From Fodinibius roseus (GTDB lineage: Bacteria; Bacteroidota; Rhodothermia; Balneolales; Balneolaceae): a stretch of 64,000 bases of DNA. Positions 1-64,000 of the stretch are shown in pieces. Below the pieces are notes generated by a model. The model was not told the origin of the DNA. It did not search any database and was given only the letters and a program-made list of their open reading frames with translations. The stretch covers positions 1-64,000 of the forward strand of contig NZ_FQUS01000019.1 of NCBI RefSeq assembly GCF_900129315.1, in the 5' to 3' direction. Made by a program: the position numbers and the translations under genes. Position 1 is the first letter of the stretch, and the number at the start of each line of letters is the position of its first letter.

Positions 1-1
1 C

Positions 2-94
2 CAGCCGGTGGCCATGGAAGAGGGGCTGCGGTTTGCGATCCGCGAAGGCGGCCGCACTGTCGGGGCCGGCGTGGTAACCGATATTATTGAATAG
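2..94 (+). CDS. tuf: Elongation factor Tu, C-terminal end (partial)
   Basis: The window opens inside a gene whose last 30 residues read as the conserved end of EF-Tu: [20 protein letters not shown] followed by TAG. EF-Tu carries aminoacyl-tRNA to the ribosome in a GTP-dependent way; this part is the end of the third beta-barrel domain. Only the last codons are present, so the start and GTPase domain lie upstream of the window. The position just before tRNA-Trp, secE and nusG is the usual bacterial arrangement, which supports the call. Confidence 0.9.
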
Positions 95-129
95 ATAGCA
101 TAAGTACTTAAGTAGTATAACAGTTACTT

Positions 130-162
130 GAGAGAATGGGTCACTGGAGGGCCCGTTCTCTC
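130..162 (+). terminator. Hairpin downstream of tuf
   Basis: GAGAGAATGGG at 130-140 pairs with CCCGTTCTCTC at 152-162 (11 pairs, one of them G-T), with an 11-nt loop, 35 bases after the tuf stop. There is no T-run after it, so it may be a terminator of low U content or an RNA-processing or stability hairpin at the end of the tuf transcript. Confidence 0.5.
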
Positions 163-378
163 GGTGTATACGGGCGTAGGTAGTATCTTCCCGGATAGAC
201 AGGAAGAGAAAACAACGATAAAGCAAATGGATAAACCTTGTTTTTAATGCTGATTTGCCCGTAAAAAAACGTATTTTATATGTATATATATGCAGATGTA
301 GTTTCCCGGATCTCCGGGCGCCGGACAGAGTCAGCGGCATGTTTTTCTTGCTGACGAAAGCTATACCGGCAGAAATTT

Positions 379-451
<73 letters not shown>

Positions 452-476
452 CAAGTATTGAATCGATTAAAATTTC

Positions 477-659
477 ATGGATAAGATTAAAGAATTTTTG
501 GAAGATGTCCGCAAGGAGATGAAAAAGGTCTCCTGGCCTGACCAAGACGAGTTGGTTGACTATACGATAGTTGTGGTCATCTTTACTATTCTTCTGGCTG
601 CCTTTATTTTTGCAGTAGATCAAGTTTATAGCACGATATTAGAGACAATTTATCAATGA
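477..659 (+). CDS. secE: Preprotein translocase subunit SecE
   Basis: A 60-residue protein of the short, single-span SecE type. The amphipathic N-terminal helix carries the family motif KEMKKVSWPDQDEL (residues about 13-26), and one hydrophobic span follows at about residues 29-50. SecE clamps the SecY channel in the inner membrane and is essential for Sec-dependent export. It starts 25 bases after tRNA-Trp, and its stop overlaps the nusG start by four bases (ATGA), so the two are translationally coupled. Confidence 0.95.
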   Translation: MDKIKEFLEDVRKEMKKVSWPDQDELVDYTIVVVIFTILLAAFIFAVDQVYSTILETIYQ

Positions 660-1222
660 CACAAGATGATCAGTATAAATGGTATGTAGTTCGTGTCTTT
701 TCCAGCCACGAGAAGAAAGTGAAACGGTACCTGGATCGTGAAATAGAGATGCGGGGGCTGGAAGATAAGATCAGTGAAGTCCTTATCCCAACCGAAACCG
801 TCATTGAAATACGGTCGGGTAAGAAAAGGACACGCGAGAAGAATTTTTTTCCGGGTTATATTTTATTGAAGACCATATATGACGAAGAAGTAAATAATCT
901 TATCCAGGGTGCTCCCTCCACCATTGGGTTTTTGAAGACAGGCAAGACGCAGCATATACCCAAGCCCCTGCGCAAGGCAGAAGTTGACCGGATTTTAGGT
1001 CGTGTGCAGGATAATGAAGATATGATGGAGCAGGGCGGGAAGATTGAAATTCCCTACGACGAAGGAGATGTCGTAAAAGTTATTGACGGACCCTTTAAAG
1101 ATTTTGACGGAACGGTACAGGAAGTAAACACTGAGAAACTCAAATTACGTGTTCTCGTAAGTATTTTTGGTCGAAAGACCCCGGTTGAAGTTGATGTGAA
1201 CCAGGTAGAACCTGCAACTTGA
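656..1222 (+). CDS. nusG: Transcription termination/antitermination factor NusG
   Basis: A 188-residue protein with the NusG layout: an NGN domain (about residues 8-115; WYVVRVFSSHEKKVKRYL near the start, FFPGYILL in the middle) and a C-terminal KOW domain with GDVVKVIDGPFKDFDGTV (about 137-155). NusG binds the RNA polymerase clamp, affects pausing, and links polymerase to Rho or to the ribosome through its KOW domain. The start codon overlaps the secE stop. Length and motifs are normal for the family. Confidence 0.96.
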   Translation: MTQDDQYKWYVVRVFSSHEKKVKRYLDREIEMRGLEDKISEVLIPTETVIEIRSGKKRTREKNFFPGYILLKTIYDEEVNNLIQGAPSTIGFLKTGKTQHIPKPLRKAEVDRILGRVQDNEDMMEQGGKIEIPYDEGDVVKVIDGPFKDFDGTVQEVNTEKLKLRVLVSIFGRKTPVEVDVNQVEPAT

Positions 1223-1294
1223 CCACATACAATCACTGATGCAAAGTGAGCTATTACGCGGCAATAAACAGATAAGTATAAGCAGTAAATTCAA

Positions 1295-1726
1295 ATGGCA
1301 AAAAAAGTAGATCAAGTACTTAAGCTCCAGATTCGCGGCGGACAGGCAAACCCTGCTCCACCCGTGGGACCTGCTTTAGGTCAGGCTGGAATCAACATTA
1401 TGGAGTTTTGTAAGGCTTTTAATGCTGCCACCCAGGAAGATGCCGGCACGATTATTCCGGTTGAAATCACGGTGTACCAGGATAAGTCTTTCACTTTCAT
1501 AACGAAGACACCACCTGCTGCAGTTCTGCTGAAACAAGCTGCTGGCATAAAATCCGGTTCCGGAGAGCCCAACCGTACCAAGGTGGGCCAGGTAACCTGG
1601 ACCCAGTGCAAAGAGATTGCAGAGCAGAAAATGCAGGATCTTAATGCTTTTGAGGTAGAAAATGCTGCTGAAATGATTGCAGGTACTGCCCGAAGTATGG
1701 GGCTTCGAGTGCTAAGAGATAAATAG
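1295..1726 (+). CDS. rplK: 50S ribosomal protein L11
   Basis: A 143-residue L11 with the proline-rich N-terminal signature [20 protein letters not shown] (about residues 15-34) and the C-terminal rRNA-binding domain ([18 protein letters not shown]). L11 binds the GTPase-associated region of 23S rRNA, where EF-G, EF-Tu and release factors act. It is the first gene of the L11 operon and is followed after 18 bases by rplA. The 72-base gap after nusG may hold a separate promoter, though none is clear by eye. Confidence 0.97.
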
Positions 1727-1744
1727 GAAGTTTTATATATAATT

Positions 1745-2443
1745 ATGGCACAACGAGGAAAAAAATATCAGGAAGCCGCAAAGCTCATCGATCCGGAGTT
1801 GGAGTATACTCTGGAGGAAGCTTGTGATCTTGTTAAAAAAGTCTCATCAGCTAACTTTGATGAAACGATCGATCTGGATCTTCGCCTGGGAGTCGATCCC
1901 CGGCACGCCGATCAGATGGTTCGCGGGTCCGTATCGTTGCCGCACGGCACAGGTAAGGAAGTACGCGTTTTAGCTTTGGTAAGCGAAGCTAAACAGGAAG
2001 AAGCTGAGGAGGCCGGAGCAGATCACGTAGGCCTTGATGAATACATTGAAAAAATTGAAGAAGGATGGACAGACATTGATGTGATTGTTGCCACCCCGGA
2101 TGTCATGGGAAAAATAGGAAAGCTGGGGCGTATTTTAGGTCCCCGCGGACTGATGCCCAATCCGAAAAGTGGTACCGTAACCAACGATGTCGCTGATGCC
2201 GTCAAAGAAGTAAAAGCCGGGAAAATTGACTTTCGTGTAGATGAATATGGTATTCTGCACGCATCAATCGGCAAAGTAAGCTTTGATGCCAGTGAAATTC
2301 GTGAAAATGCAATACGGTTTTTGCAAACGGTCATGCGGCTCCGGCCCGCTTCTGCCAAAGGGTTATACATCAGAAGCGCCTATATGAGCTCCAGCATGAG
2401 TCCAAGCATACCATTAAGTCGTTCATCTGTAATTTCTGTATAG
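1745..2443 (+). CDS. rplA: 50S ribosomal protein L1
   Basis: A 232-residue L1 protein. The two-domain fold is recognisable, with the highly conserved loop [14 protein letters not shown] (about residues 137-150) and a C-terminal strand containing [13 protein letters not shown]1 binds the L1 stalk of 23S rRNA and in many bacteria represses its own operon by binding the mRNA leader. The C-terminal tail (about 15 residues, serine-rich, after SSSMSPSI) looks unusual but is in frame and ends cleanly. rplJ starts 21 bases downstream. Confidence 0.96.
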
Positions 2444-2464
2444 ACGTTTAAAACAAACTGAATC

Positions 2465-2989
2465 ATGCCAACATTAGCAGAAAAGAAAGCAGTTGTTGAA
2501 GAAATTACGGAAAACCTGAATGATGCCGGTGCAGTATATATCGCCAATTATTCAGGTATGTCGGTATCGGAAGTCAACAATATGCGTGGCAAATTTTTCG
2601 AAGACGATATCAAGTATAAAGTGTATAAGAACACCTTGGTAAAAAGGGCCATGGAGGAAGTGGGCGGATATGAAGATTTATATCCCCACCTGGTAGAACA
2701 AAATGGTTTTGTCTTCGTAGAGGAAGAGCTTGCTGCCCCCGCAAAAGTGATAAAAAAATTATACGAGGAAACTGAGCGGCCTAAGTTTAAAGCGGCCGTC
2801 ATTGCCGGAGATTATTACGGTGAAGACGAGCTTGATACCCTGGCTGCAATGAAGTCGAAGAGCGAAGTTATCGGAGATATCGTCGGGCTTCTGCTTTCAC
2901 CTGTTTCCAACGTGGTAAGCGCACTTCAAGCTCCCGGCAGAACCATTGCCGGTGCCATTGAAACCATCGCTGAAGAAGGCGAAAAATAA
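2465..2989 (+). CDS. rplJ: 50S ribosomal protein L10
   Basis: A 174-residue L10, the base of the ribosomal stalk onto which L7/L12 dimers assemble. The N-terminal part reads LAEKKAVVEEITENLNDAGA, followed by YRVYKNTLVKRA-type sequence (here KYKVYKNTLVKRAME), both typical of the rRNA-binding globular domain. The C-terminal helix that carries L7/L12 dimers ends with ETIAEEGEK. It is followed by rplL after 52 bases, as in the conserved rplJL pair. Confidence 0.96.
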   Translation: MPTLAEKKAVVEEITENLNDAGAVYIANYSGMSVSEVNNMRGKFFEDDIKYKVYKNTLVKRAMEEVGGYEDLYPHLVEQNGFVFVEEELAAPAKVIKKLYEETERPKFKAAVIAGDYYGEDELDTLAAMKSKSEVIGDIVGLLLSPVSNVVSALQAPGRTIAGAIETIAEEGEK

Positions 2990-3041
2990 CAAACATTAAT
3001 ACACGAATTTTCAATTCATAAAGATCAATCGGAGAAATAAC

Positions 3042-3410
3042 ATGGCTGACGTTAAAGATTTAGCTGAACAATTAGTTAACCTAACCGTAAAAGAAGCAAA
3101 CGAGCTCGCTAACGTTCTTGAAGAAGAATACGACATCACGCCTGCGGCTGCACCGGCCGTTGTTGCTGGTGACGGCGATGGCGGGGGCGAAGAAGAACAA
3201 ACCGTATTTGATGTTGTTCTGAACGGCCCCGGCGACAAAAAGATTGCCGTTATTAAAGAGGTTCGAAGTATCACTGGCCTCGGTCTTAAAGAAGCAAAAG
3301 AGCTCGTCGATAATGCACCTAATCCTATTAAAGAAGGTGTTGATAAGGCAGAAGCTGAAGACCTGAAGTCCAAGCTTGAAGAAGCAGGCGCTGAGGTTGA
3401 GCTTAAATAG
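3042..3410 (+). CDS. rplL: 50S ribosomal protein L7/L12
   Basis: A 122-residue stalk protein with the three usual parts: an N-terminal dimerisation helix ([20 protein letters not shown]), a flexible Ala/Pro/Gly/acidic hinge (about residues 40-58), and the C-terminal factor-binding domain with [20 protein letters not shown]. It recruits GTPase translation factors. The hinge is more acidic and glycine-rich ([10 protein letters not shown]) than in E. coli. A ribosome-binding site GGAGAAATA precedes the ATG. Confidence 0.97.
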
Positions 3411-3437
3411 TTAAGCATCAACGTATCAATTTGTCAT

Positions 3438-3469
3438 TAGCCAATATCGTGCTGTTACGGTATTGGCTA
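3438..3469 (+). terminator. rplL-rpoB intergenic hairpin (attenuator)
   Basis: TAGCCAATATCGT (3438-3450) pairs with ACGGTATTGGCTA (3457-3469): 13 pairs including one T-G wobble, with loop GCTGTT. It is followed by moderately T-rich sequence without a pure T-run. In many bacteria this gap holds a partial terminator or RNase III site that lowers rpoBC expression relative to the ribosomal proteins. The position and stem strength fit that role here, but the function is inferred. Confidence 0.6.
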
Positions 3470-3557
3470 TTGGCGTCTATTTGTATGCTTACCATTTCCT
3501 TTCACCGAAGTGAATGGTCAGGCGGCAAATTCGGCTCATCACCATCTAACTAATTTT

Positions 3558-3575
3558 AAAGGAGAGGTTCCTTTG
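3558..3575 (+). promoter_or_regulatory. Ribosome-binding site and TTG start of rpoB
   Basis: AAAGGAGAGG at 3558-3567 stands five bases before a TTG at 3573-3575, which is in frame with rpoB. An in-frame ATG farther upstream (3510) would add 21 residues with no ribosome-binding site and a histidine run atypical of RpoB. The TTG is therefore the better start. Confidence 0.75.
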
Positions 3576-6500
3576 AGTATACAAAGTAAAATGGAGAAAA
3601 TTCCTTTCACCGATCGCTTAACATTTGCCAGTACTGAACACGTATTAGATTACCCCGATTTTTTGGATATCCAGCTGGATTCATTTGGTCAGTTTACGCA
3701 GTTGGACATTGCTCCGGAAGACCGAAAAGTTCAGGGACTTCAGAAGATTTTTAAAGATAACTTCCCAATACAGGATTCGCGGGAAACCCACATTCTGGAA
3801 TTTCTGTATTACAGCGTCGATACGCCTAAATACAGCATGAAAGAATGCCAGGAGCGCGGTCTCTCCTATGCGGTTCCCCTGAAAGCCAAATTGCGCCTTT
3901 CGGCCGTAGATGATGATGATGAAACGACGGAGACCATTGAGCAGGAAGTTTTTCTGGGTGACCTTCCCTGGATGACCGAACGCGGTACTTTTATTATCAA
4001 CGGTGCTGAGCGTGTTATCGTAAGCCAGCTGCACCGCTCGCCCGGCGCTTTTTTCGGACAAAATGTCCACCCGAACGGCACCCAGCTCTATAATGCCCGG
4101 GTTATCCCGTTCAAAGGCTCATGGATTGAGTTTTCCACGGATATCAGAGACGTCCTCTGGGCTTATATCGACCGCAAGAAGAAGGTGCCGTTTACGACCT
4201 TGCTTCGCGCACTGGGCTATTCTACGGATGAAGAGCTGTTTAACCTGTTTGAACTGTCTGAAAAGGTTAAGTTGAGCTCCAAGAAACAGTATAATGAAGA
4301 GCTTGTCGGAGAACGCCTTGCCGTGGATATCGTTGAAGAAAAGATGGAAGAGGTCGTGGACGATGAGACCGGCGAAGTAACGGAAGCACTGACGCGCAAC
4401 GTACTTCTTGAAATTGATCATGAGCTGACCGAAGACGATTACGGCCTTCTCAAAGAGGCGGATGTGGATGCGGTTCGTATCCAGGATATGGAGCCGGAAG
4501 ATTCCGAGCGTGATGTGTTTATGAATACACTGCGTAAGGATCCGACCCATGATGAAGAGTCTGCCCTTGGCGAAATATACAAGCAGATTCGTACCGGAGA
4601 GATGCCGGATCCCGAGACCGCACGGCAGGTACTGGAGCGGCTGTTCTTCAGCGACAAGAAATATGACCTCGGAGAAGTGGGACGCTACCGCCTGAACAAG
4701 CGTCTGAAGCTGGATGTGGATATGGATATCCGGTATCTGGTGAAAGAAGATATCGTAGCCATCATTAAAGAGGTGATCCGCCTGAAGAACATGAAGTCGC
4801 AGGTGGATGATATCGATCACCTGAGCAACCGCCGGGTTCGCACCATCGGTGAGCAGTTGGGACAACAGTTTTCGATCGGCCTGGCGCGGATGTCGCGTAC
4901 GATCAAAGAACGAATGAACTCGCGTGATGCCGAGCAGCTGACGCCACAGGACCTGGTGAATGCACGTACGATTTCCTCCGTTATCAATACTTTTTTCGGG
5001 ACGAACCAGCTCTCCCAGTTTATGGATCAAACGAATCCCATTGCTGAACTGACCCACAAGCGCCGGATGTCGGCGCTGGGTCCGGGTGGTTTGACCCGGG
5101 AACGGGCCGGATTTGAGGTTCGCGATGTCCACTATACCCATTACGGGCGGCTCTGTCCCATTGAAACGCCGGAGGGACCCAATATCGGATTGATTACCTC
5201 GCTCTGTGTCCATGCCAAAGTGAATGATTTCGGCTTCCTGGAGACCCCCTATCGAAAAATTGAAGAGGGCAAGGTAACGGAAGATATAGAATACCTGTCC
5301 GCCGAACAGGAAGATGAAACGGTGATTGCCCAGGCAAACGCACCGATAGAAAACGGTGTTTTCAAGAATAACAACATCTTCTCTCGTTTCCGTGACGGCG
5401 AAGTGGGACTGGCGGATCCGGAAGAGATTGAGTATATGGATGTTTCCACGAACCAGCTCACTTCTGTTGCAGCGGCCCTCATTCCGTTTATTGAGCACAA
5501 CGATGCCAACCGTGCGCTCATGGGATCAAACATGCAGCGCCAGGCGGTGCCGCTGCTTCGGCCGGAAGCGCCGGTCGTGGGCACAGGCCTTGAGTATCGT
5601 GCTGCCAAGGATTCCCGCGCCATTATCACGGCCGAGAAAGACGGTGAAGTGGTGTACGTTAGCTCCAAAGAAATCCATGTGAAGTATGAACGAACGGAGA
5701 TGGAGCAGAACTGCCACTTTGATGACGGCATTAAGAAATACAAACTGACGAAATTCGAACGCACGAACCAAAGTACCACCATCAATCAGAAGCCTATTGT
5801 TGATGTGGGGGAAAAAGTCGTCAAAGGTCAAACGCTGGCCGACGGCTGTGCAACGGATGGCGGGGAGCTGGCCCTGGGCCGTAACTTGCTGGTCGGGTTT
5901 ATGCCGTGGAGGGGATACAACTTTGAGGATGCTATTGTCGTAAGTGAACGGGTGGTCCAGGACGACCTCTATACCTCCATCCACATTGAGGAATTCGAAC
6001 AGGAGGTTCGGGACACCAAACGCGGCGAAGAAGAGTTGACGCGTGAAATCCCGAATGTGAGCGAAGAGGCCACCAAAGATCTCGACGAGCACGGGATCAT
6101 CAGAACGGGTGCCAAGATTAATCCGGGTGATATCCTTGTCGGTAAGATTACCCCGAAAGGAGAAACCGATCCCACGCCCGAGGAAAAACTGTTGCGTGCC
6201 ATTTTCGGTGATAAGGCCGGAGACGTCAAGGATGCTTCGCTGAAAGTATCGCCGGGGGTTTCGGGTACGGTTATCGATACCAAGCTCTTTAGCAGAAAAC
6301 GTGACGAGCAAATTTCGCGCAGGGAGGAAAAGAAACAGGTTGAGCTCGAGAATGAACGTCACGCCGAAAAGGTGGATGAACTCAACAGCAAGATGGTGGA
6401 TAACCTGTACAGCCTGCTGAGAGATAAAACTTCGCCGGGCGTATACGATTTCAACGGTGTCGAGCTTATCCCGAAAGGGGAAAAATACCGAAAGTCGGAT

Positions 6501-7403
6501 TTTGAGGAGCTCGATCCGGTGAATATCAACGAAAATATTCAGTGGGCTACCGATGATGAGCTGGTAGAACACGTGCGCCTGCTTTTTAAAAATTATCGGG
6601 ATCTGCGCCGGGAGATCGATACCGAAGCAAAACGAAGAAAATATCAGATACAGGTCGGAGATGATCTGCCGCCCGGCATTATTCAGAAAGCAAAGGTGTA
6701 TGTTGCCAAGAAGCGGAAGCTTCAGGTTGGTGACAAGATGGCCGGCCGTCACGGTAACAAAGGCGTTATCGCAAAGGTAGTACCTGTTGAGGATATGCCT
6801 TTTATGAAAGATGGAACACCGGTCGATATCTGCCTGAACCCGCTTGGCGTACCGTCTCGCATGAACCTTGGCCAGATCTACGAGACTATTTTGGGATGGG
6901 CCGCCAAAGAACTCGGTGTTACTTTTGCCTCCCCTATTTTTGACGGGGCAACCGAGGAACAGGTCAAAGAGCAGCTCAGAGAAGCCGGCTTGCCGGAGGA
7001 TGGTCGCGTCACGCTCTATGACGGACGCACCGGCGAGCCGATGGATCAGAAAACCACGGTCGGTTATATGTACATGCTGAAGCTCAATCACCTGATTGAG
7101 GATAAGATGCATGCCCGTTCAATCGGACCCTATTCCCTCATTACGCAGCAGCCGCTCGGTGGTAAAGCACAGTTCGGTGGCCAGCGTCTGGGTGAGATGG
7201 AGGTCTGGGCACTGTATGCTTATGGCGCTTCGAATATCCTGAAAGAGATGCTTACTGTCAAAAGTGATGATGTCAAAGGCCGATCGCGCGTGTACGAAGC
7301 TATTGTCAAAGGCGAAAACTTGCCCGAAGGCGATGTGCCCGAATCATTTAAAGTCTTGCTGCGCGAAATGATGGGCCTTGGACTTGAAATTCATATAGAC
7401 TAA
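3573..7403 (+). CDS. rpoB: DNA-directed RNA polymerase subunit beta
   Basis: A 1276-residue RpoB counted from the TTG at 3573. Conserved stretches run along the whole chain: the rifampicin-site region with SQFMDQTNPIAELTHKRR followed by SALGPGGLTRERAGFEVRD, the active-centre region GRHGNKGVIAKV, and the C-terminal part QPLGGKAQFGGQRLGEMEVW that binds beta-prime. In the rifampicin pocket the residues equivalent to E. coli D516, H526, R529 and S531 are kept, while N518 and S522 are T and A. RpoB forms the catalytic centre with RpoC. It is co-transcribed with rpoC, which begins 52 bases later. Confidence 0.97.
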   Translation: MSIQSKMEKIPFTDRLTFASTEHVLDYPDFLDIQLDSFGQFTQLDIAPEDRKVQGLQKIFKDNFPIQDSRETHILEFLYYSVDTPKYSMKECQERGLSYAVPLKAKLRLSAVDDDDETTETIEQEVFLGDLPWMTERGTFIINGAERVIVSQLHRSPGAFFGQNVHPNGTQLYNARVIPFKGSWIEFSTDIRDVLWAYIDRKKKVPFTTLLRALGYSTDEELFNLFELSEKVKLSSKKQYNEELVGERLAVDIVEEKMEEVVDDETGEVTEALTRNVLLEIDHELTEDDYGLLKEADVDAVRIQDMEPEDSERDVFMNTLRKDPTHDEESALGEIYKQIRTGEMPDPETARQVLERLFFSDKKYDLGEVGRYRLNKRLKLDVDMDIRYLVKEDIVAIIKEVIRLKNMKSQVDDIDHLSNRRVRTIGEQLGQQFSIGLARMSRTIKERMNSRDAEQLTPQDLVNARTISSVINTFFGTNQLSQFMDQTNPIAELTHKRRMSALGPGGLTRERAGFEVRDVHYTHYGRLCPIETPEGPNIGLITSLCVHAKVNDFGFLETPYRKIEEGKVTEDIEYLSAEQEDETVIAQANAPIENGVFKNNNIFSRFRDGEVGLADPEEIEYMDVSTNQLTSVAAALIPFIEHNDANRALMGSNMQRQAVPLLRPEAPVVGTGLEYRAAKDSRAIITAEKDGEVVYVSSKEIHVKYERTEMEQNCHFDDGIKKYKLTKFERTNQSTTINQKPIVDVGEKVVKGQTLADGCATDGGELALGRNLLVGFMPWRGYNFEDAIVVSERVVQDDLYTSIHIEEFEQEVRDTKRGEEELTREIPNVSEEATKDLDEHGIIRTGAKINPGDILVGKITPKGETDPTPEEKLLRAIFGDKAGDVKDASLKVSPGVSGTVIDTKLFSRKRDEQISRREEKKQVELENERHAEKVDELNSKMVDNLYSLLRDKTSPGVYDFNGVELIPKGEKYRKSDFEELDPVNINENIQWATDDELVEHVRLLFKNYRDLRREIDTEAKRRKYQIQVGDDLPPGIIQKAKVYVAKKRKLQVGDKMAGRHGNKGVIAKVVPVEDMPFMKDGTPVDICLNPLGVPSRMNLGQIYETILGWAAKELGVTFASPIFDGATEEQVKEQLREAGLPEDGRVTLYDGRTGEPMDQKTTVGYMYMLKLNHLIEDKMHARSIGPYSLITQQPLGGKAQFGGQRLGEMEVWALYAYGASNILKEMLTVKSDDVKGRSRVYEAIVKGENLPEGDVPESFKVLLREMMGLGLEIHID

Positions 7404-7455
7404 TTAGAACAACAGAAATTGCACTGTTAAATAAAGTCAATCCGGAGGTACTTCC

Positions 7456-10400
7456 TTGCCGACTACTAACACATTAACAGTTTCGAAAGACTTCAACAGA
7501 ATTGGTATTTCCCTTGCGTCGCCGGAGACTATTCTCTCCCGTTCGCATGGTGAAGTCTTGACGCCCGAAACAATCAATTACCGCACCTTTAAACCGGAGA
7601 TGGACGGTCTTTTCTGTGAAAAGATCTTTGGCCCGGTTAAAGATTACGAATGCCATTGTGGCAAATACAAGCGAATACGGTATAAAGGGATCATCTGTGA
7701 TCGCTGTGGCGTTGAGGTAACGCGAAAAGCCGTTCGCCGGGAGCGTATGGGACATATTTCCCTGACGGTGCCGGTGGTTCATATCTGGTACTTCAAATCG
7801 TTGCCGAACAAACTGGCCTACCTGTTAGGCTATTCGTCCAAGAATTTAGAGAAGATCGTTTATTACGAGACCTATGTCGTAATGAATCCCGGCGTTGCAC
7901 GTGATCTCGGGTATAAAAAAGGCGATCTTATTTCTGAAGAAGAGTATTACGATATTCAGGAACAGCTGCCCGAAGATCAGTGGGAGATGGACGATGAAGA
8001 TCCCGACAAGTTTCGGGCCAAAGAAGGGGCGGATGCCATTGAAGAACTGCTGACGACGCAGGACCTCGATGAGCTTGCCTATCGACTGCGCTACGAGGCG
8101 CGGAACGAGACGTCCCAGATGCGGAAGAAAAAGAAGCTGAAACGACTGCAGGTTATCGAATCCTTCCGTGCGGCCAATCAGCACACGGAAAACCGTCCCG
8201 AGTGGATGGTGCAAAGTGTCATCCCGGTCATACCCCCGGAATTACGTCCGCTGGTACCACTGGAAGGGGGACGTTTTGCCACTTCCGATCTCAATGATCT
8301 GTACCGGCGTGTGATTATCCGAAACAACCGGTTGAAACGCCTGATCGATATCAAGGCGCCGGATGTCATCCTGCGCAATGAAAAACGCATGCTGCAGGAA
8401 GCGGTCGATTCGCTGTACGACAACTCCCGAAAATCCAATGCGGTACGGAATAACAACCGCCCCCTGAAATCGCTCAGCGATATGCTGAAAGGGAAGAGCG
8501 GCCGATTCCGTCAGAATCTGCTCGGGAAGCGTGTGGATTACTCAGGTCGTTCCGTTATTGTGGTCGGACCGGAGTTGAAGCTTCACGAGTGCGGTTTGCC
8601 GAAGGAGATGGCTGTTGAGCTCTATAAACCGTTTATTATCCGCCGATTGATTGAACGCGGTTATGTGAAGACGGTCAAATCAGCGAAAAAAGTAGTTGAC
8701 CGGCGAGACCCGGTGGTATGGGAGGTTCTTGAGAATGTCATTGACGGACACCCCATCCTGCTGAATCGCGCGCCTACGCTTCACCGTTTGGGTATTCAGG
8801 CATATCAGCCGGTCCTTATCGAAGAGAAGGCTGTGCGCCTTCATCCGCTCTCCTGTACGGCCTTTAACGCCGACTTTGACGGGGACCAGATGGCCGTACA
8901 TGTGCCACTGAGCCACGACGCCATACTGGAAGCCTCCGTACTGATGCTTGGCTCGCACAACATTTTGAGTCCCGCCAGTGGCGGACCTATTGCCGTACCG
9001 TCACAGGATATGGTTCTGGGTATTTACTATATGACCAAGATGGCCAACGACCAGAAAGGGGAGGGCAAGACATTTGCCAATACCGATGAAGTGCTTATCG
9101 CTTACGATCGGGATCGCCTGGACATGCATGCCAAGATCAATATCCGGATTCCCCGGACCAACGAAGATGGGGAGGAAGGATATGAGATTATCAAGTCTAC
9201 GACCGGACGAGTGATCTTCAACAGAATTCTGCCCGAAGAGATGGGCTACATCAACCGTACGCTCGGCAAGAAGGAGCTCCGTTCGCTGATTGGCGATATC
9301 CACTATAAGGTGGGGACCGCGCGCACCGCGGAATTCCTGGATGAAATGAAGAAGTTAGGCTTTGAGCAGGCTACGACCGGGGGACTCTCATTCAGTCTGG
9401 AGGATATCGTTATTCCGGATGAGAAGCAGAAGCTTATTGACAATACGCAGGATGAGGTCGCAGAGATCACTGATCGCTATGAAATGGGTTTTATCACCGA
9501 TAATGAGCGTTACAACCAGGTGATTGACAAATGGACCAGTACGACCAACCGTGTTTCGGAATCCCTGTTTAATGCATTGACGGCCGATCGCGAAGGCTTT
9601 AACCCGGTCTTTATGATGGCTGATTCAGGGGCGCGTGGTTCGAAAGAACAGATTCGTCAGCTGGGCGGCATGCGTGGCTTGATGGCCAAGCCTCAGAAAA
9701 GCTCGATGCAGGAAGGCAACGAGGTGATTGAGAACCCGATCCTGTCTTCTTTCAAAGAGGGACTGACGGTTCTTGAATACTTTATTTCTACCCACGGGGC
9801 TCGAAAAGGACTGGCGGATACGGCTCTTAAAACTGCTGATGCCGGTTACCTGACGCGTCGTCTTGTTGATGTTTCTCAGGATATTATAATCAACGAGAAA
9901 GATTGCGGGACGCTTCGCGGCATCAAGATGAAAGCCCTGAAGGATAACGAGGATGTCATTGAAAGCCTCGAGGATCGTATATTGGGACGTGTTTCACTGC
10001 ACGACATCTATGATCCTCTGACGGATGAGCTCATCTGTGAAGCCAATGATATGATCGATGAGGGTGTGGCCCAGAGCATTGCCGAAACGTCTATTGAAGA
10101 GGTGGAAATCCGTTCGGTGCTCACCTGTGAGACCGAGCGCGGTGTTTGCTCGAAATGCTACGGTCGTGATTTGTCACGCGGAACGATGGTTCAGGTAGGC
10201 GAAGCAGTGGGTGTTATCGCTGCCCAGTCTATTGGCGAACCGGGCACTCAGCTTACGCTTCGAACCTTCCACGTGGGAGGTACGGCCTCTCGCATGGAGT
10301 CGGAATCCCAGCATAAGGCGAAGTTCGAGGGCAAGGTGGAATTTGAGAATATTCGTGTCGTTGAGTACGACGACGGGGAAGAAATCCATGACATCGTCCT

Positions 10401-11811
10401 GAGCCGCGCCGGCGAAATCAAGATTGTCGATGAAGAGGGCAAGGTGCTCACGACCTACAATATCCCTTACGGCTCAGAACTGCTGGTCGAAGAGGGAGAT
10501 GAAATCCCGAAAGGAGTTCCGATTTGTAGCTGGGATCCTTATAACGCCAATATCTACGCTGAAATTGACGGGAAGGTCGAGTACAAGGATATCCTCGAAG
10601 ATATCACCTTTTCGGAGGAAACGGATGCCCAGACGGGTCACCGTGAGAAAGTGGTTGTTGATTCCAAAGACCGGTCACTGGTCCCGACCTTGCTGGTCAA
10701 GGGCAGTGACGACCGTATCCGTGAGAAGACGCTGCCTGTCGATACGCATATCGTGGTCGACGATGGAGAAGAGGTGTCAGCGGGACAGGTACTGGCCAAG
10801 ATTCCGCGTTCAACGGGACAATCGAAAGATATTACGGCTGGTCTGCCGCGTGTTACGGAGCTTTTCGAGGCTCGGTCGCCGAGCGATCCCGCTGCCGTGT
10901 CTGAGATTGACGGTGTGGTTCGCATGGGCGGACGGAAACGCGGTAAGCAGGAAGTGATAGTCGAAAGTAAAGACGGCAAGACGGAGAAGACCTACCTGAT
11001 CTCCCTGTCGAAGCATATCCTTGTGCAGGAGAACGATTATGTGGAAGCGGGACAGCAGCTGTCGGACGGAACCATTCCGGCTGAGGAAATTCTCAACATC
11101 CTCGGTCCCTATGCCGTACAGTCCTACCTCGTGAATGAAATTCAGGAGGTCTACCGCCTGCAGGGTGTTCAGATCAATGACAAGCATATTGAGACGATCG
11201 TCCGCACGATGATGCAGAAGGTAGAAGTTACCGATTCCGGGGACACCATGTTCCTTGAAGGAGATAAGGTGGACCGGTTCGAGCTCAACAACAAGAATGA
11301 TGAGCTAATCGGTAAATATGTGGTTACCGACACGGGTGGAAGTGACCTGAAACAGGGAACCATTCTCGACCGCCGCGAGGTTCGGGAGCTCAATAACGAA
11401 CTGATTAAAGCGGGCGAAGAAGAGATCGAAACACGTGAGGCGGAACCGGCGATTTCGAAGCCGATCCTGCTGGGTATTACCCGCGCGGCCCTGTCAACCG
11501 AAAGCTGGCTGTCGGCCGCATCCTTCCAGGAGACTACCAAGGTCCTGACACAAGCATCCATTGAGGCCAAGAAAGATGAACTGCTTGGTTTGAAAGAGAA
11601 TGTGATTGTCGGACACAAGGTGCCTGCCGGTACGGGACTGCGCAAATACGATGATCTTATCGTCGGTAAGAAAACCGAGCTGGATGAAGATGAGCAGGAG
11701 GTGGCTAAAGTCTTCGAACAGCTCAGCGGGGCGGGCGAACCTGAAGCTGAAGATGGCGAAGAGCCCCAGACGGCTGCTGAAACGGCCGATACCGAAGAAG
11801 ATGAGGAGTAG
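7456..11811 (+). CDS. rpoC: DNA-directed RNA polymerase subunit beta-prime
   Basis: A 1451-residue RpoC. The N-terminal zinc finger reads [20 protein letters not shown], the catalytic magnesium loop NADFDGD is at residues 471-477, and the second zinc site includes [16 protein letters not shown]. The start is TTG at 7456 with GGAGG seven bases upstream (7444-7448). The chain ends with an acidic tail of about 25 residues rich in E, D and A, beyond the conserved beta-prime core. It is the last gene of the operon, and a strong intrinsic terminator follows. Confidence 0.97.
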
Positions 11812-11850
11812 CATCCTTCGTTAAGTATATCTACCTATAAGTCCAAATTA

Positions 11851-11885
11851 AAAGCGTCCGGCTCAGCAGCCGGACGCTTTTTTAT
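11851..11885 (+). terminator. Intrinsic terminator after rpoC
   Basis: AAAGCGTCCGGCT (11851-11863) and AGCCGGACGCTTT (11868-11880) form a perfect 13-bp stem with loop CAGC, and the T-run continues to 11883. It starts 40 bases after the rpoC stop and ends the long tuf-rpoC transcription block. Confidence 0.95.
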
Positions 11886-12332
11886 TATAAAGCATGCTTG
11901 CCGGCGGGGGTAAGTACCTGCACTTCTCACCATACCGGTCTCATGTGAGCTTTAAACAATAAGGACTGTTACCCAATTTTCGAACAACAATTCCTGCTCG
12001 GGATAGTGTATGCCGCTTGATAACTCTTCTGGTACTTGCCGTAGACCGGGATTCGAGCTCATCGGAAGGCAGGGCCGCTTCGTACTGCAAAACGCTTCTG
12101 GCGTAGAGGATAAAAAGTCAGAATCATAGTATCGATGGTCAACAGAATTGAAAATGTGCGTCATCGATGCTTCAAACATCGATGACCGATAAAAGCGGAA
12201 AAGTTTCCCCAAACAGAAAGGATTTTTTTGGGAAAAGCGAAAAAAATATTTATATCGTTGAGGATGGTGCAAAGTTATAAAGTAGCGCCGGATGTCTGAA
12301 GAGATCCTATTCTTTAATTTCCTGGAATCATT
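11886..12332. other. Gene-free interval between rpoC terminator and sugar porter
   Basis: About 450 bases without a convincing gene. The one notable structure is a perfect 10-bp inverted repeat, GTCATCGATG (12160-12169) and CATCGATGAC (12177-12186), with a 7-base spacer, about 150 bases upstream of the sugar porter. It could be an operator or an RNA hairpin in a leader. The rest is A/T-rich just before the next gene. I could not identify a promoter with confidence. Confidence 0.5.
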
Positions 12333-13703
12333 ATGCTAAAAACAAGATCTATTTTACTCTCAGCTATTGTCGCCTCACTGGCAGGCTTCTTGTTCGGCTT
12401 CGATACCATTGTCATCTCCGGGGCGGACCGTCCCATTCAGGAGATCTGGGAAACCAGCGACCTGTTTCACGGCACGTTTATCATGTCAATGGCGCTCTGG
12501 GGCACGGTCATCGGGGCCCTGTTCGGGGGCATACCCTGCGACCGGTTCGGCCGTAAAAAGACGCTTTTTGGCATTGGCGTGCTATATTTGCTTTCCGCGC
12601 TGGGGTCAGCCTTTGCCCCGGATCCCTATATTTTCTCCTTTTCCCGTTTTATCGGGGGATTGGGCGTCGGGGCCTCTTCCGTCGCCGCTCCCATTTATAT
12701 ATCGGAAATTACCCCGGCTACCGACCGGGGACGACTGGTAGCTTCCTACCAATTTAATATTGTGCTTGGGATTCTGGTCGCTTATGTGTCCAACTATGTG
12801 ATTGGGATCTATTTTGATCAATATGCCTGGCGATGGATGCTGGGAGTTGAGGCCATTCCGGCTGCCATTTACGCCTTCTTTGTTCTGGGCGTCCCCGAGA
12901 GTCCGCGATGGCTGGCCCTGAAGAAAAAGGATGACGAGGGGGCAAAGAAGTTGTTAAAGCAGCTTAATCCCAAGGCTAACGTGATGGAGATGCTTGAGAC
13001 GATTAAGGGTTCCGTTGGGAAATCGACCGATCCTAACTTTTTCTCCCGTAAATATCGTTTTCCCATTTTGCTGGCCTTTCTGATTGCTTTTTTCAATCAG
13101 CTTTCCGGTATTAACTTTGTGCTCTACTATGCCCCCCGGATCTTTGAACAGGCCGGCATTGCCGCCACGGAAGTATTGGGAGCCTCCATCCCGCTGGGAA
13201 TTGTGAATCTTCTTTTTACGCTCCTGGGGATGTACCTGATCGACCGGGTGGGACGCAAGCGATTGATGTACTATGGATCGTTCGGCTATATTTTTTCCCT
13301 GTTGGGCGTTGCCTGGGGCTTTTTTACCGGAGCTGAAGGATCGCTTGTCGTGGCCTTTATCAGTGCATTTATTGCCGCTCACGCGGTGGGACAGGGGGCC
13401 GTGATTTGGGTGTTTATCTCCGAAATATTTCCCAATAAAGTGCGGGATTACGGCATGTCGCTGGGGTCGGGTACGCACTGGGTGTTTGCCGCGCTGATCA
13501 CGCTTGCAACCCCCACCGTTTTAAGTACGTTTTCCGGAGGATCGATTTTTGCATTCTTTGCGGGGATGATGGTTCTGCAGCTGCTTTTTGTATGGCTGGT
13601 TATGCCGGAGACCAAAAACCGGACACTGGAGGAGCTGGAGGATATATTGCTTCCGGAAGATGCGGAGTTTGACCTTGATGAGGAGGCAACTTCCGAAGTA
13701 TAG
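12333..13703 (+). CDS. MFS sugar porter family transporter
   Basis: A 456-residue, 12-span major facilitator of the sugar porter (XylE/GLUT) group. Signatures visible in order: GFLFGFDTIVISGA in span 1, DRFGRKK after span 2, PESPRWLALKKK after span 6, QLSGINFVLYYAP in span 7, DRVGRKRL after span 8, and PETKNRTLEELE after span 12. Such proteins move monosaccharides across the inner membrane, usually with protons. The 28-base gap to a PfkB-type fructokinase downstream suggests an operon that imports and phosphorylates a hexose, possibly fructose. The exact substrate cannot be read from sequence. Confidence 0.92.
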   Translation: MLKTRSILLSAIVASLAGFLFGFDTIVISGADRPIQEIWETSDLFHGTFIMSMALWGTVIGALFGGIPCDRFGRKKTLFGIGVLYLLSALGSAFAPDPYIFSFSRFIGGLGVGASSVAAPIYISEITPATDRGRLVASYQFNIVLGILVAYVSNYVIGIYFDQYAWRWMLGVEAIPAAIYAFFVLGVPESPRWLALKKKDDEGAKKLLKQLNPKANVMEMLETIKGSVGKSTDPNFFSRKYRFPILLAFLIAFFNQLSGINFVLYYAPRIFEQAGIAATEVLGASIPLGIVNLLFTLLGMYLIDRVGRKRLMYYGSFGYIFSLLGVAWGFFTGAEGSLVVAFISAFIAAHAVGQGAVIWVFISEIFPNKVRDYGMSLGSGTHWVFAALITLATPTVLSTFSGGSIFAFFAGMMVLQLLFVWLVMPETKNRTLEELEDILLPEDAEFDLDEEATSEV

Positions 13704-13731
13704 CAAGCGTTAAGCAGTTAATTTTTTCCTT

Positions 13732-14634
13732 ATGGCAAGTACGACTAAAAGAAATGTGTTGTGTGTTGGAGAGGTTCTCTGGGATTCGCTGCCCGGCGGC
13801 TTATTTCTCGGGGGAGCCCCGCTGAATGTCTGCTACCACCTGAACCAGCTGGGTATCCCGGCTGATATGTGCAGCAGAGTGGGGGACGACCGGCTGGGAA
13901 AAGAAGCATTGCGGCGAATACAACACAGCGATATATCAACAGCGTATATTCAAACAGACAGCAAGGCAGAGACGGGGTTTGTAAAGGTTGAAATCGGGGA
14001 GAGGGGGGATCCGGCGTATGAGATCATTGAGCCTGCTGCATGGGACTTTATTGAAGAGCGTCCGGCACTGGCTGATATAGCCCGGGAAAGCTGGGCCCTG
14101 GTCTTTGGCTCTCTGGCACAGCGCCACCGCGAAAGCCGATCGGCAATTCGGAAGTTGTGGGGTTTTGACCTGAAAAAAATTCTGGATATTAATTTGAGAC
14201 CTCCCCATATCGACAGTCAGGTAATCCGGGATTCCCTGAAGGTAGCTGACATCATAAAATTAAATGAAGATGAATTATTCCGCCTCATTGAATGGTATTC
14301 GTTAAACGGCGATAGCCGCCGGGCCGTAGAAGAGCTGGCGGCTGATTTTCAATGCTCGCTGATTTGTGTTACGGCGGGGACAAAAGGAGCGGTCATGTAT
14401 CAGAACGGCTCCTGGTATAGCCACGAAGGGTATCCTGCCAACGTCAAAGACAGCGTGGGCGCGGGGGATGCTTTTCTTGCGGCCCTGGTGTGTGGTATAC
14501 AGGCCGAAAAGAAGGGGGAAGAGCTCCTCAGGTATGCCAATGCCGCGGGTTCCTTTGTAGCCCGTAAAGATGGAGCTACGCCAGAATATACTCCCGGTGA
14601 TATAGAGAGGTTAGCCCGTGGTTCCCGGGAGTAA
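13732..14634 (+). CDS. PfkB-family carbohydrate kinase, fructokinase-like
   Basis: A 300-residue ribokinase-fold kinase. The N-terminal substrate region has GEVLWDSLPGGLFLGGAPLN, close to fructokinases (GGAPxN motif), and the C-terminal PfkB signature DSVGAGDAFLAAL holds the catalytic aspartate (about residue 246). It would phosphorylate a sugar, most likely fructose, with ATP in the cytoplasm. It lies 28 bases behind the sugar porter in the same orientation and probably shares its transcript. Fructokinase is the best reading; another PfkB sugar kinase is possible. It converges with the YtxH gene with only 19 bases between them. Confidence 0.87.
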   Translation: MASTTKRNVLCVGEVLWDSLPGGLFLGGAPLNVCYHLNQLGIPADMCSRVGDDRLGKEALRRIQHSDISTAYIQTDSKAETGFVKVEIGERGDPAYEIIEPAAWDFIEERPALADIARESWALVFGSLAQRHRESRSAIRKLWGFDLKKILDINLRPPHIDSQVIRDSLKVADIIKLNEDELFRLIEWYSLNGDSRRAVEELAADFQCSLICVTAGTKGAVMYQNGSWYSHEGYPANVKDSVGAGDAFLAALVCGIQAEKKGEELLRYANAAGSFVARKDGATPEYTPGDIERLARGSRE

Positions 14635-14653
14635 AAAAACGAGGTATTACGTC

Positions 14654-14965
14654 CTATTCGGTCACGTCTTCTTTGGCTTTTTCAATAGAACCCAGCAGGT
14701 CTTCTGCTTCGTTGATCAGATCTTCCGCTCGTTTACGGGCATCTTCCACAACCAAATCTCCTTTGCGTTTCGCTTCAGACATCGATGCTTTCTCGTCGGA
14801 GAGTTGCTCAATAAGATGCGATAGTTCATCGATATAGGTACTGAGACGATACGAAATGATATCCCGGGTGTTGCTCCCTTTGTCGGGGGCGTAAAGCAGA
14901 GCAATTACGGAACCAACAAGTGCGCCTGACAATAGTCCGAGGGTAAAGTTTTTTGACTTACTCAT
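14654..14965 (-). CDS. YtxH domain-containing protein
   Basis: A 103-residue protein with one N-terminal hydrophobic span (about residues 7-26; LGLLSGALVGSVIALLYAP) carrying the glycine-rich YtxH pattern, followed by an APDKGSNTR turn and a charged alpha-helical, probably coiled-coil, tail (about 45-100). YtxH proteins are small membrane-anchored proteins linked to stress in Firmicutes; their activity is unknown. It lies 117 bases downstream of the RND pump genes on the same strand and may be the last gene of that transcript. Confidence 0.85.
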   Translation of the reverse strand: MSKSKNFTLGLLSGALVGSVIALLYAPDKGSNTRDIISYRLSTYIDELSHLIEQLSDEKASMSEAKRKGDLVVEDARKRAEDLINEAEDLLGSIEKAKEDVTE

Positions 14966-15082
14966 AAATATGTTTTCCTTTTATGCGGTAACGAATTCAA
15001 ATAAATATGTCACTTTAGTAACGTTTGTCCTTGTACTGTAATATGCAATTTACTGAACTTATTTAAAAACGTCTTAGCCCGA

Positions 15083-18000
15083 TTATTTCATATGACTTTT
15101 GATAGCGTCCCGGCGTTTTTTGTTTATTCCCATGATAAATACGGGGACCACATACAGCGTAAGAATAGACCCGAAAAAGAGTCCCCCTATAACTGCCCGC
15201 GCGAGAGGCGCCCACATTTCAGATCCTGCGCCAATACCTATCGAAAGTGGAATCATCGAGCAGATGGTCGTGAGTGCTGTCAGCAGGATAGGGCGAAGTC
15301 TTCGTTTGCAGGCTTCAATGGCATTGTTGAACAGGGAGTCCGCCTGCTCGTGGTATTCCGTATAAAGATGGATGTAATCGACGAGCACAATGCCGTTATT
15401 TACGATGATACCGACCAGCATAAACATGCCGATAAAAGCGGTGGCACTCAGAGAGGTGTCCAGGAGCCATAGTCCGAGAAGAGCCCCGAAAAAGGCCAGA
15501 GGAATACTGAACCATATGACAAAAGGATCCCGGAAATTTTCAAATAGCGATGCCATAATCATATAGGTCAATAAAACGGCAAACAGCAGTGACCAAATAA
15601 ATTCATTGGTTCCTTCATCCGCATCCTGTGTAGAGCCCGTAAATTCATATCGATATCCCTCGGGCAACACGACTTCCTCCCGTATGATATTCGTAAGTTT
15701 TTCCCGGAACTCATTAGGATTGCCCGCCACCTGGATATTTACATCCAGGATGGTCTGCCGGTCTCTGCGCGAAATTTGATCGACTCCCTCCACGCTTTCG
15801 AACCGTCCCAGTGCCGCTGCCGGAATACGCTGACTGTCGGCCTGTACCAGTTCGAGGTCGAAAAGCTGTTCCCGATTGGTCAACGTAGATTTTGAGGCGC
15901 GCACTTCAATAGGCACTTCACGTCCCTGCTGCCGGAGGTATCCCACGCGCGTGCCCTGGACCTGGGTTTTGAGCGAATTTGCTACTTCGTCCAGGGAACG
16001 CCCCATCCGGCTGATACGCTGCCGGTCCACATAAAAGTGTAACTCGGGCGTGGGATCGGTGCGACCGTTATCAACGGAAATGACATTGGAATCGGCCAGT
16101 ACCACCCTCTCGATTTTATCGGAAATCGCTTGCAGCACTTCTATTTCGGGACCAACGAGACTGAGGTCAATACCGCTGCCAAAACCGCCGAAGCCTCCCC
16201 CGGCGCCCCGAATAGTGACGTCCACCCCGGGGGCCTCAAGCTGCTGGCGAAGTCCGACTGAAAATCGGTTGGTACTTACCTCGCGCTCTTCTGCGTCCAC
16301 CAGGGTTACGGTAATCTGCCCGGTATTGGTTTGGGTCCTGAATCCGCGCTGACCAATTTGAGTGACGACGGACTCCACCTCTTCTTTCTCCCGGACCTGG
16401 TTGCTGAAATCACGCAACACCCGGGCGGTCCGGACCAGCTTGGTGCCGGAAGGAAGATCTACACTGATGGATACGCTTCCGGTATCCGATTGTGGTAAAA
16501 ATTCAAACTGCAGGCTGTTGTACAGCAGGTAGGAGCCCCCCAGAATCATCCCGACAAAGAGAAGGACCATCCACTTTCGAAACATGACCCACCGCAGGGA
16601 GTCGGCATACCACTGTTCAAGTTTCTTTAGGCTGTCGGTTGCACCGCTTGTTTTTTGAAAATGTGTACTATCCAAAAAAAGCAGAGAAAGTACCGGCACC
16701 AGGATGATGGAGGAGAGGAAAGAGATGGCAATAGAGATACTGATGGTAAGGGCAAATTCTGAAAAAAATTGCGCCTGCATACCTGAAAGACCGATAATAG
16801 GTACGAAAACACCCAGTGTGGTGAGCGTTGCTCCGAGGAGCGCACCGACCACTTCATTGGTTCCTTCGAGAGCGGCCTGCATGTTGTCGATGTTCTCTTC
16901 GAGTTTGCGCGCAATGCTTTCCGAGACCACAATGGCGTTGTCAACCAGAAGGCCGATGGCCAGGGCCAGGGCCGTAATTGTCAGGATATTGAGCGTCAGT
17001 CCCGCAGCATGCATCGCCGCAAAGCTGGCGGTTACGGAGACGGGGATCGTAGCCGCGACCACCAGGGCGATCCGCCAGCCGCCCATAAAGATCAGCAGAA
17101 TGATAATAACGACCACCAGGGCCGCAAGAGCCGACTGGGTCAGATTCGAGATCGAATTTTCGATATTTTCCCCGTCATCGGTAAGTATCTGCAGGCTAAC
17201 CCCCGGTGGCAGGTTCGCGTTGATAGCGGATAGCCGATCCTTGACGGCGTTAACGACGTCCAGCGTATTGGCGTCCGATTTTTTTTGGACCTCAACCGAT
17301 ACGCTGTTTTTGCCGTTGATTTCAACAAGCGTGGTTACTTCGGCAAAGCTGTCTTCTACCGTTGCCACATCTTTTATGCGGATGGGAATACCTTCGTCCG
17401 TGACTTTTATAATCGTTTGCCTAATCTCCTCTACGCCCGAATACATTGATTGAGCGCGGACGCTATAGCTGTTCTGGCCGGTTCTGATATCTCCGACGGG
17501 CACCTGCAGATTGTTTGACCGCAGGGCGGCTTCGATGTCTGAGGGGATCAGCCGGTGCTGTGCCAGTGACATGGGCGCCACATTGACAAATACCTTGCGC
17601 TCAAGTCCCCCGCGCGTATCTGCCGAGGCCACTCCCTGCAGTCGTTCTATGCGGGGTTCAATAAACTCGACTCCCAGCCGTCGCAGCTCATCCAGTCCCC
17701 TGTTGTCAGCTTCCAGGCTGAGCCGCATGATGGGAAAGTTTTCCGGGTCGAACTGGAAAATGACCGGGTCGGCGGCCTCCCGGGGGAGTTCATTGCGGAT
17801 GCGAGAAATCTCTTCACGCACTTTCAGTTCCGTATTACGAATATTGATCCCGTTTTTCAGCCGGAGGATGATGAAAGCACTCCCTTTGCTTATATTGGAT
17901 TCCAGCGTTTCGATGCCTTCGATCGATGAGATCGCTCCTTCGATGGGCTCTACAACCAGTTGTTGCATGTCCCCGGGCGCTACGTTGCTATAGCCGGTGG

Positions 18001-18151
18001 AAACAGCGAGGATCGGTATGTTGAAGGAGGGATAGAGCGTAACTTTAAGGTTCGACAGAGAAAACATACCGAAGCCGATGACGACCAGCGTAACCATAAT
18101 CACGGTAATGGGCCGCTTTAAAATACCTCCTGCTACGGTAAATTTCTTCAT
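15083..18151 (-). CDS. RND efflux transporter permease (second pump subunit)
   Basis: A 1022-residue AcrB/HAE-type RND protein: one N-terminal span (RPITVIMVTLVVIGFGMFSL), two large periplasmic loops and the remaining spans. The proton-relay position in span 4 reads GLLVDNAIVVSE (near residue 404), so the second Asp of the AcrB pair is Asn, as in many RND pumps outside the Proteobacteria. The second periplasmic loop has a glycine-rich stretch (GAGGGFGGFGSG). The start overlaps the end of the upstream RND gene by four bases, so the two are translationally coupled and probably form a mixed trimer or share one adaptor. Substrate unknown. Confidence 0.92.
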   Translation of the reverse strand: MKKFTVAGGILKRPITVIMVTLVVIGFGMFSLSNLKVTLYPSFNIPILAVSTGYSNVAPGDMQQLVVEPIEGAISSIEGIETLESNISKGSAFIILRLKNGINIRNTELKVREEISRIRNELPREAADPVIFQFDPENFPIMRLSLEADNRGLDELRRLGVEFIEPRIERLQGVASADTRGGLERKVFVNVAPMSLAQHRLIPSDIEAALRSNNLQVPVGDIRTGQNSYSVRAQSMYSGVEEIRQTIIKVTDEGIPIRIKDVATVEDSFAEVTTLVEINGKNSVSVEVQKKSDANTLDVVNAVKDRLSAINANLPPGVSLQILTDDGENIENSISNLTQSALAALVVVIIILLIFMGGWRIALVVAATIPVSVTASFAAMHAAGLTLNILTITALALAIGLLVDNAIVVSESIARKLEENIDNMQAALEGTNEVVGALLGATLTTLGVFVPIIGLSGMQAQFFSEFALTISISIAISFLSSIILVPVLSLLFLDSTHFQKTSGATDSLKKLEQWYADSLRWVMFRKWMVLLFVGMILGGSYLLYNSLQFEFLPQSDTGSVSISVDLPSGTKLVRTARVLRDFSNQVREKEEVESVVTQIGQRGFRTQTNTGQITVTLVDAEEREVSTNRFSVGLRQQLEAPGVDVTIRGAGGGFGGFGSGIDLSLVGPEIEVLQAISDKIERVVLADSNVISVDNGRTDPTPELHFYVDRQRISRMGRSLDEVANSLKTQVQGTRVGYLRQQGREVPIEVRASKSTLTNREQLFDLELVQADSQRIPAAALGRFESVEGVDQISRRDRQTILDVNIQVAGNPNEFREKLTNIIREEVVLPEGYRYEFTGSTQDADEGTNEFIWSLLFAVLLTYMIMASLFENFRDPFVIWFSIPLAFFGALLGLWLLDTSLSATAFIGMFMLVGIIVNNGIVLVDYIHLYTEYHEQADSLFNNAIEACKRRLRPILLTALTTICSMIPLSIGIGAGSEMWAPLARAVIGGLFFGSILTLYVVPVFIMGINKKRRDAIKSHMK

Positions 18152-21100
18152 AGCATTTTATTGACATTGAAGTTGCTGATCGGGTCCTCCTTATGCACCG
18201 AATCGAAACCGAGATGTTCAACCATCGTGTTAATCAGCTTGTACAGGCAGGGCACCACAAAAAGCATCAGGAGCGTCGACATTGTGAGTCCCCCTATAAC
18301 AGTTCGGGCCATGGGACTCCAGGTCTCAGATCCGGAGCCCAGCTCAAGAGCCAGCGGGACCATCGACAGGATGGTCGTAACGGCCGTCATCAAAATGGGA
18401 CGGAGCCGGCGTCCGGCGCCTTCGATAATCGCTTCACTGCGTTCCACCTTCCGTGCCTGCAGAATTTTAATATAATCAATCATGACAATACCGTTGTTGA
18501 CGACAATACCCGATAACAAAATGAGTCCCACCATCGAAGTAACACTGACCGAGGTACCGGTGACCCAGAGCATGAGCAGCACGCCGGTCAGCGCCAACGG
18601 AATGGTAAGAATAATAATAAACGGCTCCACCAGGCTCTCAAACTGGGACGCCATCACCATGTAGGTGAGAATACCCGCAATGACAAAGGCGATCAGCAGA
18701 TAGTTGAAAGAAGCTTGCTGGTCTTCGGCGGAGCCGGCAATCTCGTAACGATAGCCTTCCGGCCAGCTCATCTGATCGAGCTGCTGCCGGGTATGGTCCG
18801 CGGCTTCCTTGAGGTCGATATTAGACAGGTCGGCGGTGACTTCGGTGACCCGTTCCTGGTTGATTCGCAGGATGTTGGTGGGACCGTTATAGCGCTCGAT
18901 ACGGGCCAGGTTTGACAGGGGAGTCCAGTTGCCGTCAGGGGTTTCCACCTGCAGGTTACGGAGATCTTCGGTGGCCGCTTTATCACGCTGATGCAGCTGG
19001 ACCAGCACTTCAAATTCTATGCCCTTGTCAACATAGGTGGTCGCGAGGTCCCCTTTAACGGCATTGCTAAGGGCCGTGGCTACCTGCGATGTCGTCATAC
19101 CGATCCGTGAGATGCGTTCCCGGTCCATGACCACACGCAGTTCGGGTCGTCCCTGGTCGGCCGTACTAAAGACATTTACAATATCCTTAATCTCCCGCAG
19201 CCTCTGTTTGACCGCGTCTGCCAGTTCTTGCTTTTGCTGTATTTCATACCCGTAGATCTGGACGATAAGGCCGTTTTCTCCTTCAGGACTCAGGGGATCT
19301 TGCTGTACTTCTTTAATTTCCGTACCGGCTACCTGCTCCAGTTGATCGAGAAGGGGCGCAAGAATTTCACTTTCCGACCGGCGGCGCTCGCCCTGCGGAA
19401 CCAGCTCCACCCGGACTGTGCCCTGGTATCCTCCCGGGTTTTCTGCCCCCTCAATTCCTTCTTTGTCACCGAAATCGGATACGACCAGCCGGGCTTCGGG
19501 CACATCATTGCGGATGATCTGTTCAACCCGTGAAATCGAGCGCTCCAGCTCCAACAGGCTGACTCCCGGTTCGCGCCGGACATCCAGGATGAACGAGTTG
19601 TCATCTACATTGGGAAAAAACTCTCCCCCAAGAAAGTTGAACACGGGCAACGTAACGAGAAACAGGATGACGGCCGCAATGACGACGCTGCCGCTCCGGT
19701 CCAGCAAAGTCGAAAGCCGATGTTTATACGAATGTTCCAGCCGGTCGAGGAATCGACTGACAGGGGGACCTACCCGGCTGCTGAAAAAAGTGACGATGGT
19801 GCCGGCCAGGTAGTTGAACAGCCGGATGAGCGGGTAGATGAGAGCTCCCAACAGAAGCAGGGGCGCGGCCAGGATCCGCTTGTAGACCGTCCCGCGGCTC
19901 CAGTCCAGCAGTTGCCTGAGATAGGAATCTTCTGTGTTACCGTTATCTTTATTTTCTTCCGTTCCGGGAGTCAGTAGCTGGGAACTCATCAAGGGGATAA
20001 GCGTGAGGGCCACCAGGGAAGAGATTGAAAGCGCGAAAGAGAGCGTAAGCGCCAGATCGCGAAAGAGGAAACCAGCTATGCCCGGCACAAATAAAATCGG
20101 GATAAATACCACCAGCGTAGTAAGCGTAGAGATTACTACGGGGACGGCTACTTCCTGAGCTCCCAAAATGGAAGCGTTATCCCGGTCTTGTCCCTCTTCC
20201 TTAAACCGGAAAATATTTTCCAACACTACAACGGCGTCGTCCACAACCATTCCCACGGCCAGGGTAAGTCCGGAAAGAGAGATAATGTTTAGACTTAATT
20301 CCGCCCAATCCATTACGCTGAACGTAGCGATGATCGAAACCGGGATAGAGATGGCGATGATAAGAGCCGATCGTCCGCTTCGCAGAAAGGCCAGCAGAAT
20401 GAGCACTACTAATATGACGGCCTGCAGTCCGGTCCACAACAGGTTATCGATGGACATTTCGATAAATTCCGCCCGGTTGGTCAGAATATCTATTTCAATA
20501 TCACCGGGTAGGATATCCTGCAGCTGATCGAGGCTGTTTTCTACTGCGTTTGCCGTCGTAACTACATTGGCATCACTTTGGCGGTATATGTTAAGTATGA
20601 CCCCATCGTGACCTTCAATATGAACATTGCCAATCGGCTGGGCAATACCGTCTTCTACGGTGGCTACATCTTTAAGCTGCAGGGGCTCGCCGTCGCGGAC
20701 CGCGATGATGGTATTACGAATTTGATCTACGTTTTCAAATTCGCCCATCGTTCGCAGCGAATAGATCGTTCGTCCCTCTATCAGTTCGCCCGCCGGTACC
20801 TGGATGTTCTCCTGTTGCAGCTTGTCACCGATAGTAGCGATGCTCAGGTTATAACTTCGCATCTGTTCATTGCTGATGTCGATATTGATCTGGCGTTCGT
20901 ACCCACCGGACGTTTCGGCCGAAGCCACGCCGGGTATGCGCTCCAGCTGTTGTTCGAGATCCTGTTTGGCAATGGTGCGCAGTTCACGCGAACTCCGGGT
21001 ATTGGAGGTGAGGGTAAGGACAATAACCGGTTCCTGGTTGGGATCATACGAAAAGACGATCGGCTGTTCGGCGTCGTCGGGAATCGTGCGCCGTACGAAA

Positions 21101-21441
21101 TCGAGCTCCTTGCGGACATCCGACTCGGCGATATAGAGGTCCGTGCCCCAGTTGAAATTCAATTTTACAACCGAGGCCCCCTGGTTTGAGATGGAGCGCA
21201 CCCGGCGCACGCCGCTGATACTGCCTACGGCTTCTTCAATGGGGCGGGTGATAAGCGTTTCCATGTCCTCCGGAGCCACCCCCTCGTAGGTGGTATAGAC
21301 CGTAATTGTGGGGAAGGAGACATCCGGGTAGAGGTCAAGCCTCAAATTAGACAGACCAAAAAGGCCGAATCCAATGACGATGAGGCTTGTCATGAAGAAA
21401 GTAACCGGTCGCTCAACCGCTTTTCGTGCTAAAATTTTCAT
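18148..21441 (-). CDS. RND efflux transporter permease (first pump subunit)
   Basis: A 1097-residue RND protein, longer than the usual 1020-1050. Span 1 contains RPVTFFMTSLIVIGFGLFGL, and span 4 keeps both relay aspartates, GMVVDDAVVVLEN (near residue 400). The extra length lies near residues 490-580, between the two halves, and includes a hydrophobic stretch (LLLLGALIYPLIRLFNYLAG) that may be an added membrane or amphipathic segment. It is encoded 23 bases after the adaptor gene and overlaps the next RND gene. The pump uses the proton gradient to export compounds through adaptor and outer-membrane channel; no TolC-type channel gene is present nearby. Confidence 0.92.
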   Translation of the reverse strand: MKILARKAVERPVTFFMTSLIVIGFGLFGLSNLRLDLYPDVSFPTITVYTTYEGVAPEDMETLITRPIEEAVGSISGVRRVRSISNQGASVVKLNFNWGTDLYIAESDVRKELDFVRRTIPDDAEQPIVFSYDPNQEPVIVLTLTSNTRSSRELRTIAKQDLEQQLERIPGVASAETSGGYERQINIDISNEQMRSYNLSIATIGDKLQQENIQVPAGELIEGRTIYSLRTMGEFENVDQIRNTIIAVRDGEPLQLKDVATVEDGIAQPIGNVHIEGHDGVILNIYRQSDANVVTTANAVENSLDQLQDILPGDIEIDILTNRAEFIEMSIDNLLWTGLQAVILVVLILLAFLRSGRSALIIAISIPVSIIATFSVMDWAELSLNIISLSGLTLAVGMVVDDAVVVLENIFRFKEEGQDRDNASILGAQEVAVPVVISTLTTLVVFIPILFVPGIAGFLFRDLALTLSFALSISSLVALTLIPLMSSQLLTPGTEENKDNGNTEDSYLRQLLDWSRGTVYKRILAAPLLLLGALIYPLIRLFNYLAGTIVTFFSSRVGPPVSRFLDRLEHSYKHRLSTLLDRSGSVVIAAVILFLVTLPVFNFLGGEFFPNVDDNSFILDVRREPGVSLLELERSISRVEQIIRNDVPEARLVVSDFGDKEGIEGAENPGGYQGTVRVELVPQGERRRSESEILAPLLDQLEQVAGTEIKEVQQDPLSPEGENGLIVQIYGYEIQQKQELADAVKQRLREIKDIVNVFSTADQGRPELRVVMDRERISRIGMTTSQVATALSNAVKGDLATTYVDKGIEFEVLVQLHQRDKAATEDLRNLQVETPDGNWTPLSNLARIERYNGPTNILRINQERVTEVTADLSNIDLKEAADHTRQQLDQMSWPEGYRYEIAGSAEDQQASFNYLLIAFVIAGILTYMVMASQFESLVEPFIIILTIPLALTGVLLMLWVTGTSVSVTSMVGLILLSGIVVNNGIVMIDYIKILQARKVERSEAIIEGAGRRLRPILMTAVTTILSMVPLALELGSGSETWSPMARTVIGGLTMSTLLMLFVVPCLYKLINTMVEHLGFDSVHKEDPISNFNVNKML

Positions 21442-21464
21442 AAATTAGGAATATCTGATCTGTA

Positions 21465-22685
21465 TTACGGGGTAGAGCGGTCGGCTGATGGTGCGTCACC
21501 GTCCTGTTCTGCCTGTTCAATAGGCGTCTGCGGAGATTCCTCAAATTCCTGTTGTCCCGCAACCCGCACTTTCGTACTGTCATCGAGATTATTTTGTCCG
21601 GTAATAATGACCTCTTCGCCGGCCTGTACGCCCTCCAGAATTTCAATTTGGTTGCCCTGTTCGATGCCCAGGGTGAGTTCCCGCCGGAGGGCGAGCGAGT
21701 CGTCCTGAACGACAAAGGCAGAATAACTACGTTCCAGCTGGATGGTATTTGATTCGGGTTCGATAAGGGTTTGGACCTTCTCGACCAGCGCTGAGCGAGG
21801 AATCACTACGGCATTATCCCGGGTTTCTATATTAATGATCGATTCAACGAGCACGCCCTGAAAGATCGAAGGTCCCCGGTCGGTAAGGCTGATGACGACT
21901 TCTCCCAGCCCCGTGGAAGGATCCAGACGGGGACTGATTTGTGTTACGCGTCCCCTGCCGCTGACTTGCGGCTGGTTTGAGACGCGAAAATCCACCGGCT
22001 GACCGATTTTAACTTTACGCCATTCCTCCATCGGAAGAAAAACACGTGCCTGGTAACCTACAAGGTTGGCAACTTCATATGCCGTCTGTCCGGTAGTGGC
22101 CAGATCACCCTCCGAAATATTTCTGTTTAAAACCACCCCGTACACCGGTGAAGTGATGTTGGTGTTATTTAAATCCTCGCGGCTTTGGGTCAGGCTGGCC
22201 CGTGAAGCCTCCAGTTGGGCCTTGCTGCTTTGGAAAGTGGCCCGTGCGTTATCAAATTCCGAAGAGCTGATAAGATCTTTCTCGTATAGTTTCTGCTGCC
22301 GGTAGAACTGGAGGCTGTCTCTGATGTACGAGGACCGGCTCTGTTCCAGCTGAGATTTTGCCTGCTGAAAGCTATCCCGGAAAGGGACGGCATAAATTTC
22401 GGCTAATACCTCACCCTGTTGCACCGTATCACCGAGTTCGGCATGAATTTCTGTGATCCGGTTGGATACCTGAGGCGTCACATCCACAATTTCCTGGGCC
22501 CGGATATTTCCAAATGATTTGATCTGCTCTGAAATCGACTGGGATGAAGCGATAATAGTTTCAACGCTGGTAGCCCGCTGCTGGCCCGGGTTGTTGAAAG
22601 GAGCGCCGGGGTTTTCCGAAGTTCCACCGCATGACTGAAGCGTAACGAGCGCTATAAAAAAAGAATAATGGTATGTTTTTTTCAC
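21465..22685 (-). CDS. RND efflux periplasmic adaptor lipoprotein (HlyD/AcrA family)
   Basis: A 406-residue adaptor. The N-terminus has a lipoprotein signal with lipobox LQSC (Cys19), so the mature protein is probably anchored to the inner membrane by lipid. It is followed by the barrel-sandwich (lipoyl-like) half VVDVTPQVSNRITEIHAELG, a coiled-coil hairpin (about residues 110-185) and the second lipoyl half plus beta-barrel (SPVYGVVLNRNISEGDL). It links the RND pumps to an outer-membrane channel. First gene of the minus-strand operon adaptor-RND-RND, and only one adaptor is present for two different pump subunits. Confidence 0.92.
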   Translation of the reverse strand: MKKTYHYSFFIALVTLQSCGGTSENPGAPFNNPGQQRATSVETIIASSQSISEQIKSFGNIRAQEIVDVTPQVSNRITEIHAELGDTVQQGEVLAEIYAVPFRDSFQQAKSQLEQSRSSYIRDSLQFYRQQKLYEKDLISSSEFDNARATFQSSKAQLEASRASLTQSREDLNNTNITSPVYGVVLNRNISEGDLATTGQTAYEVANLVGYQARVFLPMEEWRKVKIGQPVDFRVSNQPQVSGRGRVTQISPRLDPSTGLGEVVISLTDRGPSIFQGVLVESIINIETRDNAVVIPRSALVEKVQTLIEPESNTIQLERSYSAFVVQDDSLALRRELTLGIEQGNQIEILEGVQAGEEVIITGQNNLDDSTKVRVAGQQEFEESPQTPIEQAEQDGDAPSADRSTP

Positions 22686-23278
22686 GTGAATATAATTTTA
22701 GAGCTATCAGAGTTTGCAACAGTGGGCTTACGAAAACAATTGGCAAATGATACACAGGGAAATCGCTGAAAAGGGGGGGGAGGCCATTTTTTAACTTTTT
22801 TAACATCCTTCGTAGTGAAAACTGGGGACCGACTGGATTCAATGCAGTAATCTCGGCGTACGGCTGGATATGGGCTAACGGTCTCCGGATAAATTGTTAT
22901 GCGGTCAACTGACCCGGTAGCGTACCCTGTCTGTGCTTGTATAACTACGCCGCGGTTCCTCACAATGTCGTTACCAGAACAATGCTTTCAGCTCCTGAGA
23001 ACACTGAAAGGCGAGTGGAAGGACAATTGTAAATGGGCCCACGATAATAATTGCCAAACCTCTTAAGAAAGAGAAACTTTTTTTATATTTTAACAAACAA
23101 AGGGCTTTGAAAACCAGGAGTTCAGATCAGAATCAAAGCCAGAGCGAGTCTGAAAGCGCGGAATATAAAGGCATAGGTGAATATTTTGAATTCGCGAACA
23201 TGCTGAGATTGAACAAAAGAACAGTTTTGCAAAGCCCTCTGATAAACAGAAACAGCCAACTATAGCTTAAAGGGAATT
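22686..23278. other. Intergenic region between efflux operon and transaldolase
   Basis: About 590 bases separate the divergent adaptor and transaldolase genes. Nothing with coding character is seen. The part next to the transaldolase is occupied by one copy of the dispersed inverted-end element (23101-23238, listed separately). The promoters of both flanking genes should lie here, but I see no unambiguous match to a known promoter consensus. Confidence 0.5.
23101..23238. repeat. Dispersed inverted-end element, copy 1 (MITE-like)
   Basis: A 138-bp element that starts AGGGCTTTGAAAACC and ends with the inverse, GTTTTGCAAAGCCCT, so the ends are inverted repeats (nine perfect bases, then A/T-rich similarity). 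It aligns in reverse orientation with elements at 24894-25031 and 47768-47895: all share TTTGCAAAACNGNTCTTTTG next to one end, CAAT-TC-GC just inside it, and a central imperfect stem-loop. It carries no gene. The 3' end lies 40 bases before the transaldolase start, so it may influence that gene. No direct repeat flanks this copy. Confidence 0.75.
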
Positions 23279-23947
23279 ATGAAATTTTTTATTGACACCG
23301 CTGACCTTGATGAAATACAGGAAGCCCACGATCTGGGAGTACTGGATGGAGTAACTACGAATCCCAGCTTATGCGCCAAGATCGGAGTGGCCGATTTCGA
23401 GGGACATATTGCCAAGATTTGCAACATGATTGAAGGCGACGTTTCGGCCGAAGTGGTTTCTACGGAGTATGATGACATCATGGCTGAAGCGCGTCACCTG
23501 GCTCAGATTGCTGATAATGTGGTGGTAAAAGTTCCCTTGATTAAAGAAGGGATTAAGGCCATTCGCAGCCTCTCTGATGAAGGGATCCGCACCAACTGTA
23601 CTCTCTGCTTTTCCGCAACCCAGGCGTTGCTGGCTGCCAAGGCGGGAGCAAGCTATATTTCTCCCTTTATCGGCCGTCTGGATGATATTTCCGATAACGG
23701 CATGCAGCTCATTGAAGATGTGGTCACTATCTACGACAACTATGGATTCGAAACCGAAATCCTGGCTGCCAGTATTCGTCACCCGATGCACGTGTTGGAG
23801 GCGGCGCGCCTGGGAGCGGATGTTGCTACGATGCCACTGAGCGTCATTGACCAGCTGCTTCATCATCCGCTGACGGACAGTGGCCTTGAGCGCTTTCTGG
23901 CTGACTGGAACAAGCTCCAGAAGGAATTGAAAACGCCCGCTGAGTAA
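23279..23947 (+). CDS. Transaldolase, TalC/fructose-6-phosphate aldolase type
   Basis: A 222-residue protein of the short transaldolase (TalC/FSA) class. It begins [13 protein letters not shown], has [11 protein letters not shown] (about residues 24-34), and the Schiff-base lysine is Lys84 in [11 protein letters not shown]. The family transfers dihydroxyacetone units between sugar phosphates (transaldolase) or cleaves fructose 6-phosphate. In an organism of this kind, transaldolase in the pentose phosphate pathway is the more likely role. It is a single-gene unit; a dispersed repeat element sits just upstream. Confidence 0.92.
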
Positions 23948-24104
23948 TGGTATAGGCCAGCGCGCTGTTTAATTTGGGCGCCATTGAAACATTCATGGAT
24001 TTATAGAAAAATACTATTAGTTTTGGTGCGCTCCGGGCAAGAGTGTGTCCGCAGATAACCCCCCGCTGCGGATATACGGTCAGACAGTCCCAGGGCATCT
24101 TTAA

Positions 24105-24860
24105 TCAGTTCTGGATCTGTTTTACATAGCCGTTAAAGCCCCGCTCCCTCAGCTCCTGCTTTTTTTGGCGAGCTTTGGCTTTTTCGATAAAAGTACCGTA
24201 ATAAACGCGATGAACGGTATCTTTGGAATGGTTGATCGCTTTAACGCGAGAACCGCGAATCTTTCTGGAAAGTTCAAAAGCTTTGGATTCATCACGGAAA
24301 GACCCCAACTGTACGGTATAGGTGGGTGTTTTAAGGTCCGCCACAGAGGAATGTTCAAGGCTGCCGTTCATCAGTATCAACGCCACTTTGGCGGTGCCGG
24401 GTCCAATCATCCCGATCTGGCGGGCCGCCTTCCTCGACAAGTCAATAATCCTGTTTTTTGCAAACGGCCCTCGGTCATTGATGCGTACCATAACGGACTC
24501 TCCGTTGGCCAGGTTCTGAACCCGTACAATGCTGTTAAAGGGGAGGGTGCGATGGGCGGCGGTAAGCTGATCCATATCATATTGTTCCCCGTTAGCCGTT
24601 AGCCTCCCTTGGAATTTGGGACCATACCAGCTGGCCATACCTTCCTCTATTTTTTTTCCCGGAATTCCCGCATCCGGAAAATCGATCTCCGGTGTTTTCT
24701 CAGGTTCTGTATCCTTGGTACGCGATAGGGTGCCGCACGAACTTATAACCATTGATGCGGCAAGAATGATAAATAAATAAGAAAGTTTTTGAGCCACTCT
24801 TTGCAAGGAGTAACCTGAAAATTTTTGGCCAATATATTTTACATCGAGCATAAAATCCAT
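24105..24860 (-). CDS. rlpA: RlpA-like septal ring lytic transglycosylase with SPOR domain
   Basis: A 251-residue lipoprotein. The hydrophobic stretch ends in lipobox ISSC (Cys42). The n-region before it is long (about 25 residues), so the true start could be a later non-ATG codon. The double-psi beta-barrel domain (about 75-165) starts EGMASWYGPKFQGRLTANGE and has the catalytic-site motif VRINDRGPF. The C-terminal SPOR domain (about 178-250, YTVQLGSFRDESKAFEL) binds denuded glycan at the division septum. RlpA cleaves peptidoglycan strands lacking stem peptides. It stands alone, with a dispersed element immediately upstream. Confidence 0.9.
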   Translation of the reverse strand: MDFMLDVKYIGQKFSGYSLQRVAQKLSYLFIILAASMVISSCGTLSRTKDTEPEKTPEIDFPDAGIPGKKIEEGMASWYGPKFQGRLTANGEQYDMDQLTAAHRTLPFNSIVRVQNLANGESVMVRINDRGPFAKNRIIDLSRKAARQIGMIGPGTAKVALILMNGSLEHSSVADLKTPTYTVQLGSFRDESKAFELSRKIRGSRVKAINHSKDTVHRVYYGTFIEKAKARQKKQELRERGFNGYVKQIQN

Positions 24861-24893
24861 CGCTTTGCAATGTTAAACAATATATATACAAAG

Positions 24894-25031
24894 AAGCCTT
24901 TGCAAAACCGTTCTTTTGGCCAATCTCGGCGTTATCGATCGGTTGAAATGCTCACATATGGAGTATATGCTGCGATTCCAACCTCCCTGAGGCCCTGACC
25001 TTGAATAAAATTCCTTGTTTTTCAAAGGCTT
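24894..25031. repeat. Dispersed inverted-end element, copy 2, with 7-bp flanking repeat
   Basis: A 138-bp element with perfect 9-bp inverted ends AAGCCTTTG and CAAAGGCTT, extended by AAAA-rich similarity. TACAAAG stands directly on both sides (24887-24893 and 25032-25038), which looks like a target duplication made on insertion. The interior has an imperfect palindrome around ATATGGAGTATAT. It fills most of the gap between rlpA and the DUF1206 gene. Being the most regular copy, it is probably the most recent insertion. It encodes no protein and would depend on a transposase elsewhere. Confidence 0.8.
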
Positions 25032-25058
25032 TACAAAGATAAATATCGTCTCCAAAAT

Positions 25059-25862
25059 TTAATACCCGTAAATTTTATGATAATAGGATAAGATAAGAAG
25101 ATATATCCCATAAATAAGCAGACCTGCCGCAGTAATTCCTAAAATCCATGCTCCGAAGGGTTGCGAACGCAGGGCGTTGAGTGCCTCATCAAGTCCTCCG
25201 GCTTCTTCTGGATTATAAGTCAGGGCTGCCTGGTAAAAAAGTATAGCTGTCATGCAGTAGACTATGCCCCAGGCGGAAATACCAATCTGACCTAATTTCC
25301 GAAGGGTTACCTGTTTCTTTTGACTCATGTGCCGGGTATCAAAGCTATAGTCAAAATTGGAAACATATGCCGAATAAAACTGGTAGAGCCCGGTAATCGA
25401 TATGAGTATAGCACAGAACATTACCAGCCATTTTCCGTAAGGAAGTTCCAATATTTGTCCGACCCATACTTCGGTACTTTGACTGCTGCTTCGGGTGTTG
25501 AGACCTTGAAAAATTTGCCATGCGGCATATGAAAATGAAAGGTAGAGACCGCCGGTAAAGAAGTCTGCAATTCTGATAAAAATGACTTCCTTGGTTTCGG
25601 CCCGGTCCTCGGGGTCGAGGAGTGATTGCACAATTTTCCAAATTGCATGGGCAAACAGTCCCACAGTACATCCTATTAATAAGATAGATCCAAAGGGCTG
25701 ATAAATAAATTCCTGGAGAGCTTGTTTTGTACCTGCGGTTTTGCCTCCCATCCCAATGGAGGCTTGCAGGGCCAGCAAGCCAACCATAAAATAGACCAGA
25801 CCCTTTGCAAGAAAACCAATCCGTGCAATGATTTTTATAACAGTTTGTTTATTCCTGACCAT
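25059..25862 (-). CDS. DUF1206 domain-containing membrane protein
   Basis: A 267-residue protein with about six membrane spans arranged as three repeats of a two-span unit, each starting with a pattern like ARIGFLAKGLVYFMVGLLAL (N-terminal copy) or GQIGISAWGIVYCMTAILF (middle copy). This is the DUF1206 pattern; the family has no established function. The gene stands alone on the minus strand, with a repeat element downstream and about 300 bases to the divergent glpD gene upstream. Confidence 0.85.
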   Translation of the reverse strand: MVRNKQTVIKIIARIGFLAKGLVYFMVGLLALQASIGMGGKTAGTKQALQEFIYQPFGSILLIGCTVGLFAHAIWKIVQSLLDPEDRAETKEVIFIRIADFFTGGLYLSFSYAAWQIFQGLNTRSSSQSTEVWVGQILELPYGKWLVMFCAILISITGLYQFYSAYVSNFDYSFDTRHMSQKKQVTLRKLGQIGISAWGIVYCMTAILFYQAALTYNPEEAGGLDEALNALRSQPFGAWILGITAAGLLIYGIYLLILSYYHKIYGY

Positions 25863-26163
25863 TCGGATAGAGGATAGAAGGAGTAGGCAGCGTTTAAAAA
25901 GTTTTATCTAAAGTTAATATGCGAAATAGTGATATGCCACCAGAAGGGTTATGCCGGTACGCCTTCGCGTCTCTGGTTTGTGAGGGTGGAGTATTAGAAG
26001 GGTTTGCCAAAAATTTAAATCTGTAAGGAAAGCAATTACTTTTCATTAGATTTTGTGAAAGGTAAATCTTTAATTGCTTATAAATATATAGGCAACTGTT
26101 AGTATAGGGTCGCTTCCCTCAGCCGCAGTGGAAAGTAACAATCTAATAATAAGGTTTTTTCTC

Positions 26164-27729
26164 ATGAAGATGAAAAGAGATGACATTGTCACTGAATTGA
26201 CCGATGATCCCCAAATATGGGATTTCATTATTATAGGCGGCGGGGCTACCGGTCTTGGTACGGCTGTGGAGGCGGCATCGCGCGGTTATCGTACGCTTTT
26301 ACTGGAGCAGCACGATTTTGCAAAAGGGACCTCCAGCCGAAGCACCAAGCTGGTCCATGGAGGCGTGCGCTACCTGCGGCAGGGGAATGTGTCGCTTGTG
26401 CTCGAAGCACTACGCGAGCGGGGACTGCTTCGCCGAAACGCCCCGCACCTGGTTAAGAATCAATCTTTTATTGTTCCCAATTACGACTGGTGGGAAGGCC
26501 CGTTTTACGGCATAGGACTCAAGATTTATGACAAGCTGGCCGGAGATTTGGGATTGGGACCTTCCGAGCATTTGTCCAAAGAGGAAACGCTGGAGCATAT
26601 ACCGACCCTTGAGCCCGACGACCTCGATGGGGGCATTATCTACCATGATGCCCAGTTTGACGATTCCCGCCTGGCTGTCAACCTGCTGCAGACGTTATTT
26701 GATGAGGGAGGCATCGGTGTTAATTATATGGAAGTGACCGGCCTGCTCAAGGCGAACAAGCTGGTTTCAGGCGTGAAGGTGGAAGACCGTGAGGGAACGC
26801 ATCGTTTTGAGCTGCAGGCCCGTGCGGTTATAAACGCGACCGGGGCTTTTACGGATACTATCCGGCAGATGGATAATCCCGATGCCCCGGGGATCATTCG
26901 GCCCAGCCAGGGCGTGCATATCGTGCTTGACGGTTCGTTCCAGCCGGGTGAAAGTGCGATTATGGTACCCAAAACGGATGACGGGCGGGTACTGTTCGCG
27001 GTGCCGTGGCATAACCGAATCATTGTAGGTACAACCGATACGCCCATTGATGAACCCAGCCTCGAACCGCGCGCCCGGCAGGAGGAAATCGATTTTCTGC
27101 TGACCCACGCGGCGCGTTATCTGACAAAGGATCCCGAACCCGATGATGTACTCAGTGTTTTTGCCGGCATTCGTCCTCTGGTGGCGCGCGGGGGAAACGA
27201 TGATACTGCCTCCATTTCCCGCGATCATACCCTGCTTATTGATCCGTCGGGGCTGGTAACCATTGCCGGGGGAAAATGGACAACCTATCGCAAGATGGCC
27301 GAGGATACGATTGACGAAGCGGCGGTGGTAGCGGGACTGGATGAACGGGAGTCTGTGACCGAAAACCTGCGCCTGCACGGATGGCTTAAAAATACGGAGG
27401 CCGCCGACCCCTTTGAGGGGTATGGCTCCGATGCCCTGGCCCTTAAAAAAATCGCTTCGGGGCATCCGGACGGCAACCCGAAACTCCATCCCCATCTGCC
27501 CTATACAGCGGCGGAGGTCATTTGGGCCGTCCGCAGTGAAATGGCACGCACGGTTGAGGATGTACTTGCGCGCCGTACCCGGTCACTGCTGCTGGATGCC
27601 CGGGCCAGCATAGAGATTGCCGAGCCGGTGGCCCGGCTGATGGCCGACGAGCTGGAGCGGGATCAACGGTGGATTGAGCAGCAGGTAAAAGCCTATACCG
27701 AATTGGCCAACGGGTATTTTTTAGGTTAA
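26164..27729 (+). CDS. glpD: Glycerol-3-phosphate dehydrogenase, aerobic (FAD)
   Basis: A 521-residue flavoprotein counted from ATG 26164, which has an AAGG sequence nine bases upstream; a GTG at 26128 would add 12 residues. The FAD motif IIIGGGATGLGTAVEAASRG is near residue 20, the glpD signature SSRSTKLVHGGVRYL follows near 60, and GGKWTTYRKMAEDTIDEA lies near 370. It oxidises glycerol 3-phosphate to dihydroxyacetone phosphate and passes electrons to quinone at the inner membrane. The C-terminal domain VIWAVRSEMARTVEDVLARR is typical. No glycerol kinase or transporter gene is adjacent. Confidence 0.94.
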   Translation: MKMKRDDIVTELTDDPQIWDFIIIGGGATGLGTAVEAASRGYRTLLLEQHDFAKGTSSRSTKLVHGGVRYLRQGNVSLVLEALRERGLLRRNAPHLVKNQSFIVPNYDWWEGPFYGIGLKIYDKLAGDLGLGPSEHLSKEETLEHIPTLEPDDLDGGIIYHDAQFDDSRLAVNLLQTLFDEGGIGVNYMEVTGLLKANKLVSGVKVEDREGTHRFELQARAVINATGAFTDTIRQMDNPDAPGIIRPSQGVHIVLDGSFQPGESAIMVPKTDDGRVLFAVPWHNRIIVGTTDTPIDEPSLEPRARQEEIDFLLTHAARYLTKDPEPDDVLSVFAGIRPLVARGGNDDTASISRDHTLLIDPSGLVTIAGGKWTTYRKMAEDTIDEAAVVAGLDERESVTENLRLHGWLKNTEAADPFEGYGSDALALKKIASGHPDGNPKLHPHLPYTAAEVIWAVRSEMARTVEDVLARRTRSLLLDARASIEIAEPVARLMADELERDQRWIEQQVKAYTELANGYFLG

Positions 27730-27820
27730 GGAATAAATGACAAAAAAAGGAAGAAAGCGTTGTATTATGACTGTTATTTTATATTTTCTGTTGTCATAAA
27801 AAAATACAGATCAAATTTGC

Positions 27821-30316
27821 ATGCCAGGAACAGAGCCACAGGAAGAAAACAATGCCATTGATGAGACCAGCGACCGGAAACCTGATATAATCAGCCGTCA
27901 CCGGCCGGGGAGAGTCGTTAGTCATGAGCGCGGGGATCAACAACTTATTTTCAGGACCGAAAACAATGTCGAGCTGCAGATCCGGGTACAAACCCCGGAT
28001 ATCATACAACTCACCTATTTTCTGGTGGGCGATGTGCGGTCTGATTTTTCCTATGCCATTAATCCCGGTTTTGAGCCAGAGGATGTTGACCTGCAGTTTG
28101 AAGAGGACGAAGGCTATTTCCAGTTTTCTACCCCCCGGGTGAATGGTATTGTAACGAAAAAGAACCTGCTGGTTCACTTTTTTGATTCTGATGGAAACAT
28201 GCTCTGTGAGGACCAGCATGGGTTCTACCGGCGCGAAAGCCTGATGAAAGGTATTTCCGAGATAAAAGTGACCAAACAGGCCCCGGTCGGGGATCGTTTT
28301 TACGGGCTGGGCGACAAGGCCTACGAACAGAATTTACGGGGACGTGCTTTTGAGAATTGGAATACCGACGCCTATGCCTATGAAAGGGGCGAAGACCCGT
28401 TATATCGCAGTGTCCCCTTTTACGCGGCTCTGCATAACGGGCGCGCTTACGGCATTTTCTTTGATAATACCTACCGTACCCGCTTCAGCTTCGACCGTAA
28501 GGAAAACAACATAAGCAGCTTCTCTTCGGAGGGCGGGGTGATGAATTACTACTTTATCAACGGGCCGGGTCTTACCGATGTCACGGAGCGCTACACCCGC
28601 CTTACCGGCACGCCGGAGATGCCGCCGCTGTGGGCGCTGGGATACCACCAGTGCCGGTGGAGCTATTACCCCGAGTCGCGGGTCCGGGAACTGGCTGAAA
28701 CCTTTCGCGATAAGCGGATTCCCTGCGATGCGATCTATCTGGATATCGACTATATGGATAATTACCGGACGTTTACCTGGGATGCGGAGCTTTTTCCCGA
28801 TCCCGGGACGATGATCAGCGATCTGAGTGAGCAGGGCTTTGAAACCATCGTGATGATCAATCCCGGCGTAAAGGTGGACGAGGACTATTTTGTATATCAG
28901 CAGGGACTGGAGAACAACTACTTTTGTACGCGTCCCGACGGAGAGATTGTCATAGCTCCGGTTTGGCCCTCCCAGTGTACATTCCCCGACTTTACCCATC
29001 CTGAAGTACGCGATTGGTGGGGGAGCCTCTACGAGGATCTGATGGCCGAGAAGAACATCAGCGGTATCTGGAACGATATGAACGAACCGGCGGTCTTTGA
29101 AGTCGAGTCCAAAACCTTTCCCAACGACATCCGTCATCATTTCGACGGACATCCCTGCAGCCATAAAAAGGCCCACAACATCTATGGCATGCAGATGGCC
29201 CGGGCCTCGCTGGATGGAATGAAGAAGCACAATCCCGATAAACGCCCTTTTCTGCTTACCCGGGCTAATTTTGCGGGGGGACAACGTTATGCCGCGCTGT
29301 GGACCGGCGACAATATTGCCAGCTGGGATCACTTGAGGCTGGCCAATGAACAGTCGCTGCGGCTCAGCATTTCGGGATACTCGTTTGTGGGATCGGATGT
29401 GGGGGGATTCGTCGACAAGCCCAGCCCGGAGCTCTTCACCCGCTGGCTGCAGCTGGCCATTTTTCATCCGCTTTTCCGAAATCATACCATGGGATACAAT
29501 GTGGATGGGGCCGCCGCCGTTAAAAAAGAGGAAGTGGAGCTCCGAAAAGCCCAGGTCGATACCGACCAGGAACCCTGGATTTTCGGGGATAAATATACCG
29601 CCATTAACCGTTCCATTATCGAGTTGCGGTATCGATTGCTCCATTATCTTTACACGGCATTCTACAAATATATACGGGAGTATACACCCATCCTGCGTCC
29701 CCTCGGCTATTTCGACCAGAGGGATGAGGAGGCCCTTACAGAGAACGATGAATTCTTATTTGGAGATCACATCCTGGTTGCACCCGTCCTTGACAAGGGT
29801 AAGACCGAGGTTGAAACCTATTTCCCCGAAGGCCGCTGGTACGATTTCCGCACGAACCGGAGCTATGAGGGAACCCGGAAACATACGATCCCGGCGCCTC
29901 TGGAAGAGGTGCCCTTCTTTGTAAAAGGAGGGACTGTTTTGCCGCTGCGTGAGGTGATGCAGTATACCGGGGAACGGGAACCGGAATGGCTGGAGCTGAA
30001 TGCTTATTACAGCGAGTCACAGGCTGCCAGTCAGCTCTATGAAGATGCCGGGGAGGGCCATGAGTACCGGGACGGCAAGTACCGGCTTACCACATTTACG
30101 ATGAAATCCGATGATGAAAAGATGACGATTACAGCAGAACGGGAGGGCGCTTACCGTCCCTCTTACCTCCATACCAGGATTAATATTATCGGATTACCGT
30201 TTACCCCTTCGGCTGTCCAGCTGGATGGGGAGGAAAAACCGCTGCCCGAAGCATCAGGGGGGACCTATACGCTCGAGGTGTCCCCTGACTTTGAGCAGCT
30301 GGCGATACTGCGGTAA
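27821..30316 (+). CDS. Glycoside hydrolase family 31 alpha-glucosidase
   Basis: An 831-residue GH31 enzyme without a signal peptide, so probably cytoplasmic. An N-terminal beta-sandwich (about residues 1-240) precedes the TIM barrel, which carries the nucleophile Asp419 in GIWNDMNEPAVF and the likely acid/base Asp497 in WTGDNIASWDHL. The substrate-site stretches GYHQCRWSYYPESRVREL and FRDKRIPCDAIYLDIDYM are clear. C-terminal beta domains follow, with DHILVAPVLDKGKTEVE. It hydrolyses terminal alpha-linked glucose from oligosaccharides. It lies 91 bases behind glpD in the same orientation; a shared transcript is possible. Confidence 0.93.
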   Translation: MPGTEPQEENNAIDETSDRKPDIISRHRPGRVVSHERGDQQLIFRTENNVELQIRVQTPDIIQLTYFLVGDVRSDFSYAINPGFEPEDVDLQFEEDEGYFQFSTPRVNGIVTKKNLLVHFFDSDGNMLCEDQHGFYRRESLMKGISEIKVTKQAPVGDRFYGLGDKAYEQNLRGRAFENWNTDAYAYERGEDPLYRSVPFYAALHNGRAYGIFFDNTYRTRFSFDRKENNISSFSSEGGVMNYYFINGPGLTDVTERYTRLTGTPEMPPLWALGYHQCRWSYYPESRVRELAETFRDKRIPCDAIYLDIDYMDNYRTFTWDAELFPDPGTMISDLSEQGFETIVMINPGVKVDEDYFVYQQGLENNYFCTRPDGEIVIAPVWPSQCTFPDFTHPEVRDWWGSLYEDLMAEKNISGIWNDMNEPAVFEVESKTFPNDIRHHFDGHPCSHKKAHNIYGMQMARASLDGMKKHNPDKRPFLLTRANFAGGQRYAALWTGDNIASWDHLRLANEQSLRLSISGYSFVGSDVGGFVDKPSPELFTRWLQLAIFHPLFRNHTMGYNVDGAAAVKKEEVELRKAQVDTDQEPWIFGDKYTAINRSIIELRYRLLHYLYTAFYKYIREYTPILRPLGYFDQRDEEALTENDEFLFGDHILVAPVLDKGKTEVETYFPEGRWYDFRTNRSYEGTRKHTIPAPLEEVPFFVKGGTVLPLREVMQYTGEREPEWLELNAYYSESQAASQLYEDAGEGHEYRDGKYRLTTFTMKSDDEKMTITAEREGAYRPSYLHTRINIIGLPFTPSAVQLDGEEKPLPEASGGTYTLEVSPDFEQLAILR

Positions 30317-30482
30317 GTGTAAATTTTGAAGCAGTTTCCTGGCACGAAGTCCCAAATAACGGCATCCTTCGGGACCCCGTTCCCTGCGAGTGTCAAGTAC
30401 ACATAATTTCAAGATTAGTTTTTTGGCACAAAATTTAGAAATACGTAACCTGCCCGTAACCAATAGCCGGTAACTAAAACAC

Positions 30483-31856
30483 TCAGAGCAGGAACAGGCT
30501 CAACAGGAAAACCATCATAATGCCCGTGACACCTGCTACGGCTGAACCGATCGTCTGAAGGCGGTAGGCCTGGGAGACATTCATCCCTGAAAATTGGCTG
30601 ACCACCCAAAAATAGCTGTCATTGGCATGGGAAACGGTCATTGCCCCCGCCCCTATTGCAAGCGTCACCAGTACGGGACCGAGTCCCTCTGCCATTCCCG
30701 CCTCCGGCAGCAGCGGCAGCATGATAGAGGCACTGGTGATGATGGCTACCGTCGACGACCCCTGGGCCGTCTTGAGCGCAGCGGCAATCAGAAACGGGAG
30801 GAAAATGCCAATATTCCATTCTGCCAGCAGCTGTCCGAGGAAACCGCCGATCTCCGTAGCCCGGAGCACACTTCCGAAGGCTCCGCCCGCCCCCGTAATC
30901 AGGATGATCGTCCCGGCGCTCTTAAGTCCCTCTCCCACCCATTCGCCATAGACCCTGGATCCCCGCCGCTCCCGGTGTATGGTCCGGAATGCCAGAAAGA
31001 CCCCTATAATGAGTGCCGTATTGGGATCGCCCAGGAAATGAATGACCGCCGATCCCCAGCCTTCTCCAAGCGGTGCGGAAGGCAGAGCGGCGATCGATCC
31101 CAGGGCAATGAGCAGCATCGGGACCAAAATAGGGAGCAGAGCCGTTACGGGAGTAGGCTGATGGGCCCTTGAAGCGGGCTGCTCCGGGGTGGTCCCCTCC
31201 CCGCGGCGGCTGTCAGAGGTTACCGGTTCATCAGGATCGATATAGATTTGTCTGCCGATATAATTGGCAAATAAATACGTTACGAAAATTACAGGGATGG
31301 TTACGGCTATCCCCAGGAGAATGACGGACCCGATATCGGCCTCGAGGGTTCCGGCGGCGGCAATGGGGCCGGGCGTCGGCGGGATAAAGACATGCGTGGT
31401 ATAAAGTCCCATACTCAGGGCCACGGCAAAAGTAGCGAGCGACTGTTTGGTTTCGGAGGCAAGCGAACGGTTCAGCGGGGATAGAATGACAAAACCCGAA
31501 TCGCAGAAGACCGGAATAGAAACGATGGCTCCGGTGAGACTCATCGCCAGGGCCGACCGTGCCTTGCCGATGCCTCGTATTACCAGCTCGGCTATCACTT
31601 TTGTACTGCCGCTCTTCTCCAGCAGTGATCCGATGATCGTGCCGGCGGCAATGACAATACCGATGGAACCCAGCGTGCCGCCAAACCCATCGGTAATGGC
31701 CGTTACCGTCTCGGAGCCCGGCAGGCCGGAGAAAAGGCCAACCCCGAAGGCGGCCAGCAGCAGTGCCAGAAAGGGGTGCAGTTTCCACCGGGACGTACTT
31801 ACGACAATAAAGAGGATTGCTGCAATCAACAGTGCCGACAAGAAGTATCCGTACAT
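30483..31856 (-). CDS. GntP-family gluconate-type permease
   Basis: A 457-residue membrane protein with about 12-14 spans. Features of the gluconate:H+ symporter family are seen: GGTLGSIGIVIAAGTIIGSL in the first third, FCDSGFVILSPLN, HVFIPPTPGPIAAAGTL and, near the end, GAGAMTVSHANDSYFWVVSQF. It should import a sugar acid such as gluconate with protons, but members also carry glycerate and other hydroxy acids, so the substrate is uncertain. Genes for gluconate catabolism are not adjacent. It converges with the GH31 gene. Confidence 0.9.
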   Translation of the reverse strand: MYGYFLSALLIAAILFIVVSTSRWKLHPFLALLLAAFGVGLFSGLPGSETVTAITDGFGGTLGSIGIVIAAGTIIGSLLEKSGSTKVIAELVIRGIGKARSALAMSLTGAIVSIPVFCDSGFVILSPLNRSLASETKQSLATFAVALSMGLYTTHVFIPPTPGPIAAAGTLEADIGSVILLGIAVTIPVIFVTYLFANYIGRQIYIDPDEPVTSDSRRGEGTTPEQPASRAHQPTPVTALLPILVPMLLIALGSIAALPSAPLGEGWGSAVIHFLGDPNTALIIGVFLAFRTIHRERRGSRVYGEWVGEGLKSAGTIILITGAGGAFGSVLRATEIGGFLGQLLAEWNIGIFLPFLIAAALKTAQGSSTVAIITSASIMLPLLPEAGMAEGLGPVLVTLAIGAGAMTVSHANDSYFWVVSQFSGMNVSQAYRLQTIGSAVAGVTGIMMVFLLSLFLL

Positions 31857-32095
31857 AGTTGTTTTATTTAATTAAATGGCAACTGTTTTTATGATTGCTT
31901 TTATCGGTCAAAGCGTACCGTCCCCGGCAGATCTTATTTTATCCCGTTCCTGTGAACTTTTCACCGAATCACTATTATAACAAATTTTAATAAAAGCGCA
32001 ACCGTCGGTTACATTTTATGATCAGGTATAAATCCCGTACCTTTCAGCCGGTATTACACCAACCCCTTAATCCCGCCTGAAACTTTTAACGTTCC

Positions 32096-32554
32096 ATGAG
32101 AAATGACGACATAATACAGAGTATCCGCTATATGCTGGATCTGGATGATATTAAAATTGCCCATATCCTGAAATTGAGAGACTACGAACCCAAACGGGGA
32201 GAGGTGGCAGCTATTTTCGAGCCAGAGAATGAAAAGGAAAGTGACAGCAGTGATGAACTGATGGCCTATTTTCTCGACGGACTTATTTATTACAAGCGGG
32301 GAAAAAGCAAGGATCACCCACCGCGACCTATTAAAACACCGGTTACCAATAATATGGTGCTGAAGAAGATGAGGGTGGCCTTTAAACTTCGGGAAAAAGA
32401 CATGCACGATATTTTGGAGCGGGCCGGATTTTCGCTTTCCAAGCATGAAATGAGCGCCCTTTTTCGCCGCAAGGGACACAAAAACTACCGTGAATGCGGG
32501 GATCAGGTATTGCGCTATTTTTTGAAAGGACTGACGTTGAGCATTAGGAACTAG
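32096..32554 (+). CDS. DUF1456 family protein (YehS-like)
   Basis: A 152-residue soluble protein made of two related halves of about 65 residues: NDDIIQSIRYMLDLDD with a long acidic/basic helix region, then TNNMVLKKMRVAFKLREKDM with LFRRKGHKNYRECGDQVLRYFL. This duplicated pattern is DUF1456, of unknown molecular role. The last codons overlap one arm of an inverted repeat (32544-32559) whose partner lies just before the next gene. It probably forms its own transcription unit. Confidence 0.87.
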   Translation: MRNDDIIQSIRYMLDLDDIKIAHILKLRDYEPKRGEVAAIFEPENEKESDSSDELMAYFLDGLIYYKRGKSKDHPPRPIKTPVTNNMVLKKMRVAFKLREKDMHDILERAGFSLSKHEMSALFRRKGHKNYRECGDQVLRYFLKGLTLSIRN

Positions 32555-32559
32555 GAATT
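32544..32559 (+). repeat. Left arm of a 16-bp inverted repeat flanking 32.55-32.87 kb
   Basis: TTAGGAACTAGGAATT here is matched in inverse orientation by AATTCCTAATTCCTAA at 32853-32868 (15 of 16 bases). Each arm is itself a tandem of TAGGAA units. The arm covers the stop codon of the DUF1456 gene. Confidence 0.6.
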
Positions 32560-32878
32560 GCGAACTTTTTTATATTGTTTAGCCAGAATAATTCAACGAC
32601 GTAAAAAAATTCTTAATGATTTTTTGGCCTGTCATTTTATTACATTGATATTTGCGGCAGGACACTTAAAGGCTCTATATGTTAGTTCGGATGAACTGGA
32701 AGAGGAGATCAGCTACCCGCTTTGATCCGTATCTGCGATTGTATGAACGCTGGAAATATCAGAGAAATTACGGCTGCAAGAATTTATAGATTACCTATTA
32801 GTTACGTATTCATTGTGATTATAATTGACAGATTCCAATCAGGACGTATATTAATTCCTAATTCCTAATTAAAGTGCA
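32555..32878. other. Interval between DUF1456 gene and ettA
   Basis: A 324-base A/T-rich stretch bounded by the two arms of a 16-bp inverted repeat. The only open frame of note is a 36-codon one, ATG 32679 to TAG 32789, encoding a basic and aromatic peptide (starts MLVRMNWKRRSATRFDPYL); there is no ribosome-binding site, and I give it low weight. No RNA gene is recognised. Confidence 0.4.
32853..32868 (-). repeat. Right arm of the 16-bp inverted repeat
   Basis: AATTCCTAATTCCTAA, the inverse of the arm at 32544-32559 with one mismatch. It ends ten bases before the GTG start of ettA. Confidence 0.6.
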
Positions 32879-34549
32879 GTGAGTGATCAAAAAGTTATTT
32901 TTTCGATGGTTGGGGTCAGCAAGATTTACAAACCCAACAATTATGTACTTAAAGATATCTACCTTTCCTTCTTTTACGGCGCCAAGATCGGCGTGCTCGG
33001 CAATAACGGCTCCGGCAAAAGTACGCTGCTGAACATTATTGCCGGCAAAGACGAGGAGTACCTGGGCGAAGTGTCGCGCAATAAAGGCATTTCTTTCGAA
33101 ATGCTGCCCCAGGAGCCCAAACTGGATCCCGATAAAACCGTCAGGGAGATTGTGCAGGAAGGCGTGCAGGATCAAATCGATTTGCTGGCTGAATACGAGG
33201 AGGTGAATGCCGCCTTCGGAGATCCCGATGCCGACTTTGAGAAGCTGATTGCAAAGCAGGAGAAACTCCAGGAAAAGATTGAACAGCTCGGGGCATGGGA
33301 GCTCGACAGTAAACTCGAGCAGGCAATGGATGCCCTGCGCACCCCGCCGGCTGACACCCCGGTTGAAGTCCTATCCGGTGGTGAGGCTCGCCGCGTGGCG
33401 CTCTGCCGCATCTTACTGAAAAAGCCGGATGTCCTGCTCCTGGATGAGCCGACCAACCACCTGGATGCCGAGTCGGTGGCCTGGCTGGAACAGCACCTGG
33501 CCCGGTATGAAGGGACGGTCATCGCTGTTACCCACGATCGCTATTTCCTGGATAACGTAGCAGGATGGATTCTGGAACTCGATCGCGGTGAGGGCATCCC
33601 CTTTGAAGGGAACTACAGCTCATGGCTGCAACAGAAGAAGAAACGCCTGGAACAGGAAGAAAAGCAGGAATCCAAGCGGCAAAAAACTCTGCAGAAAGAG
33701 CTCGAATGGATTCAACAGAATCCTAAAGGCAAGCGGTCAAAAAGCAAAGCGCGTATCAATCAGTACGAAGAATTGCTGTCGGAAGAGCGCAGGAAACAGC
33801 GCGAGGATATGGAGATTTTTATTCCGGCCGGACCTCGACTCGGGGATAAAGTGATTGAAGCCCATGATGTATCCAAAGGCTACGACGACCGGCTCCTTAT
33901 TGAGGCCATGAACTTCAGCCTCCCGCCGGGAGGGATTGTGGGCGTTATTGGTCCCAACGGCGCCGGAAAGTCAACGCTCTTTAAGATGATCACCGGGGAA
34001 GAGGAACCCGACAGCGGTAGGATTGAGATCGGCGAAAGTGTGGAACTTGGGTATGTAAACCAGAAGCGTCCGCTGGACCCTGGAAAGACCATTTGGGAGG
34101 AAATATCAGATGGCAGGGAGGTCGTAAAGCTGGGCAATCGCGAAATTAATTCGCGGGCATATACGGCCCGTTTTAACTTCAGCGGGACCGATCAACAGAA
34201 ACAGTGCAGCGAAATTTCGGGTGGAGAACGTAACCGGGTGCACCTGGCCAAGATGCTGAAGCAGGAAGCAAATGTACTGCTGCTCGATGAGCCAACAAAT
34301 GATCTGGATGTGCATACCCTCCGGGCCCTGGAAGAGGCCCTGCTGGATTTTGCGGGCTGTGCCGTCGTAATCTCCCACGATCGCTGGTTCCTGGATCGCA
34401 TTGCCACGCACATGCTGGCTTTTGAGGGCAACAGCCAGGTGTACTGGTTTCATGGAAATTACTCGGAGTACGAAGAAAATCGTGAACAACGACTCGGGTC
34501 CAGGTATCACCCCGAGCGCGTGCAGTACAAAAAGCTGATGCGGGACTGA
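32879..34549 (+). CDS. ettA: Energy-dependent translational throttle protein EttA
   Basis: A 556-residue ABC-F protein with GTG start. It has two ATPase domains and no membrane part: Walker A GNNGSGKSTLL and GPNGAGKSTLF, signature motifs LSGGEARRVALCR and ISGGERNRVHLAK, Walker B VLLLDEPTNHLD and VLLLDEPTNDLD. The linker between them contains the charged P-site tRNA-interaction region (about residues 245-300, KGKRSKSKARINQYEELLS). Length and the opening of the protein match EttA, which binds the ribosomal E site and gates the first steps of elongation according to ATP/ADP ratio. Confidence 0.93.
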   Translation: MSDQKVIFSMVGVSKIYKPNNYVLKDIYLSFFYGAKIGVLGNNGSGKSTLLNIIAGKDEEYLGEVSRNKGISFEMLPQEPKLDPDKTVREIVQEGVQDQIDLLAEYEEVNAAFGDPDADFEKLIAKQEKLQEKIEQLGAWELDSKLEQAMDALRTPPADTPVEVLSGGEARRVALCRILLKKPDVLLLDEPTNHLDAESVAWLEQHLARYEGTVIAVTHDRYFLDNVAGWILELDRGEGIPFEGNYSSWLQQKKKRLEQEEKQESKRQKTLQKELEWIQQNPKGKRSKSKARINQYEELLSEERRKQREDMEIFIPAGPRLGDKVIEAHDVSKGYDDRLLIEAMNFSLPPGGIVGVIGPNGAGKSTLFKMITGEEEPDSGRIEIGESVELGYVNQKRPLDPGKTIWEEISDGREVVKLGNREINSRAYTARFNFSGTDQQKQCSEISGGERNRVHLAKMLKQEANVLLLDEPTNDLDVHTLRALEEALLDFAGCAVVISHDRWFLDRIATHMLAFEGNSQVYWFHGNYSEYEENREQRLGSRYHPERVQYKKLMRD

Positions 34550-34745
34550 ATGTAATTAGGAGTCGGGCATCTTTCTGGTTCTTTTATTTTTCAAAGGCTA
34601 CTTATGTCGACTGGTTTTAATCACTGAGTTACTATTGCTCACCGGTATTACACTTTATAAATGAGATGCCTCACCGCCGGGTGAAGCCGTTGGCATATGA
34701 GTTTTGATCTCCCGAAGTCATGTGCATTTGCCGGGATAGGATCTG

Positions 34746-36971
34746 TCAGGCCAGGATATTTTCATTGCCGGAATCAGCCACAAAAACACAGGCCGACTGC
34801 GTACGCTCTACGAAGAGTCGGAGTTCGTCCAGGTCGGGATCCTGGCGCAATCCCAAAAAGTCAACATCTGCCTGTGGAGCATTTTGGATGGCCTCTATAA
34901 AGGTACCGATCTCAACATGCGGTTGAACATCCGGGAGGCGGGCGACATCCAGCAGGTTTTCCAGGTAGTCATAGGCCTGTTCTACCTGTGATTCATCCAC
35001 CACTGTTATCATTCTCATGGTGGCATTCCAGTTCATTTTTAATTTGTAGGCCGTAAGCAGAGCCAAGTCAATATTTCCCAGCTCCATACTCAAATCCCAG
35101 TCGGGACTCCTTTCACGCATCCATACATTTACCGATGAACTTCGGCCAAGCTGTGCTATGGTATCCTCTACATAAAGCTGGATCCCCATATTATTTAACC
35201 TCGCCTGGTTGATGATAGAGTGAATTTCCCTGTCATATCTTTTATGATTCGGCAACCTCAGGAAGAGAATATTGGGCCTGAAAAATGTCCCCTGTAATGT
35301 TTGGAGTGAGTTTAATATCGCTTCTTCAAAATTATCGGAATCTATAACACTCCATCTTGCATATACGTTTTCTCTGCTAAATGACATGGCAAAATCCATC
35401 AGCGAATCCCTGAGTTCGCTATCATCTCCCGCTCCCGACAGCCCCACCAGCTTAACCGATCCCTTGGGATATACCAGGTTTCTGATAAGGCTAAAACTGC
35501 CGCGAAGTTCCCTTGCGCTGCGTACTGGCACGAGCAGATTTGCTTTCCATGCGCGCTCATTATTTTCCGGCAGAAGGGAAACGCGCTTCGCCGCCCACTC
35601 GGCCAGTGATACAAAAAGACCGCTTCTCATATCCCCATAGGGTACTTTTAGTTTTCTGTTGGTAAGATACAAATAGGTTAGAACCACAAACCCCATGGCA
35701 ATAAGCCCAAAAGTGGGATTAATGATGAACATGGTGAACAGGCATCCGGCTGTGCCTATGAACGGAACGAACCTCGGAATGCCGAACGTGGGACGAAAAC
35801 TGATCATGTTCATCCACTGCTCAACGAATACGACCAGATTTATCATCATATATGTAATAAGAAAAAACATCGTAATGAGCGGGGCGATGGTATTAAGGTC
35901 GCGAAGCAGCAGGGTGGCCAGGACAATGCCTCCGATCAGGAGAATAGCATTCCGGGGCTCGCCATTTTCTGACAATTTTGAGAATATTTCTCCACCGGGA
36001 AAAATACGATGATCGCCCAGAGCCTGTAAAATACGGGGCGCTCCCACAATGGATGCCAGTGCCGATGAAAAGGTGGCACCCAATAATCCGCCCAGAACAG
36101 CTGGTGCCCACAAGGCATAATCAATCATTACATTATAGTTGCTTACCAGCTCATCCACCGGGGCCACCCTTGCAAACCAATAACCCGAGGCCATATATAT
36201 AACATAACTAATGACGATTGCAGAGATGGTTCCCAAGGGGATACTTTTCTAGGGATCTTTGAGCTCTCCGGACATATTGGCCCCTGCCATAATCCCGGTT
36301 GCCGCGGGAAAGAGCACTGCAAATACCACCCAAAAGCTGACGCCCTCAAAACCATTCTCCGGGGCTCCGGGGAACTCTCCCCACCATTGAATACTATGTT
36401 CCATGGCGCCTGTAAAAACGGTGGCACCGACAGAAATCAATGCCCCGGCTATGACAGCCAGAATAATATACTGTATTCTGAAAGCCAGCCTGGCACTCAT
36501 AAATGCAATAACGAACAACGTTCCAAATACTACGAAGTCGACCACTATGGCATAGTGGGCCGGGAAGATATAGAGCCATCCCTCCCTGAAACCAAAGATG
36601 TACATGGTAATGGCGAAAGTCTGTGCGAGATACAGGGGAACGCCCACGCTGCCCCCCACCTCAAGACCGAGTGACTGTGAAATAATAGAATACGCTCCCC
36701 CCGCCTTTATGCGAATATTTGTAGTAATACACGACATCGAAAGGGCGGTAAAGGTGACGATAACAAAAGCAAGCGTAATAATAAGCCACCCGCCCAGCAG
36801 TCCGGCATTCCCGATCACCCATCCTTCCCGGAGGAAAAGAATCACGCCCAGTATGGTAAGAAGCGTAGGCACAAACACACCACCAAAGGTGCCGTACTTT
36901 TGCCGAACGCCGGATTTCTGCTCGTCAACCTGTTCTTGCAGGGTCGCCTCTTCGGTTATTTCATTACTCAT
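34746..36971 (-). pseudogene. Cation-chloride-cotransporter-like permease split by an in-frame amber codon
   Basis: Two open frames in the same reading frame are separated only by TAG at 36249-36251 (codon 241). The first (36971 to 36249, 240 aa) has about six spans and starts with FGGVFVPTLLTILGVILFLREGWV-type sequence typical of the SLC12/APC superfamily. It ends with ANMSGELKDP, and after the TAG the frame continues KSIPLGTISAIVISYVIYMA. Relatives have Gln here (DPQK), so one CAG to TAG change explains the break. The remainder (to 34746) has the other spans and a C-terminal cytosolic domain of about 300 residues. Restored length is 741 residues. Either a recent pseudogene, a sequence error or a readthrough site; the rest of the frame is intact. 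Confidence 0.8.
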
Positions 36972-37357
36972 GAGCGGTTGTTACCTTTTATAATAATCTT
37001 ACGAAGATATAAATATGATGCCAGGTGTTATTTATAGTAATGTACAAAAGAAAGGAGAAGTGAACGTATCATTATTTTGTTTAAAGTTACCCGAACAGAT
37101 TTTTTTTACCTGCCCGTCCGTTCGATGACTGGGTTGAAAAGACGGGATAATGAAATGTCATTTTAAAAAGAAAGTATTTTACTTTCATTTAGGGATTAGT
37201 TATTTACATTTCTGTTATTTTAAAGTTTTTTATAATAGCGATTTTGCGGAAAAGTACAAATAGCTTGTTGGTTTTTGATTGAAAATGCCTCGGTTTTTGA
37301 GCCTGGAAGACATCGAACAATTAACCCTTAAATGAATATCTAACGGAACTACGTTTT
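36972..37357. other. Divergent intergenic region between split permease and sodium symporter
   Basis: An A/T-rich interval of 386 bases with no gene. It holds a small perfect hairpin GAAAGTA-TTT-TACTTTC (37170-37186). Promoters for both neighbours must lie here; none matches a consensus well enough to be placed. Confidence 0.45.
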
Positions 37358-39175
37358 ATGGAACTTGCACCTATCGACTGGACCATAATCGGAGCCTATC
37401 TGCTCTTTTCTGTTATCATTGGACTGGTGGTGGCCCGTCAGGCGGGTAAGAGCTCACAACAGTATTTTGCGGCGGGCAAAAACATGCCGTGGTGGCTGCT
37501 CGGTATTTCCATGGTGGCCACAACCTTTTCCACGGATACTCCCAACCTGGTGGCAAATATCGTGCGCACCGACGGGGTTTCGGGGAACTGGGTCTGGTGG
37601 GCGTTCCTGCTGACCGGCATGCTTACGGTCTTTGTTTACGCCCACCTCTGGAAACGCTCGGGTGTATTGACCGACGTTGAGTTTTATGAGCTGCGCTATA
37701 GCGGGAAAATGGCGGCGTTTTTGCGCGGCTTCCGGGCGATATATCTTGGTTTTGTCTTCAATGTGGTCATCATGGCTACGGTGTCGCTGGCTGCCATTAA
37801 GATTGCCGGCGTGCTTATGGGACTAAGTCCCGTAGAGACCGTCGTGATCGGAGGCATCGTAACGGTGATATACAGTACGCTCGGAGGACTTAAGGGAGTT
37901 TTGTTTACCGATTTTTTCCAGTTTTTCCTGGCGATCGGCGGAAGTATTATCGCTGCCTATGTAGCGCTTAACCACCCGCAGGTGGGTGGTTTCGAGGGAC
38001 TGTTTCAACATCCTGAAGTGGTTGGCCAGCTGAATATTCTACCTGATTTCAATGACCCCGCCCAGGCTCTCGGAGTCTTTATTATCCCGTTGGCGGTGCA
38101 GTGGTGGAGTGTGTACTATCCCGGGGCGGAACCGGGGGGCGGTGGCTATATTGCCCAGCGCATGTTTGCCGCCAAAGATGAGAACAATTCGATTGCAGCG
38201 GTTTTCTTTTTCAATGCCGCCCACTATGCCCTGCGACCCTGGCCCTGGATTATTGTCGGACTCTGCTCGATTATCGTTTTCCCGGATATCGCCTCCATGA
38301 AGGAAGCCTTTCCGGATGCCGCTTCGGTGGCCGGCGACGATATGGGCTATGCCGCCATGCTTACCTTCATTCCGACCGGATGGCTGGGACTCGTTGTCGC
38401 TTCGTTGACCGCCGCCTATATGTCGACGATTTCGACCCACCTGAACTGGGGCTCATCCTACCTGGTCAATGATTTCTATCAGCGATTTATCAATCCCGCC
38501 AGCTCAGAGAAGGAACTGGTGATGGTGGGACGTATTTCTACGGTCCTCTTAATGGTCGTAGCCGGGGGATTAGCCCTGCTGCTGCAGGACGCGCTCGGAA
38601 GTTTTCAGATTTTACTGCAGATCGGGGCCGGGACCGGGCTGCTGTTTATCCTGCGATGGTTCTGGTGGCGGATTAACGCCGGAAGTGAGATAGCGGCGAT
38701 GGTCATTTCCTTCGTTATTGCGGTCTACTTTCAGTTTTTCCACGGTTACACCGGACTCCCGGAGCTGACCGGGTGGGAGCAGGTCGTGATCGGGGTGGCT
38801 ATCACCACTATTGGCTGGATATCTGTCACGTACATGGTTCGTCCTACCTCCCAGAAAACGCTGCTGCATTTTTATGAGGTTGCACGTCCCGGCGGGCCCG
38901 GCTGGCAGCGCGTCCTGGATATCGCCGAACAGGCGGGCAGGGAAGTGCAGGTCTACAAAGATGAAGCCTGGCGGGTGCCCCAGGGGATCTTCTGCATGGT
39001 CCTGGGATCGGTTGCGGTGTACGGGGCGCTTTTTGCCACCGGCTACTGGATTTACGGCCGCTGGATCCTGGCCGGGTTCATTACCGTCGTTGCCGTGGCT
39101 GCCAGCGTGATGCTCTTTAAAGCCTGGCGTAAACTCATTACCATAGGGCCCGAAGATGAAGAGCTGTACGAATGA
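37358..39175 (+). CDS. Sodium:solute symporter family protein
   Basis: A 605-residue membrane protein of the SSS family with about 13-14 spans. The N-terminal part reads WTIIGAYLLFSVIIGLVVAR, with QYFAAGKNMPWWLLGISMVA, the typical first two spans, followed by TTFSTDTPNLVANIVR. The centre has YSTLGGLKGVLFTDFFQFF, the SSS signature, and the sodium-site-like stretch VASLTAAYMSTISTHLNWG. The substrate cannot be told; relatives carry sugars, myo-inositol, amino acids or organic acids. An isomerase-like exported protein gene converges on it six bases downstream. Confidence 0.9.
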   Translation: MELAPIDWTIIGAYLLFSVIIGLVVARQAGKSSQQYFAAGKNMPWWLLGISMVATTFSTDTPNLVANIVRTDGVSGNWVWWAFLLTGMLTVFVYAHLWKRSGVLTDVEFYELRYSGKMAAFLRGFRAIYLGFVFNVVIMATVSLAAIKIAGVLMGLSPVETVVIGGIVTVIYSTLGGLKGVLFTDFFQFFLAIGGSIIAAYVALNHPQVGGFEGLFQHPEVVGQLNILPDFNDPAQALGVFIIPLAVQWWSVYYPGAEPGGGGYIAQRMFAAKDENNSIAAVFFFNAAHYALRPWPWIIVGLCSIIVFPDIASMKEAFPDAASVAGDDMGYAAMLTFIPTGWLGLVVASLTAAYMSTISTHLNWGSSYLVNDFYQRFINPASSEKELVMVGRISTVLLMVVAGGLALLLQDALGSFQILLQIGAGTGLLFILRWFWWRINAGSEIAAMVISFVIAVYFQFFHGYTGLPELTGWEQVVIGVAITTIGWISVTYMVRPTSQKTLLHFYEVARPGGPGWQRVLDIAEQAGREVQVYKDEAWRVPQGIFCMVLGSVAVYGALFATGYWIYGRWILAGFITVVAVAASVMLFKAWRKLITIGPEDEELYE

Positions 39176-39181
39176 TCCGGG

Positions 39182-40129
39182 CTACACCCCCGCTTTTTCC
39201 ATTACGCCCAACGTTTTGTGGAGGCCTGTCTCGGCAATTTTCTGAAGATCCTGTTCCCAGTAGTTCGGATTGTAGAGTTCCAGGGAAATACAGCCGCGGA
39301 AGCCGGTCTTTTTTAGGTCGCTTAAAATGTGCGGGAGGGGAAGTACACCGTCTCCCGGGAATACGCGATGCTTATCCTCAAGCTGATCGACTCCGGGAGC
39401 GCCCGGAGCATCGGCAAATTGAAAGATCGCCATGGCTGTCCCGTCGAGGAGCGGTAACCCGTTGAATCCGCCCTGGCTTATATACATGTGAAAGGTATCG
39501 GGGATAATCTTTGCTTCCGGGTGGTCTGCATTGAGCGCAATAGCGGCGGCCTCGCCCATCGTTTTGAGAGGGAAGAACTTCACAAACACGAGGGCAGGTT
39601 TAATATTGTAATCTGATATTCCTATTTCGATGATATCCCGGTAGCGGTCGGTAACCCAGCGCAAGTCGTAGTTTTCGCCTACAGTATTGGGAATCGTTTG
39701 AATATGTTCTGAGCCGATATCGGAAGCCATGCGCATCCGGCGCCGGGTATCTTTGAGCGAGGCCTTCCACTTTTCTTCCGTGGGAGGGAGGGCATTCCAC
39801 AGGCCGATGACACTGGGCACAAACAAGCCGCGATCTTTGATCTCTTTGCCCAGCTCCCGGAGATCGCCGCCTTTTTCTTCGAATTCTTCCAGCTCTCCAT
39901 CCCAGGGTTCGATCGCATCGAAGCCGGCTTCGGAAGCGATTTTAATTTTATCCCGGAGATTGGCCGGACGAATGGTAGCCGTATCCAGGCAGAGGGGCCA
40001 GGGGCTCCTGCCATCCTGGTATCGCTTTTCCTGGCGCCTGAAATCCTGACTGTCCGCCTCAGAGCTGTGCATGAGGGTACTGCCTACGATGCCTGCTGAA
40101 GTAAGAGAGAAAAAAGTTTTGCGATCCAT
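39182..40129 (-). CDS. Exported sugar phosphate isomerase/epimerase-like TIM-barrel protein
   Basis: A 315-residue protein with an N-terminal export signal (MDRKTFFSLTSAGIVGSTLM; resembles a Tat leader but has RK, not RR) and a TIM barrel of the AP-endonuclease-2 / xylose-isomerase-like family. Barrel motifs include KIASEAGFDAIEPWDGEL, the metal-binding-type stretch HPEAKIIPDTFHMYIS, and GFRGCISLELYNPNY near the end. Members isomerise or epimerise sugars and related compounds, often in the periplasm of Bacteroidota. Its convergent neighbour is a sodium:solute symporter, so a link to the same substrate is possible but not shown. Confidence 0.82.
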   Translation of the reverse strand: MDRKTFFSLTSAGIVGSTLMHSSEADSQDFRRQEKRYQDGRSPWPLCLDTATIRPANLRDKIKIASEAGFDAIEPWDGELEEFEEKGGDLRELGKEIKDRGLFVPSVIGLWNALPPTEEKWKASLKDTRRRMRMASDIGSEHIQTIPNTVGENYDLRWVTDRYRDIIEIGISDYNIKPALVFVKFFPLKTMGEAAAIALNADHPEAKIIPDTFHMYISQGGFNGLPLLDGTAMAIFQFADAPGAPGVDQLEDKHRVFPGDGVLPLPHILSDLKKTGFRGCISLELYNPNYWEQDLQKIAETGLHKTLGVMEKAGV

Positions 40130-40664
40130 ATTCTATTGTGTGTTGAAGATTATTATCGGATTATCGTTCTACCTGTATAATTAATTTATTCAGGTCGTTG
40201 TATTAATTACCAGACTTACAGAGGCCACCACAAATATCGTGTCACCCTGAAGTCAGTCCATGTTTTTGCAAAAAATAAGGCTACAGGTTTCTTCTGCATC
40301 ATTGCAATAGCCAGAGATATATAAAATCTATTTTACTAAATTCGAAATTTTAAAATCACGATTCCATGATGTTTTTACACTATCGCGACACAGGGATGAA
40401 CCGGTCCCCCCCTGGGATGTTGTACGGCCTGTTCATCGGATCCCGGGGTTCACAGCCAGATCAGACGGACTTAAGAATAAGTACAGTACCCTGTAAAACA
40501 AGCGTATCCGGGAACGAAAGGCCAGGATGAGACGGGCTAACGAATGTATCGCGAAATCTGCGGCGGCTCTGCCTCGAAGACCTGCATGATGGGTTGATTC
40601 CAAAAATACTAATGGCTATATAACACTCTTTTCTCAAAAGACGGCTATAAAATACCGAGCTTCT
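40130..40664. other. Gene-free interval between isomerase-like gene and small-protein cluster
   Basis: About 535 bases, A/T-rich in the first half. No convincing coding frame, RNA gene or strong hairpin was found. The flanking genes diverge, so promoters for both are expected here. Confidence 0.4.
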
Positions 40665-41027
40665 ATGAAACAACAGATTACGGCTATCATTGAAAAGGTA
40701 ACGATTGACAAAACAACGCTGGAGTTAGTTGAACCGGCGGATATCGCACTTGAATTTTCGGCTATAGATACCGGTGGGGGCTTCCGTGATCCGATCCTTG
40801 ACTTCGCGTATGAGCTGGTGCTTGTGAACGCGACGATGACTGAAGAGACTACTCATCATATCGTGCTTGATATTCGGGAGCCGGATGACAGGAAAAATAG
40901 GTTGTCCATTGCATATGACGGCATATTAAAGCAAAAATCCGGGGAACCCCTTGCGGGTATTGGACGATTGCAAGATGGGAAGGTGACGCCTGAGGTGGTG
41001 AAGTTTATTATGCGCTGTCTGCGCTAA
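40665..41027 (+). CDS. Conserved-looking hypothetical protein, 120 aa
   Basis: A soluble 120-residue protein that I do not recognise. It has no signal or membrane span and reads like an alternating alpha/beta domain: MKQQITAIIEKVTIDKTTLE, an FSAIDTGGGFRDPILDF turn, then VLDIREPDD and VVKFIMRCLR at the end. It is the first of a row of small plus-strand genes (membrane protein, DUF1328 protein, unknown 167-aa protein). Codon use looks like that of neighbouring genes, which supports a real gene. Confidence 0.6.
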   Translation: MKQQITAIIEKVTIDKTTLELVEPADIALEFSAIDTGGGFRDPILDFAYELVLVNATMTEETTHHIVLDIREPDDRKNRLSIAYDGILKQKSGEPLAGIGRLQDGKVTPEVVKFIMRCLR

Positions 41028-41120
41028 AGGGGAGGGATAAGCCCGCTCTAACAGTTTTTTCGGAACAAAAAAGATTCACTGTCACTACAATACTCAAACC
41101 TAACAATAGGAGCACGCGAT

Positions 41121-41321
41121 ATGGAGAAGTTGGGATATCTTATTTCAATTGTTGGCTTAATCGGACTTGTATACACCGGCATCAACTACATCAATAATAC
41201 AGAACATGTAAGCGCTTTGGGACTTGAGGTTACTGTCAGCCAGGGGGATCCGATGCCGATGATTATTTCAGCAGTGGTTTTAATAGCAGGGACTTTAATA
41301 GCATTTGCCGCTAAAAAATAA
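41121..41321 (+). CDS. Small two-span membrane protein, 66 aa
   Basis: A 66-residue protein with two hydrophobic stretches: about residues 5-25 (LGYLISIVGLIGLVYTGINY) and about 45-64 (MPMIISAVVLIAGTLIAFAA), joined by a polar loop containing SALGLEVTVSQGDP. The layout is like the DUF3185 group of small membrane proteins, but I am not certain of that. A clear ribosome-binding sequence AATAGGAGCA precedes the ATG. It lies 16 bases before the DUF1328 gene, so the two are probably one transcript. Confidence 0.7.
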   Translation: MEKLGYLISIVGLIGLVYTGINYINNTEHVSALGLEVTVSQGDPMPMIISAVVLIAGTLIAFAAKK

Positions 41322-41337
41322 ATAATCGGAGGTTATT

Positions 41338-41499
41338 ATGCTACGGTGGACGATTACTTTTTTAATTATTGCTGTCATTGCTGCTATCCTGGGGTTCGGT
41401 GGTATTGCGGGAGCCGCTGCCGGGATCGCAGAAATACTTTTTTATATTTTCCTGGTTCTGTTCGTCCTTTCTCTTATTTTTGGACGCGGTCGCGTATGA
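41338..41499 (+). CDS. DUF1328 (YtjA-like) small membrane protein, 53 aa
   Basis: A 53-residue protein, short enough to be missed easily. It begins [20 protein letters not shown], continues [15 protein letters not shown] and ends in a second span followed by FGRGRV. This is the DUF1328/YtjA pattern: two membrane spans with a Gly/Ala-rich turn and a basic tail. GGAGG at 41328-41332 lies five bases before the ATG. The function of the family is unknown; E. coli YtjA is a small inner-membrane protein. It shares the transcript of the 66-aa gene, and a hairpin follows ten bases after its stop. Confidence 0.85.
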
Positions 41500-41508
41500 T
41501 CCGGCGAT

Positions 41509-41530
41509 TTGTTCCCAAAATCGGGAACAA
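41509..41530 (+). terminator. Hairpin after DUF1328 gene
   Basis: TTGTTCCC (41509-41516) and GGGAACAA (41523-41530) form a perfect 8-bp stem with loop AAAATC, ten bases after the stop codon. No T-run follows, so termination would be weak or Rho-assisted. Confidence 0.45.
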
Positions 41531-41690
41531 GCTATATCATTCTGGACTATACAATATATAAGACGAACCGAAGGAATGACGATACGGCCGGCAGGGATGC
41601 AGAATATGGCCGGGAGAGTTTATTTCGAGGGCCTGTATACAGATAGATGAGCGGGGGATTTTGAAATCGTAAGTAGCGAATATAACAGAT

Positions 41691-42194
41691 ATGTATATCA
41701 TCGACAGCGATCAACAACTTTCTTTGATTAAGGAAATGAAGCAGCTTCGTAAAGACAGCACCAATTACGAGGTGTATTATCATCATCCTTATTCGAATCA
41801 AATGTGGAAGAGTTTCTTTCCGCTTTCTGACGGAGAGACATTGGGACCTAAGCTGATGCGTCACGAGCCCCTGCCCACCGGTATTGATGAGTGTTTGCAT
41901 ATTTGTCTGACAGAGGAGGTCCATGCAAATGCCGTAGGATTAGGTATTGAATGGTCCGCTAATACGGCACTTTGGCCGCATATTATCAAAACACTTGAAA
42001 AGAACTACTCTCATTATCTTCGGGGACAACTAAAGCTTTTTTTAAACCATCTTAATATGGGGGAAGTGGAGGTCCCGGAAAGACAGGAAGAACCATCCCC
42101 TTCGACGATGCCTAATATTACAAGTGAAGAGCTTAATAACTTGATATGGCGTTCCCGGAAAATACGTATGAAACGCTTCTTCGTATTAAGATAG
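41691..42194 (+). CDS. Hypothetical protein, 167 aa
   Basis: I do not recognise this protein. It is soluble, without signal or membrane span. The first 115 residues look like a compact domain: DSDQQLSLIKEMKQLRKDS, YYHHPYSNQMWKSFFPLSDG, and IDECLHICLTEEVHANAVGL with GIEWSANTALWPHII and a helical LKLFLNHLNMGEVEV. A polar linker follows, and the last 20 residues are basic (RSRKIRMKRFFVLR), which might reflect a frameshift at the end. Downstream DNA looks like decayed coding sequence (see 42334-42603). Confidence 0.6.
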   Translation: MYIIDSDQQLSLIKEMKQLRKDSTNYEVYYHHPYSNQMWKSFFPLSDGETLGPKLMRHEPLPTGIDECLHICLTEEVHANAVGLGIEWSANTALWPHIIKTLEKNYSHYLRGQLKLFLNHLNMGEVEVPERQEEPSPSTMPNITSEELNNLIWRSRKIRMKRFFVLR

Positions 42195-42333
42195 GCTCGA
42201 TAGCTTTTTGCATATCTTCTCGGTCCAACTGTTCTATTTTATTTCCATTTTCCAAGCAAGCTGGTGTTGTCTGCGCCGGGTTGCAGCCATTAATATACCT
42301 GAACGAACATCGTTACATGTGTTCAGGAAGTAG

Positions 42334-42603
42334 AGAGATCCCCGCTGTGGACGTTGGAGATGGTGCAAATTAACCGACGATCAGCTTGAGAGTCTTGGTT
42401 TACGTATGGCTCATTTGCAATGCTACGTAGACCCGCACAATGTGATCCTGGGATGTACGGTGTCACTGACTGAGCCTTTACCGGGCTTTACGGATGCGCT
42501 GAGTGACTGCCTCTCATCATATGCGAATCCTTACCTGGCATCTGACAAAGTTCAAAAACAGTTTTTCATGCCGGAATTGGCCCCCACCAGGTCTATTGGA
42601 TAA
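42334..42603 (+). pseudogene. Possible remnant of a gene
   Basis: An open frame of 89 codons after a TAG, with no start codon before Met at 42406. It opens with RDPRCGRWRWCKLTDDQLES, which looks like a zinc-ribbon or cysteine-containing domain, and continues LRMAHLQCYVDPHNVILGC. From the ATG it would make 65 residues (to 42603). The lack of a start upstream of the most protein-like part, and other broken frames between 42195 and 42333, suggest a truncated or frameshifted gene. The 195-base stretch before it has nothing else I can name. Confidence 0.35.
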
Positions 42604-42720
42604 ATCCAAAGAGAGCTGCTATTTTAAACAAAATCGATAGTTCATATTGATCAGTAAAGAAGTTAACTTACGAGCGTATCGATCACTGAAGTTAATTGGC
42701 ATCACGAAATTATAGCACGA

Positions 42721-43095
42721 ATGATTCAAGAATATCTCAATTCTGTTGAAAAATTTATTGTCGTCGGCGACCGTGTACTTATTAAGCCGCGGGACCTGGA
42801 GACCCGAACTAAAAGCGGGCTTGTACTACCCGCTACCGTCAAGGAAAAAGAGGATATTCACAGCGGATATGTGGTTAAGACCGGGCCGGGATATCCCATC
42901 CCTTCCAATGAAATTGATGAATCGTGGAAAGAGGATACGAATGAGACAAAATACATTGGCATGCAGGCAGTGGAAGGAGACCTGGCTATCTTTTTGAAGG
43001 ATCAGACCCATGAAATTGAGTTTGAAGACGAGAAGTACCTTATTTGTCCCCACGGGGCTATCCTGTTGTTAATCCGGGATGAAATGGCTCTTTAA
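42721..43095 (+). CDS. Divergent GroES/Cpn10-like protein
   Basis: A 124-residue protein with a Cpn10-type beta-barrel: IVVGDRVLIKPRDLETRTKS then GLVLPATVKEKEDIHSGYVV, later AVEGDLAIFLKDQTHEIEFE and a final strand KYLICPHGAILLLIRDE. These correspond to the start, mobile loop and end of GroES. It has an insertion (about residues 60-85, SNEIDESWKEDTNETKYIG) and no groEL gene next to it, so it is an additional GroES-like protein and not the standard co-chaperonin. Whether it binds GroEL is unknown. Confidence 0.8.
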   Translation: MIQEYLNSVEKFIVVGDRVLIKPRDLETRTKSGLVLPATVKEKEDIHSGYVVKTGPGYPIPSNEIDESWKEDTNETKYIGMQAVEGDLAIFLKDQTHEIEFEDEKYLICPHGAILLLIRDEMAL

Positions 43096-43118
43096 AGTAT
43101 CAGACCGATATTTGTTAT

Positions 43119-43298
43119 ATGGCAATGAGCGATAAAGTTAAGTCTGGGAGGTCTTCTCGAGCGGAAGGGGTGCCGCATCGGTGCCCATATTGTGGCTCAA
43201 AAGCTCCGCTGGTGTGGGTACACGGGCATGGACAATGCGCCCAATGTGGCATCAATGTTGAGGAATGTTGCCGCGGGGAGCAGTGCAACGGGGATTAA
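43119..43298 (+). CDS. Small cysteine-rich zinc-ribbon protein, 59 aa
   Basis: A 59-residue frame starting MAMSDKVKSGRSS with CPYCGSKAPLVWVHGHGQC at about residues 22-40, then CAQCGINVEECCRGEQC at 40-56. Cys22, Cys25, Cys40 and Cys43 form two CxxC pairs, a treble-clef or zinc-ribbon-like site; three more cysteines (50, 51, 56) and His35/His37 could bind another metal. There is no clear ribosome-binding site, and a second ATG six bases later is possible. It begins 23 bases after the GroES-like gene, so the two may be translated from one mRNA. I do not know its function. Confidence 0.65.
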   Translation: MAMSDKVKSGRSSRAEGVPHRCPYCGSKAPLVWVHGHGQCAQCGINVEECCRGEQCNGD

Positions 43299-43309
43299 AT
43301 AGTCAGGTG

Positions 43310-43945
43310 TCAGGTGAATGTATGTTCTTCAACCGAGAATATCCGTCCGCACAGATCGAGCTCTTCCGGGTTATTGGAAGCAATGATTAACAGCTTCGAA
43401 GGGTTGTCCTGAAAACGCTGGGAAATATCGATTATCAATGATTTGCCAGCCTCATCCAGATTAGAGCCCGGTTCATCCAGTAACAGAATATCCGGCTGAT
43501 GGAAAAGGGCCGCTGCAAGCCGCAGTCGTTGTTGTTGTCCCGTTGAAAGATTCCCGTAGGGTTGATCCGATACTGCCCGGAGCCCTGTTTTGCGGATCCA
43601 TTCTTCAACCGGTTGAGATGCCTTATCTTGTGGGTTGCGAACGGCGGATAAAAAATGAAGATTCTCCAGGCAGCTTAATTCGTCGTATAGATTTATATAG
43701 GGTGCGGCGTATCCCAGCCGGTGCCGAAGCTGCTCTTTGGTGAGTGGTTCGGATTCGTCTGTCCACACAATGTTTCCCCGGGTGGGAGAAAGTAATCCGC
43801 CCATGCACTTCAGCAAGGTCGATTTGCCGGATCCGTTAGCCCCGGAAATACCCAATGGATCTCCTGAATATTCCAATGAGAGATCCCGGAGAATCATTTT
43901 GGATCCAAACGATTTGTGCAGCCGTTTAATTTGTAGCGTAATCAT
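43310..43945 (-). CDS. ccmA: ABC transporter ATP-binding protein, CcmA-like
   Basis: A 211-residue ATPase counted from ATG 43945; an in-frame extension upstream to 44194 lacks family similarity and is rejected. Walker A GANGSGKSTLL (about residues 36-46), signature LSTGQQQRLRLA and Walker B ILLLDEPGSNLD are clear. The short length and the sequence around MITLQIKRLHKSFGSKMIL fit CcmA, the ATPase of the heme/cytochrome c maturation exporter CcmAB. ccmB and ccmC are not adjacent in this window, so another small ABC system remains possible. Confidence 0.75.
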   Translation of the reverse strand: MITLQIKRLHKSFGSKMILRDLSLEYSGDPLGISGANGSGKSTLLKCMGGLLSPTRGNIVWTDESEPLTKEQLRHRLGYAAPYINLYDELSCLENLHFLSAVRNPQDKASQPVEEWIRKTGLRAVSDQPYGNLSTGQQQRLRLAAALFHQPDILLLDEPGSNLDEAGKSLIIDISQRFQDNPSKLLIIASNNPEELDLCGRIFSVEEHTFT

Positions 43946-44488
43946 AGCCAAAGGTAAAAAGTACAAATGGGAAACCGTAAAATTTAACGGTATTTTATTC
44001 GTTAAGAATCCTGAACAGGAAAGGTAACGATTAACCGTTTTTACCCCCAAAGCCCAGGGAGCCCGGGGAAGCCTTCGCTTTCCCGAATGTGTATGGATAC
44101 GGCAGTGCCGGCAGGCGCATTCTCCTTGCCCGCCCGTTTTGCGAGGCCCTGGTATTGAAAACGGTTTGGGTCTTTGTACAGGGGGCCATTTCACGGGGAA
44201 ATAATTTGTTAGGTTAAATGTTATAATATCGATAATTCTTGCTGCCAGGTGCCATAGCAGTATACTGTATGTTCTCTATGAGAAGAAATACGGGTTGTGA
44301 GGATTCCCGCGCAAGAACTGTTGCGGTCACCCTGACGGGAGTCTATTTTTCAGCAATCAATATTTCATAAGATTCTCAGGATTTAACATATTGCCATGTT
44401 CTTCGGTTGTACCGTACGGATTTCTCACCCCGACTGCCGGGAACTTTTGAAATGCAGGTTAACAGACTTTCAGCCGACAATATATTTA
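43946..44488. other. Intergenic region between CcmA-like gene and acidic-protein gene
   Basis: About 540 bases between divergent genes. No convincing coding sequence. A small hairpin ACCGT-N8-ACGGT occurs near 43974-43991 and G/C-rich stretches near 44045-44115. An in-frame ATG at 44396 could extend the next gene by 31 residues. Confidence 0.4.
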
Positions 44489-46201
44489 ATGATGAATCAG
44501 ACCATCCAACAGACCACACAAAAGTTCATTGATCTTTTACCCGAGAATAAACAATACTACCGGGTTGATGAGCTCCGCTCGTGGGGTTTTCCCTCCTTTA
44601 TCGTGCAGCGAATCCAGGTGGAGCTTGAGCGCAATCTGGCCGAATCGATGATTTTGCCCAAAACCGACTGGGCAAATACCCAATCCGATGCGGTACTGGA
44701 TGCCTGGCAGCAGTTTGTACAGGCTATCCGTGCCGAAGCGCGTCTGCCGGGCAGCTTTGCAAAAGCAGTGATCGAAACAGCCGTGGCCGACACGCTGGAC
44801 ATGTTGATCGAACCCCGGAAAAACATTCCGGATGTTATTTTTGGCAGTAACGAAGAGCTGGAGTACGAGCAGTTATGTGAGCGGATACAGGCGGTGGTTG
44901 TCTACCGTCATTTTGCTACGCTGGTGCCGCGTTATATGCAAAAGAAAGAGCTTACCGTGATTACCAGAGATCGATGCGATCAGATAATCAGGCGGGCTGA
45001 TGAACGATTAACGTCCAACTATTCGCCTTTGAACTGGGCGCAAACCCTTGATCCTTTATTCAGGTTGCTGGATGAGCAGGTGGATCCCAGTATGTTGCGC
45101 CTGTTTTTTGAGGATAAGGGACGGGAAAAAATAGCTGAGGTGTTCGATCGAAAGGATGAATTGCTGAGCCGTGCCGAATTTATTGAGGTCTTGTCTTCAC
45201 CTGATTGGGCTGAATCTCAGGCAGATCCTGTAGAAAGAGAACAGGAGAAAAAATCCGCGGAAGAATCCTACGATCCGGACAGGGCTAAACCCGGTAAAAT
45301 GAACCGGACGGATGAAACCGGTTTCGGGCGACAGAAAGGGCAGAAAAATAAGAAACGCAGAGAACAACGATTCGATGAACCGGAACAAGGAGTTCGGGAG
45401 GAGAAAGCCGTTGATGACGATACGTTTATGGATCCACAGGTTTCTGCTGATGCAGAATCATCGTCCCGGTCCGGAAATGAGGACAAGTCCCGGCCCGAGA
45501 ATGAGAACAACAGTTTTACAGACTTGGCCGCTTCAGCGCCGGACCCACAGGCGGAAGATGTTCAAACCCTTAATTCCGCTTTTGGATGGGAGGAGGGACT
45601 GATCTCATTTGGATCTGAGGAGGAAACAGAAGAGAGTACACAAGACGAGGCTTCTGCATTTTCCCCGACAAGGGAGGATCCGGCCGCGGATGACATAGAA
45701 GTGAAAGGAGAAGACGAGAAGATAGCAGAAAGGGATGATAAGCCCATTTGGATGAATTTTATGAGCGAAGAAGAGAAGGCAGCACTGGAGTCCGAAAGAG
45801 AAGAGGAACCGATTTCGGGAATAACCGTTAATGAACGGGAATCCGACGCGGGGGTGGAAATGGATAGCGATGCGGGTATGGATATAGTGAAGGAGGACGA
45901 TGATTACGGCGAAGACCCCATTGGTGACCTTGAGGGCGATGATCCGGCAGCAAGGGAAGTGGATCAACTGAAAGAACAGCTTGCAGGGGGACGCCGACGG
46001 TTTGTTGAAGATATTTTTGGTGGTTCGGAACGAGCCTACGAAGAGGCTCTAAAGGAGATAGCTATGCTTAGCAATTGGCGGGGAGCCAGCAAGTATATTC
46101 AAAAAGAGATATTTCAGCGTAATATGGTGGACATGTATTCTGAGTCGGCCATAGATTTTACCGACCGGTTGCATAATTTTTTTTCCAAAAAAGAAGATTA
46201 A
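44489..46201 (+). CDS. Large acidic protein of unknown function
   Basis: A 570-residue protein counted from ATG 44489 (601 from ATG 44396; neither has a good ribosome-binding site). I do not recognise it. An N-terminal helical domain (about 1-240) contains VDELRSWGFPSFIVQRIQVE and many aromatic residues. It is followed by a long, very acidic, low-complexity middle (about 240-480; runs of E, D, S, R) likely to be disordered. A C-terminal helical domain (about 485-570) has RRRFVEDIFGGSERAYEEAL and NWRGASKYIQKEIFQRNMVD. No signal or membrane span is seen. It ends 15 bases before the acyl-CoA carboxylase gene, so the two are probably co-transcribed. Confidence 0.8.
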   Translation: MMNQTIQQTTQKFIDLLPENKQYYRVDELRSWGFPSFIVQRIQVELERNLAESMILPKTDWANTQSDAVLDAWQQFVQAIRAEARLPGSFAKAVIETAVADTLDMLIEPRKNIPDVIFGSNEELEYEQLCERIQAVVVYRHFATLVPRYMQKKELTVITRDRCDQIIRRADERLTSNYSPLNWAQTLDPLFRLLDEQVDPSMLRLFFEDKGREKIAEVFDRKDELLSRAEFIEVLSSPDWAESQADPVEREQEKKSAEESYDPDRAKPGKMNRTDETGFGRQKGQKNKKRREQRFDEPEQGVREEKAVDDDTFMDPQVSADAESSSRSGNEDKSRPENENNSFTDLAASAPDPQAEDVQTLNSAFGWEEGLISFGSEEETEESTQDEASAFSPTREDPAADDIEVKGEDEKIAERDDKPIWMNFMSEEEKAALESEREEEPISGITVNERESDAGVEMDSDAGMDIVKEDDDYGEDPIGDLEGDDPAAREVDQLKEQLAGGRRRFVEDIFGGSERAYEEALKEIAMLSNWRGASKYIQKEIFQRNMVDMYSESAIDFTDRLHNFFSKKED

Positions 46202-46216
46202 AAAACAGGGTATTTG

Positions 46217-47767
46217 ATGGCTTCAGATGATATAGAGGAACGGCTCAAACAAAAGCGTAAGGATGCGCTAAAGGGGGGCGGGAAAGAACGAATTCAAAAA
46301 CAGCATGACAAGGGTAAGTTGACCGCCCGCGAACGTATCGATCTGCTGCTGGACGACGGCACGTTTGAAGAGATCGATCCTTTTGTGACGCACCGGAGCC
46401 GCAAGTTCGGACTTGAGGAAAAAAAGATTTTGGGCGACGGGGTGGTGACAGGGTTTGGGAAGGTTCACGGGCGACCGATTTACCTGTTCAGCCAGGATTT
46501 TACCGTGATTGGAGGGTCTCTCTCAGAAACTCATGCCGAAAAAATCTGTAAGGTAATGGATTTGGCCATGAAAAACGGCGTGCCCGTGATGGGGCTCAAT
46601 GACTCCGGGGGTGCGCGCATTCAGGAGGGCGTTTCTTCGCTGGGGGGCTATGCAGAGGTATTCTGGCGCAATAGCATGGCCTCGGGAGTCGTACCGCAGC
46701 TATCTGCGGTTATGGGGCCCTGCGCCGGTGGAGCGGTATACAGTCCCGCTCTCACCGATTTCGTCTTTATGGTAAAAAATACCAGCTATATGTTCGTGAC
46801 GGGACCGGATGTGGTGAAGACTGTAACGCATGAAGACGTCACTTCTGAAGAATTGGGCGGTGCCAGTGCACACAGCACTAAGTCGGGCGTAGCGCATTTT
46901 GCCGAAGAGAACGACGCGATCTGCCTGCAGGAGATGCGGAAGCTGCTGACTTATGTTCCACAAAACTGCGAAGAAAAGCCTCCCCGAAAAGAGGCTAAAA
47001 AGCCCGATTCTTCCAAAGTGGAACAATTGAATAGTCTTGTGCCGGATCAACCCAACAAGCCTTATGATATCAAGGATGTTATCGAGGGGATTGTTGATAA
47101 AGATTCGTTTATGGAGGTACACGAGCATTACGCCGATAATATAGTGGTTGGTTTTGCACGTATTGACGGTCGCAGTGTGGGTATCGTAGCGAATCAACCG
47201 TTATCATTGGCTGGTGTGCTGGATATCGATGCCTCTGTCAAAGGCGCCCGGTTTGTGCGGTTCTGCGATGCCTTTAATATCCCCCTTATTGCTTTTGAGG
47301 ACGTGCCCGGATTTTTACCCGGTACGGATCAGGAGTGGGGCGGCATTATTAAACACGGGGCGAAGCTGCTGTATGCTTTTTGCGAGGCAACGGTCCCCAA
47401 AATGACTGTCATTACCCGGAAAGCCTACGGCGGCGCCTATGACGTAATGAATTCCAAGCATATCCGTGCTGATTATAACGTGGCATGGCCAACGGCCGAA
47501 ATTGCGGTTATGGGTCCCAAAGGGGCCGTTGAAATTATTTTCCGCAAAGAGATCGCCGAAGCCGATGATCCCGAGGCAAAAGAACAGGAGCTTATTGATT
47601 ATTACAAAGAAGAGTTTGCCCATCCCTACAAAGCGGCAGAGCGTGGTTTTATTGATAATGTGATTCTGCCAGGGGAAACCCGGGAGAAACTAATTCATGC
47701 GCTTGAAATTAGCGAAAATAAAGTGGATAGTGTTCCCCGGAAAAAACACGATAATCTTCCTTTGTAG
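46217..47767 (+). CDS. pccB: Acyl-CoA carboxylase carboxyltransferase (beta) subunit
   Basis: A 516-residue carboxyltransferase from ATG 46217 (TTG just before it at 46214 is in frame). The N-terminal half has [16 protein letters not shown] and the oxyanion-hole region [18 protein letters not shown]. The C-terminal half has [20 protein letters not shown] and the second site [19 protein letters not shown]. It transfers CO2 from carboxybiotin to propionyl- or acetyl-CoA-type substrates, or acts in methylmalonyl-CoA decarboxylation. Biotin carboxylase and biotin carrier genes are not adjacent, so the holo-complex partner lies elsewhere. A dispersed element begins at the base after its stop codon. 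Confidence 0.92.
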
Positions 47768-47895
47768 AGGACTTTGCAAAACCGCTCTTTTGGCCAATAT
47801 CTGCATCCTCGCGCATTTAAAATCCTTTAATATGCTGTGTCGTATCCGTTCAGGTTCTGGTATTTACCAAAATTCCTGATTTCACAAAATTTCTT
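47768..47895. repeat. Dispersed inverted-end element, copy 3
   Basis: About 128 bp. The left end AGGACTTTGCAAAACCGCTCTT lies in the same orientation as the 24894-25031 copy, with TTTTGGCCAATAT next, a central stem GCATTTAAA-ATCC-TTTAATATGC and the right part AAAATTCCTGATTTCAC. The right end is decayed (TTTCACAAAATTTCTT). It starts immediately after the pccB stop. Compared with copy 2 it has lost perfect ends; no flanking direct repeat is seen. Confidence 0.7.
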
Positions 47896-48121
47896 AGAGA
47901 TAAAATTTTAGTACTACTTCGGCTCTTAGCCTTATAAGATATGGCCTGCAGGTGGGCACTTTCAGTCAAAAGCGTGTATAAGAGTATGTGGAACTCAGCA
48001 AAATCTACTGCGAATCCGACGAGTTTGGCCGGATTTCGAGCTCTTTTTCGTTACATAGTACCACTGTTTGTCTAAAAAATCACAGGATGTATTTTTAATT
48101 GAAATTCTCGCTTACCATGAC

Positions 48122-48892
48122 CTACGTCCGGCAGATTCCCATATGATCTTCGGCATTACCGGGAATTTTAAATTTCGGATGCAGCCCAACTACCTCCCCA
48201 ATTAAGATAAGGGCCGGATTGGTTAGGCCCTGTTTATTTACTTCACCGGCGATCGTTTGAACCGTACCCAGGGCTATTTTTTCTTTCGGCAAAGATCCCT
48301 GTTGAATAACGGCAGCTGGTGTTTTGGCCTTGCCGTTTTTTTCGAATATAGCAGTGATTTTTTGGAGATTCCTCATTCCCATCAGAATCGCAACGGTAGC
48401 CGTCGTTTGTGCGGCGAGTTCAATATCCTCTGAAACCCCGCCATTTCTGGTCACGCCTGTTGTAACCCAAAAGCTTTCATTAATTCCTCGTTTTGTGAGT
48501 GGAATTGTTTGCAGCTCTCCGATGGAGGTACAGCTCGATATACCGGGAATAATCTCAACGGGAATATCATGGGCGCGAGCGTAAGCCAGCTCTTCATGTC
48601 CCCTTCCGAAGATAAACGGATCCCCGCCTTTAAGTCGAACAATACAAAGGCCTTCATTGGCTTTTTGAACAATGAGGTTGTTGATCTTTTCCTGGCTATT
48701 CTGGCAGGAGCCCGCCTTTTTACCTACATAAATTTTTTCGGCGGCTGAGGGCGCATATTCCAGTAACGCCGGGTGTGAAAGGGTATCGTAAAGTACCACC
48801 TCCGCTTGTTCAAGTGCCTTAACGCCTTTAACGCTGATGAGGTCCGGGTCACCCGGGCCTGCCCCTAGTAAAATTAATTTTGACCGTTCCAT
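48122..48892 (-). CDS. cobA: Uroporphyrinogen-III C-methyltransferase
   Basis: A 256-residue SAM-dependent methyltransferase (SUMT). Family motifs: LLGAGPGDPDLISVKGVKAL at the start, AEVVLYDTLSHP, CIVRLKGGDPFIFGRG (about residues 83-98), EIIPGISSCTS and, later, VAILMGMRNLQKI. It methylates uroporphyrinogen III at C2 and C7 to precorrin-2, the branch point to siroheme. Siroheme is the active-site cofactor of the NirB encoded divergently 344 bases away, so it is the natural supplier. An oxidase/ferrochelatase for the last siroheme steps is not visible in the window. Confidence 0.93.
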   Translation of the reverse strand: MERSKLILLGAGPGDPDLISVKGVKALEQAEVVLYDTLSHPALLEYAPSAAEKIYVGKKAGSCQNSQEKINNLIVQKANEGLCIVRLKGGDPFIFGRGHEELAYARAHDIPVEIIPGISSCTSIGELQTIPLTKRGINESFWVTTGVTRNGGVSEDIELAAQTTATVAILMGMRNLQKITAIFEKNGKAKTPAAVIQQGSLPKEKIALGTVQTIAGEVNKQGLTNPALILIGEVVGLHPKFKIPGNAEDHMGICRT

Positions 48893-49236
48893 GCCTTCAA
48901 CGTTTACAATTGGTTTGGCTATTCTTTTGACGAAACATTCTCAGAAGAGGTCGACGGGTTTTGCAGGTGTGGGCAGGCATACCGATTGCTGATAATGGGG
49001 TTGTCGCTGAGACGGTACTCAAATAACCGGATATTCGATTTTTAAAATTCATTGTTGACAATATCTTTCTTTTGCATTAGTATTAGAGGTAAAATTAATT
49101 CTTTGCATAAATTAATTATGAATTATTTAAATTAAAACTTAAAAATTAACTAATCTATTTACTGTAATCGGTAAGCGAAGATGTTAATGGGGAGCTCATA
49201 AATGGTAAGTAAAAAACCAGCAATTTTAATTGCACT
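48893..49236. other. Divergent promoter region of cobA and nirB
   Basis: A 344-base A/T-rich region. It contains the stretch TAAATTAATTATGAATTA continuing to 49135 (from 49108), which resembles sequence in the mobA-moeA intergenic region (63321-63349). Promoters and any nitrate- or nitrogen-responsive sites for both genes should lie here; none is certain. No regulator gene flanks it. Confidence 0.4.
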
Positions 49237-51765
49237 ATGAAAATATCAGACAGAAAAGAGATCGTAGTTGTCGGAAATGGAATGGTAGGATACAAGTTTT
49301 GCGAGAAACTTGTCGCAAAACAAGGTAATGAGGCGTTTAACATCACTGTTTTTGGAGAAGAACCCAGGCCAGCCTACGATCGCGTTCAGCTAAGCTCCTA
49401 CTTTGCGGGGGCAGATGAAGATGATCTCCAAATGGCCCCGGAGGAGTGGTACGAAGAGAAAGGTATTGCACTGTATACGGGTGAATTGGCTGTAGATTTG
49501 GACCGGAAACATAAAACCGTTACGTCGCAGAAAGGTAGAACCGTCACTTACGATACGCTCATCCTTGCCACCGGATCCAGTGCCTTTGTTCCACCCATAG
49601 ATGGAGTAGATAAAGACGGGGTCTTTGTCTATCGCACAATTGAGGATCTGGAAGCGATCACGAAATATGCTGCAGGAGCCAGCAAGGCTGCGGTCATAGG
49701 AGGTGGTTTGCTGGGTTTAGAGGCAGCTAAATCGGCTATGGACCTGGGACTGAAAACAAGTGTAATTGAGTTTGCTCCCCGCCTTATGCCCAGGCAGCTG
49801 GATGAAATTGGGGCCGGTGCTTTGAAAACAGCGCTCGAAGGGCTGGACCTGGAGATATTATTAAATAAAAATACAACCCTGATCGGGGGTAACGGGACGC
49901 CCGAATACCTCGATTTTGCAGATGGCGGCCACCTGGAAGCCGACATGGTGATCATATCCGCAGGTATTCGACCACGCGATGAGCTGGCAAAAAAAGCGGG
50001 TCTTGAAGTCGGAGAACGCGGGGGGATCATTGTTGACGACCAGTTGCAAACAAGCGATTCGGATATCTATGCTATTGGGGAGTCGGCTTTACACCGGGGC
50101 ATGATCTATGGTCTTGTAGCACCCGGATATGAGATGGCCGATGTAGTGGTAGAAAATCTTACCGGCGGCGAGGAGAAGTTTACGGAATTCGACATGTCAA
50201 CCAAGCTGAAATTGGTAGGCGTGGATGTAGCCAGTTTTGGAGACGCCTTTGGCGAATCGGAAGAAAACAGTAAGAAAGTCATAATAGACAACAAGGCGAA
50301 AGGTGTTTATAAGCGCATCAACGTCTCGGATGATGGCGATCGTCTGCTGGGCGGGATGCTTGTAGGCGATGCCGACGACTACAATATGCTTCTTCAGATA
50401 GCCCAAAACGGCTTTTCACTTCCGCCTGATCCGGTTGATCTGATTATTGGCGATCGCGATGAAGAATCGGGCGGGGGACAGAAGGTCTACGAATTTCCGG
50501 ATAACTCCATTATTTGTTCCTGTGAAAGTGTGACTAAAGGAGAAATTTGTGATGTCATTGAAGAAGAGGGCAAAGAGGATATCGACAGTATCAAATCGTG
50601 CACGAATGCGGGAACGGGCTGCAGCGGCTGCGTACCCATGCTCGATGACCTGCTGACCCAGTCTATGGAAGCGCGCGGCAGGGAGGTGCGCAAAGTAATT
50701 TGTGAGCATTTTGACTACACCCGCCAGGAGCTGTTTGATATCATCAAGGTGAAGGAGATACACACCTTTGATGAATTATTGGATGAAGTGGGACAAGGCG
50801 ATGGCTGTGAGAAATGTAAACCCGCTGTGGCTTCGTTGCTGGCAAGCGCTTTTAATGAGCACGTATTAGAAGAACGAGATACCATCCAGGATACCAACGA
50901 TCGATTTTTGGCCAATATTCAGCGCGGGGGTACCTATTCGGTTATACCCCGGGTGCCCGGCGGAGAGATTACTCCGGATAAGCTGATCACTATTGGCGAG
51001 CTGGCTAAAAAATACGGTCTTTATACTAAAATTACCGGCGGCCAGCGCATCAACATGATGGGTGCCCGTGTCGATCAGCTTCCCGATATCTGGGAGGATC
51101 TGATTGAGGCCGGTTTCGAAAGCGGCCACGCTTATGGCAAGGCGTTGCGAACGGTTAAGAGCTGTGTTGGTTCCACATGGTGCCGGTACGGACTGCATGA
51201 ATCGGTTTCTTTTGCTATTCGAATTGAAGAGCGATACCGTGGCCTTCGCGCACCACATAAGCTTAAGGGCGGGGTTTCCGGATGTGTGCGGGAATGCGCG
51301 GAAGCCCAGGCTAAGGACTTTGGTATAATCGCTACGGAAGAGGGCTGGAACCTCTTCGTATGCGGTAATGGCGGTACCAACCCCCAGCACGCCAAACTTC
51401 TGGCTACCGATCTCGATGAAGAAACGCTTATAAAATATCTGGACCGCTTCCTGATGTTCTACATTAAGACGGCCGAACATCTGAATCGTACGTCCACCTG
51501 GCTGAATAAAATGGAGGGCGGTCTCGGGTACCTGAAAAAGGTGGTGGTTGAAGACTCCCTTGGGATAGGAGAGGAGCTCGAAATAGAAATGCAGCAGCTG
51601 ATCAATGTCTATTCCTGCGAGTGGAAAGAAGTGGTCAATAATCCCGAACTCAGGGAACGGTTTACCCACTTTGTCAACTCCGATGATGTGGATCCCAGCG
51701 TAAAGTTCAAGGACTATCGCGAACAGCCCGTACCCGCACCCGCCGGCTGGAAAGAAAAGGGTTAG
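49237..51765 (+). CDS. nirB: Nitrite reductase [NAD(P)H] large subunit
   Basis: An 842-residue NirB. Order: FAD-binding N-terminus with VVVGNGMVGYKFCEKL, NAD(P)-binding segment with VIGGGLLGLEAAKSAMDLG (about 150), a BFD-type [2Fe-2S] domain CSCESVTKGEICDVIEEEG with TGCSGC (about 425-465), a second related BFD-like stretch ending GDGCEKCKP (about 525), and the siroheme/[4Fe-4S] module. The four cluster/siroheme cysteines are in SCVGSTWCRYG (about 641-650) and GCVRECAEAQ (about 683-690). It reduces nitrite to ammonium in six electrons at siroheme in the cytoplasm. nirD follows 18 bases later. Confidence 0.96.
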   Translation: MKISDRKEIVVVGNGMVGYKFCEKLVAKQGNEAFNITVFGEEPRPAYDRVQLSSYFAGADEDDLQMAPEEWYEEKGIALYTGELAVDLDRKHKTVTSQKGRTVTYDTLILATGSSAFVPPIDGVDKDGVFVYRTIEDLEAITKYAAGASKAAVIGGGLLGLEAAKSAMDLGLKTSVIEFAPRLMPRQLDEIGAGALKTALEGLDLEILLNKNTTLIGGNGTPEYLDFADGGHLEADMVIISAGIRPRDELAKKAGLEVGERGGIIVDDQLQTSDSDIYAIGESALHRGMIYGLVAPGYEMADVVVENLTGGEEKFTEFDMSTKLKLVGVDVASFGDAFGESEENSKKVIIDNKAKGVYKRINVSDDGDRLLGGMLVGDADDYNMLLQIAQNGFSLPPDPVDLIIGDRDEESGGGQKVYEFPDNSIICSCESVTKGEICDVIEEEGKEDIDSIKSCTNAGTGCSGCVPMLDDLLTQSMEARGREVRKVICEHFDYTRQELFDIIKVKEIHTFDELLDEVGQGDGCEKCKPAVASLLASAFNEHVLEERDTIQDTNDRFLANIQRGGTYSVIPRVPGGEITPDKLITIGELAKKYGLYTKITGGQRINMMGARVDQLPDIWEDLIEAGFESGHAYGKALRTVKSCVGSTWCRYGLHESVSFAIRIEERYRGLRAPHKLKGGVSGCVRECAEAQAKDFGIIATEEGWNLFVCGNGGTNPQHAKLLATDLDEETLIKYLDRFLMFYIKTAEHLNRTSTWLNKMEGGLGYLKKVVVEDSLGIGEELEIEMQQLINVYSCEWKEVVNNPELRERFTHFVNSDDVDPSVKFKDYREQPVPAPAGWKEKG

Positions 51766-51783
51766 TCGTCATCCGTATTCCTA

Positions 51784-52191
51784 ATGCCACATATCTTTAT
51801 CAAACTTTCAAACTTAAAGACCTATTCAGCCCGAACAATGCAAGCGCACGAGAATGTCAAGAAATGGTTCAAAGCGGCCCGAGTGGAAGATTTTCCCAAA
51901 AACGGGGGAGCCTGTGTTAAGTATAGAGACAAGCAGATTGCGGTCTTCAATTTTACCCGGCGCGGCGAGTGGTTTGCCTGCCAGAATATGTGTCCCCACA
52001 AAAAGGAGATGGCTTTGGCCCGTGGAATGATCGGAGAATCGAAGGGAGAGCCCAAAGTGGCATGTCCCTTTCATAAAAAAGCTTTCTCGCTTTGTTCCGG
52101 TGAAAATATTAATGGCGAAGAAGAACCGGTTACCACATATCCGGTGAAAGTGGAGGATGGATATGTATATATCGGGCTCACAACAGATTAA
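51784..52191 (+). CDS. nirD: Nitrite reductase small subunit, Rieske type
   Basis: A 135-residue protein; an ATG at 51838 would give 117 residues, nearer the family norm. The Rieske-type [2Fe-2S] ligands are complete: CPH in QNMCPHKKEMAL and CPFH in ACPFHKKAFSL, so this NirD likely binds a cluster, unlike the cluster-free E. coli NirD. It pairs with NirB in NAD(P)H-dependent nitrite reduction. It lies 18 bases after nirB in the same orientation and is followed by a hairpin and moaCB. Confidence 0.88.
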   Translation: MPHIFIKLSNLKTYSARTMQAHENVKKWFKAARVEDFPKNGGACVKYRDKQIAVFNFTRRGEWFACQNMCPHKKEMALARGMIGESKGEPKVACPFHKKAFSLCSGENINGEEEPVTTYPVKVEDGYVYIGLTTD

Positions 52192-52240
52192 TTCCGGAAT
52201 CCATAATCTCCCCCGTGGTTCCCATATTAGCATCAGCTTG

Positions 52241-52262
52241 TGTCAGGTGTCCACCCCTGACA
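52241..52262 (+). other. Hairpin in the nirD-moaCB gap
   Basis: TGTCAGG (52241-52247) and CCTGACA (52256-52262) form a perfect 7-bp stem. It lies 49 bases after the nirD stop and about 110 before moaCB, so it may reduce readthrough or belong to a leader of moaCB. No T-run follows, and I could not fit a known molybdenum-cofactor riboswitch to the region. Confidence 0.4.
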
Positions 52263-52370
52263 ACCTGTTCACTGTTCTTTTCAGGGGGGGACGCTTGGCA
52301 TAGCCGTTCAGGGGGATTAAAGATCGGGAAATGTGATAGCACAATTCGAACCTTAAAATAGTTGAAAATT

Positions 52371-53324
52371 ATGAGAGATATTTCTGGCAAGAGTTCTTCG
52401 CTGCGCTCCGGTAAAGCGCTTTCCGTTGTCAGTTGCAGCCGCCCGACACTGGAGCGGGTGAAGTCAGATAGGCTTCCCAAGGGTAACTTGTTGGATGTAG
52501 CCCGTTCGGCCGGCTTTTTGGCCTCCAAGCAGACCCATCACCTGATACCACACTGCCATCCGGTTTCGATTGATGCGCTGGATATCTCTTATAGCTATAT
52601 CGAAGACGGTAATTGCAGAGAGGATATCGGAAAGCTGGAGGTAGCATTTGGAATTGCTGTTATCGCCGGGGGAAAGTCGATCGGACGAACCGGTATTGAG
52701 ATGGAGTTGCTGACGGCGGTTTCCATCAGCGCCCTAACGATTTATGACCTCCTGAAGCCACTCGGAGATGAAGTCGAAATCAGGACGACGCGCCTGCTCA
52801 ATAAAACAGGCGGCAAAAGCAATTTGAAGAAGGTGGTAGGGAAACAAAATAAAGCTGCCGTGCTCATTTGTTCGAACTCTGTTGCCGCCGGTCGAAAAGC
52901 GGACCGCGCGGGACCGATTATTGAACAAATGCTCCGGGAGCATTATGCTGATATCGTTGATTTTAAGGTGATACCTGACCGCCGGGAAGCCATCCAGGCC
53001 CAGCTCAAAGAGTGGGCGGATAGGAATATCCCATTTGTATTTACGGTGGGTGGCACCGGGCTTGGACCGGATAACAGGGCGGTCGATGCGGTCCGTGGGA
53101 TCCTCGAGCGAATAACCCCCGGGGTCGTGGATGCTATGGAACTGCACGGGCTGCAAAGAACTCCGCTGGCCATGATGTCGCGACTGACTGCCGGAATCCT
53201 GAAAAGTACGCTTATAGTGACGCTGCCCGGCAGTTCCGACGGACTGCGTCAAAGCCTCGGAGGTATCCTGCCGGGAGTATTCTATGCCAGGAAAATGCTA
53301 CGGCCCGCCAGGATAAAAAACTGA
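52371..53324 (+). CDS. moaCB: Bifunctional MoaC-MoaB molybdenum cofactor protein
   Basis: A 317-residue fusion from ATG 52371 (an in-frame TTG at 52362 is also possible). The N-terminal half is MoaC: LIPHCHPVSIDALDISY and GRTGIEMELLTAVSISALTI are its signatures; it completes cyclic pyranopterin formation with MoaA. The C-terminal half (about residue 160 on) is MoaB/MogA-type, with VLICSNSVAAGRKADRAGPI and FVFTVGGTGLGPDNRAVDAV, which adenylylates molybdopterin. Fusions of this kind are known. It lies between nirBD and narK. Confidence 0.9.
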   Translation: MRDISGKSSSLRSGKALSVVSCSRPTLERVKSDRLPKGNLLDVARSAGFLASKQTHHLIPHCHPVSIDALDISYSYIEDGNCREDIGKLEVAFGIAVIAGGKSIGRTGIEMELLTAVSISALTIYDLLKPLGDEVEIRTTRLLNKTGGKSNLKKVVGKQNKAAVLICSNSVAAGRKADRAGPIIEQMLREHYADIVDFKVIPDRREAIQAQLKEWADRNIPFVFTVGGTGLGPDNRAVDAVRGILERITPGVVDAMELHGLQRTPLAMMSRLTAGILKSTLIVTLPGSSDGLRQSLGGILPGVFYARKMLRPARIKN

Positions 53325-53489
53325 CTTCTGAACAAAACATGCTCCCGGTTAATCTATTTCAAATAGTGTCTTGAACCAATCCCCGTGTTCCCGGCAAAAA
53401 GGTACCCGATATCTTCTGTATTCCATTACAGTCGCCTGTGACTAAAACCGATTTTTAAGCCTTTAAACGATTATCTACTGATTGTTACT

Positions 53490-54851
53490 ATGAAAACTAC
53501 CGATACCAACAAAGCGACAAGTATTAATATTTTTAGTTTTGCGGCCCCGCACATGCGGACCTTTCATCTTTCCTGGATCTCGTTTTTTCTCTGTTTCTTT
53601 GGCTGGTTTGGGATTGCACCGCTGATGGCTGTTATACGTGAGGAACTGGACCTGACCCAGTCACAGATTGGGAACACTATTATCGCTTCAGTGGCTATTA
53701 CGGTGATTGCCCGGATATTTATCGGCCGGTTTTGTGATAAATATGGTCCGCGTCTTACCTATGCCGTCTTGCTGATTTTGGGATCCATTCCCGTTATCGG
53801 CATCGGATTGAGCAATAGTTATGAAACGTTTCTGCTGTTCAGATTGGCTATCGGTGTGATCGGCGCCTCCTTTGTGATAACCCAATACCACACCTCGGTT
53901 ATGTTTGCGGATAACGTTGTGGGCACTGCCAATGCCACGACCGCGGGGTGGGGGAATATGGGGGGAGGAGCTACCCAAGTGATTATGCCGCTCATTTTTG
54001 CCGGATTCGTATTTCTGGGTTTCGAGGAGTCCTCGGCATGGAGGTATGCGATGATCGTTCCGGGAATAGCCATGATTGTATTGGGGTTCCTCTACTACCA
54101 TTATACAACCGATACGCCCGAAGGAAACTTCTCTGAGCTGGAAGTGGATCCCGTAGCAGAGCTTGAGGGCGAAGAGGAGGAAGCTGATGTATCAATGAGG
54201 GAAGTGATGAAGGATTATCGGGTGTGGAGCCTGTTTGTAATCTATGGCGCCAGTTTTGGTATTGAACTGACGATTAATAATATCGCGGCTATTTATTACC
54301 ACGATTATTTTTCGCTGGACCTGCAGACCGCCGGACTCATTGCCGGAATGTTTGGCCTGATGAATATATTTGCCCGTTCGGCCGGTGGATATCTGGGCGA
54401 CACGTTCGGTATTAAATTTGGGCTCAAGGGCCGGGTTCGATTCCTGTTCGTTATGTTATTGTTAGAAGGGGTGGCCCTTATGCTCTTTTCCAGTATGGTG
54501 ACACTTGCACTGGCTATCGGAACGATGATTTTCTTTAGTCTCTGCGTACAGATGGCGGAAGGAGCCACCTATTCGGTCGTTCCCTTTGTGAACCGCAAAG
54601 CTGTTGGGGCGGTTTCGGGCATTGTGGGAGCCGGGGGCAATGCCGGCGCCGTTATGGCCGGATTCCTGTTTAAATATGAGTCTTTAGGCTATCCCGAAGC
54701 GCTGTTTATTATCGGGGGTGTGGTTACGGTCGTTTCCTTTCTCTCTTTTACCATTCGTTTCTCCATGGCCGATGAAAAAGAGGCGAGATACGAGCTGGAA
54801 GAGGCATTGTCAGAACTGGAACCCGAGTTAGAGCCGGCCTATGCAGATTGA
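53490..54851 (+). CDS. narK: Nitrate/nitrite transporter (NNP family)
   Basis: A 453-residue, 12-span major facilitator of the nitrate-nitrite porter family. The nitrate signatures are visible: GWGNMGGGATQVIMPLIF in span 5 and VSGIVGAGGNAGAVMAGFLF in span 11. An acidic cytosolic loop (about residues 215-240, VDPVAELEGEEEEADVS) lies between the halves. It imports nitrate, probably with protons, or exchanges nitrate and nitrite. It stands 165 bases after moaCB and 108 before the fused nitrate reductase, the natural uptake partner. Confidence 0.92.
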   Translation: MKTTDTNKATSINIFSFAAPHMRTFHLSWISFFLCFFGWFGIAPLMAVIREELDLTQSQIGNTIIASVAITVIARIFIGRFCDKYGPRLTYAVLLILGSIPVIGIGLSNSYETFLLFRLAIGVIGASFVITQYHTSVMFADNVVGTANATTAGWGNMGGGATQVIMPLIFAGFVFLGFEESSAWRYAMIVPGIAMIVLGFLYYHYTTDTPEGNFSELEVDPVAELEGEEEEADVSMREVMKDYRVWSLFVIYGASFGIELTINNIAAIYYHDYFSLDLQTAGLIAGMFGLMNIFARSAGGYLGDTFGIKFGLKGRVRFLFVMLLLEGVALMLFSSMVTLALAIGTMIFFSLCVQMAEGATYSVVPFVNRKAVGAVSGIVGAGGNAGAVMAGFLFKYESLGYPEALFIIGGVVTVVSFLSFTIRFSMADEKEARYELEEALSELEPELEPAYAD

Positions 54852-54959
54852 AGGTTGAGGCCATGACAGAAGGTTGAATAAATGTTGCAGCTCGGCATAC
54901 AGCCGGGAAAAGCCTTACGGAGTGGGAGATATTATGAAATATGCAAGACTTAAATAACT

Positions 54960-57900
54960 ATGGATCAAACCGGAACCGAAAAATATAAATCTACTTGTTC
55001 CTATTGTGGAGTAGGATGTGGTGTTATTGTGGAAAAGAACGTCGGGGGACAGATTGAAATTACCGGCGATGAATCACATCCGGCGAACAAGGGGATGCTC
55101 TGTTCCAAGGGAATGAACCTGCATTATACGGTGTCCGATCATTCCGACCGGTTACTCCATCCACAGATGCGATGGGCGCGGGGTCAGCCCCGCAGACGCG
55201 TAGACTGGGATACGGCCCTGGATCGGGCGGCGGCGGTGTTCGGTACCTTTATTGATAAATACGGTCCCGATTCGGTAGGCTTTTATGTCTCCGGGCAGTG
55301 CCTTACCGAGGAGTACTATACGGTCAATAAGCTGGCCAAAGGATTTGTAGGCACCAACAATATCGATACGAACTCGCGGCTCTGCATGAGTTCAGCCGTA
55401 GCCGGGTACAAGAAATCCCTGGGGGAGGATTCGCCGCCGATCAGCTACGATGATATCGAGCTGGCCAACTGCTTCTTCATAACCGGTGCCAATCCCGCCT
55501 GGTGCCATCCTATCCTTTTTCGCCGCATTGAAGCCCATAAAGAGAAGGATCCGGATGTTAAAGTTATCGTGGCCGATCCCCGGGAGACGCAATCCTGCTC
55601 GATTGCAGATCTTCACCTTCAGCTGAATCCGGGGACCGATACGGTCTTATACCATGCCATCGCGCGCTGCCTGATTGAAAACGGCCGAATTGACGAGTCG
55701 TTTATCGAAAAGCATACGGATGGATTTGAAGAGTTCAGAGCCCGGGTTCTGTCACAACCGCTGGAGGAAGCAGCCGACACCTGTGGTTTGCCAGTACGGG
55801 AAATTAAGCAGGCTGCCCGATGGATTGGAGATGCCAACGGCTTTATTTCAATGTGGGCGATGGGGCTTAACCAGAGCGTGGATGGTACGGCTAAAAACCT
55901 GGCGCTCATTAATCTTTCCCTCATTACGGGCCAGATCGGAAAACCCGGTGCGGGACCTTTTTCACTGACCGGGCAGCCCAATGCTATGGGGGGACGCGAG
56001 GTGGGAGGGATGGCCAATCTGCTTTCCGCGCACCGTGATCTCGGTAATCCGGAACATCGCCGGGAAGTGGCGGACCTTTGGAATGTCAATTCAGTCCCCG
56101 CAGAGCCCGGATATACGGCAACCGAAATGTTTGACGCCCTGCGAAGCGGGGATATGAAAGCGATCTGGATCATTTGTACCAATCCGGTGGTGAGCCTTCC
56201 TCATTCCGCCATGGTCGAAGAAGCACTTGAAAAAGCCAAATTTGTAATCGTCCAGGATATCTCACAGGATTCCGCGACCGTTGACTATGCCGACCTGGTG
56301 TTGCCGGCTGCGGGCTACCTGGAGAAGGAGGGTACGATGACCAACTCCGATCGCCGGATCAGCTATTTGAATAAAGTGGTGGAAGCACCTGGCGAGGCTC
56401 TACCGGACGCTGAGATATTGTGTCGTTTTGCCCGGAAGATGGGCTACCGTGGATTTGATTTTGATACGGCCGCTGACATATTCGCTGAGCATTGTAAGCT
56501 CACCAGGGGAACCAATATTGATATCAGCGGGTTGAGTCATGAGTATTTAAAGCAAAATGGAACGGTACAGTGGCCCTTTCCCGAGGGCGCCCAGGAAGGA
56601 ACGCGGCGTTTGTTTACGGATCACGAGTTCTATACCCAGAATGGACGTGCTAAGATTCATACTCAGGATAAAGGCAGACCCGAACGCCCGGGTGAGAATA
56701 ATCCCCTGGTGTTGACGACGGGGAGAATCCGTGATCAATGGCACACAATGACCCGCACCGGCAAGGTGAGCCGGCTTAATCAGCATATTGATGAAGCGTA
56801 TGTAGACATACATCCTGAGGATGCCCAAAAGCGGGGTATTGACAATGAAGATGTGGTTGAAGTAACGAATGAACGGGGAGAGGTGCGTGTGCGAGCTATA
56901 CACTCAGAGGCCGTTAAACCCGGTGTCGTATTCATTCCGATGCATTGGGGGAAGGTGCTCCAAAAGGATTTCCCGCGAGCGAATAATTTGACCAGCGACA
57001 GGGTAGATCCGGTTTCGAAGGAACCTGACTTTAAATTCTCAACCGTTGAGGTATCAAAATTTAACAAAGAGCATGATAAGGTCATCGTTGTCGGGGCCGG
57101 GGCCGGAGGTTTCCAGTTTGTCAATAGTTATCGCGAATACAACGCGGAAGACGAGGTAGAAGTATTCTCCAAAGAGTATGACTGGTTTTACAACCGGGTG
57201 ATGCTTCCTGACTATATCAGTGGCGAGTCGGATTGGATGAAGCTGAAAAAAATGAAGTCCGATAAGCTCGTAGAACTCGATATCCTTATGCATGAGGGCA
57301 TCAGCGTGGAGCGTATAGACCCCGAAAAACAACTTATTACGGATTCGAATGGCGAAGATCATTCCTACGACAAGCTGGTGCTCGCTACCGGAAGTCGTGC
57401 TAATTTCCCGAAAGGTATTCCCCGTTTACCGGGGGTGTTTACCATCCGTCATCGCAGTGATGCTGAAGATCTGATAGAGTACACAAACAAAGCAGGCCAT
57501 GTCGTAATTGTAGGCGGGGGACTCCTTGGATTAGAGATGGCAGCTGCACTCCAAAAGGTTGACATATCAGTTACACTGGTGCATCGCAATCCAAGGCTCA
57601 TGGAGCGACAGCTCGATCCAACTGCGAGTGAACTGTTATATGAACACATACGGGACTGTGGCATTAATGTGATTTTTAACGATGAAATTGAGCATCTCTC
57701 TGAGCGGGATGATGGGATTCATGCGTCATTGAAAAGCGGTAAGTTCCTGGATTGCAAGGCGGTGGTCTATGCGATAGGCACTCGTCCGAATATCGGTCTG
57801 GCAAAAGAAGCAGGTCTGGAATGTAAGCGTGGCGTAGTGGTTAATGAGCATCTGCAAACCAGCGATCCCCATATTTATGCTATTGGAGAGATTGCGGAGT

Positions 57901-58463
57901 ACAGGGGATCCATGAATGGAATCACGGCTGCAGCTGAAGAGCAAGCGGATATTGTCGCTTCCTATATCTCTGGTGACCTTTCCAGCACCTATTCGGGTAC
58001 GGTTTCTATGAATATCTTGAAGTTTCCCGACCTCGAGCTTTGCTCGTTGGGCATGACAGAAATTCCCGATGGTGGATCCGAATATGAAAAAATTGTACTG
58101 GTGGATAAAAGCGAGCGATTTTATAAAAAATGCATAGTCTGTCAGGACCGATTGGTAGGCGCCATTTTGATGGGAGATAAGACGGAGTTCAATGAGTTTC
58201 GCCGGTTAATGGATGAACGAATGGAGTTATCTGACCGGCGAAAAGAATTGTTGCGTTCAGGGCAGTCACTGACACCGCTGAAAGGAGAGATCGTCTGTTC
58301 CTGTAATAACGTAGGGGACGGGAACCTGCGAGAGACCATTCGTGAGGGAAGTGATGATTTTAAGGAGCTTTGTGACCGAACCGGGGCGGGAACAGGTTGT
58401 GGAAGCTGTAAGCCCGAAGTAAAAGCAATCCTTGAACAGGCTACAGTGAAATTAAAGCAGTAG
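54960..58463 (+). CDS. nasA: Assimilatory nitrate reductase fused to FAD/NAD(P)H and BFD domains
   Basis: A 1167-residue multi-domain enzyme. The N-terminal catalytic part (about 1-690) has the [4Fe-4S] motif SYCGVGCG with Cys13, Cys16, Cys20 and Cys48, the probable Mo-ligand Cys142 in NSRLCMSSAVAGYKKSLG, and the C-terminal Mo-binding domain with TRTGKVSRL and QKRGIDNEDVVEVTNERGEV. From about 705 follows an FAD/NAD(P)-binding module (VIVVGAGAGGFQFVNSY; VIVGGGLLGLEMAAAL near 845) like the N-terminus of NirB, then a BFD [2Fe-2S] domain (about 1110-1167, CSCNNVGDGN and TGCGSC). It should pass electrons from NAD(P)H to nitrate inside one polypeptide in the cytoplasm. Confidence 0.92.
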   Translation: MDQTGTEKYKSTCSYCGVGCGVIVEKNVGGQIEITGDESHPANKGMLCSKGMNLHYTVSDHSDRLLHPQMRWARGQPRRRVDWDTALDRAAAVFGTFIDKYGPDSVGFYVSGQCLTEEYYTVNKLAKGFVGTNNIDTNSRLCMSSAVAGYKKSLGEDSPPISYDDIELANCFFITGANPAWCHPILFRRIEAHKEKDPDVKVIVADPRETQSCSIADLHLQLNPGTDTVLYHAIARCLIENGRIDESFIEKHTDGFEEFRARVLSQPLEEAADTCGLPVREIKQAARWIGDANGFISMWAMGLNQSVDGTAKNLALINLSLITGQIGKPGAGPFSLTGQPNAMGGREVGGMANLLSAHRDLGNPEHRREVADLWNVNSVPAEPGYTATEMFDALRSGDMKAIWIICTNPVVSLPHSAMVEEALEKAKFVIVQDISQDSATVDYADLVLPAAGYLEKEGTMTNSDRRISYLNKVVEAPGEALPDAEILCRFARKMGYRGFDFDTAADIFAEHCKLTRGTNIDISGLSHEYLKQNGTVQWPFPEGAQEGTRRLFTDHEFYTQNGRAKIHTQDKGRPERPGENNPLVLTTGRIRDQWHTMTRTGKVSRLNQHIDEAYVDIHPEDAQKRGIDNEDVVEVTNERGEVRVRAIHSEAVKPGVVFIPMHWGKVLQKDFPRANNLTSDRVDPVSKEPDFKFSTVEVSKFNKEHDKVIVVGAGAGGFQFVNSYREYNAEDEVEVFSKEYDWFYNRVMLPDYISGESDWMKLKKMKSDKLVELDILMHEGISVERIDPEKQLITDSNGEDHSYDKLVLATGSRANFPKGIPRLPGVFTIRHRSDAEDLIEYTNKAGHVVIVGGGLLGLEMAAALQKVDISVTLVHRNPRLMERQLDPTASELLYEHIRDCGINVIFNDEIEHLSERDDGIHASLKSGKFLDCKAVVYAIGTRPNIGLAKEAGLECKRGVVVNEHLQTSDPHIYAIGEIAEYRGSMNGITAAAEEQADIVASYISGDLSSTYSGTVSMNILKFPDLELCSLGMTEIPDGGSEYEKIVLVDKSERFYKKCIVCQDRLVGAILMGDKTEFNEFRRLMDERMELSDRRKELLRSGQSLTPLKGEIVCSCNNVGDGNLRETIREGSDDFKELCDRTGAGTGCGSCKPEVKAILEQATVKLKQ

Positions 58464-58642
58464 AATCAATGAACAGGAAGAAGTAAAAAAGTGAAAAGAA
58501 AGGAGTTTTAATCGGAGAAGTGAAGGTTTCAACTTAAAGCTGAGCAACCAAAGAATAACTAATAACCCGTTGGCTGATAACAAAAAACCAAAATTGATCC
58601 TTGACACGAAATATAAAAACGTCAGTAACTGCTAAATCTGCT

Positions 58643-60118
58643 ATGAAAAAAACTGATCTCATCCGAGCGTTTATTCCCGGTGGCGTTTTAACCCCCAGGG
58701 ACTTAAAAAAGATTATCGGCATTGCCCGGGATCTGGGGAATGAGGTGGTTCATTTCGGGTCGAGGCAGGATATTATGTTTCCGGGTGATGAGGTAGATCA
58801 AAAGAAACTGGATGAGGAGTTTGGTTCGATTCAGACGAATTACGAATGGAGTGGACGGCGGTATCAGAATATCGTTACATCCTATGTCGCGGTGGATTTA
58901 ATGGCAAGTACTTCATGGGTCACTTCGGGAACCTATTTTAATGTGCTTGAGTACTTTGACTATCGTCCCCGGTTAAAAATAAATATTACAGATCCCAAAC
59001 AGAGTCTGGTCCCGTTGTTTAACGGACAACTTAATTTTGTAGCTTCCGACCATGAGGACTACTGGTATCTGTTTGTAAAGTTCAATTCCTTTGGTGAGCG
59101 GCAGCGATGGCCGGTTTTGGTTTACAGCCGGGATATAGGAAAGATAGCCGCTGCCATAGAAGAGTATTATTTTAGATCTGAAAAGGAAAGTATTGCATCT
59201 GCCAAAAAATTATTTGAAGTAATAAATAAGAAGGTGGGTACTAATAGCAGGACCATTGACACGAATTTGGATTATCCCTCCGAGCCCTTTCCCTATTATG
59301 AAGGATTAAATAAAATGGCCGGTAACAAGTACTGGCTGGGGTTGTATTGGCGAAACAATCGCTATACCATCTCTTTTTTAGATAAGGTATGCAATCTTTG
59401 TGAGCAGACGAATTGTGGAAGAATCATCATTACCCCCTGGAAGTCCTTTATCGTTAAGGACATTTCAGAGGAAGACCGGTCGAAGTGGGAGCTCTTGTGT
59501 GGTAATAACGGGATCAATCTGAGACACTCTTCCCTCGAGCTTAACTGGCATTTGCCCGTACTTGATGATTCAGCTCTGAAGTTGAAAAAATACCTGGTTG
59601 ATGTGTTTGACAGGCACGATATCAGTACGTATGGACTAACGTTTTCTATCAAGGAGCCGCCGGTTAACCTGTTTACTTCTGTTGCTATTCTTACACAGCC
59701 GAGTATCCGGCTGTTTGGAAAATATGACATTTTAAAGCGTTATAATGTGTTTTACAGCAAGAATTTTGATCCCAATGAGGAGTATTATATCCCATTTGGA
59801 ATGTATGTCTCCAAGAGGAATCTCCCGGAAGTTCTGATGAAGCTGAGCAGGATATACTACGAAGAAATGAATAAGGAAAAGGAAGATAGAATATGGGAGA
59901 AGCAGGAAGGGAAAACGTTTTTGAAAACCGTATTTCAATGTTCGGATTGTATGACGACCTATGATGAACGATACGGGGAGCCGAAGTCAGGTATTACGGA
60001 GGGGATCGCTTTTCATGAACTTCCGGGCAGCTATCACTGTCCTGTGTGTGAGGCTCCCAAGTCTTCATTTCAGGAAGTCGAAATGGACCTGGGAGAAGAA
60101 GTGAGTCGGGAATTTTAA
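58643..60118 (+). CDS. Siroheme-reductase-like fold with C-terminal rubredoxin
   Basis: A 491-residue protein from ATG 58643 (an in-frame TTG at 58601 is less likely). The N-terminal part resembles the ferredoxin-like half of nitrite/sulfite reductases (FIPGGVLTPRDLKKIIGIA, VVHFGSRQDIMFP) and a second such half contains IIITPWKSFIVKDI. But the usual siroheme/cluster cysteine motifs are absent; the cysteines present are CNLCEQTNC (about 255-263). The end (about 435-491) is a typical rubredoxin with CSDCMTTYDERYGEP and YHCPVCEAPKSSF. It lies 179 bases after the nitrate reductase and 20 before moaD. I infer an electron-transfer or assembly role in nitrate assimilation; the exact role is unknown. 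Confidence 0.72.
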   Translation: MKKTDLIRAFIPGGVLTPRDLKKIIGIARDLGNEVVHFGSRQDIMFPGDEVDQKKLDEEFGSIQTNYEWSGRRYQNIVTSYVAVDLMASTSWVTSGTYFNVLEYFDYRPRLKINITDPKQSLVPLFNGQLNFVASDHEDYWYLFVKFNSFGERQRWPVLVYSRDIGKIAAAIEEYYFRSEKESIASAKKLFEVINKKVGTNSRTIDTNLDYPSEPFPYYEGLNKMAGNKYWLGLYWRNNRYTISFLDKVCNLCEQTNCGRIIITPWKSFIVKDISEEDRSKWELLCGNNGINLRHSSLELNWHLPVLDDSALKLKKYLVDVFDRHDISTYGLTFSIKEPPVNLFTSVAILTQPSIRLFGKYDILKRYNVFYSKNFDPNEEYYIPFGMYVSKRNLPEVLMKLSRIYYEEMNKEKEDRIWEKQEGKTFLKTVFQCSDCMTTYDERYGEPKSGITEGIAFHELPGSYHCPVCEAPKSSFQEVEMDLGEEVSREF

Positions 60119-60138
60119 ATATAAAAAGATAACAGACT

Positions 60139-60381
60139 ATGAGATTGAATGTAAAGCTTTATGGAATAACGAAAGAGATCGTCGGTCAAACAGAATTGAA
60201 GTACTGCCTTTCTTCATCGTCGGATGTATCTTCGTTACGAAAAGAACTTAAAAGGGAATATCCTGAACTCGGCCGGCTTACATCGTTGCTGGTTGCCGTC
60301 AATGGGGAGTATGCCCCCCGGGATTTAGTATTGAATGAACAGGACGAGGTAGTCCTCATCCCCCCGGTAAGCGGAGGATGA
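60139..60381 (+). CDS. moaD: Molybdopterin synthase sulfur-carrier subunit
   Basis: An 80-residue ubiquitin-like protein ending in the required Gly-Gly (IPPVSGG), which is thiocarboxylated to bring sulfur to molybdopterin synthase. The start is MRLNVKLYGITKEIVG, and the core strand NGEYAPRDLVLNEQDEVVL is typical of MoaD/ThiS. It is followed 77 bases later by moaE, its partner subunit. Confidence 0.9.
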   Translation: MRLNVKLYGITKEIVGQTELKYCLSSSSDVSSLRKELKREYPELGRLTSLLVAVNGEYAPRDLVLNEQDEVVLIPPVSGG

Positions 60382-60458
60382 TTTTGTTATAAGTTATTGG
60401 TTGTCAGAAATTCTGGTGACCAGTAGCAACTACTCACTCACTAATCAATAAACGAGGT

Positions 60459-60869
60459 ATGATTGTATTGACATCCAAGCCTATCAACGTGCAACGAGCG
60501 ATTGATGAAGTTTCCTCGGCAGAGGCGGGCGCTGTAGTTGTATTTATTGGCACGGTCCGCAACATGACCGATGGCAAACGGGTAGTAAAACTCGACTTTG
60601 AAGCCTACGATAAGATGGCCATATCGGAACTCGAGAAAATCGTGAATGAGGCAGTCGACCAGTGGCCAATAAAGAATATTTCAGTTATTCACCGTACCGG
60701 TAACCTTCGGATATCGGATATTGCCGTGGTCATTGCTGCTTCTTCCCCTCATCGAAAAGAGGCATTCAGAGCATGTGAGTTTGTGATTGATACCCTCAAA
60801 GAAACGGTTCCCATCTGGAAGAAAGAGTTTTTTGAAGATGAGGAAATCTGGGTGGCCGCGCATCCATGA
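60459..60869 (+). CDS. moaE: Molybdopterin synthase catalytic subunit
   Basis: A 136-residue MoaE. Motifs: AGAVVVFIGTVRNMTDGKRV near residue 25, LDFEAYDKMAISELEKI, then VIHRTGNLRISDIAVVIAAS, SPHRKEAFRACEFVIDTLKE and VPIWKKEFFEDEEIW. These include the conserved lysines of the active site. MoaE with MoaD converts cyclic pyranopterin monophosphate to molybdopterin. It is the last plus-strand gene of the run from nirB to moaE and converges with hemD. Confidence 0.94.
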   Translation: MIVLTSKPINVQRAIDEVSSAEAGAVVVFIGTVRNMTDGKRVVKLDFEAYDKMAISELEKIVNEAVDQWPIKNISVIHRTGNLRISDIAVVIAASSPHRKEAFRACEFVIDTLKETVPIWKKEFFEDEEIWVAAHP

Positions 60870-60973
60870 AGTAAATTACAGCTTTAAATTTTTTTTAACC
60901 AAATGTTATTCACTACAGAAAGCAGGTTATTTTTATACAGTAAGTTCAATGAGTGATTTGTTATGTTTGTTCT

Positions 60974-61813
60974 TTAGTTTATTCTTTTTGGGAGCTTTTC
61001 TGATATTTCATTAATGAAAATAGCCAGCTTGGGTCGCGAGGGCTCAAAATCAACCGTAATTCCATGGGATTCCAGTCCACCAGAACAAACAGGGCCGATG
61101 GATGCCACCACCACCTCTTCCAGGGCCTTGCGCAACTCCTCTTTAGACGCCACGATATCTGCTACCTTCATCACATGGTTGACCTGTGTTTTGCTGGTAA
61201 ACAGTACGACATCGGTTTCTCTATCCAGGATAGCACGGATGCCTTTTTTTAACGGCTCGAGATCATCCGGAAGTGCCCAGCGATAGATAGAGGTCTGCAG
61301 TAATTCAGCACCGCGTGCCTCTAATTCCCTGTTTAGCTTTTCATTCGGTTCCCCATATTCCTGTATGGCTATGAGCTTTCCATTTAAATCAGAGGTTAAC
61401 TCGTTATCGGCAAGGGATTCCAACAGCTCTTTCCAGGTATTGGGTTCCGGAACTTTTATATTAATCGGGATCTCCAGCTTACGAAGTGCTTTGGCCGGCT
61501 TGGGACCGCGCGAAACAACCGTAATACCCGATAGTGCCTGGTGTATATTTTCCCAGTCATACTTAGTCTTCATAGTTTTTACCAGCATATCTGTCCCCAC
61601 GCCCGTCAGGCAAATGAGGATATCAACGTTGCCGTCAAACAATTGCTCAGCGAATGAAAATACAGCCGTATGGTTCTCCAGGGGCACTTCCTGCATGGAG
61701 GGGGCGCTGATTGCCCGGGCTCCTTTTCGCTGCAGTAGTTGTGCTGTCGAGTCGGCCATTCGGCTTTCAAAGGCCACGGCAGTCATATTATTGAGTGGAT
61801 TTGTGGAATTCAT
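60974..61813 (-). CDS. hemD: Uroporphyrinogen-III synthase
   Basis: A 279-residue protein of the HemD type. The fold is poorly conserved in sequence, but the typical points are seen: VAFESRMADSTAQLLQRKGA at the start, VDILICLTGVGTDMLVKTM near 85, and DVVLFTSKTQVNHVMKVA with VASIGPVCSGGLESHGITV near the end, the last being the usual C-terminal part. It closes the tetrapyrrole ring to uroporphyrinogen III, the substrate of CobA. Its place in this cluster suggests supply of siroheme for NirB. Encoded opposite to moaE, downstream of mobA. Confidence 0.82.
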   Translation of the reverse strand: MNSTNPLNNMTAVAFESRMADSTAQLLQRKGARAISAPSMQEVPLENHTAVFSFAEQLFDGNVDILICLTGVGTDMLVKTMKTKYDWENIHQALSGITVVSRGPKPAKALRKLEIPINIKVPEPNTWKELLESLADNELTSDLNGKLIAIQEYGEPNEKLNRELEARGAELLQTSIYRWALPDDLEPLKKGIRAILDRETDVVLFTSKTQVNHVMKVADIVASKEELRKALEEVVVASIGPVCSGGLESHGITVDFEPSRPKLAIFINEISEKLPKRIN

Positions 61814-62035
61814 GATATAGATTTTTTCAAACTTGAAATGAAAATGAGAGCAGTTGCCGAATGATCTGGTGTTGTAATTACTTAAAAAACCGAGCCATGG
61901 GCTGGTTTACAGCCTCGCCCTTTGGTATAGGCTATTGGTATATAAAATTAAATGATTTTTATTACAAATCCTGTTTTCCTAATGAGCTGCGAGTACCTGC
62001 TTCTCCCAAAAATTTGTCCCTGAGCAAGGCGAAGC

Positions 62036-63199
62036 TCAGGAAGTATGAGCTAATTGGGCGAGTGCCTGCTCATATTGGCGGGGATTATTGGCATTCATGA
62101 GCTCCCGGGGATCAGGAGGATCCAATAGCTGAATGTCAGCGTTGATTAATGCCTTCCGGGGACAGGAGTAACCCATACCCAGAAACGTTAGAAGTACCTG
62201 ATAACTTTTGGGCTCCCAAATGGTAATGAGGGGCTCCGGGAATCTGCTTTCGTTCTTTTGGAACGCCGTAGCAATTTTTGAAGGATTCCGGTTTTCTACC
62301 AGAGCCTGCAAGGTTTGGGGAGATAATAACGGCAGATCACAGGCCACTGCCAGGAAGGCCGAGTTTGGATACGCTCTAAAAGCTGACAGCAGGCCTCCAA
62401 GGGGACCCATTTCAAGAAAAGAGTCCGTAATGATGTTATAATTCCCCGGAATGCCCTTTTTCTGATCTTTCCGGCATGAGAGAAACACCTCATTGCAATA
62501 ATCCTCCATTAGTTCATAGAGATACAGGCGCTGCTGTTTACCATGGTAGTCCAAGCGCGTTTTATCGGTATGCATTCTCGTACTTTTTCCACCGGCCAAT
62601 ACCAATCCTTTCAACGAGGGTGTGGCAGCCTCTAAAAGTTGATCTATTCGACTGACAATTTTCCCTGTTTCCTCAATTTTAAAAACGGGGATCCGGTCTA
62701 TCTCTTTTATATTTTGTTTCACGTAATCAGGTACATGGGTTACTCCTTCCTGCAATACCATTATTTTGGTATTGGTTAGACGCTCCGGGGCTACCGGCTT
62801 TCGCTGGTCTATGACCGTAAGCTGGTTTTGGGCATCAAAATGATTGCCGTTGAGAAGTATCAGGTCTGCTTCATTAAACATTGATCTGGCCTGATAGTTA
62901 TCCAGTCCCTTTCTACAATTGAACTTTTGGGCGGATTCTGTTCGAATATGGACCAGGTCCGTATCCGTGTACGTTTTTGCACGGTCCTGATCAGAATTAG
63001 TCTCGTTTGAATGCTCTGCATCTACATAACCGATTCGGTACTTTTGGGATAACGATTTGCTAAGTTGAGCGGCAAGCTTTTGAACGGCCGGACATGTAGT
63101 GCCGGCAATAGCCAGCTCGTTTCTGCCGAATGTACCGTGGTCCGCTTTAGCTAAAACAGTGTGTTTTTGATGAGTTTGCCTGTTCTTATTCCTTGGCAT
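62036..63199 (-). CDS. mobA: Molybdenum cofactor guanylyltransferase with N-terminal MobB-like part
   Basis: A 387-residue protein counted from ATG 63199, with AAGGA about 12 bases upstream; in-frame ATGs farther up would add up to 23 residues. The C-terminal 200 residues are a MobA nucleotidyltransferase: GLVLAGGKSTRMHTDKTRLDY, then MGPLGGLLSAF and FLAVACDLPLLS. The N-terminal part (about 15-185) looks like a MobB-type P-loop protein that has lost its GTP-binding P-loop (GTTCPAVQKLAAQ stands where GxxGxGK is expected). MobA joins GMP to molybdopterin for enzymes of the DMSO-reductase family, such as this nitrate reductase. Confidence 0.82.
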   Translation of the reverse strand: MPRNKNRQTHQKHTVLAKADHGTFGRNELAIAGTTCPAVQKLAAQLSKSLSQKYRIGYVDAEHSNETNSDQDRAKTYTDTDLVHIRTESAQKFNCRKGLDNYQARSMFNEADLILLNGNHFDAQNQLTVIDQRKPVAPERLTNTKIMVLQEGVTHVPDYVKQNIKEIDRIPVFKIEETGKIVSRIDQLLEAATPSLKGLVLAGGKSTRMHTDKTRLDYHGKQQRLYLYELMEDYCNEVFLSCRKDQKKGIPGNYNIITDSFLEMGPLGGLLSAFRAYPNSAFLAVACDLPLLSPQTLQALVENRNPSKIATAFQKNESRFPEPLITIWEPKSYQVLLTFLGMGYSCPRKALINADIQLLDPPDPRELMNANNPRQYEQALAQLAHTS

Positions 63200-63362
63200 T
63201 ATCTGTTGTTGTTCCTTGGCATTGTTGGGAATCATAGTATATGTAAAAACTATTTTTCCAGCAGGCACGATACAAAATATTAATTTAGTTAGTAAAATAT
63301 TAATTATATCAATAATTTGTTAACTTAATTAGTAATTTAATTAAATTAATTATTATCTGTTT

Positions 63363-64000
63363 ATGATTGAAGTAGCAGAGGCCGAAGGTATTATTGACGG
63401 GGTACGATTGGAGGTAGAAACGGAGAAGCTTGATGTTTCTGATACCGCTGGAATGATTCTGCGGGAACCGATAACATTGGATCGGGATTTACCTCCTTTT
63501 GACCGGGTGATGATGGATGGTATTTCAATTCAGTATGACAAGTGGGAGCAGGGACAGAGCGTGTTTCCGGTAGAGGGGTTGCAAAAAGCAGGGGAACCTA
63601 AACAGCTCATGGATGGTAACGGGCACTGTATGGAAGTGATGACCGGGGCTATATTACCCGGAAATGTGGATACGGTGATCCGGTATGAGGATATTAACAT
63701 CCAGCAGGATGGAAAAGAAATCTCAGCGGTTATCCAAAAAGGTCCCAAAGCAAAGGGACAGAATATCCATCCAACAGGGACCAATCGGAAGAGGGGGGAG
63801 CGGGTGATTGATCAGGGAACGGTTCTGAGCCCGGCCGAAATCGGGGTAGCCGCCACGGTGGGGAAAACACGGCTGAACGTTTCGAAAGTACCGGAGGTAG
63901 CCGTGGTATCTACGGGTGATGAACTGGTGCCCATCGGTCAGCGTCCGCTCCCTCACCAAATACGCCGGTCGAATGCCTATACTATATCCGCCGCGCTGCG
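63363..64000 (+). CDS. moeA: Molybdopterin molybdenumtransferase (partial, runs off window)
   Basis: An open frame from ATG 63363 to the window end (212 codons) with MoeA features: LPPFDRVMMDGISI near residue 45, GHCMEVMTGAILPGNVDTVI near 88 and VAVVSTGDELVPIG (about 180-193), the start of the molybdate-insertion domain. MoeA inserts molybdate into adenylylated molybdopterin, after the MoaB/MogA-type step. It diverges from mobA across an A/T-rich promoter region. Its end, and any moaA gene, lie beyond the window. Confidence 0.92.
   Translation, partial: MIEVAEAEGIIDGVRLEVETEKLDVSDTAGMILREPITLDRDLPPFDRVMMDGISIQYDKWEQGQSVFPVEGLQKAGEPKQLMDGNGHCMEVMTGAILPGNVDTVIRYEDINIQQDGKEISAVIQKGPKAKGQNIHPTGTNRKRGERVIDQGTVLSPAEIGVAATVGKTRLNVSKVPEVAVVSTGDELVPIGQRPLPHQIRRSNAYTISAAL

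Follow-up and report, generated by a model that had tools for sequence, protein, structure and literature searches.

RubNIR, a siroheme-reductase-like scaffold without cofactor ligands fused to rubredoxin, is encoded beside the assimilatory nitrate reductase of Fodinibius roseus

Assimilatory sulfite and nitrite reductases such as CysI (SiRHP) and NirA, which combine the Pfam domains PF03460 and PF01077 in a two-half fold, carry their cluster cysteines in the second half only. The substrate of sulfite reductases is held by four arginine and lysine residues, which were described as perfectly conserved (PMC10229431). A nitrite reductase (NIR) fused to rubredoxin was described in prasinophyte algae, where the NIRFU protein consists of a plant-type NIR, a C-terminal rubredoxin and a ferredoxin-reductase/cytochrome b5 reductase-like domain, with 53% identity between its NIR part and that of plants (PMC5344333). 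This part is presumably catalytic. Rubredoxins (PF00301) are also found in fused form, including in flavorubredoxin NorV and class III HCP, and the participation of rubredoxin in nitrate reduction was reportedly observed decades ago in Clostridium perfringens. In the nitrate operon of Aquirufa, a gene is listed as "rubredoxin" together with those of a nitrate reductase, NirBD and an MFS transporter (PMC11861422).

Here we describe RubNIR, a protein of Fodinibius roseus encoded on contig NZ_FQUS01000019.1 (RefSeq assembly GCF_900129315.1), of which positions 1 to 64,000, referred to as the window, were analyzed. RubNIR shares with CysI/SiRHP and NirA the complete two-half fold in the same order, and the ferredoxin-like half domain was detected by Pfam in all of its homologues, but the four cofactor-binding cysteines are gone, the counterparts of R153, K215 and K217 are replaced, PF01077 is undetected and a rubredoxin is added at the C-terminus. 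By its function-defining residues RubNIR is outside the siroheme reductases, whereas by fold it is descended from them. The nearest described architecture is that of NIRFU, in which a NIR fold is likewise followed by a C-terminal rubredoxin; the NAD(P)H flavoprotein that forms the third module of NIRFU would be supplied to RubNIR in trans by the nitrate reductase. RubNIR differs from NIRFU in that its chain lacks the cofactor ligands as well as a flavin domain, and that its gene lies beside that of a nitrate reductase. Its rubredoxin domain has the standard fold and the four cysteines of PF00301, but unlike other rubredoxins, NorV and class III HCP included, it stands behind a siroheme-reductase scaffold and is linked to nitrate assimilation. 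Members of the family are labelled by this domain: the RefSeq "rubredoxin" WP_232563077.1 of Spirosoma oryzicola is a RubNIR, and the Aquirufa "rubredoxin" gene appears to be another, although the label fits only the last ~50 of ~480 residues. A literature search limited to papers available without subscription returned no study of the family.

The cluster in the window runs in the order cobA (on the opposite strand), nirB, nirD, a moaC-moaB fusion, narK, a fused nasA-FAD-BFD gene (its product is hereafter called Nas), RubNIR, moaD and moaE, and is followed by hemD and mobA on the other strand (Table 1). The initial annotation had placed the RubNIR frame correctly between the nitrate reductase and moaD. 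The frame is intact from its ATG start to its stop codon, and an alternative TTG start upstream, at 58601, would lengthen the protein to 505 residues. Two other proteins of the cluster have unusual arrangements. The product of 52362-53324, which has a TTG start, unites MoaC and a MoCF_biosynth (MoaB/MogA-like) domain in one chain, and the MobA-like protein of 62036-63268 (-) carries about 200 extra N-terminal residues without a Pfam match, perhaps a degenerate MobB part.

Table 1. Positions of RubNIR, its parts and neighboring genes in the window
Feature	Position	Strand	Remark
NirB, siroheme nitrite reductase large subunit	49237..51765	+	intact
NirD-like Rieske protein	51784..52191	+	
NarK-type nitrate/nitrite transporter (MFS)	53490..54851	+	
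Nas, fused assimilatory nitrate reductase: Mo/[4Fe-4S] NasA, FAD/NAD(P)H domain with Rubredoxin_C, BFD [2Fe-2S]	54960..58463	+	proposed RubNIR partner
Rubredoxin_C module of Nas (PF18267)	58008..58220	+	proposed rubredoxin docking/reduction site
RubNIR, assimilatory sulfite/nitrite-reductase fold without cofactor ligands plus C-terminal rubredoxin	58643..60118	+	491 aa
RubNIR scaffold part, two SiR-like halves without siroheme/[4Fe-4S] ligands	58643..59887	+	residues 1-415
CxxC of RubNIR	59390..59401	+	residues 250-253; conserved in 107/110 homologues
Rubredoxin domain of RubNIR	59924..60082	+	residues 428-480; Cys 433/436/466/469
moaD	60139..60381		

Family searches recognized the two ends of RubNIR. 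Pfam assigned the NIR_SIR_ferr half domain to residues 7-52 (E 6e-14, in two stretches) and rubredoxin (PF00301) to residues 431-476 (E 2.4e-13). Across 73 homologues, PF03460 was found in all and rubredoxin in 70, and none matched PF01077, the NIR_SIR 4Fe-4S domain. No NCBIfam equivalog was reached at its cut-off; outside the rubredoxin part the best scores were those of CobG (17 bits) and CysI (16 bits, cut-off 757). Identity with CobG, precorrin-3B synthase, was rejected on this basis (TIGR02435, 17.2 bits where 234.8 are required). The homologue from Fodinibius salsisoli, of the same genus, is 75% identical. Since 110 homologues could be aligned and share about 50 near-invariant residues, RubNIR is not a chance reading frame.

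The kinship with SiR and NirA over the full length is visible only by fold and by profile-profile comparison. A structure model built on the 73 homologues (mean pLDDT 89.7, pTM 0.82) was compared with the known enzymes, as the initial annotation had suggested, and matched both over the full length of the scaffold. Residues 6-419 were superimposed on residues 81-556 of E. coli SiRHP with Z 28.9 and an rmsd of 3.4 over 384 aligned residues; the values were Z near 26 for plant nitrite reductases and Z 25.4 for NirA of M. tuberculosis (Foldseek 1.2e-17), and Foldseek agreed with the structural comparison on the resemblance to SiR/NirA. Profile-profile comparison with CysI/NirA gave a probability of 95.6% over residues 6-290, and each half preferred its own counterpart in the enzyme, with 90% for the N-terminal pair and 62% for the C-terminal pair, against 20% and 0.3% for the crossed pairs. 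A search of PDB sequences with a rubredoxin-free RubNIR profile gave nothing useful (best E 0.36). Taken together, the fold match and the pairing of the halves argue that the scaffold, as modeled, is the complete two-half assimilatory SiR/NiR fold with its halves colinear with those of CysI/NirA, and neither a fragment nor a copy of the shorter siroheme part of NirB. The twofold layout noticed in the initial annotation, and the descent from a siroheme sulfite or nitrite reductase, are thus supported by computation; for the ancestor, named there as a sulfite reductase, a NirA-type nitrite reductase is an equal possibility.

The ligands of the catalytic center have been lost from this fold. RubNIR has eight cysteines, at positions 250, 253, 258, 286, 433, 436, 466 and 469. 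As the assimilatory enzymes hold cluster cysteines only in the second half, nothing could be concluded if they were missing just from the first. In the alignment, CysI C434, C440, C479 and C483, which bind the [4Fe-4S] cluster and the siroheme iron, would map between residues 286 and 433, where RubNIR has no cysteine and the 110 homologues have no cysteine column, so the missing motifs that had been remarked on are indeed missing. The four substrate-holding residues, which we take to be R83, R153, K215 and K217 in CysI numbering, have their matches in the E. coli CysI sequence. By profile alignment only R83 has a counterpart in RubNIR, R8 (arginine or lysine in 100/110), and R153, K215 and K217 correspond to a variable Q75, to L111 and to I113; R41 of RubNIR pairs with CysI R117. 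NirA enzymes have asparagine at the K217 position, so the change at this site is not telling by itself. With the siroheme and cluster ligands and most of the anion-binding residues lost, RubNIR cannot use the siroheme mechanism, and judged by its sequence it is very unlikely to be a catalytic siroheme enzyme. Other residues were retained. Invariant in 110/110 homologues are R41, Q42, N76, N114, Q120 and N131 of the first half and R237, K267 and E299 of the second, in which H295 is present in 109/110.

The remaining cysteines of the scaffold were first read as a CxxCxxxxC cluster. Its CxxC, residues 250 and 253, is kept in 107 homologues, with serine at one of the two positions in the other three, whereas Cys258, the third cysteine of CNLCEQTNC, occurs in 4/110. 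The CxxC thus stands and the cluster of three does not. The suggestion that another metal is bound at CNLCEQTNC was rejected on conservation across the 110 homologues, given the unconserved third cysteine and the three homologues with serine at the first or second.

The C-terminal rubredoxin, by contrast with the siroheme site, is complete, as had been proposed. Besides the Pfam match, residues 428-479 were superimposed on rubredoxins with Z 9.5 and an rmsd of 1.1 (to 1rdg), with the two CxxC knuckles of this fold, and Cys 433/436/466/469 are present in 109/110 homologues; the exception is L030 in genome G202, which lacks the whole domain. When PF00301 was searched in 21 RubNIR genomes, it was found exactly once in 18, in every case in RubNIR itself, which is therefore the sole rubredoxin in 18/18; in the other 3/21 it was undetected, and their RubNIR domain is shortened or lost. 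RubNIR is also the only rubredoxin found in the genome of the window. There, Rubredoxin_C (PF18267) was detected only in Nas (75.9 bits) and NirB (37.2 bits). The scores of this module were 71-77 bits in Nas proteins associated with RubNIR and 56-69 bits in those without it, groups that are poorly separated. Rubredoxin_C is also found in NirB-type flavoproteins for which no use of rubredoxin is known, and this counts against an electron path between Nas and rubredoxin. Nevertheless, a rubredoxin without another visible client, next to a flavoprotein of the rubredoxin-reductase type, makes Nas the likeliest partner.

RubNIR was encoded by at least 589 stretches of the GTDB genome collection, and the best 80 of these, all from Bacteroidota in the GTDB sense, were inspected. 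In all 80 named loci, RubNIR lies directly downstream of the fused NasA-FAD-BFD gene on the same strand, with a median gap of 20 bp; the genes overlap in 19/80, often by 4 bp. In the plasmid collection, full-length RubNIR was likewise confined to Bacteroidota, and no relative turned up when viral contigs were scanned. In one genome (L121), a 269-aa nucleotidyltransferase-like frame stands between nas and RubNIR (7627-8433, +); the loop of its rubredoxin domain is shortened and the four cysteines are kept.

Two nearly identical samples of the phylum were used for co-occurrence, 395 genomes for RubNIR and 390 for fused Nas. Full-length RubNIR was found in 29/395 and high-scoring fused Nas in 27/390, and in all 27 of the latter RubNIR lies within 1 kb of Nas and a NirB of ~840 aa is encoded. 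The two further RubNIR genomes are G437, which lies outside the second sample and has NirB, and G202, in which neither fused Nas nor NirB was found. The G202 copy (L117 45-1553) opens 44 bases from a contig end and has no rubredoxin; possibly it is a remnant in decay, left when nitrate assimilation was lost, or else an assembly edge. It is the single exception met in a search for homologues without a link to nitrate genes, and the dedication to nitrate assimilation proposed at first is borne out by the 80 loci and the 27 genomes. Five genomes (G283, G247, G137, G099 and G227), which belong to the same GTDB class as the window and which we read as Rhodothermia-like, lack RubNIR and encode a fused Nas that is more distant (420-490 bits), so that fused Nas is able to work without it. 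Their clusters contain a NirA-type enzyme and a CysJ-like flavoprotein in place of NirB, and the cysteine motifs of NirA are intact in the four that could be read in frame. Nearly all of the RubNIR genomes checked also encode NirB and another PF01077 reductase, with G202 the only one to lack NirB, and nitrite can therefore be reduced in these genomes without RubNIR acting as an enzyme.

Pairwise distances from 19 loci containing all three proteins showed that RubNIR follows Nas when NirB is accounted for (partial r 0.815) and does not follow NirB when Nas is accounted for (partial r -0.427); both values were stable under jackknife. As adjacency and co-transfer by themselves could produce such a correlation, it is taken as supporting evidence only. 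The mean distance was 0.95 for RubNIR and 0.51 for Nas, about twice as fast.

The SiR-like fold without iron ligands, the sole rubredoxin and the near-constant adjacency to nas suggest that RubNIR probably serves nitrate assimilation as a dedicated electron-transfer subunit. From its sequence, the role of electron carrier or docking protein proposed in the initial annotation is plausible. Our main reading, to which we give a probability of roughly 55%, is that RubNIR serves as the dedicated redox subunit of the fused Nas, a dead siroheme-reductase scaffold carrying a working rubredoxin, and the most fitting description is a retired reductase scaffold that has become a rubredoxin carrier. The N-terminal 415 residues would have been kept for docking onto Nas, and the tethered rubredoxin would be the working part, passing single electrons between the flavin and the metal centers of Nas. 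Electrons from NAD(P)H would enter Nas at its FAD domain, which has a C-terminal module of the NADH:rubredoxin-oxidoreductase type, pass to the rubredoxin iron of RubNIR and return to the iron-sulfur clusters and molybdenum of Nas for the reduction of nitrate, and the nitrite would go on to NirBD. The binding to Nas, the direction of the electrons and the docking role of the scaffold are what we infer from the genes and the model. The need for an extra carrier is not obvious, as the redox chain of Nas is already complete, in 84/84 RubNIR-associated copies. Its cluster cysteines are intact in these 84 and in most of the five RubNIR-free copies, where the missing letters are confined to one badly framed N-terminus and one position, and when clusters with and without RubNIR were compared, the cofactor sites of their Nas showed no difference that matters.

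Several other roles have to be weighed against that of a Nas subunit. RubNIR could serve NirB, either by feeding electrons to NirBD or as a bridge between Nas and NirB that hands over toxic nitrite, with the ancestral nitrite-reductase surface reused. The three proteins occur together in the same 27 sampled genomes, fused Nas accompanied by NirA instead of NirB has no RubNIR, and NirB too has a flavoprotein module of the Rubredoxin_C type. We still regard this as unlikely, because NirB is often more than 10 kb away from RubNIR or on the opposite strand while Nas is adjacent in 80/80, because, with Nas controlled for, the distances of RubNIR do not follow those of NirB (partial r -0.43), and because only one of the four anion-binding residues of SiR has a counterpart. 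An assembly factor that inserts cofactor into Nas, or a redox sensor that regulates it, would fit the place of RubNIR among molybdenum-cofactor genes in the window, its tight coupling to nas and its rapid evolution, at about twice the rate of Nas (0.95 vs 0.51); but in other genomes the moa genes are not regular neighbors, we know of no Nas-specific assembly factor with the SiR fold, and only a small chance is left to a role of this kind as opposed to that of a turnover carrier.

It is also conceivable that the scaffold binds siroheme, another tetrapyrrole or another ligand without the [4Fe-4S] cluster, through what is conserved of the first-half cleft together with a new axial ligand, for instance H295, and performs chemistry, for example on nitrite or NO, with electrons from the rubredoxin. 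The invariance of R41 (CysI R117), Q42, N76, N114, Q120, N131, R237, K267 and E299, and that of H295 in all but one homologue, speaks for this, as does the siroheme-synthesis gene of the cluster. Folding or docking explains the invariance equally well, though, the siroheme genes are accounted for by NirB, and the positions of SiR R153, K215 and K217 and all four cysteines are lost, so that we consider it improbable. Much the same low odds apply when the proposal is put more broadly, namely that R41, Q42, N76, N114, Q120 and N131 with H295, K267 and E299 bind a tetrapyrrole or a nitrogen oxide cluster-free, fed by the rubredoxin, or that the scaffold is a device for handing nitrite from Nas to NirB. 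The least likely of the rivals, which we can hardly credit, is an active siroheme nitrite or sulfite reductase with unusual ligands: the similarity of fold to SiR/NirA is all that favors it, and it is opposed by the cysteine-free cluster region, the replacement of three of the four active-site basic residues, the absence of PF01077 from the 73 homologues and the presence of NirB in all 27 sampled genomes that have both RubNIR and fused Nas.

RubNIR is found in hundreds of genomes, almost always beside an assimilatory nitrate reductase, and is labelled only as rubredoxin. If it were essential as a subunit, current annotations would misdraw the path that electrons take in nitrate assimilation in a major bacterial group of marine and soil habitats, and function predictions that ask only for NasA and NirB would be incomplete. 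It also offers a clear case of a siroheme reductase that has apparently become a non-catalytic scaffold and, together with the NIR-rubredoxin fusions of algae, a second use of rubredoxin in nitrogen-oxide assimilation.

Two further features were observed in nitrate clusters outside the window. In Rhodothermia-like clusters (L112 10580-14400 (-), L114, L115 and L116), a similar N-terminal stretch, PFTPEQRAWLNGFLAG, is common to NirA, a separate short protein and the CysJ-like flavoprotein; it could be a shared docking segment of the kind seen at the start of CysJ. Next to narK, an outer-membrane protein annotated as "alginate export family" in L125 (5434-6957) has similar-looking frames in L118 (6015-7559), L122 (14471-15841, -) and L123 (5919-7496), and is possibly a nitrate-specific porin.
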